This document shows positions 1-49,934 of a stretch of 49,934 nucleotides of DNA, piece after piece (the stretch's first letter is position 1; each line of letters starts with the position of its first letter). The position numbers were made by a program, and so were the translations under genes. Under the pieces are notes generated by a model. That model worked only from the letters and a program-made list of their open reading frames with translations, was not told the DNA's origin and did no database searches. The DNA is taken from positions 1 through 49,934 of the forward strand of contig JAJRUJ010000084.1 of the NCBI GenBank assembly GCA_024277855.1. Direction: 5' to 3'. This DNA comes from Candidatus Zixiibacteriota bacterium. Its GTDB lineage: Bacteria > Zixibacteria > MSB-5A5 > WJJR01 > JAJRUJ01.

Positions 1-1
1 G

Positions 2-586
2 ATTGAATACGATCCCAATCGTTCGGCTCGGATTGCCCTGCTCCATTACGCGGACGGCGAAAAGCGCTATATCCTGGCCCCCCTGGGTCTGAAAGTTGGC
101 GAAACCATCGAGACCGGTGAACAAGCCGACATTAAGCCGGGCAATGCATTGCCGCTGGGTGTCTTGCCGTTGGGTACCATGATCCATAATGTCGAAATGC
201 GCCCCGGCAAAGGCGGGCAGATGGCCCGAGGCGCCGGAGCGATGGCTCATCTTGCCGCCAAAGAGGGCGAGATGGGGCATGTCAAACTTCCGTCGGGCGA
301 AGTCCGGCTGGTGCCGCTGGCTTGCTATGCAACCGTCGGCCAGGTGGGCAATGTCGATCACAACAACCTGACGATGGGTAAGGCCGGCGCCAACCGCTGG
401 CGCGGCCGTCGCCCTCACGTTCGGGGTGTCGTACAAAACCCGGTCGATCACCCGATGGGTGGCGGCGAAGGCAAGTCCTCCGGTGGGCGGCATCCGTGTT
501 CGCCGTGGGGTCAGTTGGCCAAGGGGAAAAAGACGCGGCGGAAAAAACTGTCTGATAAATATATTGTCCGTCGGCGTAAACGCTGA
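2..586 (+). CDS. rplB: 50S ribosomal protein L2, 3' part
   Basis: This is the C-terminal 194 residues of L2, the large-subunit protein that supports peptidyl transfer and subunit joining. The reading frame is open to the left edge, so the start lies outside the window. The diagnostic C-terminal motif [14 protein letters not shown] is present, followed by GRHPCSPWG and the very basic tail ending KYIVRRRKR. It is the first visible member of the S10-type ribosomal cluster and is followed after 53 bases by rpsS. Identity is certain from the motif and from its position before S19. Only the truncation by the window edge is abnormal. Confidence 0.97.
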
Positions 587-639
587 CGCATGTGAATACA
601 TTAGGTGCAGATTTATAATAATCTGGGGAAGGTGAACTC

Positions 640-933
640 GTGGCTCGGTCATTGAAAAAGGGTCCTTATGTCGACGAAAAATTGTCGCGTCGTATTGATG
701 CGATGAATCAAACCGGTGAAAAACGGGTCATCAAGACCTGGGCCCGGCGGTCGACGATCCCTCCCGAGTTCGTCGGGCATACGATCGCCATCCATAATGG
801 AAACCGGTTCATGCCCGTTTATGTCACCGAAAATATGGTCGGTCATAAACTCGGCGAGTTTTCGCCGACGAGGACCTTCCGGGGGCATGCCGGCAGGAAG
901 ACCGAAAAGGCAACCGGCGTCAAACATAAATAG
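640..933 (+). CDS. rpsS: 30S ribosomal protein S19
   Basis: S19 (97 aa) binds the head of 16S rRNA together with S13. The N-terminus [15 protein letters not shown] and the central stretch [19 protein letters not shown] are characteristic, and the C-terminal [18 protein letters not shown] matches the family throughout. The start is a GTG at 640, preceded by a GGGGAAGGTG Shine-Dalgarno region. The length is normal. It sits between rplB and rplV, as in nearly all bacteria, and is expected to be co-transcribed with them. Confidence 0.97.
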
Positions 934-959
934 GTGTCATTCGCAGTTGGTGGATAGTC

Positions 960-1343
960 ATGGAAGCAGTCGCACGGTCACGATTTTTAAGAGGTTCGGC
1001 GCGAAAGATGCGCCTGGTTGCCGACGTGGTACGGGGGCAGGACGTCGTCTGGGCCAGCGAGCGGCTGAAATTTATGCCCCAGCGGGCCGCGCATAACTTG
1101 CGTAAGATTGTTGAATCTGCCGCGGCCAATGCGCTGGCCTCCGAGGGGACGGCCAATCTTAAATCGGCCGATTTGCGTATTTCGAAATTGACGATTGACG
1201 GCGGCCCGATTGCCCGCCGTTTCCGGCCGGTTTGTATGGGGCGGGCCTATCGGATTCGTAAACGTTACTGCCATGTTACGGTGGTGGTCACCGACGAGCA
1301 GGAGCCGCAAGGCAAAAAAAAGAAAAAACGCGCCGGTAAATAA
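960..1343 (+). CDS. rplV: 50S ribosomal protein L22
   Basis: L22 (127 aa) lines the peptide exit tunnel. The N-terminal RFLRGSARKMRLVADVVRG and the region around residues 80-100, with the conserved PIARRFRPVCMGRAYRIRKR stretch of the beta-hairpin loop, identify it. A lysine-rich tail (KKKKKRAGK) ends the protein. The ATG at 960 follows the rpsS stop by 26 bases. Nothing suggests damage. Position between S19 and S3 confirms the assignment. Confidence 0.96.
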   Translation: MEAVARSRFLRGSARKMRLVADVVRGQDVVWASERLKFMPQRAAHNLRKIVESAAANALASEGTANLKSADLRISKLTIDGGPIARRFRPVCMGRAYRIRKRYCHVTVVVTDEQEPQGKKKKKRAGK

Positions 1344-1408
1344 TAAGGTCTTAACACGGACAAGTCGAGGTCCGGGACGCGCAATTTGCGGGACAGGTAA
1401 TACGGAAT

Positions 1409-2215
1409 ATGGGACAGAAAGCAAATCCGATCGGTTTACGATTAGGCGTCATCCGCGGCTGGGACTCCAAGTGGTTCGCCGACCGCAATTATGTCGACCT
1501 GCTGCATGAAGACCTGGCGATCAGGCGGTATGTTAACCAGCGACTGGAGAATGCCGGGATCAGCCGCATCGAAATCCTCCGTGCGCCCAAGCGTATCACT
1601 GTCGATCTGCACACTGCCCGGCCCGGTATCGTGATTGGGCGAAAGGGTGTGGAGGTAGACCGGTTGCGCGAAGAATTGCAACTGCTGTCCAAAAAAGATG
1701 TTACCATTAATATTATCGAAGTGAAACGGCCGGAACTCCAGGCCCGTCTGGTTGCCGAAAATATCGCCCGCCAATTGGAAGGACGGATTTCTTTCCGGCG
1801 GGCAATGAAAAAATCGCTGGCGGCCACGATGAAGATGGGCGCGGAGGGGATCAAGATTGTCTGCGGCGGACGGCTCGGCGGCGCCGAGATTGCTCGTTCC
1901 GAAAAATACATGGCCGGACGAGTTCCCCTCCATACGCTCCGGGCGGACATCGATTTTTGGCGGGCCACCGCACACACGACCTACGGCACGATCGGGGTGA
2001 AAGTCTGGGTCTACCGGGGGTTGGTATTGGCTCCGCATGAAGAGCCGGCTGAAGAGCAGGCCGAAGCCGCCCCGCCGAGTGCGGGTGAGAAGCCGCGTCC
2101 GCGTCGGCGCAGGGGCGCGCGTTCCCGGCGGAAACGTCCGGGTGGCGATAGTGCGCCTAAACCGTCCAGCGCTCCGGGAACCAAACCGGCGGGCGAACAG
2201 AAATCAGGGTCATAA
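1409..2215 (+). CDS. rpsC: 30S ribosomal protein S3 with long basic C-terminal tail
   Basis: S3 (268 aa) sits at the mRNA entry channel. The N-terminus [20 protein letters not shown] is diagnostic. The KH domain follows with the [10 protein letters not shown] loop, and then the C-terminal domain with [14 protein letters not shown] and [14 protein letters not shown]. The family core ends near residue 212. Here about 55 more residues follow, rich in Pro, Arg, Lys, Glu and Ala (for example [15 protein letters not shown]), so this S3 is longer than the 206-233 residues of well-known homologues. The ATG at 1409 is 65 bases after rplV, and the stop is 3 bases before rplP. Confidence 0.97.
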
Positions 2216-2218
2216 GCG

Positions 2219-2638
2219 ATGCTTTCACCTAAGCGAGTAAAACATCGGAAGCAGCAACGGGGGCGCCGGAACGGCAAGGCCTACCGGGGCAGCAAGGTTG
2301 ATTTCGGCGAATTCGGGCTTAAAGCGCTTGAGTGCGCCTGGATTACCAACCGACAGATCGAAGCCGCTCGGGTAGCGATGACTCGTAAGATCAAGCGTGG
2401 CGGCAAAGTCTGGATTCGTATTTTCCCGGACAAGCCGGTGACGGTCAAACCGGCCGAAACGCGGATGGGCAAAGGGAAGGGTTCGCCGGAATATTGGGTG
2501 GCCGTAGTTAAACCGGGCCGGGTCATGTTTGAATTGGGTGGTGTCGAGGCCAGCTTGGCGCAGGAAGCGTTGCGGCTGGCCGCACACAAGCTGCCGATTA
2601 AGACTAAGTTTGTCCAGCGCGACGCGCTGGAGGTGTGA
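2219..2638 (+). CDS. rplP: 50S ribosomal protein L16
   Basis: L16 (139 aa) organises the A-site region of 23S rRNA. The N-terminus [16 protein letters not shown] is that of the family, and the motifs [15 protein letters not shown] and [19 protein letters not shown] are clear. Only the three bases GCG separate the rpsC stop from the ATG at 2219, which suggests translational coupling to S3. Length and ends are ordinary. The neighbours S3 and L29 confirm the call. Confidence 0.97.
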
Positions 2639-2659
2639 ACGTAAGAAAAAGAGGATATC

Positions 2660-2887
2660 GTGAAAAACGAACGACTGCGAGAACTGACCCGCGAAGAACT
2701 GACCCAGAAGTTGAACGATCTCCAGCAGGAGCAGTTCAACCTCCAGGTGCGCCGGTCGTTGCAGCCGCCGGACAATCCGTTGAAGATTCGCGAACTGCGG
2801 CGAGAAATTGCGCGGGTTCGGACTATCCTCCACGAGGATAAAACCGGCATCCGTCATCTCGGCACAGGGGAAAAGATACTCGATTAA
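2660..2887 (+). CDS. rpmC: 50S ribosomal protein L29
   Basis: L29 (75 aa) is a two-helix protein near the exit tunnel that helps dock signal recognition particle and trigger factor. The segment [19 protein letters not shown] and the later [19 protein letters not shown] are typical. The start is GTG at 2660, preceded by AAAAAGAGGA. The C-terminus extends about ten residues beyond the usual end ([11 protein letters not shown]), which is a minor variation. It lies between L16 and S17 as expected. Confidence 0.94.
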
Positions 2888-2920
2888 TAGGAAACACAGC
2901 TGGCGGAAGCCGGGCCGGAA

Positions 2921-3199
2921 ATGAGTAAAATGGATAAAGCACCGGAAACAAGACCAAGCCGTAAATCGCGGATGGGGACGGTCGTCTCCGACAAGATGGA
3001 TAAGACGATTACAGTCAGGATCGTCCGGCTCCTTAAGCATCCGCGGTATCAACGCGTTATTCGGCGGTCGAGCCGGATTATGGTTCACGACGGACAAAAC
3101 TTGGCGGGGATCGGTGATCGGGTCAAGGTCATGGAAACCCGGCCGTTCTCCAAGAACAAGCGTTGGCGCCTGGTCGAGGTTCTCGAAAAGGCCAAGTAG
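2921..3199 (+). CDS. rpsQ: 30S ribosomal protein S17
   Basis: S17 (92 aa) is a primary 16S rRNA binder with an OB fold. The core GTVVSDKMDKTITVRIVR and the GDRVKVMETRPFSKNKRW stretch are diagnostic. The N-terminus has about 15 extra residues (MSKMDKAPETRPSRK) before the conserved core. A second ATG lies at codon 4, so the exact start is slightly uncertain. I chose the first ATG because a GGCCGGAA sequence precedes it. It is co-linear with rpmC and rplN. Confidence 0.94.
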   Translation: MSKMDKAPETRPSRKSRMGTVVSDKMDKTITVRIVRLLKHPRYQRVIRRSSRIMVHDGQNLAGIGDRVKVMETRPFSKNKRWRLVEVLEKAK

Positions 3200-3232
3200 A
3201 CGCCAAGCGGCAAAGACGAAAAGATAAGCGCG

Positions 3233-3601
3233 ATGATCCAGGAATATACCAGACTGAACGTGGCCGACAACTCCGGGGCCAAGGTCCTGATGTGTTTCCG
3301 TCTCCTGGGCGGAACTCGGCGGCGCTATGCCCATGTCGGTGATATCGTGGTCTGTTCGGTCAAGGATGCGATCCCCGGCGGACAGGTGAAAAAGAAAGAG
3401 ATTTGCCGGGCGGTCATCGTTCGCACCACCAATCCGATCCGCCGGAAAGACGGCACCTATATTCGTTTTTCCGATAATGCGGCGGTGATCATCAACGAAC
3501 AAAACGAGCCGCGCGGGACGCGTATTTTCGGGCCGGTGGCGCGAGAATTGCGCGACAGGCGGTATATGAAAATTGTGTCCCTGGCCCCCGAGGTGTGGTA
3601 G
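3233..3601 (+). CDS. rplN: 50S ribosomal protein L14
   Basis: L14 (122 aa) sits at the subunit interface and contacts 16S rRNA helix 14. The N-terminus [17 protein letters not shown] is the family signature. It is followed by [21 protein letters not shown] and the end [20 protein letters not shown]. Length is exactly that expected. It starts at an ATG 33 bases after rpsQ and ends three bases before rplX, so the two are probably translationally coupled. Confidence 0.97.
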
Positions 3602-3604
3602 GCA

Positions 3605-3829
3605 ATGAAGATCAGGGTAAGAAAAGGTGATTTGGTTAAGGTTATTTCCGGTGATGATGTCGGCCGGACCGGCAAAATATTGCGGGTCTATCCCAGCACG
3701 CAACGGGTGGTTATTGAGGGCGTCAACCTGATCAAACGGCATACGCGGCCGTCGCAGAAAAATCCTAAAGGCGGTATTCTGGAAAAAGAGGCGCCGATTC
3801 ATCTTTCAAACGTGCGTAAGGAGCGTTAA
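3605..3829 (+). CDS. rplX: 50S ribosomal protein L24, short form
   Basis: L24 (74 aa) is an early assembly protein with a KOW domain. The start [20 protein letters not shown] and the following [19 protein letters not shown] are clear. The protein stops after [10 protein letters not shown], while many L24 proteins have about 30 more residues forming a C-terminal extension or zinc-ribbon-like tail. The stop is followed after five bases by the rplE ATG, so the short end is built into the gene layout and is not a recent frameshift. The KOW fold itself appears complete. Confidence 0.94.
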
Positions 3830-3834
3830 CCGTC

Positions 3835-4383
3835 ATGGCGCGGCTCAAGCAAAAATATTTCAACGAGGTTGCCCCCCGACTGCAGAAGGCGCACGGGTAT
3901 AAAAGCAATATGCGGGTGCCCCGTTTCGAGAAAATAGTCGTCAATATCGGTCTTGGCGAAGCGTTGCAAAATGCCAAGGTGCTCGATGCCGCCGCCGCCG
4001 ATTTGAAGGTCCTGGCCGGACAAAGCCCGGTGATCTGCCGCGCGCGCAAGTCGATTTCGAACTTCAAGCTGCGCGAAGGCAATCCCATCGGTGTGCGAGT
4101 GACTCTGCGCGGCGACCGGATGTATATATTTTTCGACCGGCTGGTCAACGTGGCAATTCCCCGTATTCGTGATTTTCGCGGGTTGCCCTCAAAATCGTTT
4201 GACGGTCGGGGAAATTATACCCTTGGGATCAAAGAGCAGATTATTTTCCCGGAGATCAACTACGACAAAGTGGACAAAATCCGGGGGATGAATATCACGA
4301 TCTGTACTTCGGCCACCAACGATGAGGAAGCACGCGAATTGCTGGCCGAGATGGGCATGCCGTTCATCCGGACCGACAATTGA
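3835..4383 (+). CDS. rplE: 50S ribosomal protein L5
   Basis: L5 (182 aa) binds 5S rRNA and the P-site tRNA. Diagnostic segments are [17 protein letters not shown] near the N-terminus, [39 protein letters not shown], and [18 protein letters not shown]. The end [12 protein letters not shown] is also typical. The ATG at 3835 is five bases downstream of the rplX stop. The next gene, rpsN, is unusually far away (118 bases). Confidence 0.97.
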
Positions 4384-4501
4384 TTGCCGAAGAGATAAAC
4401 GCGAAGGCGCTTGGGCGCCCGAGCATTGCAGATAAATAGAAAAGATTTCGTCGGAAAAATAAGACCGCATGCGCCGGAAGAAAATCGGCGCTGGAGAGTT
4501 C
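4384..4501 (+). other. Unusually long spacer between rplE and rpsN
   Basis: Most spacers in this operon are 3-65 bases, but this one is 118 bases. It contains a short hairpin at 4406-4419 (GGCGC, loop TTGG, GCGCC) and no T-run. No separate gene is supported. It may be a processing or attenuation point, but this is inference only. Confidence 0.4.
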
Positions 4502-4687
4502 ATGGCGAAAAAGTGTCTCATTGAAAAGTCCAAACGCAAACCGAAATTTGGTGTGCGGGCCTATAGTCGTTGTCGCCTCTGCGGGCGTCCGCGCGGGTAT
4601 CTGCGTAAATTCGGCATGTGCCGTATTTGTTTCCGCGATCTCGCGCTCAATGGACAGATCCCCGGCGTCACCAAGGCCAGTTGGTAA
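4502..4687 (+). CDS. rpsN: 30S ribosomal protein S14, zinc-binding type
   Basis: This is the short, zinc-binding form of S14 (61 aa), a protein of the 30S head. The two CxxC pairs are visible in [20 protein letters not shown], and the end [18 protein letters not shown] is the family C-terminus. A longer in-frame start exists at 4469, but the ATG at 4502 is preceded by GGAGAG at good spacing and gives the standard N-terminus MAKKCLIEK. It replaces the long, zinc-free form found in many Proteobacteria. The gene lies between L5 and S8 as expected. Confidence 0.95.
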
Positions 4688-4708
4688 GCTGGACACACGG
4701 GAAAGATT

Positions 4709-5107
4709 ATGTCGCAAACCGATCCAATTGCGGATTTCCTCACGCGGGTACGTAACGCTGGTCGCGCCGGGCACAAAAAAGTGACCGTGCCCTTTACCGG
4801 CGGCCGTAAGGAAATCGCCGAAGTGTTGCTGGAAAATCGGTATATCCGCGGATACACCGAGATTCCTGATCAACCGCAATCCAAACTGATGATTCGGCTG
4901 CGGTATACGCCGACGCAGGAGAGTGTCATCACCGGCATCCGCCGCATTTCCAAGCCGGGGTTGCGCACCTATATGGGGCGCGAAGAATTGCGCCTGCGCC
5001 TGCGGGAGATGGGCATGCTGGTGGTCTCGACCTCGCGCGGCGTGATGTCCGACAAAAAAGCCGTCGCCGAGGGGATTGGCGGCGAGGTCCTTTGCCGCGT
5101 CTGGTAA
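4709..5107 (+). CDS. rpsH: 30S ribosomal protein S8
   Basis: S8 (132 aa) is a primary 16S rRNA binder and, in some bacteria, a translational repressor of this operon. The N-terminus MSQTDPIADFLTRVRNAG and the C-terminal VVSTSRGVMSDKKAVAEGIGG are diagnostic. The ATG at 4709 follows rpsN by 21 bases, and the stop precedes rplF by 14 bases. Length is typical. No S8 target helix was confidently recognised nearby. Confidence 0.97.
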   Translation: MSQTDPIADFLTRVRNAGRAGHKKVTVPFTGGRKEIAEVLLENRYIRGYTEIPDQPQSKLMIRLRYTPTQESVITGIRRISKPGLRTYMGREELRLRLREMGMLVVSTSRGVMSDKKAVAEGIGGEVLCRVW

Positions 5108-5121
5108 GGTAGGAATATTCT

Positions 5122-5658
5122 ATGTCACGCATCGGCAAAAAACCGATTCCGATTCCCGACGGGGTGAAGGTATCCCTCGACGGTTCCGCGCTGACGGTCA
5201 CCGGGCCGTTGGGTGAATTGAGCCGCGAACTTCACCCGGATATGACCGTCAAGATCGAAGACGGGGTGATCAATGTCGAGCGGCCGTCCGACCGGCAGCA
5301 GCACCGCAGCCTGCATGGGCTGACCCGTTCACTGGTCGCCAACATGGTCGAAGGAGTGCATGTCGGTTTTTCCAAAAAACTGGAGATCATCGGTGTCGGT
5401 TTCCGGGCCGCGCTGAAAGGGAAAAACCTATATCTGCTCCTCGGATTTTCGCATCCGATCCTGGTCTTTCCGCCTCCGGGTATCACCATTGAGGTTCCGG
5501 AGCAGACGAGTATCATTGTCAAGGGTCCGAACAAAGAAATGGTCGGCGAGATCGCTGCCAAAATCAGATCGTACCGCCCGCCGGAACCTTACAAGGGTAA
5601 GGGCATCCGTTATCAGGGTGAATATGTCCGCCGGAAAGCCGGCAAAGCGGCAGTGTAA
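5122..5658 (+). CDS. rplF: 50S ribosomal protein L6
   Basis: L6 (178 aa) lies near the sarcin-ricin loop. The N-terminus [15 protein letters not shown], the central [21 protein letters not shown] and the C-terminal signature [20 protein letters not shown] are all present. The two duplicated alpha/beta domains appear complete. The ATG at 5122 follows an AAGGTAGGAA Shine-Dalgarno region. It is followed by L18 in the classical spc order. Confidence 0.97.
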
Positions 5659-5679
5659 TTTGGGTAAGTGAATCAAGCG

Positions 5680-6051
5680 ATGAGCAGAATAACAGGTATT
5701 CGCGCAAAACGCCGGAACCGGCGGCGGTTGCATGTCCGTACAAAGATCAAAGGCAGCGCCGAGTGCCCCCGGTTGACGGTTCAGAAGAGCATCCGTCACA
5801 TTTATGCCCAGTTGGTCGACGATGTCGCCGGCAGGAGCCTGGCACAGATTTCGAGCATCAATTTCTCGTTTGCAGAGGAAAAGGGCAAGCCGAACAAGAC
5901 GGCGCAGTCCGAACAGATTGGCCGCGCCCTGGCTGAAAAGGCCAAAGAAATCGGCGTGACTCAGGTTGTCTTCGACCGCAATCATAACCTGTACCACGGT
6001 CGGGTCAAGGCAGTGGCTGATGGTGCGCGCAAAGCAGGGCTGAAGTTCTAA
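5680..6051 (+). CDS. rplR: 50S ribosomal protein L18
   Basis: L18 (123 aa from this start) binds 5S rRNA together with L5. The basic N-terminus RAKRRNRRRLHVRTKIKG is followed by RLTVQKSIRHIYAQLVDD. The C-terminal FDRNHNLYHGRVKAVADGAR is the family signature. An in-frame GTG at 5668 would add four residues. I prefer the ATG at 5680 because GGG at 5662-5664 is too close to the GTG to act as its ribosome-binding site. The choice does not change the identification. Confidence 0.94.
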   Translation: MSRITGIRAKRRNRRRLHVRTKIKGSAECPRLTVQKSIRHIYAQLVDDVAGRSLAQISSINFSFAEEKGKPNKTAQSEQIGRALAEKAKEIGVTQVVFDRNHNLYHGRVKAVADGARKAGLKF

Positions 6052-6085
6052 CCAGGGCGGGAGAGATATCCCGCGCAAGATTTTG

Positions 6086-6100
6086 TGAGGTGCAGTTTTG
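6086..6100 (+). promoter_or_regulatory. Ribosome-binding site with TTG start for rpsE
   Basis: TGAGGTG at 6086-6092 lies a few bases before the TTG at 6098. No in-frame ATG occurs before the conserved S5 core, so this site decides the unusual start. Confidence 0.6.
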
Positions 6101-6655
6101 TGGAAAGGTGCCGGCGAGCAGTCAGACCTTGAGGAGAAGGTGATCCACGTCAACCGGGTGGCGAAGGTGGTTAAGGGCGGACGGCGATTTTCGTTTACCG
6201 CGCTGGTCGCCGCCGGTGATCGCAAAGGCAGAGTCGGCATCGGGCTGGGCAAGGCCCAGGAAGTGGCCGAGGCCATCCGCAAAGGATCAGAACTGGCCCA
6301 GAAAGCCATGTTCAAAGTTCCGATCGTCGACGGGACGATTCCCTACCCGATCATCGGTCGGTCCGGGGCGGCACGGGTGATGCTCAAGCCGGCCAGTCCG
6401 GGCACCGGCGTAATCGCCGGCGGGGCGGTTCGTGCAGTCATGGAATCGGCGGGGGTCCAGGATGTGCTGACCAAGTCTCTTGGCTCGCCGAATCCGCACA
6501 ATGTTGTCAAGGCCACCATCGACGGCCTCGAACGGCTGGTTTATGACGGCAAGATTGCCGCCTTCCGCGATAAGGACGTTACTTCGCCGAAACCGGAAAT
6601 CGAGCCGGAGGCGCCCGCCGAAGAAACCCCTGCTGAGGAAACTCCCGAGGCCTAA
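6098..6655 (+). CDS. rpsE: 30S ribosomal protein S5
   Basis: S5 (185 aa) helps maintain translational accuracy and unwinds mRNA at the entry site. The motifs [39 protein letters not shown] and the C-terminal [19 protein letters not shown] are diagnostic. The start is a TTG at 6098 with a good GAGGTG upstream. A C-terminal tail of roughly 25 residues rich in Pro and Glu ([17 protein letters not shown]) follows the family core. The tail is acidic, in contrast to the basic tail of S3. Confidence 0.96.
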
Positions 6656-6682
6656 GCCGGCGAGGGAGACAGGATACTGATA

Positions 6683-6871
6683 ATGAGCAAGAAACTGAAA
6701 ATCACCCAGGTCCGCTCGACAATCAAGCGTCTGGAAAACCAGAAGCGAACGATCCGTGCCCTGGGCATTCACCGTCTGAATCATACCGTGATCCACGAAG
6801 ACACACCGGTTATTCGCGGAATGATCAACAAGGTCAGCCACCTGGTGACCGTTGAGCCCTTTGAACAATAG
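6683..6871 (+). CDS. rpmD: 50S ribosomal protein L30
   Basis: L30 (62 aa) is a small large-subunit protein. The [19 protein letters not shown] start and the central [20 protein letters not shown] are typical, and the end [14 protein letters not shown] matches the family. It lies between S5 and L15, the conserved position of this gene. The ATG at 6683 is the only sensible start. The gene is intact and of normal length. Confidence 0.95.
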
Positions 6872-6897
6872 TACATGACAGATTAGAGATATACGCT

Positions 6898-7353
6898 ATG
6901 ACCATGGACTTATCGAATTTGCAGCCGCCGTCCGGCGCGACCAAAAAGAAAAAGCGCATCGGTCGCGGTACTGGGTCGGGGACCGGCAAGACCAGCGGAA
7001 AAGGGCACAAGGGCGCCAAGGCCAGAAGCGGCTATAAGTCGTCGCTGAGTCGTGAAGGCGGTCAGATGCCGTTGCACCGTCGTTTGCCGAAACGGGGATT
7101 TTACAACCGTTTTCGGGTCGAATACCAGCCGGTCAATTTGGCCCGCATCTCAGCGCTTAAGGGTGTCGATCGCATTGACATGGACGTCATGCTGAAAAAC
7201 CGTCTGATTCGCAATGCGAATAAGCCGGTCAAGGTGTTGGCCCGGGGTGAACTCACCCGGCCGGTAACGGTAGTTGCCGCCGCGGTGTCCGCCGAGGCCA
7301 AAAAGAAAATCGAGGCCGCGGGCGGCTCATTTGAGGTGGCGAAAAAGTGCTAG
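6898..7353 (+). CDS. rplO: 50S ribosomal protein L15
   Basis: L15 (151 aa) is a late-assembly protein of the large subunit. The glycine- and basic-rich N-terminal region GRGTGSGTGKTSGKGHKG and the stretch REGGQMPLHRRLPKRGF are diagnostic. The C-terminal half is the usual L18e-like fold, with PVTVVAAAVSAEAKKKIEAA. A second ATG lies two codons downstream of the chosen one. The 3' end overlaps the secY start by seven bases, implying coupled translation. Confidence 0.96.
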   Translation: MTMDLSNLQPPSGATKKKKRIGRGTGSGTGKTSGKGHKGAKARSGYKSSLSREGGQMPLHRRLPKRGFYNRFRVEYQPVNLARISALKGVDRIDMDVMLKNRLIRNANKPVKVLARGELTRPVTVVAAAVSAEAKKKIEAAGGSFEVAKKC

Positions 7354-8660
7354 AGAGCTTCGGGAATATATTCAAAATCAAAGAGCTGCGCCAGCGGGTC
7401 CTGTTCACGCTGATGATTCTGGTCATCTATCGGATCGGCGGGCATATCCCCACACCGGGAATCGACACCGGCGCGCTGGCCGAGTTTTTCTCAACTGCCG
7501 GCAGTACGCTCTTCGGCCTGTATGACCTCTTTGTCGGCGGCGCTTTTTATAAAGCGACGATTTTTGCTATGGGGATCATGCCCTATATTTCCGCTTCGAT
7601 TATCATTCAGTTGATGGGGTCGGTGGTGCCGTTCCTCCAGCGGCTTCAGAAAGAGGGCGAAGAGGGCCGGCGCAAAATCACCCAGTATACCCGTTATGGG
7701 ACAGTCGCAATCGCGGCGATCCAGGGCTTCGGCACCGCGGTCTTTTTGGAATCGCTCTCGGCCGGACCGGGTATGGCGGTCGTTCCCGAACCGGGGATGG
7801 GGTTCAAGCTGTTCACCACCCTGACTTTTACCGCCGGCACCATCTTTATCATGTGGCTCGGTGAACAGATCACCGAACGGGGAATCGGCAACGGGATTTC
7901 CCTGATCATCTTTATTGGTATCATCGCCCGCTTCCCGCAGGCGATTTTCGACGAATTCCGCGAACTGATGGCCGGCCGTCGCGGACTGTTTACCGAACTA
8001 TTGTTGGTCGTCATGATGATCGGTGTGGTGATGGCGATTATCATGGTCACCCGGGCACAGCGAAAAATCCCGGTACAGTACCCCAAGAAGGTGGTCGGAC
8101 GGAAAGTCTACGGCGGCCAGGCGACGCATATTCCGTTGTCGGTCAACACCGCCGGCGTGATTCCGATTATTTTTGCGCAGTCGATTATGTTTGCACCGCA
8201 GACGTTGGTCTCATTTTTTCCAACCACTGAATGGCTGCATACATTTGTTTCTTATCTTAATCCCGGGTCGGCGGTTTATGGGATTGTCTACGGGACCATC
8301 ATCGTGTTCTTCGCCTTTTTCTACACGGCAATAGTTTTTAATCCGGTCGATCTGGCGGACAACATGAAGAAAAACGGTGGGTATATTCCGGGGATCCGGC
8401 CGGGCAAGCGCACGTCTGAATACATCGACCGCGTCCTTACCCGGATCACGTTGCCGGGCGCATTCTTCTTTGCGGTGGTGGCGGTCCTGCCGTACATGTT
8501 AATCTCGAAATTCAATGTCCAATATTATTTCGGCGGCACCAGTATCCTGATTGTCGTCGGTGTTGCGCTCGACACGCTTCAGCAGGTGGAATCGCACCTG
8601 GTGATGCGCCACTATGACGGTTTTATGAAACGCGGACGCATCCGCGGGCGGTCGATGTAA
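7347..8660 (+). CDS. secY: Protein translocase subunit SecY
   Basis: SecY (437 aa) is the channel-forming subunit of the SecYEG translocase in the inner membrane. The segments GGHIPTPGIDTGALAEFF, MPYISASIIIQLMG, RGIGNGISLIIFIGI and the TM10-area ADNMKKNGGYIPGIRPGK are classical signatures. About ten hydrophobic segments are visible along the chain. The start is GTG at 7347, inside the last codons of rplO. Its position between L15 and adenylate kinase is the conserved one. The protein is full length. Confidence 0.97.
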   Translation: MLESFGNIFKIKELRQRVLFTLMILVIYRIGGHIPTPGIDTGALAEFFSTAGSTLFGLYDLFVGGAFYKATIFAMGIMPYISASIIIQLMGSVVPFLQRLQKEGEEGRRKITQYTRYGTVAIAAIQGFGTAVFLESLSAGPGMAVVPEPGMGFKLFTTLTFTAGTIFIMWLGEQITERGIGNGISLIIFIGIIARFPQAIFDEFRELMAGRRGLFTELLLVVMMIGVVMAIIMVTRAQRKIPVQYPKKVVGRKVYGGQATHIPLSVNTAGVIPIIFAQSIMFAPQTLVSFFPTTEWLHTFVSYLNPGSAVYGIVYGTIIVFFAFFYTAIVFNPVDLADNMKKNGGYIPGIRPGKRTSEYIDRVLTRITLPGAFFFAVVAVLPYMLISKFNVQYYFGGTSILIVVGVALDTLQQVESHLVMRHYDGFMKRGRIRGRSM

Positions 8661-8690
8661 AGATTGAAATAATTCGGGGAGATAGAGTTC

Positions 8691-9254
8691 GTGTTGCAGA
8701 AATTGATTCTACTCGGCCCTCCGGGGTCCGGCAAAGGTACACAGGCCAAACGGCTGGCCGAGAAATTCGGCTATTTACACCTGTCGACCGGCGATTTGCT
8801 TCGAGAAGAGGTGAAAAACGGGACCGAACTGGGCGCACAGGCCAAGACGATTATGGAAAAAGGTGACTTGGTTCCCGACGATTTAATCGTGGCGATGATT
8901 AAATCCCGCCTGAGCGCCACCGACGACGGCGTTATTCTCGATGGATTCCCGCGGACCGTCACCCAGGCCGAATCGCTGGACAAAATGCTGGCTGATGCCG
9001 GACAGGGAATTGACCGGGCGTTGCTGGTCGATGTCTCCGACGCCGAAGTCACCACCCGGCTGCTGGGTCGGGCCAGGATCGAAGGGCGGGCCGATGACAC
9101 GCCCGAGGTGATCAGTAACCGGCTTGGGGTATACAAACAACAGACCGAGCCAATCGTAGACTATTATTCCGGTAAGGGTTTGCTGACCAAAGTCAATGGT
9201 GAGCAGGAGATAGAAAAAGTTTTTGCCGACTTGGAGGCGATTGTCGCCGGGTAG
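8691..9254 (+). CDS. adk: Adenylate kinase, short-LID type
   Basis: Adenylate kinase (187 aa) interconverts ATP, AMP and ADP in the cytoplasm. The P-loop GPPGSGKGTQAK is near residue 9, followed by the AMP-binding LHLSTGDLLREEV and DGFPRTVTQAE. The LID region (RARIEGRADDTPEVISNR) is short and lacks the four-cysteine zinc site of long forms. The start is GTG at 8691 after GGGGAGA. Stop and map start are eight bases apart, so the two genes are probably coupled. Confidence 0.96.
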   Translation: MLQKLILLGPPGSGKGTQAKRLAEKFGYLHLSTGDLLREEVKNGTELGAQAKTIMEKGDLVPDDLIVAMIKSRLSATDDGVILDGFPRTVTQAESLDKMLADAGQGIDRALLVDVSDAEVTTRLLGRARIEGRADDTPEVISNRLGVYKQQTEPIVDYYSGKGLLTKVNGEQEIEKVFADLEAIVAG

Positions 9255-9261
9255 GTATAAT

Positions 9262-10017
9262 GTGAGCGGCTGGCAGCTAAAAACGCCGGAAGAGATTGAA
9301 CTCATGCGGGCCGCCGGCCTGATTGTTTTTGGCGCACTGGAGGAAATCGCAAAGATCGTTGCCCCCGGAGTGACGACCGCCGAACTTGACCGTATTGCTG
9401 AAACCTATATCCGTGATTGCGGGGCCGAACCGGCTTTTCTGGGCTATCAAAATTTCCCCGCTTCGGTATGCGTGTCGATTGACGACGAAGTGGTTCATGG
9501 TATTCCGGGAAAACGACGCTTAGCTGAAGGAATGATTGTCTCGTGCGATGTCGGCTCGTTGATCGACGGTTGGTACGGCGATTCGGCGCGGACGATTCCG
9601 GTTGGAGAGATCTCGGCGGAAGATCAGCGCCTGTTGCAGACGACACGCGACGCCTTGTTTAAGGGGATCGATCAGGCCCGGGCCGGCAATCACCTGTTTG
9701 ACATTTCCGCGGCGGTTCAACAGCATGCCGAACAGGCCGGCTACTCGGTAGTTCGCGATTTAGTCGGGCACGGCATCGGTCGAAAAATGCACGAAGAACC
9801 ACAAGTGCCGAATTACGGCAGGGCGGGCGGCGGTCCGGAGTTACTTGAGGGAATGGTGCTGGCAATCGAACCGATGGTCAATGTCGGCACGAACGCCGTG
9901 ACTGTCGACGCTGACCGCTGGACGGTTCGGACGAAAGACGGAGCGAAATCGGCGCACTTTGAACATACCGTGGCGATTACGAAAAATGGACCGGATATTT
10001 TGACGGTCAAGGAATAG
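9262..10017 (+). CDS. map: Methionine aminopeptidase, type I
   Basis: This enzyme (251 aa) removes the initiator methionine from new proteins. The N-terminal [13 protein letters not shown] is typical. Metal ligands are visible in [16 protein letters not shown] (two Asp), in [18 protein letters not shown] (His) and in the later EPMVN and HFEHTVAIT (Glu). The frame is open upstream to 9223, inside adk, but the GTG at 9262 just after the adk stop gives the standard N-terminus, so I chose it. It precedes infA by one base. Confidence 0.96.
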
Positions 10018-10018
10018 A

Positions 10019-10237
10019 ATGGCGAAAGAGCAGACAATCACGGTCGAAGGAAAAGTTGTCGAACCATTGCCTAATGCGATGTTCCGAGTCGAGTTGGAGA
10101 ACGGCCATAAAGTCCTGGCCCATGTCTCGGGAAAAATGAGAATGCATTTTATCAAAATTCTGCCCGGCGACCGGGTGACCCTTGAATTGTCGCCGTACGA
10201 TCTCTCGCGCGGGCGAATCGTCTATCGATATAAATAG
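10019..10237 (+). CDS. infA: Translation initiation factor IF-1
   Basis: IF-1 (72 aa) binds the A site of the 30S subunit during initiation. The whole OB-fold sequence is recognisable: [37 protein letters not shown] and [17 protein letters not shown]. Length is exactly that of the family. The ATG lies one base after the map stop, so translation is likely coupled. The gene order map-infA-rpmJ-rpsM is common in bacteria. Confidence 0.98.
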
Positions 10238-10262
10238 GCCGCCGATAATCGAGGTCAGAGTC

Positions 10263-10376
10263 ATGAAAGTAAAATCATCGGTAAAAAAGCGGTGTGACAA
10301 ATGCAAAATCATCCGTCGCCGCGGTGTGGTGCGGGTGATTTGCTCGAATCCGCGGCACAAGCAGCGGCAGGGGTAA
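10263..10376 (+). CDS. rpmJ: 50S ribosomal protein L36, zinc-binding
   Basis: L36 (37 aa) is the smallest ribosomal protein. The sequence [14 protein letters not shown] opens it, and the Cys-Cys-Cys-His zinc site is complete: CDKC near residues 11-14, then Cys 27 and His 32 in CSNPRH. It ends in KQRQG. The frame is open further upstream, but the ATG at 10263 gives the exact family N-terminus. It is a normal member of the operon between infA and rpsM. Confidence 0.97.
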
Positions 10377-10395
10377 CCCCGAACCGGGGCGCAGC

Positions 10396-10410
10396 AGGAG
10401 GTGTTTTTTG
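10396..10410 (+). promoter_or_regulatory. Strong ribosome-binding site with TTG start for rpsM
   Basis: A full AGGAGG core at 10396-10401 stands six bases before the TTG at 10408. The strong site explains how this rare start codon can serve a highly expressed protein. Confidence 0.7.
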
Positions 10411-10788
10411 GCGCGTATTGCGGGTGTTGACTTACCCAAAGATAAACGGATTGAAATCGGCCTGACATATATTTTCGGGCTTGGTTTGACGTCCTCGAAA
10501 AAAATTCTCACGGCGACCGGGGTCAACCCGGACACCCGGGTCAATAAGCTGACCGAAGGGGAAGTCCAGTTACTGCGCCATGAGATTGAGGCCCATCATA
10601 AAGTCGAGGGTGATCTGCGCACCGAAATCCAGATGAACATCAAGCGCCTGATCGATATCGGTTCCTATCGCGGACTACGTCACCGCCGGGGCCTCCCGTG
10701 CCACGGCCAGCGGACCAAGACCAACGCGCGTACCCGCAAAGGCCCGCGCGCCTCGATCGGCGGACGTAAGAAAAAGACGAAAAAATAG
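10408..10788 (+). CDS. rpsM: 30S ribosomal protein S13
   Basis: S13 (126 aa) forms the intersubunit bridge in the 30S head and contacts the P-site tRNA. The N-terminus [20 protein letters not shown] and the C-terminal [20 protein letters not shown] are diagnostic. The tail [15 protein letters not shown] is basic, as usual. The start is a TTG at 10408 with a perfect AGGAGG at the right distance. No in-frame ATG exists before the conserved core. Confidence 0.97.
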
Positions 10789-10843
10789 GTGATTTTCTCA
10801 ATCGCCGGGGAACTTACTCCCGGTAAATAAGGAATAACAAGTC

Positions 10844-11236
10844 GTGGCTGATCCGAAGAAAAAACGTGGACGGAAAAAACGGTCCCGGGTAGAGCCTCTG
10901 GGTAAGGTGTTTGTTAAAGCGACATTCAACAACACCATCGTGACCGTCACCGACGCCACCGGCGGGGTTATTTCCTGGGCGTCTGGTGGTCGGGCGGGGT
11001 TTAAAGGCTCCAAAAAAAGCACGCCGTTTGCCGCGCAGCTTTCGGCAAAGGCGGCGGCCAAAGAGGCCATGGAACTCGGGCTGCGTAAGGTGGAAGTCAA
11101 AGTCAAAGGGCCCGGCTCCGGCCGTGAAGCGGCGATCCGTTCACTGGCGGCCGCCGGTCTGGAAGTTATCTCGATTAAGGATGTCACGCCGATCCCGCAT
11201 AACGGCTGCCGCCCGCCGAAAAGGCGACGGGTCTAA
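10844..11236 (+). CDS. rpsK: 30S ribosomal protein S11
   Basis: S11 (130 aa) forms part of the 30S platform and the mRNA exit. The motifs [38 protein letters not shown] and the C-terminal [18 protein letters not shown] are diagnostic. A basic N-terminus ([11 protein letters not shown]) precedes the core. The start is GTG at 10844 with AAGGAA upstream. Its neighbours S13 and S4 are the expected ones. Confidence 0.97.
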
Positions 11237-11295
11237 GCGGGGCACTGAATGGGCGTTTAAAAAGACAATCGGTAAACGTTACGAGGAATCTGGTT

Positions 11296-11931
11296 ATGGC
11301 GCGTTACACGGAAGCCGTCTGCAAACTTTGTCGGCGGGAGAATGTAAAGTTGTTTTTGAAAGGACGTCGGTGTCTGTCCGACAAATGCGCCATGGAACGC
11401 CGCGCGTATTTCCCCGGCCAGCATGGCCAGAACCAGCAGCGGCGCCGCAAAGTTTCCGAATACGGCATACAGTTGCGTGAGAAACAAAAAGTCCGCCGGA
11501 CTTACGGCCTGCTTGAGCGCCAGTTTTTCCTGTATTATCTCAAGGCGACCAAGATGCGCGGAATCACCGGTGAAAACCTGCTTTCGCTTTTGGAACGGCG
11601 GCTGGACAATGTCGTCTACCGTCTGGGCTTCGCGCCGTCACGCAGCGCCGCTCGCCAGCTTGTCCGGCACCGACACTTTACCGTTAATGGCCGGATCACC
11701 GACATCCCGTCGTACTTGTTGCGGCCCGGTGATACCGTAGTCGTTCGCGAAAAATCCAGAAGTCTCGATATTATTCATTCGGCGCTCAAGGATGCCGGCC
11801 CCGGGTCGGACATCCCCTGGCTACGCCTGGACAAAGCCCGTCTGGAAGGTGAGCTCCTGGAGGCGCCCAAGCGCGCAGACATCCCGACCGTGTGTCAGGA
11901 GCAGTTGATTGTCGAGTTGTATTCGAAGTAA
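11296..11931 (+). CDS. rpsD: 30S ribosomal protein S4, zinc-binding form
   Basis: S4 (211 aa) nucleates 30S assembly. The N-terminal region has four cysteines at residues 9, 12, 26 and 31 (CKLC, then RRCLSDKC), the zinc-knuckle arrangement of the C+ form. The S4 RNA-binding domain is clear in [20 protein letters not shown] and [19 protein letters not shown]. The ATG at 11296 is preceded by GAGGAA. S4 often represses the alpha operon, but no pseudoknot target was assigned here. Confidence 0.97.
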
Positions 11932-11961
11932 GCCAGGGACCCGGCAGGGAGGCAATAGTCT

Positions 11962-12954
11962 ATGAAGTGGAAAAGCATGACCATGCCAAAGGAAGTGGCC
12001 ACCGACCAGGAATCGGCCACTCCGACGTTCGGCCGTTTCACCGTCGAACCGCTTGAGCGCGGATTCGGCAATACGGTCGGTAATGCGTTGCGGCGTACGT
12101 TGCTCTCGTCAATCCAGGGCGCGGCAGTCACTTCGCTTCGTGTCGATGGCGTACTGCATGAGTTCTCCACCATTCCGGGGGTTCTCGAAGATGTCACGCA
12201 GATCGTGCTCAACATCAAGCGCATTCGTCCCCGGTTGGTCAGTGACGAACCGCAGATTGTGCGCCTCGAGGTTGAAAAGGAAGGCAAATATACCGCCGGT
12301 GATCTGACCTTACCGGGCGGTGAGGTCGAAATCCTCAATCCCGATCAGCACATTCTTGAGTTGACCAAAGATACCAAGCTGCTGATGGAGTTGCGTATTG
12401 CCGCGGGTCGCGGTTATGTTCTCGCCGACCAGAATACCGACCCGGAGGCCCCGTTGGGCACGATCCCGGTCGATTCGCTGTTCTCGCCGGTGGTCAAAGT
12501 CAACTATATTGTCGAAAACACCCGTGTCGGCCAGCGGACTGACTACGATCGGTTGATTCTCGAGATCAATACCGACGGGTCTATTTCACCGGAGGATGCG
12601 CTCTCCTACGCGGCAAAAATCGTCAAAGACCATATGCAGTTGTTTATCACTATTGAGGAAGAATTCGAGTCGGAAAAGGTCGAGGAAATCGACGAGGAAA
12701 CGTTGCGGGTCCGCCAATTGCTCGAAATGCGCGTCGATGAACTCGAACTTTCTGTCCGGTCATCCAATTGCCTGCGTGCGGCCAACATTCAGGAGCTACG
12801 GGACCTGGTGCGCCGATCCGAATCGGAAATGCTCAAATACCGTAATTTCGGCCGCAAGTCCTTAACCGAGCTCAACGCGATCCTGAGCGAACTTGGGCTT
12901 TCCTTCGGGATGGACATCGGCAAGTACGAAGAACCGGTCACCGAGGAAGTTTAA
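11962..12954 (+). CDS. rpoA: DNA-directed RNA polymerase alpha subunit
   Basis: RpoA (330 aa) dimerises to nucleate RNA polymerase assembly and contacts upstream promoter DNA. The N-terminal domain has the signature ERGFGNTVGNALRRTLLSS and GVLHEFSTIPGVLEDVTQI. The C-terminal domain shows ELSVRSSNCLRAANIQELRD and RNFGRKSLTELNAILSELG. Two other in-frame ATGs lie at codons 6 and 8. I keep the first because a GGGAGG element precedes it. Length is normal. Confidence 0.97.
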   Translation: MKWKSMTMPKEVATDQESATPTFGRFTVEPLERGFGNTVGNALRRTLLSSIQGAAVTSLRVDGVLHEFSTIPGVLEDVTQIVLNIKRIRPRLVSDEPQIVRLEVEKEGKYTAGDLTLPGGEVEILNPDQHILELTKDTKLLMELRIAAGRGYVLADQNTDPEAPLGTIPVDSLFSPVVKVNYIVENTRVGQRTDYDRLILEINTDGSISPEDALSYAAKIVKDHMQLFITIEEEFESEKVEEIDEETLRVRQLLEMRVDELELSVRSSNCLRAANIQELRDLVRRSESEMLKYRNFGRKSLTELNAILSELGLSFGMDIGKYEEPVTEEV

Positions 12955-12986
12955 GCGGGAGAGTCCCGGTACGAGGATATTGAAGC

Positions 12987-13424
12987 ATGCGCCACGGACG
13001 TAAAGTAAAGAAAATGGGTCGCACAGCGGCACACCGGAAAGCCATGCTTGCCAACATGGCGACATCGCTGATCTTGCATTCACAGATTAAGACCACTCCG
13101 GTGAAGGCCCGCGCGGTATGCCGGGTGATGGACAAGCTGGTGACGCTGGGCAAGCGCGGGGACCTTCACGCGCGGCGGCAGGCGGCGGCTACTATCCGGG
13201 ACAAGGCCGCTTTGCAGAAACTCTTCGGTGAGATCGCTCCCCAGTTTGCCGATCGCAACGGGGGCTATACACGCACACTCCATCTTGGTTTCCGGCTGGG
13301 TGATGCCGCGCCGATCTCGCTGGTGCAGCTACTTGTCGAAAAGGCGGCCACGGAAGAATCCAAAGGGAAAGACAAAAAGAAAAAGACCAAAGGCAAAGCA
13401 AAGGCCGCGAGTAAAGCCGACTGA
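12987..13424 (+). CDS. rplQ: 50S ribosomal protein L17
   Basis: L17 (145 aa) closes the alpha operon. The N-terminus MRHGRKVKKMGRTAAHRKAM is diagnostic, followed by LILHSQIKTTPVKARAVCRV and the NGGYTRTLHLGFRLGDAAP stretch. The C-terminus is a lysine-rich tail (GKDKKKKTKGKAKAASKAD) about 20 residues long. The stop is followed 69 bases later by an intrinsic terminator, consistent with this being the last gene of the ribosomal transcript. Confidence 0.97.
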   Translation: MRHGRKVKKMGRTAAHRKAMLANMATSLILHSQIKTTPVKARAVCRVMDKLVTLGKRGDLHARRQAAATIRDKAALQKLFGEIAPQFADRNGGYTRTLHLGFRLGDAAPISLVQLLVEKAATEESKGKDKKKKTKGKAKAASKAD

Positions 13425-13493
13425 GATTGATCGTCTGACACCGGAGGCACTCTGCCGAGATGATTTAACATGGTGGATAAAAGCAAGTGACAG

Positions 13494-13520
13494 GGCAACC
13501 CGATGGGTTGCCTTTTTTCT
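13494..13520 (+). terminator. Intrinsic terminator of the ribosomal super-operon
   Basis: A perfect 8-bp stem (GGCAACCC / GGGTTGCC) with a GAT loop is followed directly by six T residues at 13513-13518. It lies between rplQ and the next gene and should end the S10-spc-alpha transcript. Confidence 0.92.
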
Positions 13521-13542
13521 TGGGCCGCATCCTGAATGAAAA

Positions 13543-13920
13543 ATGAACACTAACGGGAAAGATTACCAGACAACCGGCTCGCGCTGGCGGGAGGTCCTGC
13601 TTGGCCTGCTGATCATCGCCGTCGCAATCGCGGTCACCCGCCTTTGGGTCGGCGCCAAAAATGCGCGTCGGGCCGATTCGCTCGCTCTACGGCATAGCGT
13701 CGCTTTGACCCTCACCACGGCCGATCGCTTTAACATTCCCCGCCCGTCCGCTGCCTGGGAACGCCTGTTGGCTGCCCCCGTTGGCCAGAGGATTCCCACC
13801 GGCGCAGCGCATGGATTCGTCGACAGTTTTCTGATCTCTTACCAGGACGGTATCCTCGACTCCGTCGAAACGACCGCTCTTTGCCGAATATTGCAGGGGT
13901 TTAACCCTGAGACGGAGTAA
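13543..13920 (+). CDS. Small single-pass membrane protein, unknown function
   Basis: I do not recognise this 125-residue protein. It has a short polar N-terminus, one hydrophobic segment at about residues 18-37 (WREVLLGLLIIAVAIAVTRLW), then a polar domain of about 85 residues. The orientation is probably N-in with the C-terminal part outside the cytoplasm. The ATG at 13543 follows the terminator of the previous operon, and the stop lies seven bases before deoB, so it probably heads the deoB transcript. No clear Shine-Dalgarno was seen. Codon use looks ordinary, so it is likely a real gene. Confidence 0.65.
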   Translation: MNTNGKDYQTTGSRWREVLLGLLIIAVAIAVTRLWVGAKNARRADSLALRHSVALTLTTADRFNIPRPSAAWERLLAAPVGQRIPTGAAHGFVDSFLISYQDGILDSVETTALCRILQGFNPETE

Positions 13921-13927
13921 GTAAAAA

Positions 13928-15115
13928 ATGCCGGCCGACACGATCCAACGCGTCTTTTTGATTATTCTCGATGCCTGCGGGGTCGGTGAATTACCCGACG
14001 CCGCCGACTACGGCGATGTCGGTTCGAACACCCTCGGCAACACCGCCCGCGTCGTTGGCGGGTTGGATTGCCCCCATCTCGAATCGCTTGGCTTGGGCAA
14101 GGTCACCAAAATCGCCGGGCTGTCGACGGCACAACCGGCACGTGGCGCCTATGGAAAAATGGCTGAACGTTCGGCGGGGAAAGACTCAACTTCCGGACAT
14201 TGGGAACTCGCCGGTCTGATTACTGAACGGCCGTTTCCGACCTACCCGGACGGTTTCCCGGATGACATCATCGCCGAATTTACTCAGCGCACCGGTTACA
14301 AAATCATTGGCAACAAACCTGCCTCCGGCACCGAAATCATCGCCGAACTCGGTGAAGAGCACCTGGCCTCCGGGGCGCTGATTGTTTATACCTCGGCCGA
14401 TTCGGTCTTTCAGATCGCCGCACATATAGATAATGTGCCTCTTGAAGAACAATATCGTATCTGTCAGATAGCCAGAGAGATACTGTGTGGCGTTCATGCC
14501 GTCGGCCGGGTCATTGCCCGGCCTTTTACCGGACAATCCGGCAGTTTCACTCGTACTGCCGACCGACGAGATTTTTCCCTCAAACCAACGGGGACGACAA
14601 TCCTCGATACGCTCATGGCGGCAAAGATTCCAACTATCGGCGTCGGCAAGATCGGCGATCTCTTTGCCGGGGTCGGGTTGAGCGAGAAGATTCACACCAA
14701 GTCCAACGACGACGGAATGCGGCTGACGAGCGAACTTGCCGGGACAGTTGGACACGGTCTGGTGTTTGTTAATCTGGTCGAATTCGATATGCTTTGGGGC
14801 CATCGTAATGATCCACAGGATTTCGCCGCCGCTCTCGAATCGTTTGACCGACAATTAGGCGAATTCCTCCCGTTGATGAGAGCGACCGATCTCCTGCTCA
14901 TCTCCGCCGATCACGGCTGCGACCCGACCACACCCTCGACCGATCACTCCCGCGAATACGTGCCGATCCTCTGCTATTCTCCCGGCCTGCCGGGTGATGT
15001 CAATTTGGGCGTCCGTTCCACTTTCGCCGATACCGCCGCGACAATTGCGGAGGTTTTCAGTGTTCGTTGGACCGGAGCGGGGGAGAGCTTCTATTCTCAA
15101 TTGCGGGGCGAGTGA
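13928..15115 (+). CDS. deoB: Phosphopentomutase
   Basis: DeoB (395 aa) interconverts (deoxy)ribose 1-phosphate and 5-phosphate in nucleoside metabolism and uses two metal ions. The alkaline-phosphatase-superfamily elements are present: LDACGVGELPDAADYGDVGS near residue 15, GNKPASGTEI, YTSADSVFQIAAH, NLVEFDMLWGHR, and ADHGCDPTTPSTDHSREYVP. The GKDT motif that carries the phospho-accepting Thr in E. coli and Bacillus cereus reads GKDS here (Ser 87). The ATG has GGAG nine bases upstream. The last bases overlap the next gene (GTGA). Confidence 0.95.
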   Translation: MPADTIQRVFLIILDACGVGELPDAADYGDVGSNTLGNTARVVGGLDCPHLESLGLGKVTKIAGLSTAQPARGAYGKMAERSAGKDSTSGHWELAGLITERPFPTYPDGFPDDIIAEFTQRTGYKIIGNKPASGTEIIAELGEEHLASGALIVYTSADSVFQIAAHIDNVPLEEQYRICQIAREILCGVHAVGRVIARPFTGQSGSFTRTADRRDFSLKPTGTTILDTLMAAKIPTIGVGKIGDLFAGVGLSEKIHTKSNDDGMRLTSELAGTVGHGLVFVNLVEFDMLWGHRNDPQDFAAALESFDRQLGEFLPLMRATDLLLISADHGCDPTTPSTDHSREYVPILCYSPGLPGDVNLGVRSTFADTAATIAEVFSVRWTGAGESFYSQLRGE

Positions 15116-15627
15116 ATCGTCCGACCATGAAACACCGGCTGGCCAAATGCTGTTCCCCTACTGACGGCGACCCTATCATCGCCTTTCTCAAACAGGGTGA
15201 CGTTGTCTTTTCGGTACACCGCGCCGATTGCGTCAACCTGAGCAAGGTTCCGCCCGAGCGGCTTGTTGCGGTTACCTGGGCTGAAATCAATGCCGCCGCC
15301 GCTCCTGCCGCACCTGTCCTTCCCGATTCGGTATATACCCAGCTTGACGACCACGCATTTGCCGTCCTGCGCCATCATCAGGTCATGGGCGTTGACTATG
15401 CGGCCGTCGTCGCCCGGCAGACCGGGATCAGCCGGGAAGAGGTGTTCACCCTCCATAAAAAATTGCGGGCTTTGGGTCTGCTGGCTCGCGTCGAACCAAA
15501 AATGATCCGGTACCGCAAGGGGATTGTCGACGGCAAATGGATCAAACACCGCAATCATACCTACTATGATCTGACCGAGCAGGGGCGGGCGGCTCTTGCT
15601 CGTTGGGAGTATCAAGGGCCGCAATAA
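15112..15627 (+). CDS. RelA/SpoT RIS-type domain fused to a winged helix
   Basis: This 171-residue protein appears to join two known modules. Residues 10-56 (LAKCCSPTDGDPIIAFL, then FSVHRADCVNL and ERLVAVTW) match the Cys-Cys-His-Cys RIS/zinc-finger region in the C-terminal half of RelA/SpoT, with Cys 13, Cys 14, His 36 and Cys 40. No hydrolase or synthetase domain is present. Residues about 75-171 look like a winged helix, with an HTH-like GISREEVFTLHKKLRALGLL and an end typical of such domains (LTEQGRAALARW). The GTG at 15112 overlaps the deoB stop; an ATG at 15127 is the alternative. Function is unknown. A ligand-sensing regulator is my inference. Confidence 0.75.
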   Translation: MNRPTMKHRLAKCCSPTDGDPIIAFLKQGDVVFSVHRADCVNLSKVPPERLVAVTWAEINAAAAPAAPVLPDSVYTQLDDHAFAVLRHHQVMGVDYAAVVARQTGISREEVFTLHKKLRALGLLARVEPKMIRYRKGIVDGKWIKHRNHTYYDLTEQGRAALARWEYQGPQ

Positions 15628-15698
15628 CTTTGCCGGCGCGGCCGGCGACCGGATTTTCGGTTGTCGGTCCATAACCAAAATCGTATGTTGTGGCAGTT

Positions 15699-15712
15699 CC
15701 GCCGTTTGGCGG
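15699..15712 (+). other. Small hairpin upstream of the lipid A operon
   Basis: CCGCC and GGCGG flank a GTTT loop, followed by CGATTTTC. It lies in the 140-base gap between the winged-helix gene and lpxC-fabZ. It could be a weak terminator or a leader element. No convincing promoter was identified in this gap. Confidence 0.35.
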
Positions 15713-15767
15713 CGATTTTCTATCGAAGTGGTCGGTGCCGAATAGGGAGATAAAAAGGGTACGATAT

Positions 15768-17165
15768 ATGGACAAAAACCAACGGACGATTAGCACCGGA
15801 GCTGAATTTTCCGGAATCGGCCTGCATACCGGGGAACCGTGCACCATCAAATTCCTCCCGGCGCCGACCAATCACGGCATACGTTTCCGGATCACCGTCG
15901 ACGGTGAAACACATGAAATCATCCCCGATATCGATAAAGTTGTCGATGTCAGTCGCGGGACGACTATCTCTGAAAACGGCGTCCAGCTCCACACCGTCGA
16001 GCATGTCCTTGCCGCTATCGCCGGGCTGGAGATCGACAATATCATTTGTGAGGTTGACAACCATGAACCGCCCGTCGGCGACGGGTCGGCCAAGCCATTT
16101 GTCGATGTGCTCCTTAAAGCGGGTATCGAAAAGCAGGACGCGATCAAGAATTATATCGAAATCGATGAGACCGTTGTCTATTCCGAACCGGATCGCAAGG
16201 TCGATATCATCGTGTTACCCTCCGACGCCTTCCGCGTCACCTTCATGGTCGACTATCAAAACCCGGCGCTCGGCACCCAATATACTTCCCTGGTTTCCCT
16301 GGAAGATGAATTCGCCAACGAATTTGCCCCCGCCCGGACGTTTTGTTTTTTGCACGAGGTCGAATTCCTCTATGAACAGGGGCTGATCAAGGGCGGACGG
16401 CTGGGAAACGCGATCATTATCGCTGACCATGGCATGACCCAGGAAGACGTCAACCGGCTCAAAATTATGCTCAATTACCAGGGGGATGTCGAGGTTGGGC
16501 GGACGGGGATTCTCAACGATACCCTGCTCCGTTTCCCCAACGAGCCGGTACGGCACAAAGTTGTCGACCTCATCGGCGACCTGTCTTTATTGGGTGGGCC
16601 GCTGAAGGCGCACGTCCTTGCCGGGCGATCGGGACACAAGGCCAATATCGAGGTCGCCAAAAAAATCCGTGCTCACCTCCAGAAAAAAGAGATCACCCGC
16701 AAATATGTCGGGCCAAAAGGCGGCCGCGGGATCGTCCTCGATGCCCAGGCCATCGAAAAAATCATGCCCCACCGTTACCCGATGTTGTTGATCGACCGCG
16801 TGATCGAACTCGATCCCGGGAAAACCGTCGTTGCGATTAAGAACGTCACGATCAATGAACCGTTTTTCGTCGGCCATTTTCCCGGCCACCCGATCATGCC
16901 CGGTGTCCTTATTGTTGAGGCGATGGCCCAGGCCGGGGGCGTGTTGTTGCTTAATGCCGTCGAAAAACCGGAAACCAAAGTTGTTTATTTCATGGGCATT
17001 GACGGTGTCCGTTTCCGTAAGCCGGTCCTGCCGGGCGATCAGTTACGCTTCGAATTGGAGTTGATCTCATTTCGTCGCTCGATGTGCAAGATGGCGGGCA
17101 AGGCCTTTGTCGACAATCAACTCGTGACCGAGGCCACCCTGATGGCGGCGATTGTCGAAAAATAG
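15768..17165 (+). CDS. lpxC/fabZ: LpxC-FabZ fusion: UDP-acyl-GlcNAc deacetylase / hydroxyacyl-ACP dehydratase
   Basis: This bifunctional protein (465 aa) joins LpxC, the zinc deacetylase that commits UDP-3-O-acyl-GlcNAc to lipid A, to FabZ, the (3R)-hydroxyacyl-ACP dehydratase. The LpxC half (about 1-305) has HTVEH with Glu 78 and zinc ligand His 79, then HKVVDLIGD with His 263, Asp 267 and Asp 271, and GHKANIE with His 290. The FabZ half (about 328-465) has [11 protein letters not shown] and [19 protein letters not shown] with catalytic His 370 and Glu 384. Such fusions are known from Bacteroidetes and relatives. The ATG at 15768 was chosen because it gives the LpxC N-terminus directly; GGGAGATAAAAAGGG lies upstream. 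Confidence 0.96.
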
Positions 17166-17200
17166 CCGCCGGGCAAAGCGGATCAAATTGAGAGAGACCA

Positions 17201-17992
17201 TTGTCCACTGTGCATAATACAACACGAATTCATCCGACAGCGATCCTTGAGGGCGATGTCCGGCTGGGCGTGGATGTTACCGTTGGCCCTTATACGATCA
17301 TCGAAGACGATGTCTCTATTGGTGACGGCACGATCATCGATTCGTCTGTCCGCGTCGGCACCGGGACTCGTATCGGTAAACAATGTCGCATTCACCACAA
17401 CGCCGTTGTCGGCACTGCGCCGCAGGATTTGAAATATGCCGGCGAGAAAACGGAATTGATCATCGGAGACCGCACCACCATACGTGAAATGGCCACGCTC
17501 AACCGTGGCACGACCCACAGCATGAAAACCGTCGTTGGGTCCGATTGTCTGATGATGGCCTACTCTCATGTCGCTCACGACTGCCGGGTCGGCAATCACG
17601 TCATCATGGCGAACTCGGCCACCCTGGCCGGACATGTCACCATCGAAGACTGGGTGATTATCGGCGGGCTTGTTCCCATACACCAATTTGTGCGGCTCGG
17701 CGCCCATTCTATGATTGGCGGGGGTTACCGTGTGCCCAAGGATATCGTGCCTTATGCGATGACCGGCGGTTATCCACTCAAGGTTGTCGGGCTTAATAAA
17801 ATCGGGCTTCAGCGGCGTGGATTTACCCCGGAACAAATCAAGCCCCTGGCGGATGCCTACCGGATTCTGTTCCGGTCGAAATTGAATACGTCTCAGGCGG
17901 TCGAAAAAATTAAGGCGGATATCGAACAGACCGCCGAGGTCCGCTACTTAATCGAGTTTATCGAAAAATCCGAACGAGGAATTACCGCCTAA
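17201..17992 (+). CDS. lpxA: UDP-GlcNAc O-acyltransferase LpxA
   Basis: LpxA (263 aa) transfers a 3-hydroxyacyl chain from ACP to the 3-position of UDP-GlcNAc, the first lipid A step. The left-handed beta-helix hexapeptide repeats fill residues 8-190 (for example IHPTAILEGDVRLG and IGDGTIIDSSVRVG). The catalytic His is His 126 in YSHVAHDCRVGNH. The C-terminal helical part (GFTPEQIKPLADAYRILFRS) is typical. The start is TTG at 17201 after GAGAGA; a GTG three codons later is possible. It follows lpxC-fabZ by 35 bases. Confidence 0.95.
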   Translation: MSTVHNTTRIHPTAILEGDVRLGVDVTVGPYTIIEDDVSIGDGTIIDSSVRVGTGTRIGKQCRIHHNAVVGTAPQDLKYAGEKTELIIGDRTTIREMATLNRGTTHSMKTVVGSDCLMMAYSHVAHDCRVGNHVIMANSATLAGHVTIEDWVIIGGLVPIHQFVRLGAHSMIGGGYRVPKDIVPYAMTGGYPLKVVGLNKIGLQRRGFTPEQIKPLADAYRILFRSKLNTSQAVEKIKADIEQTAEVRYLIEFIEKSERGITA

Positions 17993-18020
17993 TCGAACAT
18001 ATTGCTGCAGGTGAGAAATA

Positions 18021-19028
18021 ATGGCCGAACAACTCAAAGTCGGAGTAATCGGGGTCGGCTCTCTGGGGTCGGCACATGCGCGCATTTATCATGAATCACA
18101 CAACGCGCAACTGTGCGCGATCTACGATGTTGATGACGAAAAAAACCGCAAGACGTCGTCACAGTACAGCCTGCCGATCTGCCGGGATCTCGACGAGATG
18201 CTCAAAGTATGCGATGCAGTCTCCATCGTCACGCCGACCGATACTCATTGCGCCCTGGCTCTCAAAGCCATTGGGCAGGGCAAACATGTTTTTATTGAAA
18301 AACCGGTGACTTCCAACGTTGCCGAAGCCGAGAAAGTCATAAAACGGGCCACTGAACGTGAGATTATCGCCGGCGTCGGCCACATCGAACAGTTCAATCC
18401 GGCTTTCGTCGCGGTTAAGGGCGAACTCGGCACGCCGCGTTTCATCGAGGCCCATCGGCTTAACCGGTTTTCGCCGCGTGGTCTCGAAACCGCGGTCATT
18501 CTCGAATTGATGATCCACGATATTGATCTAATCCTTTCGATTGTCGATTCACCGATTGTCGAAATCCGTGCGGTTGCCGTGCCGGTAGTTTCCGATACTG
18601 ATGATATCGCCAACTGCCGGATTCAATTCGCCAATGGCTGTGTCGCCAACCTGACCGCGTCGCGCATCTCGGCCAACCCTCTGCGTAAATTGCGCATTTT
18701 CACCGGTGACCGCTATGCAGGTCTCGACCTCAAGCAGAAAACCGCCGAGCTGTTTCGCCTGTTCCATAAAGGTGACGATCAGCCCCCGCCGGGGAAACGG
18801 TATATGCCGGTCATCGATTTCGGCAAAAAACATATCAGCCGCCTCGGAATCCAGGTCGAACAGGGCGAGATGCTGGCCGCCGAACTGGAAGATTTCATCG
18901 CGGCGGTCGGTGAGAAACGCCGGCCGCGTGTTGGGCTTGCTTCGGCCACCCGGGCGTTGTCGGTGGCGCTTGATATCGTCCATGCCGCCGAAAAACACCG
19001 GAGCCGGATACCGGTCCCGACGCCGTAA
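18021..19028 (+). CDS. Gfo/Idh/MocA-family oxidoreductase in the lpx cluster
   Basis: This 335-residue NAD(P)-dependent sugar oxidoreductase has the Rossmann motif GVIGVGSLGSAHA at 8-20, the family EKPV motif at 93-96, and HIEQFNPAF and MIHDIDLILSIV farther on. Its place between lpxA and lpxB recalls GnnA, which oxidises the 3-hydroxyl of UDP-GlcNAc so that an aminotransferase (GnnB) can make the 2,3-diamino sugar used for amide-linked lipid A. No GnnB-like aminotransferase lies in the window, so that role is only a hypothesis. The ATG at 18021 follows GCAGGTGAG. It overlaps neither neighbour. Confidence 0.85.
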   Translation: MAEQLKVGVIGVGSLGSAHARIYHESHNAQLCAIYDVDDEKNRKTSSQYSLPICRDLDEMLKVCDAVSIVTPTDTHCALALKAIGQGKHVFIEKPVTSNVAEAEKVIKRATEREIIAGVGHIEQFNPAFVAVKGELGTPRFIEAHRLNRFSPRGLETAVILELMIHDIDLILSIVDSPIVEIRAVAVPVVSDTDDIANCRIQFANGCVANLTASRISANPLRKLRIFTGDRYAGLDLKQKTAELFRLFHKGDDQPPPGKRYMPVIDFGKKHISRLGIQVEQGEMLAAELEDFIAAVGEKRRPRVGLASATRALSVALDIVHAAEKHRSRIPVPTP

Positions 19029-19037
19029 TCGACGATC

Positions 19038-20213
19038 ATGTCCACTCCGAATCCCGATGCCTCCTCCCGGACAATCCTGTTCATCGCCGGTGAGCAATCC
19101 GGCGATATGCAGGGTGCGTTGCTTTTAGAACAGTTGCGCAAACTCCGCCCGGCCTGGCGTTTTTTTGGTGTCGGCGGAGACCGGATGGCCGTGCAGGGTT
19201 TCGAACGGCTGGTCGGAGTCGATGATCTCGCCGTCATTGGTTTTGCCGATATTCTCGGTAAGTTCTTCTACTTCCGCCGCGTGTTTAATCGCTTACTTGC
19301 CGAGTTGGACTCACGCAAACCCGACGCAGTCATCCCGATCGATTATCCGGGGTTCAATTTGCGGTTCGCCCGCCGGGCTAAAGAGCGCGGTTTTCCGGTG
19401 CTCTATTATATCGCGCCGCAGCTTTGGGCGTGGGGGGAGAAGCGAATCGAAAAAATCCGCCGCTTCGTCGATTTGCTTGTTGTCTTGTTTCCCTTTGAGT
19501 TGGACTATTTTCAGAGTCGCGGAATAAAAACCGCGCGTGTCGGCCACCCTTTGCTCGATATCGTTCGACCGGAACAAGGGCGGGATGATTTCCGCCGCGC
19601 GCACAATATTGACCCGACAGCAAAACTCGTTGCCCTGATGCCCGGCTCCCGAGCCGGCGAAGTCAAACGCCACCTTCCGGTGATGCTCGAAACGATCCGG
19701 TTGCTCAGGAAGGACAATCAGTGCGTCATTCCAGTCATTTGCCGCGCGCCGGGGATACCTGCGGACCTTATCACCGATATTTCAACCCGAGCCAACAATA
19801 TGTCGTCTGCTGTCACCACCGATGTGTTTTCCGCGGTGGCCGCGGCTGATTGCGCTCTGGTCAAATCCGGCACCAGCACCGTCGAGTGTGCAATGTTGGG
19901 TACACCGTTTGTCGTGATGTATAAAACCGGTTGGCTAAATTATCATATTGCCCGACACTTGATTAAGACCGACCATATTGCTATGGTTAATTTGATTGCC
20001 CAAAAGACAGTAGTGCCCGAATTCATCCAGGACGACGCCATTCCCGTTGCGCTTTCCACTGCGCTGGGGCGGATCCTCAACGACCAGCAATACCGGGAAT
20101 CGGTCATCGGACAATTACACGATATCCGTAAAAAACTTGGGCCGCCCGGTGGAGCAGAGCAGGCCGCGCGGCTTGTTATCAACTGGGTCGAGAATAAACA
20201 GATCGATGAATAA
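19038..20213 (+). CDS. lpxB: Lipid-A-disaccharide synthase
   Basis: LpxB (391 aa) joins lipid X to UDP-2,3-diacylglucosamine to form the lipid A disaccharide at the inner membrane. The GT19 features are clear: GEQSGDMQGALLLEQLRK near residue 18, GVGGDRMAVQGF, PIDYPGFNLRFARRAK, YYIAPQLWAWGEKRIEKI, LMPGSRAGEVKRHLPVM and VKSGTSTVECAMLGTPFVVM. The ATG at 19038 is nine bases after the oxidoreductase stop. The 3' end overlaps the kdtA start by eight bases. Full length. Confidence 0.96.
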   Translation: MSTPNPDASSRTILFIAGEQSGDMQGALLLEQLRKLRPAWRFFGVGGDRMAVQGFERLVGVDDLAVIGFADILGKFFYFRRVFNRLLAELDSRKPDAVIPIDYPGFNLRFARRAKERGFPVLYYIAPQLWAWGEKRIEKIRRFVDLLVVLFPFELDYFQSRGIKTARVGHPLLDIVRPEQGRDDFRRAHNIDPTAKLVALMPGSRAGEVKRHLPVMLETIRLLRKDNQCVIPVICRAPGIPADLITDISTRANNMSSAVTTDVFSAVAAADCALVKSGTSTVECAMLGTPFVVMYKTGWLNYHIARHLIKTDHIAMVNLIAQKTVVPEFIQDDAIPVALSTALGRILNDQQYRESVIGQLHDIRKKLGPPGGAEQAARLVINWVENKQIDE

Positions 20214-21549
20214 ATCCGACAACGACAAGGCCGATGGCCCCGGCTATTCCTGGGACTTTCATCTCGCCCGTTGGGCCTATACCGGGGTCTTTGGCGGCGG
20301 TTCGACTGTTTACCACCGGTTGAACAAACTGCGCGGCAAAGTCCCGCCATTGGCTTTCGCCGAGCGGCAGGGCCGCCCCACGGTCATTGCGGGCAAATTG
20401 CCGATCTGGGTCCATGCCTCGTCGATGGGCGAGGTGCGTGTCGCGGCAATTCTCATTGCCAGGATGGCCGGACTCCGACCGGAAACATCGTTTCTCTGCA
20501 CAACCGCGACCGAAACCGGCTATGCCCTCGCCGGCGAGATCCTCCCGGCAGCGGTTACAATCGTCCGCGCGCCGATCGACCGGCCACGCGCGCTTTCCGC
20601 ATTTTGTGAACATTTTGCTCCCGGGGCTTTGATCCTGATCGAAACCGAATGGTGGCCCAACCAACTGCGCGAATGTTTTCGCCGCCGGATTCCGGTTTTT
20701 GTGGCCAACGGCCGGGTTTCCGCCGATTCGGGCCGGCGTTATCTCTGGGTCAAACGATATCTTAAACCATTGCTTAATCGCATCACTCGTCTCTATATGC
20801 GATCTGACGAGGACGCCGAGCGGGTAGTCGCTCTCGGCGTGGACCGCGACCGCGTCGAGATTGCCGGTGGGTTAAAAAATGCCGCTACCGGTGCAATCAT
20901 CATGCGTAAAGCCCCCCTTGCCGGGCCGCCGATATTCCTCGCCGGCTGTACGCGGCCAGGCGAGGAGCAAATTATCCTTGAGGCCTACGATCTGGCGATT
21001 CAAAAAGTCCCCGATCTCCGGCTCTGGCTTGCCCCCCGTCATCCTGAGCGGTTTGCCGAGGTCGGTGCGATTCTTAAAAACAGCGGTCGCCGGTGGGCGG
21101 CATATAGTGTCCTTCCGCAGAAAAAACTCAACGGCTTGGACTCGCCCGGAATTATCCTTATCGACACGATGGGCGTCCTGGCCGGATTATATGCCTATGC
21201 CGCAGTTTCGTTTGTCGGCGGCAGTTTACTGCCCTTTGGCGGACATAATCCTGTCGAACCCGTACTTTCGGGGTCGCCGGTACTCTTTGGGCCGCACACC
21301 GAGGGCCAGGACGAGGCCGCACGGGGACTGGTCGGCTCGGGGCTGGGTTGGCGAGTGACAAACGCCGCAGAGATGGCCCACGAGGTCGTCCGGCTGATCG
21401 AAAATCCGCCCGGACCGGATGATTTCAACCAAAATCGTGCCTCATTCCTCGCTTCGGCCGCCCGGGCCGCCGAACATGTCGCCGCCGACATTTTCCAGCG
21501 GCTGGACAATATCCGGATGAAGAATATTTCGCAGCAGGATCAGCAATGA
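20206..21549 (+). CDS. waaA: 3-deoxy-D-manno-octulosonic acid (Kdo) transferase
   Basis: This protein (447 aa, KdtA/WaaA, GT30) adds Kdo to lipid IVA. The conserved VHASSMGEVRVA segment includes Glu 76, the expected catalytic residue. It is followed by ETEWWPNQLRECFRR, FVANGRVSADSGRRYLWVKR, and the C-terminal FVGGSLLPFGGHNPVEPVLSG. The usual N-terminal membrane anchor is weak or absent: residues 1-60 hold only a mildly hydrophobic stretch. The frame is open upstream inside lpxB, but the ATG at 20206 gives the sensible start with an eight-base overlap. The end overlaps lpxK (ATGA). Confidence 0.93.
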   Translation: MNKSDNDKADGPGYSWDFHLARWAYTGVFGGGSTVYHRLNKLRGKVPPLAFAERQGRPTVIAGKLPIWVHASSMGEVRVAAILIARMAGLRPETSFLCTTATETGYALAGEILPAAVTIVRAPIDRPRALSAFCEHFAPGALILIETEWWPNQLRECFRRRIPVFVANGRVSADSGRRYLWVKRYLKPLLNRITRLYMRSDEDAERVVALGVDRDRVEIAGGLKNAATGAIIMRKAPLAGPPIFLAGCTRPGEEQIILEAYDLAIQKVPDLRLWLAPRHPERFAEVGAILKNSGRRWAAYSVLPQKKLNGLDSPGIILIDTMGVLAGLYAYAAVSFVGGSLLPFGGHNPVEPVLSGSPVLFGPHTEGQDEAARGLVGSGLGWRVTNAAEMAHEVVRLIENPPGPDDFNQNRASFLASAARAAEHVAADIFQRLDNIRMKNISQQDQQ

Positions 21550-22655
21550 AAGGCCGCTGGGTTAAATGGTATCAGGACTATCAGGATGGCCGCGAATTTG
21601 GCGGTCGATCATTTTTCGGCGCGGCCGCCCGGGTTGCCTCGGTCGGTTACGCGTTCGGGCGACGGTTGCACCGGGTTCTGACTGCCGGCAAAGAAAAATC
21701 ACCTTTTCGATCCCGGGCCAAAGTCATCACGGTCGGTAACCTTACTGTCGGTGGAAGCGGTAAAACCTCGCTGGTTGACTATCTCGCCGCCCGGCTGCTC
21801 GCCTCAGGCCGGAGTGTGGCCATCCTCACCCGTGGCTATGGTCGCCGGACCAAAGACCGCATCATCATCCATCCCGGGGAAGCCGACGATTACGATGTCT
21901 CTGCCGTTGGCGATGAACCGGTCATGCTGGCCCGACGATTGCCTCAGGCGACGGTCATTGTCGATGCTGATCGGGCCGGAGCCGCCGCCGCTTATGAAAA
22001 ATCCGCAACGGTCGATTGTTTTCTCCTCGACGACGGTTTCCAATACCGGGGGCTGGCCTCCGACTGCGCCCTGCTCGCCTTGATTGCGGGTGACCTCCGT
22101 CCGCCCTGCCGGTTATTTCCGGCAGGACGGTGGCGGGAACCGGTCGCCGGTGTGATCCGGGCCGATGCGGCGGTTATTGCCACCATGCCTGGGGAAGAGA
22201 TCCTTTTCGACCGCGAACGATTGGCCCAGCTTGGGATGTCCGGTCCGGTCTTCCCTTTCGCCTACGAATGTGCCGCCCTTCGCAATCTCGATGGAACTCC
22301 GGCCGGTTTTCTTACCCCGCCCGAGGGCAGCAAAATCGGCGCATTTTGTGCGCTGGCCCGGCCCCAACGTTTTTTCGACTGGCTCGCCGCTCGCGAAATC
22401 CCGCTCGTGTGGACCAAACGGCTGCCGGACCATTTCGCCTATGACCGCCACGAGGTCAGCGCGATCACCAATACCGCCTGGCTCAACAAACTCGACTATC
22501 TGATCACTTCGGAGAAAGACGCCGTAAAATTGGCTCGATTCGACTGCGGCAATGTGCGTATCTTATATCCGGATGTTCGTCTGGTACCGGTGGACGATGT
22601 TGTGGGATTTGACCGTTTTTTGGAGCGAGTGTTTGCCCGTGAGCCATCAAGCTGA
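21546..22655 (+). CDS. lpxK: Tetraacyldisaccharide 4'-kinase
   Basis: LpxK (369 aa) phosphorylates the 4' position of the lipid A disaccharide at the inner membrane. The Walker A motif VGNLTVGGSGKTS lies at 63-75, followed by LTRGYGRRTK and, near the middle, DCFLLDDGFQYRGLASDCALL, which is the family signature. The N-terminus precedes the P-loop by about 60 residues, as in other LpxK proteins. It starts in an ATGA overlap with kdtA and overlaps nadB by 17 bases, so all these genes are almost certainly co-transcribed. Confidence 0.94.
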   Translation: MKGRWVKWYQDYQDGREFGGRSFFGAAARVASVGYAFGRRLHRVLTAGKEKSPFRSRAKVITVGNLTVGGSGKTSLVDYLAARLLASGRSVAILTRGYGRRTKDRIIIHPGEADDYDVSAVGDEPVMLARRLPQATVIVDADRAGAAAAYEKSATVDCFLLDDGFQYRGLASDCALLALIAGDLRPPCRLFPAGRWREPVAGVIRADAAVIATMPGEEILFDRERLAQLGMSGPVFPFAYECAALRNLDGTPAGFLTPPEGSKIGAFCALARPQRFFDWLAAREIPLVWTKRLPDHFAYDRHEVSAITNTAWLNKLDYLITSEKDAVKLARFDCGNVRILYPDVRLVPVDDVVGFDRFLERVFAREPSS

Positions 22656-24240
22656 TTTCCTGGTCGTCGGTTCGGGGATTGCCGGACTTTGGTATGCCTA
22701 CCGCGCCTCACAGTATGGCAGCGTGACGATCATTACTAAAAAAGAAGAGGCCGAATCGGCCACCAATCTGGCCCAGGGCGGTATAGCCTCACCGATCTCC
22801 AAGTTTGATTCGGTCGAAAAGCATGTCGAGGATACAATCGATGTCGGGGATGGCCTCTGCCACAAAGTCATTGTCCGCAAAGTGGTCAGCATGGCTCCCG
22901 ATGTCATCCGTGACTTAATCGATGTCGGGGTAAAATTTACCTATCGCCGCTCGGGGAAAAAACTGGCCAACCTCGATCTCGGCCGCGAGGGCGGGCACTC
23001 CGAACGGCGGATCGTCCATGCCGCCGATCTAACCGGCCGGGAGATTGAACGCGCCCTGCTCACGGCGATCCGCGAATGCCCGGATGTCACTCTTCATGAA
23101 AACTACCGTGCGGTTGATCTGATTACCGCCCGGAACGCCAAAGGCAAACGGACGATCAAAGGGGTCTGGGTCTTCGATGAACGGCGGGACGAAGTCCGTG
23201 CTTTGCTCGCACGCACTGTCCTGCTCGCAACTGGTGGGGTTGGGCGAGTTTATCGTCATACCACCAATCCGCGCATTTCCACCGGCGACGGGATGACGAT
23301 GGCCTATCGCGCCGGCTGTCGGGTAGGTAATATGGAATTTGTCCAGTTCCACCCGACCGCGCTGGCCCTGCCCAACGCCGGCCGGTTTCTCATCTCCGAG
23401 GCGGTGCGGGGTGCTGGAGGAATTTTACGCAACGATCGGGGTGAGGCGTTTATGCCGCTGTACCATCGTCTCGCCGATTTGGCCCCGCGCGATATCGTCG
23501 CTCGGGCGATCTACAACGAGGTCCAAAAATCAAAACTCGATTATGCGTTCCTTGACGTGACTCATCTCAAGCCAAAATTTATTTTACGGAAATTTCCCAA
23601 CATTACCAAACGCTGCGCCGAACTTGGTCTGGATATTACCCGTGAACCCCTCCCGGTCGTCCCCGCTGCGCACTATATGTGTGGGGGAGTGGTCACCGAT
23701 GCCCGTGGCCGGACCGATATCACCGGGCTGTTTACTGCCGGCGAAGTTGCCTTTACCGGGATGCACGGTGCCAACCGGCTGGCCTCCAATTCTCTTTTGG
23801 AAGCCATCTGCTTTGCCGAGTTGGCGGCAAAGGAAGCGCGACGGGCGTTACCCCGGCTCAAACGCAATCGCCTCCAGCCGCGCTTCCGTTGTCCGGGAGG
23901 GAAACAGCCGAAAGTCAGTTCGCGGACTATTGAACGCAAAGAAAAAATCCTGCGGGATACAATGTCCGATTTTGTCGGCATTGTCCGGCAGCACCGTGAT
24001 ATCGCCCGGGCGAAATCGACTGCTGCCGAAATCCGCCGCTGGGCCGACAGCAAGTTCAAAACAACCCGGATCTCCGAGGGATTAATCGAATTGCGCAATC
24101 TGGCGCTGGCCGGTGAGCTGATCGCCATCGGCGCCTTTCGCCGCTTCGAATCGCGCGGCCTGCATTTCCTGCGGGAAAAACCGCGACGGGATGATAAACA
24201 CTGGCAGAAAGACAATCTGATCAAACCGAGGACACGATGA
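22639..24240 (+). CDS. nadB: L-aspartate oxidase
   Basis: NadB (533 aa) oxidises L-aspartate to iminoaspartate for NAD synthesis. The FAD motif VVGSGIAGLW starts at residue 9, with NLAQGGIASPIS and GREGGHSERRIVHAAD, then NMEFVQFHPTALALPNAGRF and the C-terminal FAD-binding GEVAFTGMHGANRLASNSLLEA. A helical C-terminal domain completes the protein. The GTG at 22639 was chosen; a TTG at 22633 is possible and both lie inside lpxK. An ATGA overlap links it to guaA. A NAD-synthesis gene inside a lipid A operon is unusual. Confidence 0.94.
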   Translation: MSHQADFLVVGSGIAGLWYAYRASQYGSVTIITKKEEAESATNLAQGGIASPISKFDSVEKHVEDTIDVGDGLCHKVIVRKVVSMAPDVIRDLIDVGVKFTYRRSGKKLANLDLGREGGHSERRIVHAADLTGREIERALLTAIRECPDVTLHENYRAVDLITARNAKGKRTIKGVWVFDERRDEVRALLARTVLLATGGVGRVYRHTTNPRISTGDGMTMAYRAGCRVGNMEFVQFHPTALALPNAGRFLISEAVRGAGGILRNDRGEAFMPLYHRLADLAPRDIVARAIYNEVQKSKLDYAFLDVTHLKPKFILRKFPNITKRCAELGLDITREPLPVVPAAHYMCGGVVTDARGRTDITGLFTAGEVAFTGMHGANRLASNSLLEAICFAELAAKEARRALPRLKRNRLQPRFRCPGGKQPKVSSRTIERKEKILRDTMSDFVGIVRQHRDIARAKSTAAEIRRWADSKFKTTRISEGLIELRNLALAGELIAIGAFRRFESRGLHFLREKPRRDDKHWQKDNLIKPRTR

Positions 24241-25793
24241 CCGCTCTGGTCGAACATCAGGAAATCTGGATTCTGGATTTCGGTTCGCAATATACGCAGC
24301 TCATTGCCCGCCGTGTCCGCGAACTGGGTGTTTTCTCCCGCGTCGTCCCGGGAACGGTTGCGCCGGACAAACTCGACTGGTCCAGGATCTCCGGCCTGAT
24401 TTTCTCCGGCGGCCCGGCCTCGGTGCTCGCTGACGATGCGCCCCATTGCGACCAAAAGATACTCAACGCCGATATCCCCAAGCTGGGTATCTGTTATGGC
24501 CTTCAGCTTTATGCGCTCGAACGCGGCGCTCGGCTGAAAAAATCCGACCGGCGCGAATATGGCCGCGCAACTATCGAGCTTGCCGACTTGGGCGGCGATC
24601 CCCTCTTGCAGGGCCTGCCCGCGGCCTCCGATGTCTGGATGAGCCATGGCGATTCTCTGGAAAATTGGCCCGGCGGTTTCACCGTGCTGGCGCGCACTCG
24701 GGATATACCGGCCGCGGCAGTGGTCGATCCGGCCAACAAATTCCACGGGGTCCAATTCCACCCCGAGGTCATGCACACCGTCCACGGCACCCGGGTGCTC
24801 AAGAATTTTCTCTTCGATATCTGCCATTGCCGGGGTGACTGGTCGATCGGCGACTATATCGACGAAACGGTTGACAATATCCGCAGGACTGTCGGCGATG
24901 CCGGGGTTGTTCTGGCTGTTTCCGGCGGGGTTGATTCGTCGGTCTGCGCCGCCTTGCTGGCGAAAGCCCTGCCCAGTGGGCAGGTGCACCCGGTTTTTGT
25001 CGACAATGGTCTCCTGCGGCTCCATGAAGCCGACGAGGTTGTTGTTGCGTTGGGTAAATTCGGTGTTTCGGTCAACATGGTTGACGCCGCCACGGAATTT
25101 CTCTCCGCGCTGGCGGGCGTCACCGACCCCGAACAAAAACGCAAGATCATCGGCAAACTCTTCATCGAAATATTCGAGCGCGAGGCCAAAAGCCGCGACA
25201 TGGTCAAATTCCTCGCGCAGGGGACTCTTTATCCCGACGTCATCGAAAGTGTCTCGGTGCGGGGCCCCTCGGCCACGATCAAGTCGCATCACAATGTCGG
25301 CGGTCTCCCTGAGAAGATGGATCTCAAACTGGTTGAGCCGCTAAAGTGGTTGTTCAAAGATGAGGTCCGCGCCGTCGGACGGGAACTCGGCTTACCGGAA
25401 ACCCTCATCGGCCGGCACCCATTCCCCGGACCGGGACTGGCGGTGCGTATCCTCGGCGAAATCACCAAAGACGAGTGTGACCTCCTGCGGGCGGCCGACG
25501 CGATCTTTATCGACGAACTCCGTACGTCGGGTTGGTATGATAAAATATGGCAGGCCTTCACCGTTCTGCTTCCCGGTCGGACCGTCGGCGTGATGGGGGA
25601 TGAGCGCACCTATGAGCGGGCGGTCTGCCTGCGCGCGGTGACTTCCTCCGACGGGATGACCGCCGATGTCGGTGAAATCCCCTGGGAGATTTTAAAACGC
25701 GCGGCGAATCGGATTATCAACAATACCAAGGGTATCAACCGGGTGGCATATGATATCTCGTCAAAACCCCCGGCAACGATTGAATGGGAGTAG
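24237..25793 (+). CDS. guaA: GMP synthase (glutamine-hydrolysing)
   Basis: GuaA (518 aa) converts XMP to GMP. The class I amidotransferase domain (1-200) has WILDFGSQYTQLIARRVREL and the nucleophile Cys 86 in GICYGLQL, then HGVQFHPEV with the catalytic His and Glu. The ATP-pyrophosphatase P-loop AVSGGVDSSVCAALLAKAL follows near residue 222, and the C-terminal dimerisation domain ends in TKGINRVAYDISSKPPATIEWE. The start overlaps nadB (ATGA). It is followed 30 bases later by lpxH. Confidence 0.97.
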   Translation: MTALVEHQEIWILDFGSQYTQLIARRVRELGVFSRVVPGTVAPDKLDWSRISGLIFSGGPASVLADDAPHCDQKILNADIPKLGICYGLQLYALERGARLKKSDRREYGRATIELADLGGDPLLQGLPAASDVWMSHGDSLENWPGGFTVLARTRDIPAAAVVDPANKFHGVQFHPEVMHTVHGTRVLKNFLFDICHCRGDWSIGDYIDETVDNIRRTVGDAGVVLAVSGGVDSSVCAALLAKALPSGQVHPVFVDNGLLRLHEADEVVVALGKFGVSVNMVDAATEFLSALAGVTDPEQKRKIIGKLFIEIFEREAKSRDMVKFLAQGTLYPDVIESVSVRGPSATIKSHHNVGGLPEKMDLKLVEPLKWLFKDEVRAVGRELGLPETLIGRHPFPGPGLAVRILGEITKDECDLLRAADAIFIDELRTSGWYDKIWQAFTVLLPGRTVGVMGDERTYERAVCLRAVTSSDGMTADVGEIPWEILKRAANRIINNTKGINRVAYDISSKPPATIEWE

Positions 25794-25823
25794 GCAGGCA
25801 CTGCCCGCCATTTAACCATAATT

Positions 25824-26567
25824 ATGTCTCCCGCCGAAACCGACAACCGCCCCGAATATTTTCTCTCCGATGCCCATTTTGGCGCCCACGGTACACAGAC
25901 CGAACAAATTAAAATTTCCCGCTTCGTGTCGTTTCTGGGGCACCCTGATCGTGAGGGCGCGACCGTCTGGTTCCTGGGCGACCTTTTTGACTTCTGGCTC
26001 GAATACAAACATGCAATTCCCAAGGCGTCGGTGCGCATATTAGCGGCAATTCAGACATTTGTCGATAAGGGGGGAGAGTTTCATCTTCTGCTGGGAAACC
26101 ACGACTACTGGGTTCAGGACTTTTTCACCGCTGAACTCGGAATCAAACTCCATCACGATGATGTCACCATTGAGCGTGATGAGAGAAAAATTCTGCTCTC
26201 GCACGGGGACGGCAAGGCCGCCGGAGACGGCGGCTATCGGCTGCTTAAAAAGCTCCTGCGTTTTCGTCCGGCAATCTGGTGTCTGCGGCATATCCCCGTC
26301 GACTGGGCGTTTGCCATTGCCGCACGATCGAGCAATTCCAGCCGTCAACTGACCAGTGGCCGTAAGAGCAGCTTCAAAGATGACTACCGGGCCTTTGCCG
26401 AATCACAAATCGCGCAAGGCAACCATGCGGTCATCATGGGGCACCTGCACATACCGGTCTGCGAACAGCTCCGCGATGGCTGGTATATCAACTGTGGCGA
26501 GTGGTTTGAGCAGTTTAGCTACATCACCCGTGACGGTGACTCCTTCACCCTGCACCACTGGGAATAA
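25824..26567 (+). CDS. lpxH: UDP-2,3-diacylglucosamine hydrolase
   Basis: LpxH (247 aa) cleaves UDP-2,3-diacylglucosamine to lipid X and UMP and is a calcineurin-like metallophosphoesterase. The metal motifs are all visible: FLSDAHFG near residue 13, FLGDLFDFW near 50, LLGNHDYW near 90, SHGDG near 129, and IMGHLHIPVC near 205. It completes the UDP-GlcNAc-to-lipid-A pathway in the operon apart from LpxD and the late acyltransferases. The ATG at 25824 gives the usual N-terminus. An intrinsic terminator lies about 160 bases downstream. Confidence 0.92.
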   Translation: MSPAETDNRPEYFLSDAHFGAHGTQTEQIKISRFVSFLGHPDREGATVWFLGDLFDFWLEYKHAIPKASVRILAAIQTFVDKGGEFHLLLGNHDYWVQDFFTAELGIKLHHDDVTIERDERKILLSHGDGKAAGDGGYRLLKKLLRFRPAIWCLRHIPVDWAFAIAARSSNSSRQLTSGRKSSFKDDYRAFAESQIAQGNHAVIMGHLHIPVCEQLRDGWYINCGEWFEQFSYITRDGDSFTLHHWE

Positions 26568-26863
26568 TTTTCAATTCTCCGGGCCGGTACCCCCCCACCC
26601 CACCTGCGGGTGTCATTCCTGTTCAGGTCCGGTTAAAGACCTCATAGATCCGATGCGCCCCATACTGCCCAAAACTCACCCGGGAACTCAAGTCTGATAA
26701 TCCCCGCCAAAAACCGATGTTTTTCAACGGGCCGACCTGTGGGCTACCCGGCCCGTTTTTGACATATTCTGCTTTACTTGCGGTGCAAACCATTCTAAAT
26801 TCGCTAATTCTTAGGCGAAATGGGGCGTTGAGGCCCAAACCTTATCCTGAGCGAGGGAGACAA
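26568..26863 (+). other. Gap between lpxH and the aldehyde dehydrogenase gene
   Basis: No gene is supported in these 296 bases. They hold a motif (GGTACCCCCC, then ACCTGCGGGTG, 26586-26612) that has a close copy after mlaF at 43750-43773, and then the terminator at 26726-26760. The rest, up to GAGCGAGGGAGA in front of the next ATG, is presumably promoter and leader of the next gene. Confidence 0.5.
26726..26760 (+). terminator. Intrinsic terminator after lpxH
   Basis: A perfect 9-bp stem (AACGGGCCG at 26726-26734 with CGGCCCGTT at 26749-26757) closes a 14-base loop. The end of the stem runs into five T residues at 26756-26760. It should end the lipid A operon transcript. Confidence 0.85.
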
Positions 26864-28360
26864 ATGGCGAAGGTCAAGACCTACAAAAACTATATCGACG
26901 GCGAATGGGTATCGTCGCATACCGGCCGGACATTTGACAACATCAATCCCGCCGACACCCGGCAGAACCTGGGCCGGTTTCAGCGCTCCGACAAAAAAGA
27001 TGTCGACCGGGCCGTGGCCGCGGCAAAGAAAGCCTTCAAAACCTGGCGTCTGGTCCCGGCCCCCAAACGGGCGGAAATTCTTTACCGGATCGCTGATCGC
27101 ATCTGGGCCGACAAAGAAAAATTCTCGCAGCAGATGACGATGGAAATGGGCAAGATTATCGCCGAAACGCGCGGCGATGTCCAGGAAGTCATCGACATGA
27201 CCTACTACATGGCCGGGGAAGGCCGCCGTCAGTTCGGCCAAACCACACCGTCGGAGCTGCAGAATAAATTCATGATGTCGGTCCGCCAGCCGCTGGGGGT
27301 CTGCGGGATAATTACTCCGTGGAACTTCCCGATGGCGATCGCTTCATGGAAGATTATGCCCGCGCTGGTTCTGGGCAACACGTGTGTGCTCAAACCGGCG
27401 ACATATACGCCGCTTTCGGCGGTTAACTTCACCAAAATGTGTGAAGAATGCGGTCTGCCCCCGGGCGTATTGAACCTGGTGACCGGCAGCGGTTCGGAAG
27501 TCGGTGAACCGCTAATTACCAACAAAGACATCAGCGTGATTTCGTTTACCGGTTCGACCGAAGTCGGTCAGCGGGTCTCCTCGGCTTGCGCCCCGGATTT
27601 CCGCCATTGCCATCTGGAGATGGGCGGGAAAAATGCGATTATGATTCTCGACGACGCCAAACTCGACCTGGCCGTCGACGGTTGTTTGTGGGGCGCGTTC
27701 GGCACGACCGGCCAGCGGTGCACCGCAACCTCCCGGATTATCATCGACAAAAAACTCTATCGCAAGTTCCTCAACCGTTTCCTGCCGCGCGTCAAAGCGC
27801 TCCGCGTGGGCAACGGTCTGGATGAGAAAGTCGATATGGGCCCCTCGGTTTCCGAGTCGCAGTTGAAAACGGTGATGGAATATGTGAAAATCGGGCAGGA
27901 AGAAGACGGCGCCAAGCTGTTGATCGGCGGCAAGCGTTTGACCCGGGGCAAATACCGTAACGGTTTCTACCACGAACCGACGGTATTTGGGAATGTCACG
28001 CCCGGGATGCGCATCGCCAAAGAAGAGATCTTCGGCCCGGTCGTCTCGGTCATTCCGGTCAACGGAATGAAAAAAGCCATTGAAGTGTGCAATAATGTCG
28101 CCTATGGCCTTTCGGCTTCGGTGTATACGCAGGATGTCAATCGCGCGTTTACCGCGATGCGCGATGTCTATACCGGCATTTTCTATGTGAATGCGCCGAC
28201 CATCGGCGCGGAAGTCCATCTCCCGTTCGGCGGGACGAAAGTCACTGGTAACGGCCATCGCGAGGCCGGAATCGCGGCGCTTGATGTGTTCTCCGAATGG
28301 AAGTCGGTGTACATCGATTTTTCGGGCACGATCCAGCGGGCGCAGATTGACAACCAGTAG
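26864..28360 (+). CDS. Aldehyde dehydrogenase family protein
   Basis: This is an NAD(P)-dependent aldehyde dehydrogenase (498 aa). Family features are ITPWNFPMA with Asn 154, FTGSTEVGQ near 228, [10 protein letters not shown] with the general base Glu 252, and [10 protein letters not shown] with the nucleophile Cys 286. The C-terminal half has [14 protein letters not shown] and [17 protein letters not shown]. The overall pattern resembles the alpha-ketoglutaric semialdehyde / ALDH7-like branches, but the substrate cannot be fixed. The ATG at 26864 follows GCGAGGGAGA; the longer open frame upstream runs through the terminator and was rejected. It is flanked by hairpins and is probably monocistronic. 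Confidence 0.93.
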
Positions 28361-28429
28361 GGCTGCAACCGAACATATTGGGTGTTCACTGCGTATGTAG
28401 AACAGGGGACGCCTATGGGCAGACATAAT

Positions 28430-28459
28430 CTCCCGCCGGGCCGGATGGTCCGGCGGGAG
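28430..28459 (+). terminator. Strong hairpin after the aldehyde dehydrogenase
   Basis: A 13-bp stem with one G-T wobble pair and a GGAT loop spans 28430-28459. No long T-run follows (TGGTGGTTTAC), so it may be a weak terminator or an mRNA 3'-end stabiliser. Confidence 0.55.
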
Positions 28460-28612
28460 TGGTGGTTTACTCGATGAATTTCGAACTATACCACAAGATG
28501 CCGACCGAAATCCTGATCGATTTGATCTGGATGGCTTCCTGCGTCTAATTACCCGGCATATCGTTTTTTCGGGGTAAACTAATCCGCAAAAATTTTATTG
28601 AGGAGTTTAGGT

Positions 28613-29941
28613 ATGCCAAAGAAAGTGCTGATTATGGGGGCCGCCGGCCGCGATTTCCACAATTTCAATTGTGTCTATCGTAACAGTCGTTCACACGAAG
28701 TCGTGGCGTTCACCGCCACTCAGATTCCGGATATTGCCGGGCGAAAATATCCCGCTGTTCTGGCGGGGAAATATTACCCGAAAGGGATTCCGATTAAGGC
28801 CGAGGACGACCTCGAAATGCTGATTAAGAAATACGACGTTGATGAAGTCGCCTTTTCCTACTCGGATGTGACGTACGAATATGTTATGCACCAGGCCGCC
28901 CGTGTGCAGCAGATGGGCGCGGATTTTGTCTTGCTCGGTCCGAAACAAACCATGATCAAATCCAAAAAGCCGGTGATTGCGATCTGCGCGGTGCGTACCG
29001 GTTGCGGCAAGAGCCAGACCACTCGCCGCGTCTGTGAAATTTTGCGCGGGCAGGGGCTGAAAGTTGCCGCGATCCGTCATCCAATGCCCTATGGCGACCT
29101 GGCCAAGCAGGCCTGTCAGCGGTTTGCCAAGCTTGCCGATCTAAAAAAACACAAATGCACGATCGAAGAGGTTGAAGAATACGAACCGCACATCATGGCA
29201 GGCAATATCGTCTATGCCGGGGTCGATTACGGCATGATTCTCAAAGAGGCCGAAAAAGAAGCCGACGTGATTGTCTGGGACGGCGGCAACAACGACACGT
29301 CGTTTTACCAGGCGGATTTGTATATCACCGTCGCCGATCCGCATCGCGCGGGCCACGAGTTGCGCTACTATCCCGGTGAGACCAATCTACGGCTGGCCGA
29401 TGTGGTAGTGATCAACAAAGTCGTAACCGCCCCACCGGAAGGTATCATCGAGGTCCGCATGAACATCCGTGAGTCGAACCCGAAGGCGACAATCATTGAG
29501 GCGGCCTCGCCGGTCACCGTTGATGATCCGTCGGTCATCGAGGGTAAGCGGGTGTTGGTGGTCGAGGACGGCCCCACGCTGACTCATGGTGAGATGCTCT
29601 ATGGCGCCGGTGTCGTTGCCGCGCAGAGTCATGGCGCGGCAGAATTGATCGACCCCCGTCCGTGGGCCAAACGTTCGATTGCCGCGACGTTCAAGAAATA
29701 TCCGCATATCGGAACGCTGTTGCCGGCGATGGGCTATGGCGAAGGTCAGGTGGCCGATTTGCAGGCAACAATCAATGCGGTCGATTGCGACGCGGTGGTC
29801 ATCGGCACACCGATTGACCTGCGACGAATTGTCAAGATCAAGAAACCCTCGACCCGCGTGCGCTACAACCTGCAGGAAATCGGCAGTCCGGATCTGGCAC
29901 AGATTCTCGACGGATTCGGCAAAAAAGGCAAGAAAAAGTAA
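28613..29941 (+). CDS. Cyclic 2,3-diphosphoglycerate synthetase-like P-loop protein
   Basis: This 442-residue protein matches the COG2403/cDPGS-like family in its general pattern. The N-terminal part has KVLIMGAAGRDFHNFN. The P-loop CAVRTGCGKSQTTRRV starts at residue 126, followed by VIVWDGGNNDTSFY and ADPHRAGHELRYYPGETN. In methanogens a relative makes the thermolyte cyclic 2,3-diphosphoglycerate; the bacterial role is not established. The ATG at 28613 has GAGGAG nine bases upstream. A carbamate kinase gene begins one base after the stop, so the two look like one operon. Confidence 0.85.
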   Translation: MPKKVLIMGAAGRDFHNFNCVYRNSRSHEVVAFTATQIPDIAGRKYPAVLAGKYYPKGIPIKAEDDLEMLIKKYDVDEVAFSYSDVTYEYVMHQAARVQQMGADFVLLGPKQTMIKSKKPVIAICAVRTGCGKSQTTRRVCEILRGQGLKVAAIRHPMPYGDLAKQACQRFAKLADLKKHKCTIEEVEEYEPHIMAGNIVYAGVDYGMILKEAEKEADVIVWDGGNNDTSFYQADLYITVADPHRAGHELRYYPGETNLRLADVVVINKVVTAPPEGIIEVRMNIRESNPKATIIEAASPVTVDDPSVIEGKRVLVVEDGPTLTHGEMLYGAGVVAAQSHGAAELIDPRPWAKRSIAATFKKYPHIGTLLPAMGYGEGQVADLQATINAVDCDAVVIGTPIDLRRIVKIKKPSTRVRYNLQEIGSPDLAQILDGFGKKGKKK

Positions 29942-29942
29942 G

Positions 29943-30896
29943 TTGAAACAATTCTATGACAAAACTGCGGTGGTGGCGTTGGGTGGCAACGCCATCACCC
30001 GCAAAGGCACTCCCGATACGATTGCCAACCAGTTTTTGCATACTCGTGAGTCGTTGGCGGCGATCTTACCGCTGGTGCGCTCGGGGTATCATCTCGCGAT
30101 CACCCACGGCAACGGCCCGCAGGTCGGCAACGCTATTCTCCGGATCGAACAAGCGCGTGATAAAGCGCCGATTTTGCCGCTGGGGATTTGTGTAGCCGAC
30201 ACCGAGGGCGGGATGGGATACATGATCGGACAGTAGCTGCAAAACCGCCTGCACCTGGAAAAAATCAACCGGCGCGTGTTGACGATTGTCACCCAGGTCG
30301 TGGTTGATCAGCACGATCCGTCAACGAAAAACCCCACCAAGTACATCGGGCAGTTCTACTCGGAGGAAGATGCCCGGCGGTTTGAGAAAGAACGCGGCTG
30401 GGCGGTCAAACAGGATGGCGACCGGGGCTGGCGGCGAGTAGTGCCCTCACCGATCCCGCTGTCGATTGTCGAAGCACCGGCAATCCGCACCCTGGTCCAC
30501 GAAGGTCAGATTGTTATTGCCGCCGGGGGGGGCGGGATTCCGGTATATGTACTGCCGGACGGTACCCTCGAAGGAATGGACGCGGTGATTGACAAGGACC
30601 GGGTCGGGGCGGTGTTGGCCAAAGAGATCGGTGCCTCGTTGTTTATAATCCTAACCGATGTAGACCGGGTGGCAATCAATTACGGCACGCCCCAACAGCA
30701 GGAAATCGACCGCCTGACTGTCGCTGAGGCGGCAAAATACCATGCCGAGGGACATTTTCCGCCCGGCTCGATGGGCCCGAAAATCGGCGCGGCAATTCAG
30801 TTCCTCAAAAGCGGCGGCAAAGAGGTGCTGATAACCTCCATTGACGGGGCTGCCGCCGCCCTCGACGGCAAAACCGGCACCCGGATCGTTGCCTGA
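29943..30896 (+). pseudogene. arcC: Carbamate kinase interrupted by one in-frame TAG
   Basis: Carbamate kinase transfers phosphate between carbamoyl phosphate and ADP. Read through, the frame gives 317 codons, the normal length. Family motifs lie on both sides of the stop: VALGGNAITRKGT and THGNGPQVGNAI before it, and IVTQVVVDQHDPSTKNPTK, IAAGGGGIPVYV, LTDVDRVAINYGTPQQ and GSMGPKIGAAIQFL after it. The stop is TAG at 30234-30236, codon 98, in MIGQ-stop-LQNRL, where relatives usually have Ala or a small residue. TAG ends other genes here (infA, map), so it is not reassigned. A point mutation, a base-call error or readthrough are all possible. The start is TTG at 29943. Confidence 0.85.
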
Positions 30897-30986
30897 GCTT
30901 ACTGCGTCCACGGACTCCGCACAATCCTGCCTAATCGTAAGTATGTGGCTTGTCGGGGCCGCCGGATTTTCGTTTGTTGAGTATCG

Positions 30987-32351
30987 ATGAGCAGGATAGC
31001 TGAAAAATGGTTGGTCCGGCTTGGTGAGTTGGGGCGGGTCTATGAGGTCGGCGGCCAGTTGCGCGATGAACTGCTGGGTATTGCCGGCGAAATTAAAGAC
31101 CGGGACTACCTCGTGACTGGGATTCCGCTGGACGATTTGATCCGCGAGTTGAAGAAGTTCGGCCGGGTCGATTTGGTCGGCAAATCGTTCGGCGTGCTCA
31201 AATTTACGCCGCCGTATCCGCCGGGCGCCGCTCCGGTGACTTATGATATCGCATTGCCGCGCACGGAGCATTCGACCGGCGTCGGTCACAAGGATTTTGC
31301 GGTGGAATTCGATCATACCTGCCCGGTGGAGGATGACCTCCTCCGGCGGGATTTTACGATTAATGCGCTGGCCCGCGATGTTGCCGCCGGCACGATTGTC
31401 GATCCGACCGGTGGACAGGCCGACCTGAGTGCCCGCCTGATCCGTCAGGTTTCCGATCAGTCGTTTATCGAGGACCCGTTGCGGATGCTGCGTGCGGTGC
31501 AGTTCGTTGCGCGGTTTGAGTTTACGCTCGAAAATCAAACCCGCACCGCAATTGTCGAACAGGCAGATTTGATCAAGACTGTCTCAGCCGAGCGAGTTGC
31601 CGAGGAATTGAATAAGCTCCTGTTGAAAGCGAAACGGCCGTCACTTGGTTTCCGACTGATGCAGGAGGTTGGCTTGCTGAAGCTGATCCTGCCTGAGTTG
31701 GAAAACTGTGTGGGCGTTGACCAACCCGGGGGCTATCATGCTTACGATGTTTTTGAGCATTCGCTGCATATTGTCGACGAGGTCTCCGGCCCGTTGCGGC
31801 TAAAATGGGCGGCTTTGTTGCATGATGTCAACAAACCGCAGAGCAAACGCGTTGACGGTGAAAAGGCGACGTTTTACGGCCATGATAAGTGGGGCGCCAA
31901 GACCGTGCGGAAAGTACTGCGCCGTCTGCGCTGCTCTAATGAACTCATTCAGCAGACCGCTGCGTTGGTCGACCGACATATGTTCACCACCGAGGTCAGC
32001 GACAAAGGGATGCGGCGGCTGATCCGCAAAATGGGCGAGGAGTTGATTTTTGGACTGCTCGATTTACGCCGCGCCGATGTAGTCGCGCAGGGGATGGGCG
32101 GCAAGACTCTCGATGTCGATGAACTCGAACAGCGAATCCGCGACGAACTCGAACGCAAGCCGCCGTTTGGACTGGGCGATTTGGCAATCGGCGGCGAGGC
32201 GTTGATGCGGGAATTCAAAATCGGGCCGGGGCCGTTGGTCGGGAGTATCCTCAATTACCTGATGGAACAGGTGCTCGACGATCCGGAATTAAACACTCGC
32301 GAAAAATTGCTCGAATTGGCGCACGAATTCCGCAATAATGAGACTTCCTGA
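30987..32351 (+). CDS. cca: CCA-adding / poly(A) polymerase family nucleotidyltransferase with HD domain
   Basis: This enzyme (454 aa) adds or repairs the CCA end of tRNA, or is a close poly(A) polymerase relative. The nucleotidyltransferase head has VYEVGGQLRDELLG at 18-31 and IKDRDYLVTG with acidic residues at 38 and 40, then RRDFTINALARD. The neck/body region has IEDPLRMLRAVQFVARF. A C-terminal HD phosphohydrolase domain shows AYDVFEHSLHI and AALLHDVNKP. Start is ATG at 30987; the stop lies five bases from the convergent rnhC stop. The exact specificity (CCA, A-adding or CC-adding) cannot be read from sequence. Confidence 0.9.
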   Translation: MSRIAEKWLVRLGELGRVYEVGGQLRDELLGIAGEIKDRDYLVTGIPLDDLIRELKKFGRVDLVGKSFGVLKFTPPYPPGAAPVTYDIALPRTEHSTGVGHKDFAVEFDHTCPVEDDLLRRDFTINALARDVAAGTIVDPTGGQADLSARLIRQVSDQSFIEDPLRMLRAVQFVARFEFTLENQTRTAIVEQADLIKTVSAERVAEELNKLLLKAKRPSLGFRLMQEVGLLKLILPELENCVGVDQPGGYHAYDVFEHSLHIVDEVSGPLRLKWAALLHDVNKPQSKRVDGEKATFYGHDKWGAKTVRKVLRRLRCSNELIQQTAALVDRHMFTTEVSDKGMRRLIRKMGEELIFGLLDLRRADVVAQGMGGKTLDVDELEQRIRDELERKPPFGLGDLAIGGEALMREFKIGPGPLVGSILNYLMEQVLDDPELNTREKLLELAHEFRNNETS

Positions 32352-32366
32352 ATTTCTCATTTCAGG
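32347..32366. terminator. Possible bidirectional hairpin between cca and rnhC
   Basis: CCTGAA (32347-32352) pairs with TTCAGG (32361-32366) around an eight-base loop. The hairpin holds both convergent stop codons. No T-run follows on either strand, so terminator function is uncertain. Confidence 0.35.
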
Positions 32367-33115
32367 GCGGCAAAACGATTTAAAATCTTTGTCGTATTCT
32401 TGAAATGCCACTTGGCGACGGTTTTTAACCGGGCCTCTCCGCCGGCGCGGACGACGATTAAGCCGGCATCATCGACGAGACTCCCCGCGCCCTTTTTCAA
32501 ATCGACCCCCCCCTGTTCGGACAGACGATCCAGGCGGTGCAGAAACTCGGCGCGGGCAACGATCGAGGCGGCGGCCACAGCGGTGTCGGCCTCGGCGCGG
32601 ACGCGCTGGATCAATTTGATTTTGCGGCCGTTTTTCATCAGGGCGTTTTCGATCAATTTCTCGTCGCCGAATTTATCGGCAATCACCGCATCGCAGGCAA
32701 CTTCTTTAAGTAAATCCTCGATCGCGCGGGCATGAGTCCAGGCCAGCAATTTGTTGAGATTGCGCATTTTCAGGTACAGTTCATTGTACTTTACCGGACC
32801 GACCGTGACCAGCGCATACGGGGCGATTCCCTTGATTTGACCGGCCAGAGTTTTGGCCCGGCCGTCGGAGATTTTCTTGGAATCGCGCACTCCCAGGTCG
32901 AGTAGTGTTTTTTCGACGGCGTCATCGACCCAGACGGCAGCCGTCACCAACGGGCCGAAATAGTCGCCTTTGCCCGATTCATCGGTGCCGATACGGCCGG
33001 TCGCGCCGGGGACACTGACGTCTTTTTTTTCTTTCGGGGACTCAGCGGCGAACATATCCTCTGCGCCTTTGGCCCCGGCAGCCGGGTAGAGGTTTTTTTT
33101 CTTGGCTTTTTTCAT
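32357..33115 (-). CDS. rnhC: Ribonuclease HIII
   Basis: RNase HIII (252 aa) cleaves RNA in RNA-DNA hybrids. The HIII signature GTDESGKGDYFGPLVTAAV is complete, as are RDSKKISDGRAKTLA and the later RAEADTAVAAASIVAR. Typical HIII proteins carry an N-terminal TBP-like substrate-binding domain of about 80 residues. Here only about 45 residues, mostly Lys, Ala and Glu, precede the catalytic core, so that domain seems missing. The frame is open 40 codons farther up to 33235, but that stretch looks non-coding, so I chose the ATG at 33115. It follows rnc by 120 bases. Confidence 0.9.
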   Translation of the reverse strand: MKKAKKKNLYPAAGAKGAEDMFAAESPKEKKDVSVPGATGRIGTDESGKGDYFGPLVTAAVWVDDAVEKTLLDLGVRDSKKISDGRAKTLAGQIKGIAPYALVTVGPVKYNELYLKMRNLNKLLAWTHARAIEDLLKEVACDAVIADKFGDEKLIENALMKNGRKIKLIQRVRAEADTAVAAASIVARAEFLHRLDRLSEQGGVDLKKGAGSLVDDAGLIVVRAGGEARLKTVAKWHFKNTTKILNRFAALK

Positions 33116-33195
33116 GGGGGAGAAGAAAGGGCCGGGGAGTAATTGATTCAAGGGAATTCGTGGTTGGTGTACGTGCTCGTGCACCGACATTGTGG

Positions 33196-33222
33196 GGCTG
33201 GCGGACGGGACATACGCCAGCC
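33196..33222 (-). other. Hairpin in the rnc-rnhC spacer
   Basis: GGCTGGCG pairs perfectly with CGCCAGCC around an 11-base loop. A second 7-bp hairpin lies at about 33163-33180. RNase III (rnc) is encoded just upstream, so these may be processing sites. That is inference only. Confidence 0.4.
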
Positions 33223-33235
33223 ATGAATGGGCCAA

Positions 33236-34033
33236 TTAATTATTGGCGTGGTTGTTATTTGGCGATTTGAGATCGTTGAAAGTAATTGCGCCGGATTTTA
33301 TCTTTTGCAGGGCCTTTTGGGCGGCTTCCTGTTCGGCCTCTTTTTTCGAGGCCCCCGTGCCGGTGCCCAGTAAATGAAAATTGCAGGAGACGGTGATCGT
33401 GAAGGTCTTCTCGTGATCGGGACCGGATTCGTCTTTGACTTGATAATGGGGCATCCCCACTCCGCGACCCTGAAGGTATTCCAACAATTCACCCTTATGG
33501 TTCACATGCTGGATGCGTGACCGCCAACGGTCAAAGTCGTTAAGTAAAACCCGTTCGATCCAGTGCTGTGCTTGTTCATAGCCGCCGTCGAGATAAATCG
33601 CCCCGGTAAGCGATTCAAAAATGTCGGATAGAATCGATGGCCGATCGTCGCCGCCGGCGCGGCGTTCCTCGGGGGAGAGGTGGATAAATTTCCCCAATCC
33701 CAGCGAACGAGCCAGGTCGGTCAACGAATGGATGTTGACCAGCCCGGCTTTCAATTTGGTCAACTCGCCTTCCGAATAACCCTCGAACCGCTGATGAAGA
33801 TACGCGGCAACACACAGGCCGAGGACCGAATCGCCCAAAAACTCCAGCCGCTCGTAGGACGGGAGACGGGTGTGTTCAGGCATGTTGATATATGAACGGT
33901 GGGTCAGGGCGGTCTCCAGCAGGACGATGTCTTTGAACCGGTATCCGAGGATGTTTTGTAACTCGTTCAGGTCACCCACATCGGAGACAGGCCGGCCTTT
34001 GAACAGTTTGGAGATGTGTTTGAGCAAACTCAT
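33236..34033 (-). CDS. rnc: Ribonuclease III
   Basis: RNase III (265 aa) cleaves double-stranded RNA during rRNA and mRNA processing. The catalytic signature ERLEFLGDSVLGLCVAAYL and the downstream ILSDIFESLTGAIYLDGGY, with their acidic metal ligands, are present. The C-terminal dsRNA-binding domain has KGELLEYLQGRGVGMPHYQV and LGTGTGASKKEAEQEAAQKAL. It is a full-length two-domain protein with an Asn-rich tail. It follows fabF on the same strand, the common fab-rnc arrangement. Confidence 0.96.
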   Translation of the reverse strand: MSLLKHISKLFKGRPVSDVGDLNELQNILGYRFKDIVLLETALTHRSYINMPEHTRLPSYERLEFLGDSVLGLCVAAYLHQRFEGYSEGELTKLKAGLVNIHSLTDLARSLGLGKFIHLSPEERRAGGDDRPSILSDIFESLTGAIYLDGGYEQAQHWIERVLLNDFDRWRSRIQHVNHKGELLEYLQGRGVGMPHYQVKDESGPDHEKTFTITVSCNFHLLGTGTGASKKEAEQEAAQKALQKIKSGAITFNDLKSPNNNHANN

Positions 34034-34108
34034 TGTCGAATTAAATCACCGTTGCACCGGGGATCGACGACCATCCGGGTTTCCGATTGCCGGTTGTCGG
34101 TACAGTAA

Positions 34109-34138
34109 CCGGCCTCAGGCAGAGTAGCGTGAGGCCGG
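34109..34138 (-). terminator. Hairpin downstream of fabF
   Basis: CCGGCCTCA and TGAGGCCGG form a perfect 9-bp stem around a 12-base loop, 30 bases after the fabF stop. Read on the minus strand it is followed by TTACTG, so it is a weak terminator or attenuator between fabF and rnc. Confidence 0.5.
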
Positions 34139-34168
34139 GTGATATTCCCAAATCGTCATGATCGAAGT

Positions 34169-35446
34169 CTAATGGCCGTTTTCCGTATATTTGCAGACGG
34201 CCAGGGTAATGTTGTGTCCGCCGAAACCGAACGAATTACTCAAAGCGCCGGTCACGGTTACTTCCCGCGCGGTATTCGGGATATAATCCAGATCGCAATC
34301 AGGGTCCGGCGTGTCGAGGTTGATTGTCGGATGGGCGATGCCGGTCAGAATCGCCTCGATTGTTGCCATCAACTCCAGTGATCCGGACGCGCCAAGCAGG
34401 TGGCCGGTCATTGATTTGGTTGCATTGATCGGGACTTTATAGGCATGCTCACCAAGCACTGTTTTGATCGCCATCGTCTCGGCAATATCGCCCAGACCGG
34501 TGGAAGTGCCATGACTGTTAATCAATTGTACATCCTCGGCATTCCAGCCGGCATCGGCCAGCGCCGCAGCCATGGCCCGGGCAGCGCCGTTGCCGTCGGG
34601 AGCGGGAGCGGTCATATGATGCGCGTCACCGGAAAGACCCGCGCCGACCAGTTCGGCCATAATGGGCGCACCGCGTTTGATTGCATGTTCGAGCGCCTCG
34701 ATTACCATGATTACCGAACCCTCGCCCATCACAAAACCGTCCCGGTCCAGGTCGAATGGACGAGACGCCTTCTCCGGCTCATCATTGCGCGTGGAGATGG
34801 CTTTGTTGGCGCAGAATCCGGCAACCGATGCGGGAGTAATCGTCGCTTCCGCGCCGCCGCTGATGATGATGTCGGCATCGCCGCGTTCAACCAGCCGCAT
34901 CGAGTCGGCCAGGGCATGGGCCGACGTTGCGCAGGCAGAAACCGTGGCATAGTTCGGGCCGCGAAATCGGTATTTCATCGAAATCAGACCAGAACACATA
35001 TCGATAATCATCAGCGGGATAAAAAACGGGCTGACCCGGCCCGGGCCTTTGGCCAGCAACCTGCTATGCTGTTCTTCAAAAGTGCCGATGCCGCCGATAC
35101 CCGAACCGATGATGACGCCGACCCGATCTCGGTCAACCTTCTCCGGGTCAAGCTGCGCGTTCTTAACGGCTTCGGCGGCGGCAATCATCCCAAACATGTT
35201 GACCCGATCCATCCGCCGCACCTGTTTGCGGTCGAAATAGTCGGTCGGCTCGAAATTTTTGACCTCACAGGCGATGCGGGAGGGATAATTCTCGGTGTCA
35301 AAAAGGGTGATCGGCCCCGCACCCGATTTTCCGGCCGTCATCGCCGACCAGGTATCTTTCAGATTATGCCCGACCGGCGTGATGGCCCCGATACCGGTGA
35401 TGACCACACGCCGACGCGGTTTGTTTTCTCGATACAGTTCGACCAT
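34169..35446 (-). CDS. fabF: 3-oxoacyl-[acyl-carrier-protein] synthase II
   Basis: FabF (425 aa) elongates acyl-ACP with malonyl-ACP. The Cys-His-His triad is visible: Cys 172 in YATVSACATSAHALA, His in INSHGTSTGLGD, and His in TKSMTGHLLGASGSLE. The N-terminal RRVVITGIGAITPVGHN and the C-terminal NSFGFGGHNITLAV are typical. A longer open frame reaches a TTG at 35473, overlapping the acpP stop, but the ATG at 35446 gives the normal N-terminus. Gene order acpP-fabF-rnc is conserved in many bacteria. Confidence 0.96.
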   Translation of the reverse strand: MVELYRENKPRRRVVITGIGAITPVGHNLKDTWSAMTAGKSGAGPITLFDTENYPSRIACEVKNFEPTDYFDRKQVRRMDRVNMFGMIAAAEAVKNAQLDPEKVDRDRVGVIIGSGIGGIGTFEEQHSRLLAKGPGRVSPFFIPLMIIDMCSGLISMKYRFRGPNYATVSACATSAHALADSMRLVERGDADIIISGGAEATITPASVAGFCANKAISTRNDEPEKASRPFDLDRDGFVMGEGSVIMVIEALEHAIKRGAPIMAELVGAGLSGDAHHMTAPAPDGNGAARAMAAALADAGWNAEDVQLINSHGTSTGLGDIAETMAIKTVLGEHAYKVPINATKSMTGHLLGASGSLELMATIEAILTGIAHPTINLDTPDPDCDLDYIPNTAREVTVTGALSNSFGFGGHNITLAVCKYTENGH

Positions 35447-35469
35447 CGTTACACCGGGCTGTCGCCCGT

Positions 35470-35706
35470 TCAACCTTCCTTATGTTCGGTGATATGCTTA
35501 ACGGCATCACCGACGGTCTTGATCTTCTCGGCCTCATCGTCGGGAATTTCCAGATCGAATTCCTCTTCAAGCGCCATGACCAGTTCCACGGTGTCCAGCG
35601 AATCGGCGCGCAGGTCGTCGACGAACGAAGCCCCATCGGTGACCTGTTCGGCGCTGACGCCCAATTGCTCCACGATGATTTCTTTGACGCGATCGGCAAC
35701 CGACAT
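35470..35706 (-). CDS. acpP: Acyl carrier protein
   Basis: ACP (78 aa) carries growing fatty acyl chains on a 4'-phosphopantetheine arm. The attachment motif [17 protein letters not shown] holds Ser 36 as the modification site. The N-terminal [16 protein letters not shown] helix and the acidic composition are typical. The ATG at 35706 has GGAGGGAG nine bases upstream, which fixes the start; a longer open frame to 35811 was rejected. It is expected to serve both fatty acid and lipid A synthesis. Confidence 0.97.
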
Positions 35707-35881
35707 TACACTCCCTCCATTTATCGTTTGTTGTTCTCTTTCTTTCCTCTGCGGGACAGAATCAATCAGTCCCAAAATCAAAATGTACGCACATTTGCGG
35801 TTGGTGGGCAACCAAGATATTGACTTTGCTGTCCACTTTTCGGCTTACCCGGTTCTGCCCGCCCCCCGGGTTTCAGCCGGA

Positions 35882-36631
35882 TCAGGCGGTAATCATCCCC
35901 CCGTCGACTCGGATTACCTGGCCGGTGATATACCCCGCCGCATCCGAGGCAAGGAATTCAACGGTGCGGGCAATATCCTCCGGCTGGCCCAATTTGCTCA
36001 AGGGAATCGCCTTCAAGTATTCGTCAATCACCTTGACCGGCAGCTTGTCGGTCATCGCCGTCTGAATAAACCCCGGGGCGATAGCATTGGCGGTGATCCC
36101 GCGTGAGGCCGCCTCTTTGGCTGTCGATTTGGTCAGGGCGATTAACCCGGCTTTAGAAGCCGCGTAATTGGCCTGCCCGGCGTTACCCATTATGCCGACC
36201 ACCGAGGCGATATTGACAATCCGGCCCGCGCGTTTCTTGAGCATTGGCCGTAAACATGCCTTGGTCAGCAGGAATGCGGCTTTAAGGTTAACCGTCAAAA
36301 CCAGGTCCCAATCGGCCTCGGTCATCCTCATTATAAACTGGTCGCGGGTGATCCCGGCGTTGTTGACCAGAATATCCGGGGCCTCCCAGGCCGTGGAGAT
36401 CTCTTTAACTACCCGGTCGACTTCCTCGCCCCTGGAAATGTCCGCCTTGACCCCCAGCGCCGGTACCCCGGCTGTCTTGAGTTCATCGATGAACGTGTTG
36501 AGCGCTGTTTCGTCGATGTCGCAGACCGCGAGGCGGCATCCTGCCGCGCCAAGGACTTCGGAAATTCGTTTGCCGATCCCGTTGGCGCCCCCGGTGACCA
36601 GAGCGACTTTGCCATTGGTCTGTTCTGCCAT
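35882..36631 (-). CDS. fabG: 3-oxoacyl-[acyl-carrier-protein] reductase
   Basis: FabG (249 aa) is the NADPH-dependent ketoreductase of fatty acid synthesis and an SDR protein. The TGGANGIGKRISE cofactor motif, the NNAGITRD segment, and the catalytic Ser-Tyr-Lys in IASVVGIMGNAGQANYAASKAG are present. The C-terminal EFLASDAAGYITGQVIRVDGG is the usual FabG end. The ATG at 36631 has AGGA eight bases upstream. A gap of 175 bases separates it from acpP, larger than elsewhere in the operon. Confidence 0.96.
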   Translation of the reverse strand: MAEQTNGKVALVTGGANGIGKRISEVLGAAGCRLAVCDIDETALNTFIDELKTAGVPALGVKADISRGEEVDRVVKEISTAWEAPDILVNNAGITRDQFIMRMTEADWDLVLTVNLKAAFLLTKACLRPMLKKRAGRIVNIASVVGIMGNAGQANYAASKAGLIALTKSTAKEAASRGITANAIAPGFIQTAMTDKLPVKVIDEYLKAIPLSKLGQPEDIARTVEFLASDAAGYITGQVIRVDGGMITA

Positions 36632-36673
36632 AACTATTTCCTGTCCCAGAATTACTCGGTATTTATATCAAAG

Positions 36674-37600
36674 TCAGGTCAATTGGGCAAGACCGGAGGC
36701 AATTTGCTCGTCGGTCTCCATGCCGATAATTTTTCCGTCCGTTATCGATTTTTTCGCCAGACCCGCGAGGACCTGTTTGGGGCCTAACTCAACATATGTA
36801 TCCACGCCGTGTTCACTCAGCCAGGTCAACGAGGGATACCACAACACCGGCGCGGTGATCTGCCTGACGAGCAGTTCTTTCAGCCGGGCCGGGTCAGCTG
36901 ACGCCTCGGCGGTCACATTGGGCACAATGGGGACACGAGGCGCGGCAAAGGTCAAACCATCGAGCACTTCGGATAGTTGCTGCGGTGCCGGTTCCATCAA
37001 CGGTGAATGGAATGCGCCACCGACGGGGAGGGGCAGGACGCGACGCGCGCCTTTTTCTTTCAAGATCCGTGAGGCGGTGGCGACCGCATCGTTTGCCCCT
37101 GAGATCGCGATCTGTGACGGTGAATTGTGGTTGGCCGGTTCAACAACACCGTCGACACCGGCGCAGACTTCGCGGACAACATCAAAGTCAAGATTTAACA
37201 CCGCCGCCATCGTGCCGGGGTTGGCCGTGCACGCGGCCTGCATAAACTCCGCGCGTTTGCCGACGGCAGTAAGTGCGTCGGCAAAATTCAACACGCCGGC
37301 GGCATATAACGCGGTGTATTCGCCCAGCGAATGGCCGGCGTAATAATCGGGGGAGAAACCGGCCTCGGCGGCGCGGTCATAGATAATGGCCGAATGAATA
37401 AAAATCGCGGGCTGGGTATATTTTGTTTCGGTCAACAATTCGGCCGGGCCGTCAAACGATGCCGAGGCGATATCGAACCCCAGAATCTCATTGGCCTCCC
37501 GATAACGCCGCCGCACCGTATCGTCGGCTTCGTACAGCCCTTTGGCCATGCCGACATATTGCGAACCCTGACCGGGGAACATTGCGACGATTTTGCCCAT
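36674..37600 (-). CDS. fabD: Malonyl-CoA-ACP transacylase
   Basis: FabD (308 aa) loads malonyl groups onto ACP. The N-terminal MFPGQGSQYVGMAKGLYE and the active-site GHSLGEYTALYAAG, with the nucleophile Ser 91, are diagnostic. The catalytic His lies in PVGGAFHSPLM. The ATG at 37600 has AAAGGAG five bases upstream. It lies between fabH and fabG in the standard order. Length is typical and no damage is seen. Confidence 0.96.
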   Translation of the reverse strand: MGKIVAMFPGQGSQYVGMAKGLYEADDTVRRRYREANEILGFDIASASFDGPAELLTETKYTQPAIFIHSAIIYDRAAEAGFSPDYYAGHSLGEYTALYAAGVLNFADALTAVGKRAEFMQAACTANPGTMAAVLNLDFDVVREVCAGVDGVVEPANHNSPSQIAISGANDAVATASRILKEKGARRVLPLPVGGAFHSPLMEPAPQQLSEVLDGLTFAAPRVPIVPNVTAEASADPARLKELLVRQITAPVLWYPSLTWLSEHGVDTYVELGPKQVLAGLAKKSITDGKIIGMETDEQIASGLAQLT

Positions 37601-37643
37601 GGTACTCCTTTACCGGGGACGATGACAGCAATCCCTGCGCAAC

Positions 37644-38642
37644 CTAAAAACGGACGACCGCCGAGCCCCAGGTGAAACCGCCGCCGAATGCTGTCATCAA
37701 TACGGTCATCCCTTTGGTGACTTTGCCGGCGCGCCGCGCCTCGTCGAGCGCTATCGGTACGCTCGCCGCCGATGTGTTGCCGTAATTCTGGATATTTATA
37801 AAAACTTTGTCGCGGTTGGCTTTCAGTTTTTTCACCAGGGCTTCAATAATCCGTATATTGGCCTGATGGGGAATAATCATGTCGATATCCTCGATCCCCA
37901 CGCCGGCTTTCTCCATTGCCTGTACGCAGGAGTCAGCCATTTCCCGTACGGCATATTTAAATACTTCCCGGCCGTCCATGTGCAACAGATGCCCTCTTTG
38001 CTCGTAATTTTCCGGCGTCAGGGGGACTTTCGATCCGCCGATCGGCATATTCAACAAATCGCCGAGACGGCCGTCGCCGGAAATATGCGCCGCAAGGATA
38101 CCGGTGCCGTTTTCTTTTTCGCCGTTTTCACCGCGCGTCACCACTGCACAGCCACAACCGTCGCCGAAAAGCACGCAGGTGTTCCGATCCTGGTAATTGG
38201 TAATGGAGCTGAGCGTTTCGGCCCCGGCGACCAGCACATTACGATACATCCCCGACTCGACAAATGACTGCCCCATGGCCAGTCCGTAGATAAATCCGGC
38301 GCAGGCCGCCGCGATATCGACGATAGCGGCTTTGGGGATGTCGAGCTTGCGCTGGACGACACTGGCGGTGGAGGGAAGTTTGTAGTCGGGGGTGACGGTG
38401 CCGACGATGATCGCGTCGATCTCCGCCGTGGTTTTTCCCGCCTGTTCAAGAGCGCAACGGGCGGCGGCGACAATAAAATCGGATGTTGCTTCGTCTTTTG
38501 AGCGGATCCGTCGTTCGTGGATCCCCGTGCGGGTAACGATCCATTCATCGGAGGTGTCGATCATCCGTTCTAAATCGGCATTGGTCAACACATGCTCCGG
38601 AGTATAGTGCCCGGTTCCGGAAATAATGGCGCGGTGATTCAT
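37644..38642 (-). CDS. fabH: 3-oxoacyl-[acyl-carrier-protein] synthase III
   Basis: FabH (332 aa) starts fatty acid synthesis by condensing acetyl-CoA (or a branched starter) with malonyl-ACP. The triad is visible: Cys 114 in DIAAACAGFIYGLAMG, His in IPHQANIRIIEA, and Asn in YGNTSAASVPIAL. The N-terminal DTSDEWIVTRTGIHERR is the family signature. It overlaps plsX by four bases (ATGA), indicating coupling. It is complete and ordinary in length. Confidence 0.96.
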   Translation of the reverse strand: MNHRAIISGTGHYTPEHVLTNADLERMIDTSDEWIVTRTGIHERRIRSKDEATSDFIVAAARCALEQAGKTTAEIDAIIVGTVTPDYKLPSTASVVQRKLDIPKAAIVDIAAACAGFIYGLAMGQSFVESGMYRNVLVAGAETLSSITNYQDRNTCVLFGDGCGCAVVTRGENGEKENGTGILAAHISGDGRLGDLLNMPIGGSKVPLTPENYEQRGHLLHMDGREVFKYAVREMADSCVQAMEKAGVGIEDIDMIIPHQANIRIIEALVKKLKANRDKVFINIQNYGNTSAASVPIALDEARRAGKVTKGMTVLMTAFGGGFTWGSAVVRF

Positions 38643-39682
38643 CGGGTCTCCGCCGGCTTGCGCGCACCGTTGGTCAGGGCCAGATTAATCTGGTGGTTAA
38701 CGTCGGATTTGATCATGCTGCAAGCCACTTCAATCGCGTTATAAATCGCTTTTGACGAAGAGCGTCCGTGGGCGACAATACATACACCGCGCACGCCCAG
38801 AAGCGGCGCCCCACCGACTTCGGAATAATCGAACGACTGGCGCAACCGTCGTAAAAACGGCCCCATCAACAATGCCCCAAATCGCGAGAACCAGTTGGTC
38901 CGAATTTGATGTCGAAATTTGTTAAAGACAAATCCTTTGACCGATTCGGCGAATTTGAGCAGGATGTTGCCGATGAATCCGTCACAGACGACTACGTCGG
39001 CCTCGCCGCGCAAGATGTCGCGGCCTTCGATATTGCCGACAAAATTAATCGGCGCGCCGGAAAGAATGTCGTAGGTGGCAAGCGTCAACTCGTTCCCTTT
39101 GGTCCGTTCCTCGCCGATCGAAAGCAGGCCCACGCGCGGCTTGTCGAATTTGAGCACATTTTCACAGTAGACCGAACCCATAATCGCGAACTCATAGAGG
39201 TTTTGCGCTTTACAATTAGCGTTAGCCCCGACATCCAAAATCAGCGTGCGGCCCGTTTCGGTGGGGAGAGAGGTGGCAATCGCCGGGCGCGAGACATTAC
39301 GCAGTCGGCCGAGGGTAAACAGCGAAGCGGCCATGAATGCACCGGTATGTCCGGGGGAGATCGTGGCCTGAACCCGGCCTTCGCGTTGGAGTTGCACGGC
39401 CACCGCGACCGACGAGTTCTTGCGTTTGATCCCGTCGGAGGCCGGACTGCCCATGGGGATCGCCTCCTCGGCGTGCTCGATGTCTATGCGGCCCCGCAAC
39501 GCACTCTCCTGCTTCGATTCTGCGATTGCGGCGGCTATTTTTTTCTCATCGCCGACTAAAACCACCCGTAACGGGCCGTCGGCTTGATTCAGGTATTGGA
39601 GCGTCGCCTCGATACAAACCGAGACGCCCGACTCGCAACCCATCGCATCGATGGCGATCGCTTGCACATTGCCCGCTGTCAT
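38639..39682 (-). CDS. plsX: Phosphate acyltransferase PlsX
   Basis: PlsX (347 aa) makes acyl-phosphate from acyl-ACP for phospholipid synthesis. The N-terminal AIAIDAMGCESG and the following SPGHTGAFMAASLFTLGRL are typical, as are LDVGANANCKAQNLYEFA, VGLLSIGEERTKGNEL and VVCDGFIGNILLKFAE. The ATG at 39682 has GAGGAGG directly upstream, so I chose it over the longer frame up to 39730. It forms the plsX-fabH-fabD-fabG-acpP-fabF block. Confidence 0.95.
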   Translation of the reverse strand: MTAGNVQAIAIDAMGCESGVSVCIEATLQYLNQADGPLRVVLVGDEKKIAAAIAESKQESALRGRIDIEHAEEAIPMGSPASDGIKRKNSSVAVAVQLQREGRVQATISPGHTGAFMAASLFTLGRLRNVSRPAIATSLPTETGRTLILDVGANANCKAQNLYEFAIMGSVYCENVLKFDKPRVGLLSIGEERTKGNELTLATYDILSGAPINFVGNIEGRDILRGEADVVVCDGFIGNILLKFAESVKGFVFNKFRHQIRTNWFSRFGALLMGPFLRRLRQSFDYSEVGGAPLLGVRGVCIVAHGRSSSKAIYNAIEVACSMIKSDVNHQINLALTNGARKPAETR

Positions 39683-39766
39683 TTCCTCCTCACACGCTCC
39701 CGCATACCGGATACTCGGGTTTTGCCGCACACCCGCAGATCAGACCAGCATGCCTTGTTTGGGGAA

Positions 39767-39949
39767 TCAACCCTTTGCCGGGGCAAGGACCTCTTGACCT
39801 TTATAGTATCCGCATTCCGGGCAAACGTGATGCGGCAGCCGCAATGAATGGCAGTTTGAACACTCGACCAGGTTCGGGGCGGCGGTCTTGTAGTGGGTGC
39901 GGCGTTTGCGGCCCCGCGCCTTCGAAATTCGCCGTTTTGGCAGTGGCAT
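39767..39949 (-). CDS. rpmF: 50S ribosomal protein L32, zinc-binding
   Basis: L32 (60 aa) has the usual N-terminus MPLPKRRISKARGRKRR and a zinc ribbon with two CxxC pairs (CSNC and CPEC). Position between yceD and plsX is the conserved one in many bacteria and links ribosome assembly with lipid synthesis in one transcript. The protein ends at PAKG. It is intact. Confidence 0.95.
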   Translation of the reverse strand: MPLPKRRISKARGRKRRTHYKTAAPNLVECSNCHSLRLPHHVCPECGYYKGQEVLAPAKG

Positions 39950-39992
39950 ACCTGACTACTCCATCGGACAGATTGTTATCTTTTCCTGCTGT

Positions 39993-40532
39993 TTATATCT
40001 TTTTTTGCGGGTCATCGTGCTTTTCCAACAGTTCTTTGAGCGGCCCCCAGCGACTGTCGGTTTCTTCTCGTACACAATCGCAGTCGCCTTCGTTGAGATT
40101 TTTTCCGCATTGCGCACAAAGTCCCCGACAATCAGTCGCGCAGAGCGGATTGGCCTGGGCGTTTACCAAAAGGATTTCGCGAAGCCGATCACCGATTTCC
40201 AGGCTATACGCGTCTTTTTCGATAAACCAGTAATCCTCAGTTGCTTCTTCCTCGGCAAGGATTTTACGGTCGGCGATAAGCTGTACCACCCAATTAATCG
40301 GTTCATCAATCGCGGTAACAAAATTCTCGGCGCACCTCACGCAACGCGTCCGCGCCGTCGTGGCCACCGATCCTCGGATAATATACTGGTTTTCGGTAAA
40401 GCGCACCTGTAAGCGGACATCAACCGGCTGGTCGAACTCATAATCCGGGTATGATAGGTCCAGCTTTTCGGGTCCGACCTGCTTGGTAAACTGTCCCTCC
40501 CCCTCCTTTAATTCCTTCAAATCAATCACCAT
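39993..40532 (-). CDS. yceD: YceD/DUF177 family protein
   Basis: This 179-residue protein belongs to the YceD (DUF177) family usually encoded next to rpmF; the family has been linked to large-subunit rRNA assembly. Cysteines occur as CVRC (residues 64 and 67) and in the C-terminal cluster NPLCATDCRGLCAQCG and CDC, giving a typical zinc-binding pattern. No Shine-Dalgarno is seen before the ATG at 40532, and a promoter-like pair lies directly upstream, so translation may be leaderless. It is the first gene of the fab operon. Confidence 0.88.
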   Translation of the reverse strand: MVIDLKELKEGEGQFTKQVGPEKLDLSYPDYEFDQPVDVRLQVRFTENQYIIRGSVATTARTRCVRCAENFVTAIDEPINWVVQLIADRKILAEEEATEDYWFIEKDAYSLEIGDRLREILLVNAQANPLCATDCRGLCAQCGKNLNEGDCDCVREETDSRWGPLKELLEKHDDPQKKI

Positions 40533-40541
40533 AAGCCGCTT

Positions 40542-40569
40542 AACCTATGGAATTAGTTCAGATTGTCAA
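40542..40569 (-). promoter_or_regulatory. Predicted sigma-70-type promoter of the yceD-rpmF-fab operon
   Basis: Read on the minus strand, TTGACA (40569-40564) and TAGGTT (40547-40542) are 16 bases apart. Only nine bases separate the -10 from the yceD ATG, which predicts a leaderless or near-leaderless transcript. Confidence 0.55.
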
Positions 40570-40683
40570 GTGCTATCTTCCCGCCCCCCGGGAAGGATCG
40601 CAGTTGATACGCGCCAATATATGAATGATTTGAGGTCGTTTTTATATCAATTCAAAATGCTTTTTGATCCGGAGACTAACTTT

Positions 40684-40711
40684 TTCACAGATTGCAACAT
40701 TTGTGTATCCT
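40684..40711 (+). promoter_or_regulatory. Candidate promoter of dnaB
   Basis: TTCACA (40684-40689) and TATCCT (40706-40711) are 16 bases apart. The leader to the dnaB ATG would be about 36 bases and holds a strong AGGAGGTG (40739-40746). Confidence 0.45.
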
Positions 40712-40753
40712 GTCAGAGGATTTTCCATATATTTGTTGAGGAGGTGAGATTCG

Positions 40754-42166
40754 ATGAATGTAGGGAATGATCGACAGGGGAAACAGCCCCCCCACGACAT
40801 TTATGCCGAGCAACATGTTCTGGGAGCGATACTTATAGACGGGGATGCTATCGGCCTGATCCTTGAATCCCTGAAGCCGTCTGATTTCTACAAGAAGAAA
40901 CATGGGGCAATCTATGAGGCGATGGTATCTCTTGCCGGTAATGCCGATCCAACCGACATCGTCAGTGTCGCCGATGTGCTGTTACAAAATAATGCATTGG
41001 ACGATATTGGGGGGCGGGGGGAACTCATCGATCTGGCGGCGAATGTTGCAACTTCCGCGAATATTGAGCATCATGCGAAAATAATCAAAGACAAGTCCGT
41101 TATGAGGCAATTAATTAGCGCCTCGACCGCCATTGCGAAGAGTTGTTTCCAGGAATCCTCCAGCCCGGACAATTTATTGGATTTGGCCGAACAGACGATT
41201 TTTGACATTTCCGAACACCGGACGATGAAAGATTTCGTTCTTTTGGAAGATTTGCTTCCGCAAACCTTTCAGGAGATTGAAGAATTTCATAAACGAGGCG
41301 GCCAGATAACCGGCCTGTCTTGCGGGTTTGATGAGCTTGATGCTCTGACATCCGGAATGCACAAATCAGAAATGATTGTGGTTGCGGGAAGGCCCTCCAT
41401 GGGCAAGACGGCTTTTGCCCTGAATATTGCCGAACATGTGGCGCTAAAAGAAAAGATTCCCGTCGGTATTTTTTCTCTTGAAATGTCGAAGGCCCAACTG
41501 ACTCTTCGTCTTCTCTGTGCGCATGCCCGGGTAAATTCGCATGCTTTGCGCACCGGCCGTCTAAAAAGCGATGAGTGGCCCAAGCTTGCTGCAGCGACCG
41601 GGCCATTGTCCGAGAGTCAAATCTGGATCGATGATACCGCGGGTTTGGGCATTCTGGAGTTGCGCGCAAAAGCCCGACGCCTCAAAAAACAACACGACCT
41701 TGGCTTAGTCATGATTGACTATATGCAGATGATGCGCGGCCCGACACATTCGGAGAACCGACAACAGGAGATTGCCCAGATCTCTCGGTCGCTTAAGGGC
41801 ATGGCCAAAGAACTTGAAATCCCCGTCATTGCCCTTTCGCAGCTTTCCCGAGGCCCCGAACAACGAGGGGGAGACCGCAAACCGCAGTTGGCCGATTTGC
41901 GGGAATCGGGCGCAATCGAGCAGGATGCTGACGTCGTGATGTTCATCTATCGGCCCGAAAGGTACGATATAAAGAAAGACAGCGATGGCCGGTCGGTCGA
42001 GAACGTTGCGGAAATAATCATCTCCAAACAGCGCAACGGTCCCACCGGAACCGTCCGCCTGGCGTTCTTGAAAGAGTATGTCCGCTTCGAAAACCTGGCC
42101 GCTCCCTCACGCGAGAGTGAGCCGGTCGGGGTTGCCGGGGCGGGCGGAATGGATTCGCCATTCTGA
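40754..42166 (+). CDS. dnaB: Replicative DNA helicase
   Basis: DnaB (470 aa) is the hexameric replication-fork helicase. The N-terminal domain has QHVLGAILIDGDAIGLIL. The RecA-like domain has the Walker A segment GRPSMGKTAFALNIAEHVA, the FSLEMSKAQLTLRLL motif, and VMIDYMQMMRG. The C-terminal region shows ALSQLSRGPEQRGGDRKPQL and DLRESGAIEQDADVVMFIYRP. The ATG has AGGAGGTG upstream. The stop overlaps the next ATG by one base (TGATG), so the helicase is coupled to a lipid transporter, which is unusual. Confidence 0.97.
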   Translation: MNVGNDRQGKQPPHDIYAEQHVLGAILIDGDAIGLILESLKPSDFYKKKHGAIYEAMVSLAGNADPTDIVSVADVLLQNNALDDIGGRGELIDLAANVATSANIEHHAKIIKDKSVMRQLISASTAIAKSCFQESSSPDNLLDLAEQTIFDISEHRTMKDFVLLEDLLPQTFQEIEEFHKRGGQITGLSCGFDELDALTSGMHKSEMIVVAGRPSMGKTAFALNIAEHVALKEKIPVGIFSLEMSKAQLTLRLLCAHARVNSHALRTGRLKSDEWPKLAAATGPLSESQIWIDDTAGLGILELRAKARRLKKQHDLGLVMIDYMQMMRGPTHSENRQQEIAQISRSLKGMAKELEIPVIALSQLSRGPEQRGGDRKPQLADLRESGAIEQDADVVMFIYRPERYDIKKDSDGRSVENVAEIIISKQRNGPTGTVRLAFLKEYVRFENLAAPSRESEPVGVAGAGGMDSPF

Positions 42167-42945
42167 TGTTTACCCTACTGGCCGCGTGCGGAAAAATGAC
42201 CCTCGACTTCCTCGAATATGTCGGGGGTCTTTTTGTGATGGGGTGGCGGATAATCTGCGCCCTGCCCTCGATTTTTGTCTCGCCCCGGCTGACCATCGAT
42301 CAGATGCTGCAGATCGGCGTAAACTCGTTTCCCCTGATTTTGCTGGTGTCGGTGTTTACCGGTTCGGTCGCCGCCTGGCAGACCGCTTACCAGATGGTCG
42401 ATTTCGTGCCGATGCGGTTTTTGGGGGTAACTGTCGGGAAGGCGGTGACGATCGAACTGGCGCCGGTGCTGACTGCGCTGGTGCTTGCCGGACGAGTAGG
42501 GGCGTCGATTGCCGCCGAGTTGGGAACGATGCGGGTGACCGAGCAGATTGACGCTCTTGAAGCGATGGCCATCGACCCGGTGCGGTATCTTGTTTTGCCC
42601 CGGGTGGTCGCCGGGATTATCATGATCCCGATTCTCTCGCTGTTTGCGACGGTGATTGCGATCCTTGGGGCATTGGTGGTCTCGGTGTCAGTCGTCAATA
42701 TTTCCTCGGAGATGTTTTTAAACGGAGTGAAGCGCTATTTCTACATCAGTGACCTGGTGGCGGGGCAGACCAAGGCCGCGATGTTCGGCTTGATCATCTC
42801 CCTGATCGGTTGTTACCAGGGGTTTATTACCTCCGGCGGGGCGGAGGGTGTGGGCAAATCGACAACGCGGGCCGTGGTCGTTTCGGCCGTACTGATTTTA
42901 ATCGCCGATTTCCTGATTGCAACGCTGATGTTCCGCATGGGCTAA
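42166..42945 (+). CDS. mlaE: MlaE/YrbE-type ABC transporter permease
   Basis: This 259-residue permease belongs to the MlaE family that moves phospholipids between inner and outer membranes. Hydrophobic segments lie near residues 45-65, 80-100, 130-180 and 200-250. Family patterns include ELAPVLTALVLAGRVGASIAAELGTMRVTEQIDA and the C-terminal YQGFITSGGAEGVG. It begins one base before the dnaB stop and ends three bases before mlaF. A periplasmic MlaD partner is not in the window. Confidence 0.88.
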   Translation: MFTLLAACGKMTLDFLEYVGGLFVMGWRIICALPSIFVSPRLTIDQMLQIGVNSFPLILLVSVFTGSVAAWQTAYQMVDFVPMRFLGVTVGKAVTIELAPVLTALVLAGRVGASIAAELGTMRVTEQIDALEAMAIDPVRYLVLPRVVAGIIMIPILSLFATVIAILGALVVSVSVVNISSEMFLNGVKRYFYISDLVAGQTKAAMFGLIISLIGCYQGFITSGGAEGVGKSTTRAVVVSAVLILIADFLIATLMFRMG

Positions 42946-42948
42946 GCG

Positions 42949-43722
42949 ATGAACGATAAAAGCAACAACGAAATCGTGATCGAAGTTCGCGGCCTGGAAA
43001 AGTCATTCGACAACCACCGTGTGCTCAATGGGGTCGAGATGGACGTCCGTCGAGGGGAGACACTGGTAATCATCGGTCGCTCGGGCTGCGGAAAATCGGT
43101 TCTGCTCAAACATATTATTGGGCTGTTATCTGCCGATCGCGGTACGGTGTCGGTTGAGGGTCGGACACTCTCCAAATTGACCCGCAAAGAACTCTATGAG
43201 GTACGGCTGCGCTTTGGGATGTTGTTCCAGAATGGTGCGCTTTTCGATTCGCTGAGTGTCGGAGAAAATGTCGGCCTGGCCCTGCGCGAACATACCAGGA
43301 AGAAAATGGCGGAAATCAACGAGATCGTTGCGCGCAAACTCGAGCAAGTCGGGATGGGCGGAATGGAAAATAAAATGCCGGCCGATTTATCCGGCGGGAT
43401 GAAAAAACGGGTCTCGCTGGCGCGGGCGATTTCGCTCGACCCGGATTTTATTCTCTTCGATGAGCCGACCACCGGCCTCGACCCGATTACCGCCGATGCG
43501 ATCGACGATTTGATTGTTGAACTTGGCGGTCATCCGTCAGTGACCAGTATCGCAGTGACTCACGATATGGCTTCGGCCTACAAGATCGCCGACCGGATAA
43601 TGATGCTGCACGACGGTCGCGTACTTGTCTCCGGCACTCCCGACCAAATCCGCAGCTCCACCGACCCGATAATCCATCAGTTCATCAATGGCCTCGCCAC
43701 CGGCCCGCTTAAAGCGATTTAA
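42949..43722 (+). CDS. mlaF: MlaF-type ABC transporter ATP-binding protein
   Basis: This ATPase (257 aa) powers the MlaE permease. The Walker A motif IIGRSGCGKSVLLKHI is near residue 42. The signature DLSGGMKKRVSLARAI and Walker B FILFDEPTTGLDP follow, then the switch His in AVTHDMASAYKIADRIMML. It starts three bases after mlaE. The gene ends at a repeat-rich gap, so the transporter set visible here is two genes only. Confidence 0.93.
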   Translation: MNDKSNNEIVIEVRGLEKSFDNHRVLNGVEMDVRRGETLVIIGRSGCGKSVLLKHIIGLLSADRGTVSVEGRTLSKLTRKELYEVRLRFGMLFQNGALFDSLSVGENVGLALREHTRKKMAEINEIVARKLEQVGMGGMENKMPADLSGGMKKRVSLARAISLDPDFILFDEPTTGLDPITADAIDDLIVELGGHPSVTSIAVTHDMASAYKIADRIMMLHDGRVLVSGTPDQIRSSTDPIIHQFINGLATGPLKAI

Positions 43723-43783
43723 TATTTCAGTTGTATTATTGAGTACTTGGGTACCCCCTCCAACCTGCGGTGGCCGGGCGTGG

Positions 43784-43802
43784 CCCGAAGCTTTGCTTCG
43801 GG
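43784..43802 (+). terminator. Hairpin after mlaF
   Basis: CCCGAAGC and GCTTCGGG form an 8-bp stem around a TTT loop. TTTCAGGG follows, so the T-run is short and termination is uncertain. Confidence 0.4.
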
Positions 43803-43884
43803 TTTCAGGGAATGATGCTGACTCGCCATAAACTGAATTGATCTCGCCGATGGTTACGGTCGCCTGATTTCTTTTCACAAACCC

Positions 43885-43986
43885 CGCCCTACCGTCCAAT
43901 CCAACTCTCTGCCTGGCCGGCGAGACGTCGGCGTTACACAAAACAGCAACATTGCGACTCATATGAAGGTGCCGCAACACCCACAG
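43885..43986. repeat. Direct repeat, copy 1
   Basis: This 102-base unit begins CGCCCTACCGTCCAATCC and ends at CACAG. It is about 95% identical to copy 2 at 44180-44280, with only scattered single-base differences. Confidence 0.9.
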
Positions 43987-43994
43987 TCTTGTAG

Positions 43995-44015
43995 GGCGGA
44001 TGCTTGCCATCCGCC
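43995..44015. repeat. REP-like hairpin GGCGGATG / CATCCGCC
   Basis: An 8-bp stem with a five-base loop, flanked by GTA on the left. It resembles the hairpin at 44163-44183, which differs by paired changes in the stem. Confidence 0.6.
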
Positions 44016-44030
44016 ACACCGAATAGATTC

Positions 44031-44048
44031 CCCCGGCTAAAGCCGGGG
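44031..44048. repeat. REP-like hairpin CCCCGGC-TAAA-GCCGGGG
   Basis: A 7-bp stem with a TAAA loop. A sister hairpin at 44120-44137 has the same loop and a compensatory base-pair change. Confidence 0.65.
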
Positions 44049-44119
44049 TTCTTACTGTTACGGTTCATCTTGAACCGACCTCACTTTTGCTAACACAGAG
44101 ACGAGGATTGCTCATTCAT

Positions 44120-44137
44120 CCACGGCTAAAGCCGTGG
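44120..44137. repeat. REP-like hairpin CCACGGC-TAAA-GCCGTGG
   Basis: Sister of the hairpin at 44031-44048: one stem pair is changed from C-G to A-T while pairing is kept. Confidence 0.65.
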
Positions 44138-44162
44138 TATTCTGTCTGCGACCGCATAAAAA

Positions 44163-44183
44163 GGCGGGTGGAAATCACCCGCC
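44163..44183. repeat. REP-like hairpin GGCGGGTG / CACCCGCC
   Basis: An 8-bp stem with a GAAAT loop, whose right arm overlaps the start of direct repeat copy 2. Confidence 0.6.
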
Positions 44184-44280
44184 CTACCGTCCAATCCAAC
44201 TCTCTGCTTGGCCGGCGATACGTCGGCGTTACACAAAACAGCAACATTGCGACTCATATGAGGTGCCGCAACACTCACAG
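44180..44280. repeat. Direct repeat, copy 2
   Basis: This 101-base unit matches copy 1 at 43885-43986, including GTCGGCGTTACACAAAACAG and CATTGCGACTCATATGA. Two copies only are seen. Confidence 0.9.
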
Positions 44281-44419
44281 TAATCGTAATATAGCGGATT
44301 ATATTAAGATAATGCTTTAAGTGTGCCGATCTCTCTAAATGGGGACTTATTGTGTCGGAGTTTGTCTGTGTCCAATACTCCGGCGAGCCAAATGGGGTCT
44401 TGATACCGGGGAGGCAGCC

Positions 44420-45112
44420 ATGCTTAAAAAGCTAATCATTGCAATTCTTATCGTCATCTTTTTGCATCTGACCGCCAATGCGCAGACCTATTCATTCGAG
44501 CGCGACGAACGGTTTCTCGTTTCCAGTGGGATGGTATTCGGCTATGACGGCGGGCCGGGCGGACAGATGAATGTGACGATTTCCAATTTCATAATAAACC
44601 TGCCGGTCGCGGCGCGTTTTGCCGTCGAGTATGTCAAAGTCGAACCGGGCAACGCCGCCGATGCCCGCGAAATTTTTATCAATGACGCCACCAACGGGGT
44701 TCCGTCCAAACAGGGGCGGCGCTGGAATCTCGGTTTTGATATTCTGACGCCGGTTTCGTTGGCAAAAACGCGGGCGACTTACGTGTTCTTCGGGCCGCGC
44801 TACGCCATGCATACGAGCAATTTTAAATATGTCGGGGGAAATGAGGATTTTGATGTCACCAGTAATCACTGGGGAGTCGGTGGTGGACTGGAAACACATT
44901 TCGGAATCAGCCCGCGGTTCGACCTAGTTCTCGGCGGCGGCCTCGATCACTATTTCTCAAGCACGCTCTACGGCCACGATACCGCTTACGGCCCGGATGG
45001 CGAATATGTCAACCAACGTAAGGAATTCGAGTACGAGGATGCCGACAAAGCGATCGGCCAGCCGAAAAACGTCGTCCGGCTGATGATGGGAGTGCATTAC
45101 TACTTCAGGTAG
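44420..45112 (+). CDS. Predicted outer-membrane beta-barrel protein
   Basis: I do not recognise a named family. The 230-residue protein has a Sec signal peptide (MLKKLIIAILIVIFLHLTANAQ), then a beta-rich chain with alternating hydrophobic residues and frequent Gly and aromatic residues. It ends in LMMGVHYYFR, with an aromatic terminal strand as in outer-membrane barrels. Function is unknown; an OmpW- or OprF-like small barrel is a guess. The ATG at 44420 has GGGGAGG at good spacing; the longer open frame to 44339 was rejected. It stands alone and converges with the next gene. Confidence 0.75.
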   Translation: MLKKLIIAILIVIFLHLTANAQTYSFERDERFLVSSGMVFGYDGGPGGQMNVTISNFIINLPVAARFAVEYVKVEPGNAADAREIFINDATNGVPSKQGRRWNLGFDILTPVSLAKTRATYVFFGPRYAMHTSNFKYVGGNEDFDVTSNHWGVGGGLETHFGISPRFDLVLGGGLDHYFSSTLYGHDTAYGPDGEYVNQRKEFEYEDADKAIGQPKNVVRLMMGVHYYFR

Positions 45113-45141
45113 AAAAGCATTGGGCTGCCGGGAAAAAAGGG

Positions 45142-45663
45142 TTAGAGTCCTTCGGGGAAGACGCTCCAATCAGATGATTTTTCGGTCGGTTCGCCGACAA
45201 ATCCCGGATGAATCGACGCCGGTTGCAACAGGAATTCCGGGGGAGAGGCTTCGCAGTCGGTTATCTCGACATAATAAAAATCATCGGCGGCGCCGGGGAT
45301 GCAATGGTATACCGCGCGAAAATGAAGCAGTTGTTCATCGGTGAGTTTGTAGTGACGCTGGAGGAGTTCGTGGTTAGGATTGATCGACGTTGTCGGTGTG
45401 TATTGCTTGTCGTCAAAGAAATACACGTCGACAATCATGTGTTTACTGCGATATAACTTGCCGACCAGTTGATCAAGCAGCCGTGCCATAAAATCTTCGT
45501 TATAGCAGCTATCGACATCGACAGCCACGGTCTTGCCCATCGGTTCGCTGTAGACCAGTTCCCAGCCCGGGCCGGCATCGTCGGACGGGCCGGAAAACCC
45601 ATAAATCCACAGGCCGAAAAACATCGCCGAAATGATCGTACTGACCCCGATGTAGATGCGCAT
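45142..45663 (-). CDS. Membrane-anchored protein, unknown function
   Basis: This 173-residue protein has one N-terminal hydrophobic segment (about residues 3-22, YIGVSTIISAMFFGLWIYGF) and a soluble domain with three cysteines (residues near CYNEDF, YHCIP and TDCEA). The domain is probably outside the cytoplasm. No family was recognised. The ATG at 45663 follows AAGGAGAGG nine bases upstream; a longer frame reaches 45855 but crosses another small frame and was rejected. It converges with the barrel protein and has no close partner gene. Confidence 0.7.
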   Translation of the reverse strand: MRIYIGVSTIISAMFFGLWIYGFSGPSDDAGPGWELVYSEPMGKTVAVDVDSCYNEDFMARLLDQLVGKLYRSKHMIVDVYFFDDKQYTPTTSINPNHELLQRHYKLTDEQLLHFRAVYHCIPGAADDFYYVEITDCEASPPEFLLQPASIHPGFVGEPTEKSSDWSVFPEGL

Positions 45664-45770
45664 ACCGATGATCCTCTCCTTATTCATTTGATATCGGCAA
45701 AGAGGAGGGAGCGCTAAACATCCTTCCGGCTTGGCCGCAAGGAGATATGGAGAAATCGACAACAGGCCGA

Positions 45771-45914
45771 TTAGCGGAATAATCCAATAACAAACTGTAC
45801 AAGAAGGACGAGAGCCAGCACCCCGGCCAGCCAGATACTCGGTCAGGTGGGGCAAAATGATGAGAATTTTTTCTTAGTCTGCTCGGGCGGTTTTTCTTCG
45901 ATTTTCACGACCAT
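45771..45914 (-). pseudogene. Tiny membrane protein interrupted by one TGA
   Basis: From the ATG at 45914, preceded by GGGAG at good spacing, the frame reads 23 residues (charged, ending in KKKFSSFCPT), then TGA at 45845-45843, then 23 residues to a TAA: PSIWLAGVLALVLLVQFVIGLFR. The second half is a clear transmembrane segment, so the two halves look like one 47-residue protein. TGA ends other genes here, so it is not simply reassigned. The context CPT-TGA has the spacing of a CxxU redox motif, but no SECIS was proven. A mutation or base error of TGG is the simple explanation. Confidence 0.5.
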
Positions 45915-45991
45915 CGCTGACTCCCGCGTTGTGTCCATCTTTCTGATACTTCCCTGTCCATCATCCGTTGGTCGAAATTGACAGGAGACCG

Positions 45992-47065
45992 TTACTCGTC
46001 TTTTTTATTCTCGCGATATTTAATCAGCAATTCCAGCCGTTTGTGGCGTTGCTCCATCTTTTCGATTTCACTTTCCACAGTTTTATGTTCGTCCTGGTCT
46101 TTAACTTCCTCGAGGGCCTTTTTGGCCGACTCCAGTTTTTCCCCAATGGTGTTATATTCGCTGCGCAAATCTTCCAGCGAAGCGGCTTTTTCGGCCTTAT
46201 CGAAGACAATTTTTTCCGGTTGGGTTGTGCCAACCGGGACAGCAGGGCCTTCATCATCGGGATCGAGCGCGGGCACTACACGCATGGCCAGGTCGATTGC
46301 CCGGGTATGCATATAGGTCGGCGAGACGATTTCGATGCCCTCTGCGTGAAGTTTATCGAGCATCATTTCGCGCAGACGCGACCGCGAGGTGATCAACTGT
46401 TTGACTTCAGTGAGCAGGCCGGCCACCCGGTAAGTCACTGAAAAATCGCCGAGTTTGATCACGTGCACATAGGGATCGCTCAATTCGGCGGCTTCGGCGG
46501 CGGCCAACAGCAATCGCTTGACCCTCGTGCGCGGGATATCATACCCCAGCGATATTTCCGCCGAGACAAAGGTGCCCGAGGCCCGCACTACCCGCATCGG
46601 ATTGGTCGCCAGATAAAGATTGGGCAGCGTCGTCAGGTCGCGGTCCTGCGTCTGTATTTCGACATGGAACAAACCCCGTTCGGAGACACGCCCGAAGTGT
46701 TTGTCCACCCGAACGAAATCGCCCGGCTTGAAATTGCGCAACGCGCGCAGCATCAGACCGGCGAGGATATTACCCATCAGGGTGGTCGATGAGAGGGTAA
46801 TTGTTGCCGAGATAATGATCCCCAAAAAGGTTAACAACTGGCCGCGCGCGGTTGCCTCGGGGACCGCAATGATAATAATCAGGACGCCGACCAGGCCGAT
46901 CAATAACGTGACGACCTGCCGGCGGAATTTGTTTCCCGAGGTCCCGGCATAACGTTTATCCAGAATGCGGCGGAATACCCAGAGGATTGCGACCGCAAAA
47001 AAAACGACAATCAGATAAATCAGCCACGGCGACAGATTGCCAAAAAGCGAGCGGAACGTTTCCAT
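45992..47065 (-). CDS. MscS-type mechanosensitive channel
   Basis: This 357-residue membrane protein has hydrophobic segments near residues 10-30, 45-65 and 70-100, then the MscS pore region LSSTTLMGNILAGLMLRAL and the soluble beta domain FKPGDFVRVDKHFGRVSERGL. The C-terminal 85 residues are a charged, coiled-coil-like helix (EKLESAKKALEEVKD), longer than in E. coli MscS. It probably opens under membrane tension. The ATG at 47065 follows GGGAGGGT; the longer frame to 47218 was rejected. No partner genes are nearby. Confidence 0.9.
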   Translation of the reverse strand: METFRSLFGNLSPWLIYLIVVFFAVAILWVFRRILDKRYAGTSGNKFRRQVVTLLIGLVGVLIIIIAVPEATARGQLLTFLGIIISATITLSSTTLMGNILAGLMLRALRNFKPGDFVRVDKHFGRVSERGLFHVEIQTQDRDLTTLPNLYLATNPMRVVRASGTFVSAEISLGYDIPRTRVKRLLLAAAEAAELSDPYVHVIKLGDFSVTYRVAGLLTEVKQLITSRSRLREMMLDKLHAEGIEIVSPTYMHTRAIDLAMRVVPALDPDDEGPAVPVGTTQPEKIVFDKAEKAASLEDLRSEYNTIGEKLESAKKALEEVKDQDEHKTVESEIEKMEQRHKRLELLIKYRENKKDE

Positions 47066-47594
47066 TTTCGACCCTCCCTTCTCCCAAGGAAGGGGAAAAC
47101 TGTCGCGCTTTGACAAGAGTTTTTTTGGCGTCGGCGACGGGGGCCGATTACCGGGGCGAAAAAAACCGGTTATGTATGGTGGACAATTGGGTATGTGTAA
47201 ACGCCGCAGGGGCCGCACACTCTTCCGGACGGCCCTGTTCCAGAACCCTCGTTGTCGGTTTTTTTGCGTATAGGAATTGTCGGTCTAATTTAAACTTGCA
47301 ACGCGCCTGTTTCCGAAAACGAAACCCCGACCATCCACCGGATTGAGTCGGGGTCCAAGTTTGGGTGGTGCTTATCGGCACCATAATATATACGTATTGC
47401 ATGCGTCATGATTTGAGATATTCTTCATAGGTCTCAACTCGTCACACGGGTATAATCTCATGCGCCATAGTTGATTGCGTGATTCTATAGGTTACTACAG
47501 TGCCGGAGCTCGACTGTCTTAAACCCGGATTCCCTGAGGTCGGAAATCCCGATTGGCAGGACAAGAATATGATTAATCAAGGCCGGTAAACCGG
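47066..47594. other. Gene-free stretch between mscS and the DUF2007 gene
   Basis: No protein-like frame is seen in these 529 bases. They hold a terminator for the downstream end of the DUF2007 gene at 47315-47353 and presumably the mscS promoter near 47070-47200. No other structure was recognised. Confidence 0.5.
47315..47353 (-). terminator. Probable terminator downstream of the DUF2007 gene
   Basis: On the minus strand CCCCGAC pairs with GTCGGGG around a 15-base loop, then TTTCGTTTTC follows. The T-rich tail supports termination on this strand, although it is about 240 bases after the gene. Confidence 0.5.
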
Positions 47595-47987
47595 TTATTC
47601 CACCTTCGAACTGATCCACTGGTCGCCCAGGAGAACCGAGGCCTCGGTATTGGCCTGTTCGGAAAATTGCCGGGGGACCAGAATCGAATACCCGCCGCCA
47701 ACCGGCAGGAAGGACGAGATCCCCATCTGGCCGGTCGCGCCGAAATACCCGACACCCGAATTAATCACCGCCGGAATGTCTTTGGCCTTGAGCGCCTCGA
47801 TGAGCATATGGGCGTAGTGTTCCGAGGTGAGACGGCCAATCCGTACCCAGTCGTCATCCAGCGAACCGTCGAACGGATACCCGGTCTCTTCGTTTTGCGG
47901 GAGCGAGGTAACCAGCGCCACATTGCAATCGGGACATTCGGTGACGTTCGGCTCATATTCATATCGACATTTCGGACAAAACGGCAT
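47595..47987 (-). CDS. Zinc-ribbon protein with DUF2007 domain
   Basis: This 130-residue protein starts with a zinc ribbon: MPFCPKC and CPDC give Cys at residues 4, 7, 18 and 21. The rest (about 55-130: RIGRLTSEHYAHMLIEALKA, then SILVPRQFSEQANTEASVLL) fits DUF2007, described as a putative signal-transducing domain. The role is unknown. The ATG at 47987 has GGAGGGTG upstream. The gene lies alone on the minus strand. Confidence 0.82.
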   Translation of the reverse strand: MPFCPKCRYEYEPNVTECPDCNVALVTSLPQNEETGYPFDGSLDDDWVRIGRLTSEHYAHMLIEALKAKDIPAVINSGVGYFGATGQMGISSFLPVGGGYSILVPRQFSEQANTEASVLLGDQWISSKVE

Positions 47988-48228
47988 GGCCACCCTCCGG
48001 TTTTGTTTGCGCCCCACCCAGGATACGAAATTTCCGCCCGGCGGGTTGACTGCTAATCATACCCGCGAACCATCCCGGCATTCAAATTAGTGGCAAATGA
48101 CTTAATCCAGGCATTATTCCCCATCTTTGCCGCCGGATTGGCGTAAGAGAGCGCCCTAAAGGGCATAGCGAAATAGAAATCATTCAGCGCAGGGGTCCAT
48201 GGGTGCGGATTCAGCTGCGGCAATCAAG

Positions 48229-48903
48229 TCAATTCGATGCGGCATAATCTGACGCCTTTTCGAGTGCCCGCACTAATGCCTCAGAAAAACTCGAAAAAGT
48301 CTGACCGTCCACTTTCCACGTAGAGGCGTTGTCCGGATCCAAGTTCACGCCGGTTAACAAATCGTTCAACAATTCAGCAGCCACACTGAGATTCGTATCG
48401 CCGCCGAGCTGGAAATAGGCATTGGCCTTCACGACGACAAGATCAGTGTGGTTAATCGTCGATTGTCGACTGAAAGAATAGGATTGTGTTATAGCAAAGG
48501 TGGCGTCACATTCGATTATGGCCTGTGAATAACGGGAAAGGTCGTTACAGACAATTGCGTAACCAGCATGGAAATCCGCAAGGGTATCAGGGTCACTCAC
48601 TTTGCCTTTTCCGGTGGTGAAAGACCACTCTGCGCTGGAAAGGTCGCGAAGATAGAATGACGACCAGCCGGCGCCCAAGTATGCGTCTACATAATCGGCG
48701 TTTTTGGCAACCGCTCGGGAAAACTGGTTTTGTGCATCCGAATAATCTTGGTCTGCAAACTTGGCCCATCCGGCTTCGGAATAGTCCGCCGCAGTCATTT
48801 GTGGACCCGCACTCGATTTATCATTGGAACAGGACGACAGTGCCAACAGCCCCAAACAAACCACGAGAGTCAGCACGATTCGATATGTGGTTTTCGTCTT
48901 CAT
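48229..48903 (-). CDS. Lipoprotein with TPR-like helical repeats
   Basis: This 224-residue protein has a lipoprotein signal peptide with the lipobox ALSSC, so it should be anchored to a membrane after lipidation. The mature part reads as helical repeats (AADYSEAGWAKFADQDYSDA, then AQNQFSRAVAKNADYVDAYLG) like TPR units. It follows the surface protein gene by 11 bases on the same strand, so the two are probably co-transcribed, suggesting a cell-envelope role. GGTGGAG precedes the ATG at 48903; an in-frame ATG at 48918 is less likely. Confidence 0.78.
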   Translation of the reverse strand: MKTKTTYRIVLTLVVCLGLLALSSCSNDKSSAGPQMTAADYSEAGWAKFADQDYSDAQNQFSRAVAKNADYVDAYLGAGWSSFYLRDLSSAEWSFTTGKGKVSDPDTLADFHAGYAIVCNDLSRYSQAIIECDATFAITQSYSFSRQSTINHTDLVVVKANAYFQLGGDTNLSVAAELLNDLLTGVNLDPDNASTWKVDGQTFSSFSEALVRALEKASDYAASN

Positions 48904-48914
48904 TGTGCTCCACC

Positions 48915-49934
48915 TCATTTCATCAAGACCATTTTTATCGTAAGGGTCCGTGTTTCGACGGTTAGCCGTCCAAAATAAATACCGGAAGGAACTGACCTTT
49001 TTGAATCATCAAGGCCGTCCCAGGTCAGCGAGTACTGGCCCGGCGTGATTACCCCACTCATCAGGGTGGTGATTCTTTGGCCGAGAATATTGTAAATATC
49101 CAATCGAACGTTTTGCAGGGCCGCCGATTCATTCTCAGCCAATGCAAATTCGATCTTGGTCGACGCATTAAATGGGTTGGGTACATTCTGGGCCAGTGTA
49201 TGCCTTCGAGGCAATATGCCGGAGGCGAACTGATCCGTTGCCGGACCGACTGCGGCAAGAAAAGTCCCCAGAGAATCTGGATACGTGATCCACCGCTCCC
49301 CGCGATAACTTTGCCATGTCTCCAGTGGAAGCCAGGTACCAGCCGCCCGCTGGAAGATGATAATAGCCTTATCATGATTGTTTGGCGAGGTGGACGGTAT
49401 GTATGACAATTCATATTTACCGGTACGGACGGCCCTATCTGAGGAGGAAAATCGGAATGGAGCCCCTAATGGCGTCCATTCGAAATGGTCGAAAGACTGT
49501 TCCTCCGGCGGAGAATAACCAAAGACCAGCGCCGTCTCTTTCCCTATGGGTTGAGAGCCGCGAATCTCAAAACGATTGTCGCAATCGGCCGCAAATAGTG
49601 GTTCTCCGGGGTTTATCCGATAGGCGACAATTGAGACGGTAGATTCGCCCAGGTTTCCACTTGGATCTGTCCCGAGGATTTTTACATTTCCGGAGCCAGA
49701 GACTGTAAAGTAGTATTTTGCACTAAACAAGTCTCCATCACTGCTCTCTATCTTGTGGGATACCTCGGTTGTATCAGACTCCATGCCGATATTAACAACC
49801 GCCTGCGGTGATCCGTCGAGCTCTTCACTTGGCTTCACGATAAGATCGACAGCTAAGGTAGCAACAGGATTCGGCACCATGCCAAAGAAGAATTCCGGCG
49901 GGGTCAGATCATCGATTCGGAACAGACGCCAGCC
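48915..49934 (-). CDS. Secreted surface protein, 3' part, with C-terminal sorting-type domain
   Basis: The reading frame is open to the right edge, so the N-terminus is missing; 339 residues are seen. The final 85 residues contain LAQNVPNPFNASTKIEFAL, VRLDIYNILGQRITTLMSG and the WDGLDDSKRSVPSGIYFGRL segment, then TLTIKMVLMK. This pattern is that of the type-A C-terminal sorting domain of type IX secretion or the related FlgD-Ig-like domains of the FCB group. The rest is beta-rich and undefined. It is the left member of a pair with the lipoprotein at 48229-48903. Confidence 0.8.
   Translation of the reverse strand, partial: GWRLFRIDDLTPPEFFFGMVPNPVATLAVDLIVKPSEELDGSPQAVVNIGMESDTTEVSHKIESSDGDLFSAKYYFTVSGSGNVKILGTDPSGNLGESTVSIVAYRINPGEPLFAADCDNRFEIRGSQPIGKETALVFGYSPPEEQSFDHFEWTPLGAPFRFSSSDRAVRTGKYELSYIPSTSPNNHDKAIIIFQRAAGTWLPLETWQSYRGERWITYPDSLGTFLAAVGPATDQFASGILPRRHTLAQNVPNPFNASTKIEFALAENESAALQNVRLDIYNILGQRITTLMSGVITPGQYSLTWDGLDDSKRSVPSGIYFGRLTVETRTLTIKMVLMK

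Follow-up and report, generated by a model that had tools for sequence, protein, structure and literature searches.

The RIS (ribosome-intersubunit, also ZFD or CC) domain is described as a ribosome-anchoring domain of the stringent-response enzymes. It is the main ribosome anchor in Rel (PMC4974054, PMC5829649), and in the E. coli enzyme R629 adjoins the phosphates of the A-site finger; R629E, which matches R619E of B. subtilis, and C612A/C613A have been used as ribosome-binding mutants (PMC7058999). DUF2250 is sparse in the literature searched: two papers name it, one of them in a tabulation of protein families from Methanoperedens plasmids that gives no function. In the same literature, which left out most subscription journals, no description was found of an architecture combining a RIS domain with a winged helix without a synthetase, nor was there a paper that mentions a 'RIS domain' together with RelA and a winged helix, in agreement with the preliminary description of this DNA, which knew of no such system. 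The protein reported here has this architecture, and may represent a new kind of regulator; it is encoded in the window, the whole 49,934-nucleotide stretch of Candidatus Zixiibacteriota DNA that was analysed.

The fusion gene occupies positions 15112–15627 of the forward strand and encodes a protein of 171 residues, in which a RIS domain (residues ∼8–60) is followed by a DUF2250 winged helix (residues ∼78–163). The reading frame is certain to be coding, judging from 49 relatives with 40–62% identity. Its GTG start overlaps the stop codon of the preceding gene as GTGA; an alternative start is offered by the ATG at 15127, and the GTG fits because the family consensus starts 12 residues ahead of the Cys pair. 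The preceding gene (13928–15115, forward strand) encodes a deoB-like phosphopentomutase (Pfam metalloenzyme superfamily, 1.1e-33), and the apparent operon of three genes begins with a gene (13543–13920, forward strand) for a small uncharacterized protein for which a Pfam search gave no match. This small conserved protein, whose gene separates deoB from the ribosomal alpha operon, is 42% identical to its counterpart in the family's next genome. A terminator-like hairpin at 13492–13514, ahead of the gene for the small protein, divides the ribosomal alpha operon from the fusion gene, which therefore appears to close a small unit of three genes. The next gene downstream is an LpxC–FabZ gene, in which a single reading frame (15690–17165) fuses LpxC with a FabA/FabZ-like dehydratase. 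The fusion gene is coupled to deoB and lies just before the lipid A operon, as had been noted previously. No Rfam RNA was found at the fusion locus.

The RIS domain (residues 8–60; 15133–15291, forward strand) was recognized by model, PDB, profile and fold matches. The NCBIfam RelA/SpoT models match residues 6–62 with E-values from 7.8e-10 (TIGR00691) to 1.3e-5, RelA/Rel chains in the PDB match at 2.9e-9 by sequence and at 3.7e-11 with the family profile, and an hhalign comparison of the profile of 50 relatives with 29 RIS domains from Rel proteins of the same phylum gave a probability of 98.9 and an E-value of 3.3e-17. An AlphaFold2 model of residues 1–64 (pLDDT 85) has RelA, Rel or SpoT as all nine of its best PDB matches, with r.m.s.d. 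values of 1.4–2.2 Å, and beyond these three no match in the PDB had a meaningful score. The RIS assignment proposed in the preliminary description was thus borne out by both the profile and the structural model. Pfam RelA_AH_RIS did not match the fusion protein; this is no evidence against a RIS domain, because the RIS of Rel taken alone (8.6e-4) also falls under the cut-off of that model. As stated earlier, the 171-residue frame carries C13, C14, H36 and C40; this putative zinc site (15148–15231, forward strand) is invariant in all 50 fusions and in 30 of 30 Rel proteins, and P16 and W56 are likewise invariant across the 50 fusions. Domain searches of the protein found RIS and DUF2250 alone, with no TGS, helical or ACT domain, and the earlier statement that no alarmone synthetase is present holds for the synthetase, HD, TGS, AH and ACT parts alike.

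Alignment with Rel indicates that the RIS scaffold is retained in the fusion, whereas one known ribosome contact is lost. The loop K27–V32 (15190–15207, forward strand) stands in place of the TRGRG loop, which contacts the A-site finger in Rel. In all 30 Zixibacteria Rel proteins this loop reads TRGRG or TKGRG, whereas in the fusions it reads SHDN, SYDN, KEDG and similar, with mostly uncharged or acidic residues, and the second Arg of RGRG is kept as Arg or Lys in only 5/50 fusions. The assignment of R629 to this second Arg was made in the present analysis by counting residues backwards, starting at the conserved His. The overall charge of the domain shows no difference between the two groups (means of +1.1 in Rel and +0.7 in the fusions). 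The preliminary description had inferred that the protein may sense a ribosome-linked signal; the fold around the zinc site is retained, but with the RGRG loop lost, Rel-style docking of the fusion protein on the ribosome is doubtful.

The C-terminal half, previously described as resembling a winged helix, is a DUF2250 domain (residues 78–165; 15343–15606, forward strand) with a wHTH fold. The match to Pfam PF10007 has an E-value of 6.3e-15 and a score of 55.5 bits, against a curated cut-off of 24.4, the domain was matched in 50 of 50 relatives, and the model of the full-length protein (pLDDT 88) shows the wHTH fold. Its most conserved part is a basic wing (residues 131–156, YRK...KWIKHRNHTYY..T; 15502–15579, forward strand), with a mean column entropy of 0.56 bits, compared with 1.63 bits for the RIS domain and 1.45 bits for the remainder of the DUF2250 half. 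In the segment KWIKHRNHTY, residues 142–143 and 145–151 are invariant in all 50 fusions, and I144 is kept in 49. The motif KHRNHTYY is also found in stand-alone DUF2250 proteins of 110–117 residues from another bacterial phylum, which have no RIS domain; the winged helix therefore occurs, with the wing retained, independently of RIS. These stand-alone proteins (loci L187–L190 and L120) occur sporadically, in 5/61 cases, in a phylum with small genomes, and some of their genes directly follow a glyA-like gene. DUF2250 proteins of haloarchaeal plasmids have an HTYY wing and two winged helices; in the two haloarchaeal loci L185 and L186 the wings end at or near HTYY, and the second wing of L186 keeps HTYY in part. 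DUF2250 thus probably provides the output, with RIS as an addition specific to this lineage, probably acquired in the Zixibacteria/Poribacteria family or in their donor.

A search for the same fusion in related genomes, suggested in the preliminary description, found it in 75 of the 132 genomes of Zixibacteria and in 67 of the 85 of Poribacteria, with one copy per genome in nearly all cases; one genome (G069) has a second, partial match (L184), in which part of the stretch reads N. The scan of genome contigs kept its best 80 places, and none of the about 118 further bacterial genomes sampled from other phyla contained the fusion. When the set was widened to 251 relatives, a single match fell outside the phylum, in a Poribacteria genome with coordinates identical to one already counted. 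A wider spread suggested by the NCBI labels 'Calditrichota' and 'FCB group' was rejected, as these records share coordinates with genomes counted as Zixibacteria. Matches in phage, plasmid and viral collections were limited to Rel fragments or unrelated wHTH proteins, and none was a fusion. In the gene tree, Zixibacteria and Poribacteria are completely separated (support 100/100), and the window copy groups with families f1, f15 and f11. By these comparisons the fusion is a real, conserved gene family, seen to date only in these two groups of uncultured bacteria. The similarity of its RIS domain to that of Rel might be taken to mean that the frame is left over from a disrupted Rel gene or is an artefact of annotation; this reading was set aside and has a negligible probability, since an intact Rel of 746 residues lies on another contig of the same genome, the same two-domain protein is encoded by over 140 genomes from the two phyla and its conservation is strong. 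Rel was above the family cut-off in 36 of the 40 fusion-bearing Zixibacteria genomes. In one 97%-complete genome (G036, locus L113) the fusion is present and Rel was not detected, which an assembly gap could explain.

The preliminary description further proposed that the protein controls nearby genes, which the comparison of loci does not support. In Zixibacteria family f8 the fusion gene stands beside a divergent DUF819 membrane-protein gene and before a DUF5117 metalloprotease gene, whereas in Poribacteria its flanking genes are purD and one for a VWA protein, the latter followed by a short-chain dehydrogenase (SDR) gene (purD and the dehydrogenase were named by eye from the sequence). The deoB and lpxC setting is kept in the window's own family alone (two genomes). 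Since no neighbour is conserved between lineages, local control is unlikely and was dropped as a general rule. That the protein regulates deoB or the adjoining lipid A genes in particular is very unlikely: the GTGA overlap with deoB and the place before lpxC are kept in one other genome of the same family, but in no other lineage, and such an overlap shows co-transcription rather than regulation.

Upstream of the gene, no conserved operator was found: the motif search gave no operator-like palindrome beyond the coding ends of neighbours and a -10 box, and the strong motifs were traced to the end of the purD coding sequence in Poribacteria or to the beginning of the DUF819 gene in Zixibacteria. 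Masking left a TATATT -10 box as the sole clearly outstanding motif. At the Zixibacteria loci with an intergenic stretch upstream (for example L012, L034, L061, L063 and L067), a TATATT-like -10 box ends 2–14 nt before the start in 25/32 fusion genes, compared with 12/128 control genes, and a Shine–Dalgarno sequence precedes 1/32 fusion genes, compared with 53/128 control genes of the same loci (Fisher tests, 3e-14 and 1e-5, respectively; the loci are related, so that these p-values overstate independence). With a -10 box at the start and Shine–Dalgarno sequences rare, a leaderless mRNA is predicted, and the Zixibacteria fusion gene looks leaderless. Neighbouring gene families at the same loci did not show this pattern, and in Poribacteria a -10 box of this kind was found in 0/39 genes and a Shine–Dalgarno sequence in 1/39, compared with 122/211 controls. 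The window copy is coupled to deoB instead of having the leaderless layout. Translation of the leaderless class of mRNA depends on 70S ribosomes (PMC9031893).

Taking these observations together, we tentatively favour, at a little under even odds, a trans-acting regulator that binds nucleic acid, probably DNA, with the RIS domain as an input, partner-binding or dimerization module. A stand-alone, single-copy protein of this kind would use its DUF2250 winged helix for binding; the contact surface would be formed by the basic wing YRK...KWIKHRNHTYY together with H115, K117 and R119 of the recognition helix, and the targets of the protein would lie elsewhere in the genome rather than among its neighbours. 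The RIS domain, a former Rel module presumably held together by the Cys-Cys-His-Cys site, would serve as input, in partner binding or in dimerization, rather than as a copy of the ribosome anchor of Rel. Nucleic-acid binding, a preference for DNA over RNA, bound zinc and an input function of the RIS domain are inferred, whereas the two domains, the conserved site, the loss of the Arg loop, the varied neighbours and the occurrence of the wing motif in DUF2250 proteins lacking RIS are direct observations. In favour of this reading are the wHTH fold with its MarR/PadR/AspA-type matches, the presence of DUF2250 in every relative, the wing that is invariant across two phyla and recurs in stand-alone and haloarchaeal relatives, the homology and fold of a RIS domain that has nevertheless lost the A-site-finger loop, the unconserved neighbours expected of a trans-acting factor and the nearly constant single copy. 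Against DNA stand the missing operator-like palindrome upstream of the gene and the lack of any DNA-binding DUF2250 in the literature searched, and the invariance of the wing across two phyla would fit a conserved RNA, such as rRNA or tRNA, equally well.

A ribosome-associated factor is the main rival, somewhat unlikely but substantial: RIS would dock near the A-site finger and bridge B1a, and the winged helix, in place of ACT, would bind rRNA or tRNA, so that the protein competes with Rel or reports the state of the A site without making (p)ppGpp. The retained RIS fold, zinc-site residues, W56, R50 and short helix, the anchoring role of RIS in Rel, the basic invariant wing and the leaderless appearance of the gene in Zixibacteria are consistent with this, whereas the replaced RGRG loop, the existence of DUF2250 without RIS and the absence of the family from most bacteria sampled argue against it. 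A combination in a single polypeptide, in which RIS reads the state of the ribosomal A site and the winged helix acts on DNA, giving a ribosome-to-promoter switch beside or without (p)ppGpp that is made from a leaderless mRNA in Zixibacteria, appears improbable. Slightly less probable again, and next among the rivals to the ribosome-associated factor, is a partner of Rel, in which the fusion RIS would pair with that of the cell's own Rel and tune it or bring it to DNA. Oligomerization of RelA has been linked to conserved Cys and Asp residues of the CC/RIS domain (C612, D637 and C638; reviewed in PMC3153485), and the equivalent cysteines are invariant in the fusions, but the position of D637 is Asp in only 58% of them; Rel accompanies the fusion in most genomes, but it is near-universal in bacteria, so that co-occurrence says little, and the genome G036 has the fusion with no Rel found.

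In conclusion, this study describes a conserved use of RIS apart from an alarmone enzyme, which would show what this domain can do by itself; the fusion could reveal a second bacterial link from translation or nutrient state to gene expression, and the KHRNHTYY wing provides the first clear hallmark for the uncharacterized DUF2250 family. Compared with the long RelA–SpoT homologues (PF19296, TIGR00691), the fusion has the same RIS fold, with r.m.s.d. values of 1.4–1.8 Å to PDB entries 5kps, 5iqr and 6htq, and the same Cys-Cys-His-Cys, P16, R50 and W56, whereas it is without the HD, SYNTH, TGS, AH and ACT domains, has lost the TRGRG loop and has two fewer residues separating the helix from the ERL strand; it falls outside this enzyme class, as the NCBIfam match spans only the RIS positions 553–606 of 687. 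With the MarR/PadR-type regulators and AspA of plasmid pNOB8 it has the overall wHTH fold in common, whereas the wing is different, and the Foldseek E-values of ∼1e-3 to 1e-2 with a TM score of about 0.4 denote a likeness at the level of the fold only. The stand-alone DUF2250 proteins of archaea and some bacteria have the same HTYY wing, and some share GxDYS and the FDxHKKL helix, but they lack RIS, and the haloarchaeal proteins carry a different N-terminal domain and a second winged helix.
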